From NCBI GenBank assembly GCA_003096255.1, contig PIXS01000058.1, positions 1 to 6,344 on the forward strand: a stretch of DNA of 6,344 bases, in the 5' to 3' direction. Source of the stretch: Candidatus Bathyarchaeum sp. GTDB lineage: Archaea > Thermoproteota > Bathyarchaeia > Bathyarchaeales > Bathyarchaeaceae. Positions 1 to 6,344 of this stretch are shown piece after piece (within the stretch, counting starts at the first letter, position 1; each line of letters opens with the position of its first letter). A program made the position numbers and the translations under genes. The notes beneath the pieces are model-generated. The model was not told the origin of the DNA. It saw only the letters and a program-made list of their open reading frames with translations, and made no database searches.

Positions 1-1
1 A

Positions 2-361
2 AACAGAAAAACCGTATCTGGTTTAGGTTTGCCGATGTTCAGAATTTCAAAAGATTCAGAAAAACTCGCAGACCTAATAGAGGCTAAAGGGTTTGCTATT
101 CTTCCTGATTTGCCTCACTGTGGTGAGTGCGGATTCAAAACATGTTATGAGTTGGCGAAGGCTTTGGTTGCGGATGAGCCTAACACAAAGGGTTGTCCGT
201 TGCTGTCCAAAGGCAAGTTTTCGATTGAGGTTAATGGCGAAGTTGTACCCCTCAAAGAATTTCCGCGTGAGTTCATACAGAAGACAGTAACAAGCTTGGT
301 TTCATCACTGCAGGACGTTCCCGAAATACGGACGTTAAAAATCAAGTTGGAAGACAAATAG
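2..361 (+). CDS. mobB: C-terminal part of a MobB-like molybdopterin-guanine dinucleotide biosynthesis protein with a 4Fe-4S domain (5' partial)
   Basis: The frame is open to the left edge with no stop, so 119 codons of a longer gene are visible. The visible part has a four-cysteine motif C-x2-C-x4-C-x16-C (visible residues 40, 43, 48, 65, beginning CGECGFKTC), the pattern of FeS-type [4Fe-4S] domains. A short beta-rich tail follows (FSIEVNGEVVPL, then a helix ending LKIKLEDK). From family knowledge, archaeal MobB proteins often join a P-loop GTPase to just this FeS domain and tail; MobB helps attach GMP to molybdopterin in the cytoplasm. The P-loop part would lie outside the window, so the assignment rests on the C-terminus alone. 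Internal starts at TTG 29 or ATG 35 would give a stand-alone protein of about 110 residues, but the open upstream frame and the conserved-looking GLP residues before them argue against that. A similar cysteine spacing occurs in CdhE-type proteins, whose size does not fit. It converges with ecfT, 5 bp away. Confidence 0.72.
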   Translation, partial: NRKTVSGLGLPMFRISKDSEKLADLIEAKGFAILPDLPHCGECGFKTCYELAKALVADEPNTKGCPLLSKGKFSIEVNGEVVPLKEFPREFIQKTVTSLVSSLQDVPEIRTLKIKLEDK

Positions 362-366
362 CTAGG

Positions 367-1158
367 TTAAACTATTTTCAGCAGGGAACCATACTGCCAA
401 AAAACGAATGCACACAAAACGGTTAAAGTCAGAGTCAAACTCATCAGCAGGTAATCAGTTTTTGACAAGGTTAAGGAGCGCATGTAGGTTCTTTCTTTTT
501 TGTATCTGAACGCGCGAGTTTCAAGGGCTACTGCAGAAGTTCTAGCCATAAGTAAATAGGTAATCAGCAGAGGAAGAAGCAGGGGCATGAAAGCCCGAAG
601 TTTTGTTACAACACTGCCCTTTTCTATTTCTAGTCCCCTTGTGGCCTGACCTAACATCACTTCTTTAGCTTGGTCGCGAATGTCAGGGATAAAACGGAGG
701 GCGATGTTGACCATGAATATCAAAGTAAAGGGCACATGTAGTCGCCGCATTGACAAAAGGAAGTCACGAGGGTTGGTTGTTAAACTGAAAATTGTTGAAG
801 AAACCATCAAAACTACGAAACGCAAACCTAAGGTCATACCGTAAACGATTCCATCTACGCTAAGCAGGTTGTAGTTTGCAAGAATCGGCCACGACTCAGG
901 TATTTGTAACAGAACAATTTTTGCAGAAAAGGGATAGAACACAGTTTGAGCTACCACAATTATTATGATGATGTACAGAAAGGGCTTGATGTATCCCCAT
1001 AGCTGCTCTGGAGGAATTTTTGAAACTGCAGACATAACTATGCAAACGAAAAGTAGCAACAAAAGAACAAACAAGTTTGGAAAAGCAATTGCAAGAGTTG
1101 AAACGCACATCACAATCAAAAATTTTGGCAAAGGATCAAGCCGATGCAAAAAAGACAT
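367..1158 (-). CDS. ecfT: Energy-coupling factor transporter transmembrane protein EcfT (CbiQ family)
   Basis: This 263-residue membrane protein is the coupling subunit of an ECF importer: it links the substrate-binding S component in the membrane to the two cytoplasmic ATPases. The N-terminus SFLHRLDPLPK matches the usual LHRLDP opening of the CbiQ/EcfT family. Hydrophobic segments lie at about residues 14-43, 58-76, 103-125, 143-158, 189-206 and 236-255. The two arginine signatures of the coupling helices are both present: ATRG at 172-175 and ETRAF at 213-217. From family knowledge these arginines dock into grooves of the ATPase pair. Length is typical of the family. It is the last gene of the operon, 29 bp after ecfA2; no clear Shine-Dalgarno precedes the ATG, so translation may depend on upstream genes. 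Family assignment is firm. The substrate is set by the S component, not by this protein. Confidence 0.93.
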   Translation of the reverse strand: MSFLHRLDPLPKFLIVMCVSTLAIAFPNLFVLLLLLFVCIVMSAVSKIPPEQLWGYIKPFLYIIIIIVVAQTVFYPFSAKIVLLQIPESWPILANYNLLSVDGIVYGMTLGLRFVVLMVSSTIFSLTTNPRDFLLSMRRLHVPFTLIFMVNIALRFIPDIRDQAKEVMLGQATRGLEIEKGSVVTKLRAFMPLLLPLLITYLLMARTSAVALETRAFRYKKERTYMRSLTLSKTDYLLMSLTLTLTVLCAFVFWQYGSLLKIV

Positions 1159-1187
1159 AGAAGTCTTGTCTGAGTCATAACGAGAAA

Positions 1188-2021
1188 TCAGCTCTGGTGC
1201 CTCCTTGAGTGTTCCTGAATAAACTTCGCCATGTCGTCTACCGAAAAAACGTTTGAAGGACAGCCTTTTTCTCTTAGCATTTCTCGAAGCTGCATTATGG
1301 GCGTAGGTTTAAGGCGCATCTGCTCAAGCAGTTTTGTGTCTCCCAAAATTTCAGTTGTTGGACCGTCAGCAACAATTTTGCCGTCATGAAGTGCAACAAT
1401 TCGTTGTGAATATGTAGCGATGTGACTGATGTTATGGCTGATAAGAATGACCAGTTTACCTTCGCTGTTAAGCTGTTTAACGAACTGCATTATTTTCATT
1501 GTTCGTTTGTAGTCTTGACCTCTCGTAGGTTCATCTAAAATTATTGTGCTCGGTTTCATGGCAAGAACAGAAGCTATAGCTACGCTTTGACGTTCACCAG
1601 AACTCAAACGGCGAGGATGAACGTCTTTGTAGCGTTCCAAACTAAGCAGCTTCAACGTTTTGCCTATACGGGCGTCAATTTCTTCTGAACCTAAACCTAG
1701 ATTTTTCAATCCAAAAGCGATTTCGTTTGTTACACTGTCACTAAACAGGTGATAATCGAAGTTCTGAAAGACGTAGCCAACCTCTTTCCCAAGCTCAGCA
1801 ACTGTGTATGCAAGATAGTCTTTTTCTTCAACAAGCACGCGTCCGCTGGTTGGCCTGAACATTCCTGTTAAAACTTTTGCTAGGGTTGTTTTGCCAGAGC
1901 CATTCCTGCCGATTATTGCAACAATTTCTCCGCAATTGAAGGAAACAGACACATCTTTCAGTGCATGGGTTCCATCGCGGTACACGTAACTGACGTCTTC
2001 GGCTTGTATTAAACTAGGCAT
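1188..2021 (-). CDS. ecfA2: ECF transporter ATP-binding protein, second ATPase (EcfA2-like)
   Basis: This 277-residue ABC ATPase powers the importer as a heterodimer with the preceding ATPase. Visible motifs are the A-loop tyrosine Y14, Walker A GRNGSGKT (38-45), Q-loop Q86 in VFQN, signature LSSGERQ (139-145), Walker B TIILDEPT (159-166) and switch histidine H196 in ISHN. The D-loop reads GQD at 168-170 where SALD/AGLD is commoner; I recall TRGQD from some ECF ATPases, so it does not suggest loss of function. The C-terminal 60 or so residues (PTPIMQLREML onward) are the extension typical of ECF ATPases. The ATG lies inside the upstream ATPase gene, giving an 8-bp overlap (2014-2021) that implies translational coupling and equal output of the pair. 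The A1/A2 numbering here follows gene order only. Confidence 0.94.
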   Translation of the reverse strand: MPSLIQAEDVSYVYRDGTHALKDVSVSFNCGEIVAIIGRNGSGKTTLAKVLTGMFRPTSGRVLVEEKDYLAYTVAELGKEVGYVFQNFDYHLFSDSVTNEIAFGLKNLGLGSEEIDARIGKTLKLLSLERYKDVHPRRLSSGERQSVAIASVLAMKPSTIILDEPTRGQDYKRTMKIMQFVKQLNSEGKLVILISHNISHIATYSQRIVALHDGKIVADGPTTEILGDTKLLEQMRLKPTPIMQLREMLREKGCPSNVFSVDDMAKFIQEHSRRHQS

Positions 2022-2859
2022 TTAATCTCATCACAATCAGTTCAAAGGCTTCAGACACTGTCAAAGGTGTTTTTTCAAAATCAAAACCACTGTCAACAAG
2101 TTTCTGAAATAACAAAGGAATCTGAGGCAAACCCAAACCTAAACTCTGAAAGAATTGACCCTTCGAGAAAACGTCATTGGGTGTACCGTTTACTTGTATT
2201 TGGCCGTCATTTAACAAAACAATTCTAGTAGCACAATCCACCAAAACATCCAAGTCGTGAGTGGCTAGAAGCACGGTAATTCCTTCTCGGTTTAGCTCTT
2301 TTAGAAAGCTAATTACACGCTCAGCGCTCTCTGAATCAAGATTCGACGTCGGCTCATCCAAAAGAAGAACTTTAGGCTTCATAGCAAGAACAGAAGCAAT
2401 CGCAACAAGCTGTTTCTGGCCTTCAGACAAATTGTTCGGCGATTTATACCGAAGTTCAGTTAATCCTGCTTTTTCCAAAATTCCGTCCACTCTACGCACA
2501 ATCTCGTCATGAGGCACACACAAGTTCTCAGGACCAAAGGCAACATCATCTTCAACTGTTTGAAAAAAGAGTTGCGAGTCAACTTCCTGAAAAACAATAC
2601 CTACAGAGGTTGCTAGCTCGCCTACTGGATGACTTTTTGTGTTTAAGCCATCAACAAAAACGTCGCCTTTGAGTTTGCCACGAAAATAGTGGGGAATAAG
2701 CCCGTTTATGAGCCTAAACAACGTGGTTTTGCCAGCACCAGTGCCTCCGATTATGCCCACGAATTCGCCAGAGTTGATCTCTAGGCTAAAGTCTTGGATT
2801 ACTGGCTTTTTGGCCAAGGGGTAAGTGTAAGTAACGTTTTTTATCTGAATTGCTTTCAA
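2014..2859 (-). CDS. ecfA1: ECF transporter ATP-binding protein, first ATPase (EcfA1-like), TTG start
   Basis: This 281-residue ABC ATPase has A-loop Y13, Walker A GGTGAGKT (38-45), Q-loop Q91 in VFQEVDSQLF, signature LSEGQKQ (144-150, with E where LSGGQ is standard), Walker B VLLLDEPT (164-171), a TSNLD D-loop ending at D175 and switch histidine H201 in ATHD. The Q-loop sequence with DSQLF is characteristic of EcfA/CbiO-type ATPases. The start is a TTG at 2859-2857: an in-frame TGA lies two codons upstream, so no earlier start exists, and the MKAIQIKNVTYTYP opening is the normal beginning of the domain. A short AGGT Shine-Dalgarno-like site overlaps the preceding stop. The gene lies 9 bp after a SUOX-like gene and overlaps ecfA2 by 8 bp, so the accessory proteins and the transporter are almost certainly on one transcript. 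Confidence 0.94.
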   Translation of the reverse strand: MKAIQIKNVTYTYPLAKKPVIQDFSLEINSGEFVGIIGGTGAGKTTLFRLINGLIPHYFRGKLKGDVFVDGLNTKSHPVGELATSVGIVFQEVDSQLFFQTVEDDVAFGPENLCVPHDEIVRRVDGILEKAGLTELRYKSPNNLSEGQKQLVAIASVLAMKPKVLLLDEPTSNLDSESAERVISFLKELNREGITVLLATHDLDVLVDCATRIVLLNDGQIQVNGTPNDVFSKGQFFQSLGLGLPQIPLLFQKLVDSGFDFEKTPLTVSEAFELIVMRLNA

Positions 2860-2866
2860 GTCTCAA

Positions 2867-2870
2867 ACCT
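2867..2870 (-). promoter_or_regulatory. Short Shine-Dalgarno-like AGGT for the TTG-started ecfA1
   Basis: AGGT on the minus strand lies 7 nt before the TTG at 2859 and overlaps the TAG stop of the preceding gene. It is weak, so re-initiation by ribosomes ending the upstream gene probably contributes. Confidence 0.4.
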
Positions 2871-3375
2871 AGCTAATTTCAATCAACACCACACTGGACA
2901 CCCAACGCTGAGCAAACTCATCAGAACCAATAACGAGACGCAATGGACCGTTTCCACCCTCAGAATAAGAAGCTAAGGCTTGTCCGTCTTTTTGGTAAAC
3001 TAGCATAATTTTTGGGTTCTCCATGATTTCGTCAACAGATAAAGTGATGGCGTAGCTGTCTATGGATTGGATGAACACTGATGAGGCATTTTCAGAAACG
3101 TCAGCAAGCTCTAAAAGACTTGCAACAGTAACCCCAGTGTAAGTGAACGTGCCTTCGTCTTCAACGTGAACAGCAGAATCCAAAGTTGCCTGCATGTCTG
3201 AAGAGGGCAAAGATTCAATCTCGCTCATAGTTAGATTCAACGGATTGTTCACTGTGCCTCCAATCTGCAGGGCGCCTTCTTGAACATCAACGGGTCGGGT
3301 GAAAAAGTATAGGGGAACTGCAACCGCAACAAGTAAAACAAAAACGATTACAGCAGTTTTAGTTCCTTTGTTCAT
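2869..3375 (-). CDS. Membrane-anchored protein with one sulfite-oxidase/molybdopterin-binding-like (SUOX-fold) domain, Mo-ligand cysteine absent
   Basis: This is a 168-residue protein. Residues 1-6 are basic and 7-26 form a hydrophobic segment acting as a membrane anchor or uncleaved signal. The rest is one domain resembling the oxidoreductase molybdopterin-binding family (PF00174): a beta start with NPLNLTMSEIESLPS, then FTYTGVTVASLLELADV (the W-x-G-v-x-L-x-x-LLe-x-AGV pattern), then GGNGPLRLVIG at 140-150 and VVLIEIS at the end (the G-G-P-L-R-L-V-v-P ... V-K-w-l-x-x-I-e pattern). True family enzymes hold molybdenum with a cysteine in an ECxGN-type motif; this protein contains no cysteine, so catalysis is unlikely. 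Two N-glycosylation sequons (N47, N96) suit an outside location. The ATG at 3375 is chosen over an in-frame GTG at 3387 because the GTG overlaps the best ribosome site, GTGGAG. Inference from the operon: a substrate-capture or accessory component of the ECF importer. Database names of the 'molybdopterin-dependent oxidoreductase' type would probably overstate what it does. Confidence 0.75.
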   Translation of the reverse strand: MNKGTKTAVIVFVLLVAVAVPLYFFTRPVDVQEGALQIGGTVNNPLNLTMSEIESLPSSDMQATLDSAVHVEDEGTFTYTGVTVASLLELADVSENASSVFIQSIDSYAITLSVDEIMENPKIMLVYQKDGQALASYSEGGNGPLRLVIGSDEFAQRWVSSVVLIEIS

Positions 3376-3381
3376 TTTGTG

Positions 3382-3387
3382 CTCCAC
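3382..3387 (-). promoter_or_regulatory. Shine-Dalgarno site that fixes the single-domain SUOX gene start
   Basis: GTGGAG on the minus strand has its GGAG core 6 nt before the ATG at 3375. Its GTG could itself be read as an in-frame start four codons earlier, but a start cannot serve as its own ribosome site, so the ATG is preferred. Confidence 0.65.
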
Positions 3388-3391
3388 TCGT

Positions 3392-4300
3392 TTAGTAGAC
3401 TTCTATTTGGGCAACCCATCGCACCCAGTATTGGCCCCATTTTAGCTCGGGGTCTTCCATGAACAAACGGAAAGGTCGACCGTCCTTAACTGTTAAGTGC
3501 TCGCCGTTTTCTAGGTAACCAATTAGCATGCCGTCAACTTGGGCTTGTATCATGTTGTATTCTTTGGAATATCCGTCGATGGCAGTAATTTTGATTTTGG
3601 TCGCAGTTTCAGAAACTCCAGCTACTTCTAGAATACTCCACAAATCTGCGCCAGTCCAGTTGGAGGTTCGTTGGGGTTCACCACCGGGAGCAAAAGCTAA
3701 CTGAACAGTTTTTGTTTCAAAGTCGGTTATGTCTAGTCCAGTTATGTTCAGGGGGGTTGAAACATCACCAGTTACTTGAATTACCCACAATCCAACGTTT
3801 AGACTAGCAACGTTTTTGATTTGAAACTGACTGGCAATGGAAGGAGCAATCAACTGAACTGGACCGCCAGTTTCTTCGGTCAGGTATTTGCCGTCTTTCA
3901 CGAAGGCCAGAATCATTTTTTCTTCAGGATATTGGGTGCTGTTCCAAGCCTGATACAGGTTTACTGTTTTGGAATAACCATCAGAAGCAGTTACTTCTAC
4001 AGGTCCAGCGTACCAGCTAACGCCGCTTCGTTCACAAAAGTCAGTAAACAAGACTCCAACATATGTCCCAGTTTCACCTTTGATGGTGTGGGTCACATTA
4101 GTTAGAGGCATTTCAGTCATGTCACTAACAGACACAACTGTAGTAGTTGCGCCGCCTCCTGAAACGATGACATCCCAATCAGGAGCGTCCCCTGAAGGAA
4201 GCAAACTGTTTCCAGAAGAAGAGGGAAAAAGCAGGTAAGCTCCTGCAGATACTCCAATTATCGCTATAACGATTACAGCTATGACTATTTTGTTGTCCAT
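3392..4300 (-). CDS. Membrane-anchored protein with two tandem SUOX/molybdopterin-binding-like domains, probable extracytoplasmic ECF partner
   Basis: This is a 302-residue protein. Residues 4-26 form one hydrophobic segment (MDNKIVIAVIVIAII...), an N-terminal anchor, followed by a Ser/Gly-rich linker to about 38. Two related domains follow, about 41-177 and 178-302. They share ASDGYSKT (105-112) and AIDGYSKE (240-247), a following acidic/hydrophobic strand (MILAFVKDG, MLIGYLENG), and the GGPVQLIAP (145-153) / GRPFRLFME (274-282) strand. Domain 2 also shows WTGADLWSILEVAGV, the PF00174-like W-x-G-x-x-L-x-x-LLe-x-AGV pattern. The only cysteine, C89, sits in a helix (DFCERSG), not at the molybdenum-ligand position. 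Four N-X-S/T sequons (N68, N120, N185, N214) fit an extracellular location. The ATG at 4300 was chosen because GAGGAA lies 6 nt before it and the hydrophobic anchor starts there; a longer frame from 4372 would overlap the S-component gene. It follows the S component by 10 bp. Role inferred from context: ligand capture for the ECF importer. The ligand is unknown. Confidence 0.75.
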   Translation of the reverse strand: MDNKIVIAVIVIAIIGVSAGAYLLFPSSSGNSLLPSGDAPDWDVIVSGGGATTTVVSVSDMTEMPLTNVTHTIKGETGTYVGVLFTDFCERSGVSWYAGPVEVTASDGYSKTVNLYQAWNSTQYPEEKMILAFVKDGKYLTEETGGPVQLIAPSIASQFQIKNVASLNVGLWVIQVTGDVSTPLNITGLDITDFETKTVQLAFAPGGEPQRTSNWTGADLWSILEVAGVSETATKIKITAIDGYSKEYNMIQAQVDGMLIGYLENGEHLTVKDGRPFRLFMEDPELKWGQYWVRWVAQIEVY

Positions 4301-4306
4301 AATTTT

Positions 4307-4312
4307 TTCCTC
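4307..4312 (-). promoter_or_regulatory. Shine-Dalgarno site that fixes the tandem SUOX gene start
   Basis: GAGGAA on the minus strand lies 6 nt before the ATG at 4300 and overlaps the TGA stop of the S-component gene. This supports the 4300 start over an upstream one at 4372 and suggests coupled translation. Confidence 0.7.
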
Positions 4313-4868
4313 ATAATCCAAGTTTTTTACATTCAACCAACAACGTGTTAGCGATAACACCCCCCAAACCACCGCTTATCGCAGCTAGTACCAAAGAGAA
4401 GATAAGAGGAACCAAGGGCAGCATTAGAACCAATGTTCCAACCAAGGCAGTTCCCACGAAGTTAGCTACAGAAGAAGCTCCAAAACAGCAACCCACACAA
4501 CAGGCTTTGTGTCTAGACAATAGGAAGAAGAGGTCTATTGCTACTCCGGGGCAGAGGTAAATTATGAAGGATAGTATGCCAAAGTTTCCAACTGGAAACA
4601 GGAGGCTGATTACTGCTTGTGTAAAGGCTGTGAGGCTAGCAGCTCCTGGCTTTCTTACAAGACCGTAAGCCATTACTGGCCACATCATGTATAGTCCCCC
4701 GGCTACGGCTCCAGTGGGAATGTAGAGGGAAGCGGTTATTACGCCTACGACTGGGCGAATGATACTTTTTGTGGCTAAGCCTAGACCTGCTAAGAGGGCC
4801 ATGGTGACTAGGTCGACTGTGGTTGTGTTCCAGATGTTTTGTGGGGGGCTTTGGTTTTTTGGTTTCAT
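4311..4868 (-). CDS. ECF transporter S component (substrate-specificity subunit), YkoE/ABC_cobalt-like
   Basis: This is a 185-residue integral membrane protein with about six hydrophobic segments (roughly 19-36, 38-56, 58-71, 79-95, 98-118, 130-175 as two helices). The stretch MMWPVMAYGLVRKPGAASL (61-79) and the following helix resemble the W...AAYMIRKPGAAL region of Bacillus YkoE, the S component proposed for thiamine or hydroxymethylpyrimidine; archaeal relatives carry only generic names. Its place as first gene of an operon with two EcfA ATPases and EcfT supports an S-component role strongly, but the substrate cannot be named. The start at 4868 gives a soluble N-terminus with KPKNQSPPQ ahead of the first helix; the longer frame to 5093 is rejected because it runs through the control region and antisense to hypF. 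There is no Shine-Dalgarno, consistent with a nearly leaderless transcript. Odd feature: a CCVGCC cysteine cluster at residues 123-128, just after the RHK loop. Confidence 0.82.
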   Translation of the reverse strand: MKPKNQSPPQNIWNTTTVDLVTMALLAGLGLATKSIIRPVVGVITASLYIPTGAVAGGLYMMWPVMAYGLVRKPGAASLTAFTQAVISLLFPVGNFGILSFIIYLCPGVAIDLFFLLSRHKACCVGCCFGASSVANFVGTALVGTLVLMLPLVPLIFSLVLAAISGGLGGVIANTLLVECKKLGL

Positions 4869-4892
4869 GTAAACCGTTATGCATGTGTAAAC
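4868..4892. repeat. Two direct TGTAAAC repeats at the start of the ECF operon
   Basis: TGTAAAC occurs at 4868-4874 and 4886-4892, 18 bp apart, flanking the predicted transcription start of the operon; the first overlaps the start codon. Seven-base repeats in A/T-rich DNA can arise by chance, so an operator role is only a possibility. Confidence 0.22.
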
Positions 4893-4897
4893 ATATC

Positions 4898-4911
4898 GAT
4901 AAAAACCTTTC
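4898..4911 (-). promoter_or_regulatory. Archaeal-type BRE/TATA promoter for the ECF operon
   Basis: On the minus strand GAAAGG is followed directly by TTTTTATC, matching a purine-rich BRE plus an A/T-rich TATA box. With the usual spacing of about 26 bp, transcription would start near 4875, some 7 nt before the ATG at 4868. That agrees with the absence of a Shine-Dalgarno there. This is inferred from spacing and composition only. Confidence 0.5.
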
Positions 4912-4923
4912 AGTTTTCCAAAA

Positions 4924-4932
4924 AACCCAGAA
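4924..4932 (+). repeat. 9-bp motif AACCCAGAA, copy 1
   Basis: This motif is identical to the one at 4954-4962, exactly 30 bp away, close to three helical turns. Copy 1 lies about 13 bp upstream of the proposed BRE of the ECF operon, a position where a regulator could act on that promoter. Confidence 0.45.
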
Positions 4933-4940
4933 TGCATCCT

Positions 4941-4949
4941 GTTTATTAG
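4941..4949 (+). promoter_or_regulatory. Weak TATA-like box for hypF
   Basis: GTTTATTAG is the only A/T-rich box of suitable type upstream of hypF on the plus strand. It would place a start near 4972, leaving a leader of about 25 nt that includes GGGAG. The upstream bases are not a good BRE, so the call is tentative. Confidence 0.3.
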
Positions 4950-4953
4950 TGTG

Positions 4954-4979
4954 AACCCAGAAAGTTGTTTTTCTGGTTT
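4954..4979. promoter_or_regulatory. Palindrome formed by motif copies 2 and 3, candidate operator at hypF
   Basis: AACCCAGAAA (4954-4963) and TTTCTGGTTT (4970-4979) are inverted copies pairing at 9 of 10 positions around a 6-bp centre. The palindrome lies between the weak hypF TATA-like box and the hypF start, where a bound protein would block transcription. As RNA it could also form a hairpin just before the GGGAG ribosome site. The left arm repeats the motif at 4924. Confidence 0.45.
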
Positions 4980-4981
4980 AA

Positions 4982-4986
4982 GGGAG
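4982..4986 (+). promoter_or_regulatory. Shine-Dalgarno-like GGGAG for hypF
   Basis: GGGAG precedes the proposed TTG start at 4998 by 11 nt, somewhat long but usable. GGAAG directly abuts the TTG and is too close to serve. No ATG or GTG competes in frame. Confidence 0.4.
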
Positions 4987-4997
4987 CAATCTGGAAG

Positions 4998-6344
4998 TTG
5001 CATACCGAGGTTCTTGTTACGGGTATAGTTCAGGGTGTCGGTTTTCGGCCATTTGTCTACCGAACAGCAGTAAAAAACGGGCTGGTAGGCCATGTCAGAA
5101 ACAGGGGAGACGCAATCGTAGAAATCGCACTAGAAGGGCCTCAAACAAAAATTAACAAATTCATAGAAGAGCTGAAAACCCAAAAACCTGTCTTGGCGCA
5201 TATTTACAACATCAAAACTGAAAACCGCCAACAAGAAAAGGGCTTTACTGAGTTCAAGATAATACAAAGCTCTGGAGAGGCAAAACTTTCGGGTTCTGTT
5301 GTGCCTCCTGATGTTTCAATCTGTGATGAGTGCCTAAAGGAGCTTCGTGACCCTAAAGACAGGCGGTTTGACTACTTTTTCATTACCTGCACAGATTGTG
5401 GACCCAGATACACTACAATCAAGAACCTGCCCTACGACAGGCCAAACACGACAATGCAAGAGTTTCCAATGTGTGAATCATGTGCCAAGGACTATAGTGA
5501 CCCCTTGAACCGTAGATTTCATGCCCAAACAGTAGCGTGTCCAGTTTGTGGGCCAAAAGTTTACCTCGCATCAAACAAAGGAGAACCCATCGAATCTGAA
5601 GACCCCATCAGGGAAACAGGAAGGCTCCTCGAAGAAGGCAGTATTGTAGCGATTAAGGGAAATGGGGGGTTTCATGTTGCCACAGCGACAACAAAAGGCG
5701 AACCTGTTGCGCGGTTACGAAAAGACAAGCACAGAAAACAAAAGCCCTTTGCAGTTATGGCCAAAAACTTAGACACTGTAAGGTCTTTTGCTGAGGTAAG
5801 CCATTGGGAAGCCGAACTGCTTACTTCTTATCGTAAGCCGATTGTTCTGCTCAAAAAAAGCAAAGGTTATTGCCTTTCGGAACTTGTTGCGCCCGAACTT
5901 GACAGGGTTGGCGTGATGCTTCCGTACACTGGGCTTCATACAATACTTTTTGACAAAACTGAGGAGCCAGCCTTTGTTATGACCAGTGCAAACCCGCCCA
6001 GCGAGCCCATAGTCACAGACAACGACGAAGCGGTTACCAAGCTTGGTGATTCTGTGGACTACTTTTTGTTCCATAACCGTCAGATTGCCCAAAGGTGTGA
6101 CGATTCAGTTGTTCGTTTTCATGGAAAAAACCCGTCCTTGATTCGGCGCTCAAGAGGCTACGCCCCAGAACCCATTATATTGAAGCAGGTTTCCAACCGA
6201 TGCGTACTAGCAGTTGGAGGGGAACTAAACGTTACTTCTTGCGTTTTAACCCAAAACAGGGCGTTTATTTCCCAGCACATCGGGGACGTGGAAAACTTGG
6301 AAAACCTGCGTTTTCACAAAGACGCAATAGCTCACCTGACAAAA
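4998..6344 (+). CDS. hypF: Carbamoyltransferase HypF, [NiFe]-hydrogenase maturation (3' partial)
   Basis: The first 449 codons of a protein usually about 750 residues long; the frame is open at the right edge. HypF uses carbamoyl phosphate and ATP to carbamoylate the HypE C-terminal cysteine, the source of the cyanide ligands of the NiFe site. Visible domains in order: acylphosphatase-like (1 to about 90; VQGVGFRPFVYR with R17, and N35 in VRNRG); a zinc-finger pair with C-x2-C-x18-C-x2-C-x24-C-x2-C-x18-C-x2-C at 109, 112, 131, 134, 159, 162, 181, 184, exactly canonical; a YrdC-like domain from about 202 (IKGNGGFH at 219-226, KPFAVM, MTSANPPSEPI, RCDDSVVR, RRSRGYAPEP); and the start of the Kae1-like domain at about 402 (LAVGGELN, then SQHIGD). 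At the usual GAELKNT position this protein has GGELNVT. The start is taken as TTG 4998, since no ATG or GTG precedes the acylphosphatase motif after the stop at 4947; GGGAG lies 11 nt upstream. It is divergent from the ECF operon. Confidence 0.96.
   Translation, partial: MHTEVLVTGIVQGVGFRPFVYRTAVKNGLVGHVRNRGDAIVEIALEGPQTKINKFIEELKTQKPVLAHIYNIKTENRQQEKGFTEFKIIQSSGEAKLSGSVVPPDVSICDECLKELRDPKDRRFDYFFITCTDCGPRYTTIKNLPYDRPNTTMQEFPMCESCAKDYSDPLNRRFHAQTVACPVCGPKVYLASNKGEPIESEDPIRETGRLLEEGSIVAIKGNGGFHVATATTKGEPVARLRKDKHRKQKPFAVMAKNLDTVRSFAEVSHWEAELLTSYRKPIVLLKKSKGYCLSELVAPELDRVGVMLPYTGLHTILFDKTEEPAFVMTSANPPSEPIVTDNDEAVTKLGDSVDYFLFHNRQIAQRCDDSVVRFHGKNPSLIRRSRGYAPEPIILKQVSNRCVLAVGGELNVTSCVLTQNRAFISQHIGDVENLENLRFHKDAIAHLTK

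What the first reader, a model, noticed from the sequence alone, without database searches (positions are those of the whole stretch)
367..4868. ECF importer co-transcribed with two extracellular SUOX-fold proteins: candidate undescribed uptake system
Seen: a complete ECF set (S component, two ATPases, EcfT) in one tight operon, with two membrane-anchored proteins inserted between the S gene and the ATPase genes. Family knowledge: ECF importers bind substrate directly in the S component and normally lack extracytoplasmic binding proteins. Inference: the three SUOX-like domains capture a ligand outside the cell and hand it to the S component, or help it fold or dock. The SUOX fold binds a pterin cofactor in enzymes, so a pterin-like ligand is one option; the YkoE resemblance suggests a thiamine/pyrimidine-like one. 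Neither is shown.
Basis: partly seen in the sequence, partly recalled or inferred. Interest (0 to 1): 0.75.

Follow-up and report, generated by a model that had tools for sequence, protein, structure and literature searches.

The report
Candidate importer of molybdenum/tungsten pterin cofactor
This archaeal gene cluster looks like a membrane importer, with capture proteins outside the cell, that scavenges the pterin cofactor of molybdenum and tungsten enzymes (or a close derivative) from the surroundings, which could explain how some microbes that lack the genes to make this cofactor still use those enzymes.

Summary
In detail: a minus-strand operon (367-4868) encodes a YkoE-fold ECF S component, two membrane-anchored proteins with three SUOX-fold domains, two ECF ATPases and EcfT. 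Relatives tie it to Mo/W pterin cofactor metabolism: a Moco riboswitch lies upstream in 14 of 14 close bacterial relatives; neighbours include MobB/FeS, MoeA, AFOR, a phosphodiesterase and a small kinase. Of 13 Bathyarchaeia genomes with this S component (250 searched) all have AFOR, but 9 lack MoaA and MoaC (S-negative with AFOR: 20 of 212). The SUOX domains lack the metal-ligand cysteine and resemble PruR, a pterin binder; YkoE's thiamine ligands are not kept. Best explanation: a salvage importer; cofactor is trimmed outside, captured by the SUOX proteins, imported by the ECF complex and, in bacteria, rephosphorylated. Ligand and transport are inferred, not shown. Main rival: molybdate/tungstate import (SUOX2 relatives also sit beside tungstate-transporter genes). 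Against: 4 of 13 carriers keep MoaA; in Clostridia MoaA absence is not enriched (7 of 13 versus 139 of 183); most archaeal relatives lack an adjacent motor. The window's own genome is not held. Ten searches of open-licence papers listed no description.

The parts
4311..4868 (-). ECF S component, YkoE fold, 185 aa, six predicted helices
4485..4511 (-). His-x2-Cys-Cys-x2-Cys-Cys motif (residues 120-128) between helices 4 and 5 of the S component; metal or thiol site is only a guess
   Evidence: invariant in 32 of 32 rows of close relatives; His120, Cys123, Cys124 and Cys127 each in 11 of 17 rows and Cys128 in 13 of 17 once bacteria are added
3392..4300 (-). SUOX2: membrane-anchored protein with two SUOX-fold domains (about 3788-4174 and 3395-3787)
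   Evidence: PF00174 two stretches; model pLDDT 84.3; sulfite dehydrogenase and PruR folds
2869..3375 (-). SUOX1: membrane-anchored protein with one SUOX-fold domain
   Evidence: PF00174 E 2e-14; family alignment A3; profile match of that alignment to PruR 7kos E 1.5e-6
2014..2859 (-). ECF ATPase (EcfA1-like), TTG start
   Evidence: TIGR04520 E 1e-77, below its curated cut-off
1188..2021 (-). ECF ATPase (EcfA2-like)
   Evidence: TIGR04521 E 9e-72, below its curated cut-off
367..1158 (-). EcfT transmembrane component
   Evidence: PF02361 E 1e-29
2..361 (+). C-terminal part of a MobB/FeS protein, cut by the window edge; recurrent neighbour, likely functional partner
   Evidence: PF04060 E 3.5e-8, PRK14494 MobB/FeS model E 2.6e-17; complete relative L001:12162-12938 has MobB E 1.9e-26 plus FeS
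4998..6344 (+). hypF (hydrogenase maturation), cut by the window edge; divergent neighbour, probably not part of the system
   Evidence: TIGR00143 E 7e-173; among the S loci fetched, beside S only in the window and in genomes G001, G056, G141 and G065

Best explanation
The cluster encodes an ECF-type importer that salvages the pterin part of the molybdenum/tungsten cofactor. In bacterial relatives an exported phosphodiesterase/nucleotide pyrophosphatase first trims environmental cofactor (nucleotide or phosphate removed; inferred). Membrane-anchored SUOX-fold proteins without the metal-binding cysteine capture the pterin, much as PruR binds pterins in the periplasm (inferred from fold and residues). 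The YkoE-fold S component takes the pterin over and the EcfA/EcfA/EcfT motor drives it in (inferred from family). Inside, a small RIO/APH-like kinase in bacterial clusters would put the phosphate back, and MobB/FeS, MobA and MoeA finish nucleotide and metal loading (inferred). Shown here: gene content, fold, lack of the cysteine, riboswitch placement, and absence of MoaA/MoaC in many carriers that still have AFOR. Whether the import form is metal-free molybdopterin, a dephosphorylated form, or the complete Mo/W cofactor is open; absence of MoeA_N in some carriers points to a metal-loaded form there.
For: 1) Moco/tungsten riboswitch RF01055 on the same strand upstream of the S gene in 14 of 14 close bacterial relatives (L007-L009, L052-L062): 6 to 163 bases away in 6, overlapping the ORF start in 2, and 1.8-2.9 kb away in the 6 clusters that begin with other genes. 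2) Neighbours confirmed by profile: MobB/FeS, MoeA, MobA-like, FdhD, ThiF-type, AFOR, phosphodiesterase/nucleotide pyrophosphatase; ModE-type repressor domain, below its cut-off; molybdopterin oxidoreductase with MobA and MobB in L061. 3) Of 13 S-positive Bathyarchaeia genomes all 13 have AFOR_N; 9 of 13 lack both MoaA and MoaC, against 20 of 212 S-negative AFOR-positive genomes; the same 9 lack MoaE. G065, the closest relative with the window's gene order, lacks MoaA, MoaC, MoaE and MoeA_N but has AFOR_N. Clostridia G007 and G008 show the same five results. 4) MoaA absence is spread over the S tree: at least 5 changes, 3 forced by well supported branches. 5) Fold match to pterin-binding PruR 7kom/7rkb/7kos; no cysteine in the metal-ligand stretch in 18 of 18 SUOX1 and 31 of 31 SUOX2 rows, while Asp106, Tyr108 and Trp158 of SUOX1 are invariant; Asp106/Tyr108 align with residues that I take for PruR Asn102/Tyr104. 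6) A kinase-like gene downstream in 10 of 10 close bacterial loci whose 3' part is visible: a phosphoesterase-import-kinase set fits an organic cofactor better than an oxyanion.
Against: No binding or transport data. Four of 13 S-positive Bathyarchaeia genomes, and G004 outside that sample, keep MoaA, MoaC and MoaE. In the Clostridia order 6 of 13 carriers have MoaA, and MoaA absence is not enriched (7 of 13 carriers versus 139 of 183 non-carriers); enzyme content of the non-carriers was not tested. SUOX2 relatives in three MoaA-positive genomes lie in a locus with tungstate-transporter genes (WtpA, WtpB by profile in L091; L092 and L093 by eye). Two TupA-like genes precede the S-like gene in L012. 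PruR's own site is said to be probably too small for Moco. No EcfT hit in 11 of 12 archaeal genomes with several kb of flank fetched (one, G002, is cut right after SUOX1); elsewhere in those genomes was not searched. No riboswitch at the archaeal loci scanned. No kinase or phosphodiesterase of the bacterial type was seen in the archaeal clusters. The phosphodiesterase is missing from 4 of the 14 close bacterial loci (L053, L055, L061, L062). Many genomes are MAGs of unknown completeness.
Confidence: 0.64

Rival explanations
1. It imports the metal as molybdate or tungstate: the SUOX proteins bind the oxyanion (or strip it from organic complexes) and the ECF complex carries it in, as a replacement or helper for ModABC/WtpABC/TupABC.
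For: SUOX2 relatives beside WtpA/WtpB in L091; TupA-like genes upstream of the S-like gene in L012 and, by eye, L017; Moco riboswitches are known to control molybdate transporters too (PMC2408646 passages); a ModE-type repressor gene is upstream of S in archaeal loci.
Against: Does not explain carriers with AFOR but without MoaA, MoaC and MoaE, nor the phosphodiesterase and kinase in the bacterial clusters. ECF importers of oxyanions are not known to me (recalled).
Confidence: 0.2
2. It imports or senses another pterin (for example a tetrahydropterin of the PruR type) or works as an extracytoplasmic redox/sensing device linked to Mo/W supply; the S component without nearby ATPases in most archaea would be a receptor rather than a pump.
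For: PruR binds small tetrahydropterins and signals through DcpA (PMC13259868 passages); FMN_bind (RnfG-like) genes sit in several Clostridia clusters; 11 of 12 archaeal genomes examined lack an EcfT hit nearby.
Against: Window, L065 and the 10 close bacterial loci with visible 3' ends do have EcfT; no signalling domain among the window's eight scanned proteins; MoaA/MoaC absence is then unexplained.
Confidence: 0.1
3. A YkoE-type thiamine or HMP importer with accessory proteins.
For: PF09819 membership; best fold match is YkoE.
Against: None of the five YkoE thiamine ligands is kept in the profile alignment (Trp49 to Tyr60, Tyr46 to Gly57, Glu77 to Ser88, Gln95 to Pro107, Asp131 to Thr140), though that alignment is weak (E 0.019) and its numbering offset of two is my inference; no TPP riboswitch in 31 loci plus window, Moco riboswitches instead.
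Confidence: 0.03

Closest known systems
YkoEDC, group I ECF thiamine importer (Bacillus subtilis)
   Different: Thiamine ligands replaced; SUOX proteins, Moco riboswitch (bacteria) and Moco biosynthesis genes around it; in most archaeal relatives no motor genes adjacent
PruR, periplasmic pterin-binding protein (Agrobacterium and other Proteobacteria)
   Same: SUOX fold without the metal-ligand Cys, N-terminal membrane/export stretch, probable Tyr of the pterin site conserved
   Different: Linked to an ECF importer instead of the DcpA regulator; two-domain and multi-domain forms; the size of the pterin pocket is unknown here
Sulfite oxidase/YedY family (PF00174 enzymes)
   Same: Fold (2blf, 1xdy) and Pfam family
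   Different: No Cys in the ligand stretch in 49 of 49 rows, so not expected to be an enzyme of this type
ModABC, WtpABC, TupABC molybdate/tungstate transporters
   Same: Mo/W metabolism, riboswitch or ModE-type control; WtpA/B-like genes beside SUOX2 in L091
   Different: ECF architecture; SUOX proteins in place of ModA/TupA-type binding proteins in the window
Moco biosynthesis pathway (MoaA, MoaC, MoaE, MoeA, MobA/B)
   Same: Late-step genes are neighbours
   Different: The importer occurs in several genomes in which the early steps were not found

Membership tests
ECF transporter (group I: own motor in the operon) | S component, two ECF ATPases and EcfT encoded together | tested here: met
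   window; L065 and the close bacterial loci with visible 3' ends; not seen in 11 of 12 other archaeal genomes' flanks
ECF transporter (group I: own motor in the operon) | S component fold | tested here: met
ECF transporter (group I: own motor in the operon) | ATP-driven uptake of a small molecule | not testable with these tools
   needs experiment
YkoE thiamine importer | thiamine ligands Tyr46, Trp49, Glu77, Gln95, Asp131 (PMC5037267, passages) | tested here: not met
   0 of 5 kept by the profile alignment; the alignment is weak (E 0.019), so single positions may be off
PruR pterin-binding protein | SUOX fold, no metal-ligand Cys | tested here: met
   0 of 18 SUOX1 and 0 of 31 SUOX2 rows with Cys in the stretch; the stretch was placed by alignment with sulfite dehydrogenase for SUOX1 and by eye for SUOX2
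PruR pterin-binding protein | pterin-site Tyr104 | tested here: met
   Tyr108 of SUOX1, 18 of 18, aligns with chain residue Tyr85 of 7kos, which is Tyr104 if the chain is offset by 19 (my inference from the N-D-Y pattern)
PruR pterin-binding protein | pterin-site Trp160 | tested here: inconclusive
   Trp158 of SUOX1 is invariant, but the alignment shown ends before PruR Trp160
PruR pterin-binding protein | gene pair with a DcpA-type regulator | tested here: not met
   the eight window proteins scanned are ECF, SUOX, MobB/FeS and HypF, none a DcpA-type regulator; related loci were not searched for one
Sulfite oxidase/YedY enzymes | Cys ligand to Mo/W | tested here: not met
Moco/tungsten-cofactor regulon | RF01055 riboswitch upstream | tested here: met
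   14 of 14 close bacterial loci; none in the window or in the 7 loci of S-positive Bathyarchaeia scanned: L001, L005, L063, L064, L066, L068, L069
Cofactor salvage system | carriers use the cofactor but lack its early biosynthesis | tested here: inconclusive
   met in 9 of 13 S-positive Bathyarchaeia and in G006-G008; not in 4 of 13 and G004; MoaA absence not enriched in Clostridia; the window's genome is not held

The most novel reading that the evidence does not exclude
Some archaea and Clostridia are obligate scavengers of finished tungsten or molybdenum cofactor: they lack MoaA, MoaC, MoaE and MoeA, yet run AFOR enzymes on metal-loaded pterin taken from dead cells or partners through a PruR-like SUOX/ECF importer. 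To my knowledge this would be the first importer of the Mo/W pterin cofactor, and it would imply a shared extracellular pool of it.
Probability: 0.4. Interest if true: 0.93.

Novelty: new variant of a known kind. Interest (0 to 1): 0.86.

Why it matters
About three hundred sequenced prokaryotes were recorded in 2018 with Moco enzymes but no complete Moco pathway ('orphan molybdoproteins'; the authors warn that some genomes are incomplete; [quoted passage not shown] Moco is generally regarded as too unstable to be shared (recalled). An importer with exported pterin-capture proteins would give a mechanism for both, add an ECF substrate class with extracytoplasmic capture proteins, and predict cofactor dependence that bears on cultivating Bathyarchaeia: the cultured relative B. 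tardum was grown with yeast extract, sterile sediment and a methanogen partner, and its authors report gaps in several cofactor pathways (PMC10477458, passages; words beginning 'molybd' or 'tungst' do not occur in that paper).

Tried and rejected

Rows dropped before counts: in the 250 Bathyarchaeia genomes, 12 of the 25 genomes with an S match (E 3e-12 or weaker; the 13 kept have E below 1e-37); in the Clostridia order 2 of 15 (G365, G405); G227's partial S left out of the tree.
Full report
What is there. The window is most likely from a Bathyarchaeia genome; no whole genome is held for it, and the nearest named proteins are Bathyarchaeota. Six minus-strand genes run without real gaps: S component, two-domain SUOX protein (SUOX2), one-domain SUOX protein (SUOX1), two ECF ATPases, EcfT. 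To the left, on the other strand, is the C-terminal part of a MobB/FeS protein; to the right, divergent, hypF.

Conservation. One scan of named genome contigs with the S alignment gave 19 loci: six from Bathyarchaeia MAGs (L001-L006; L002 is a second assembly of the L001 lineage), the rest titled as Bacillota and other Clostridia-like bacteria, a Planctomycete, an archaeon with a Hermod isolate name and others. A SUOX-profile hit lies in the fetched stretch of 16 of 19 (all but L012, L013 and L017; L013 is a short contig). In 250 genomes of the class of Ca. Bathyarchaeum tardum (G001) a close S component (E below 1e-37) occurs in 13; 12 further genomes with matches of E 3e-12 or weaker were left out as other PF09819-type proteins. 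SUOX1 lies beside S in 13 of 13, and SUOX2 beside S in 8 of 13. In 196 genomes of the order of G007 (Clostridia) a close S component occurs in 13; two weaker ones were left out. Among the 14 close bacterial loci (L007-L009, L052-L062) a SUOX-family hit is present in 12; L059 is cut after two genes of the cluster and L062 shows none (in L061 the hit is weak, E 1.3e-4, without Pfam support, next to a protein with a sub-threshold PF00174 hit). EcfT follows in the 10 of these 14 loci whose 3' end is visible. In archaea only the window and G065 show the motor beside S; 11 of 12 archaeal genomes with several kb of flank show no EcfT hit (G002 is cut right after SUOX1), and I could not search the rest of those genomes (cap reached).

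Regulation and neighbours. Rfam at gathering thresholds finds the Moco/tungsten riboswitch RF01055 upstream on the same strand in 14 of 14 close bacterial loci. It is also found in the more distant L010 (9.2 kb upstream of S, and again downstream), L012 and L017, not in L011, L013-L016, L018 or L019, and not in the window or the other archaeal loci scanned (L001, L005, L063, L064, L066, L068, L069). In L009, L053 and L054 the optional stem P3 is missing from the alignment, whereas L055, L062 and, less clearly, L058 have it (my reading of the alignments); P3-lacking RNAs go with tungsten cofactor genes in the original description (PMC2408646, passages). In archaea a gene matching the ModE repressor domain (two tested, E 8e-17 and 1e-18, below its cut-off) lies just upstream of S in L021, L022, L024, L028 and L030. 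Profile-confirmed neighbours: MobB plus FeS (L001), MoeA (L007), MobA-like and FdhD (L005), ThiF-type (L009), AFOR (L008), phosphodiesterase/nucleotide pyrophosphatase (L007, L056), FMN_bind (L007). By similarity to the L009 gene the phosphodiesterase is also in L052, L054 and L057-L060; its export signal is judged by eye. A small kinase-like gene follows in 10 of 10 close bacterial loci whose 3' end is visible, and in L012. Six were scanned and five of the six pass the cut-off of RIO1, APH or ABC1 (not L012); the other five rest on the alignment alone. Its D, RNF and DFE positions are invariant in 11 of 11 rows and the N of D-x-N is kept in 10.

Who carries it. All 13 S-positive Bathyarchaeia have AFOR_N (weakly in G227); 9 of 13 lack both MoaA and MoaC, against 20 of 212 S-negative AFOR-positive genomes (Fisher p 1.5e-6, not corrected for kinship or genome completeness). 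The MoaA profile is found in 193 of 250 of these genomes and in 11 of 14 named controls, so the search is not blind to the group. The nine also lack MoaE. Five of the nine lack MoeA_N (G001, G003, G056, G065, G141); G001, G056 and G141 have identical S proteins and count as near-copies. Among other carriers, G006, G007 and G008 lack MoaA, MoaC and MoaE with AFOR_N present, G007 and G008 lack MoeA_N as well, and G014 (L016) lacks all four with AFOR_N present. G012 (L014) lacks all four and AFOR_N too. Against the salvage reading, G004, G005, G132, G158 and G187 carry S and keep MoaA, MoaC and MoaE; several distant carriers keep MoaA (G009-G011, G013, G015-G017); and in the Clostridia order MoaA is absent in 7 of 13 carriers but also in 139 of 183 non-carriers, whose enzyme content I could not test (cap reached). 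In four of those seven a Mo/W enzyme gene lies in or near the importer cluster: AFOR in G007 (L008), G008 (about 5 kb from S) and G393 (L060), a molybdopterin oxidoreductase with MobA and MobB in G331 (L061). On a tree of 27 S proteins plus the window's, the MoaA label changes at least five times, three of them forced by well supported branches. The window's S is nearest to that of G065 (73%), which lacks MoaA, MoaC, MoaE and MoeA_N and has AFOR_N.

Structure and residues. The S model (pLDDT 82.4) is a YkoE-type S component. The profile alignment with YkoE (E 0.019) puts Gly57, Tyr60, Ser88, Pro107 and Thr140 where YkoE has its thiamine ligands Tyr46, Trp49, Glu77, Gln95 and Asp131 (PMC5037267, passages; chain numbers shifted by two, my inference). 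Gly57, Tyr60, Gln84, Tyr104, Pro107 and Asn136 are invariant in 17 of 17 archaeal and bacterial rows, consistent with one different ligand. The SUOX2 model (pLDDT 84.3) matches sulfite dehydrogenases first and also the pterin-binding PruR proteins 7kom, 7rkb (with neopterin) and 7kos, one domain at a time. PruR lacks the metal-ligand Cys and uses Tyr104 and Trp160 (PMC13259868, passages). Our proteins lack the Cys in 49 of 49 rows and keep Asp106/Tyr108 (aligned with what I take for Asn102/Tyr104) and an invariant Trp158.

Interpretation. Riboswitch, neighbours and missing early biosynthesis put the system in Mo/W pterin cofactor metabolism; this step I hold to be near certain for the bacterial relatives and likely for the window. 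That the imported compound is the pterin rather than the metal is inferred from the missing MoaA/MoaC, the PruR-like capture domains, and the phosphodiesterase and kinase. The metal rival is real: in G005, G132 and G187, which keep MoaA, SUOX2 relatives lie apart from S in a locus with a metallophosphoesterase, a multi-SUOX protein and WtpA/WtpB-like genes (profile-confirmed for L091 only), and L012 has two TupA-like genes before its S-like gene. One reading that joins both is that SUOX proteins capture Mo/W pterin generally, with either the pterin (ECF) or the released metal (Wtp) taken in; this is not tested.

Novelty. ECF importers, PruR and Moco riboswitches are known separately. Ten literature searches listed no description of the combination; listings were capped and the library holds open-licence papers only. 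I therefore call it a new variant of a known kind, with a bold case (finished-cofactor scavenging) that is not excluded.

Noticed in passing
L091:3355-10880, L092, L093: SUOX2 relative in a locus with a calcineurin-like phosphoesterase, a 700-aa multi-SUOX protein and WtpA/WtpB-like tungstate transporter genes, in MoaA-positive genomes.
   Followed up: partly
L010:15251-16034: A Moco riboswitch directly upstream of a second, different ECF S component (PF12822), followed by a xanthine-dehydrogenase-type molybdoenzyme: perhaps another Mo-related ECF importer.
   Followed up: partly
L012:7867-11062 and L017:7645-11023: Riboswitch, TupA-like tungstate-binding genes (profile for L012, by eye for L017), then a larger YkoE-like S gene with fused ATPase and EcfT.
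   Followed up: partly
window 4485-4511 (S component): His-x2-Cys-Cys-x2-Cys-Cys motif, invariant in close relatives and lost in some Clostridia; role unknown.
   Followed up: partly
20 S-negative Bathyarchaeia genomes, for example G111, G134, G178: AFOR present but MoaA and MoaC not found and no close S component: incomplete MAGs or another cofactor source.
   Followed up: no
L007:7828-8298, L009, L052, L053, L060: FMN_bind (RnfG-like) gene at or near the start of several Clostridia clusters; possibly keeps the pterin reduced.
   Followed up: partly
window 4998-6344; L001, L026, L027, L065: hypF divergent from S only in the Bathyarchaeum-like loci.
   Followed up: partly
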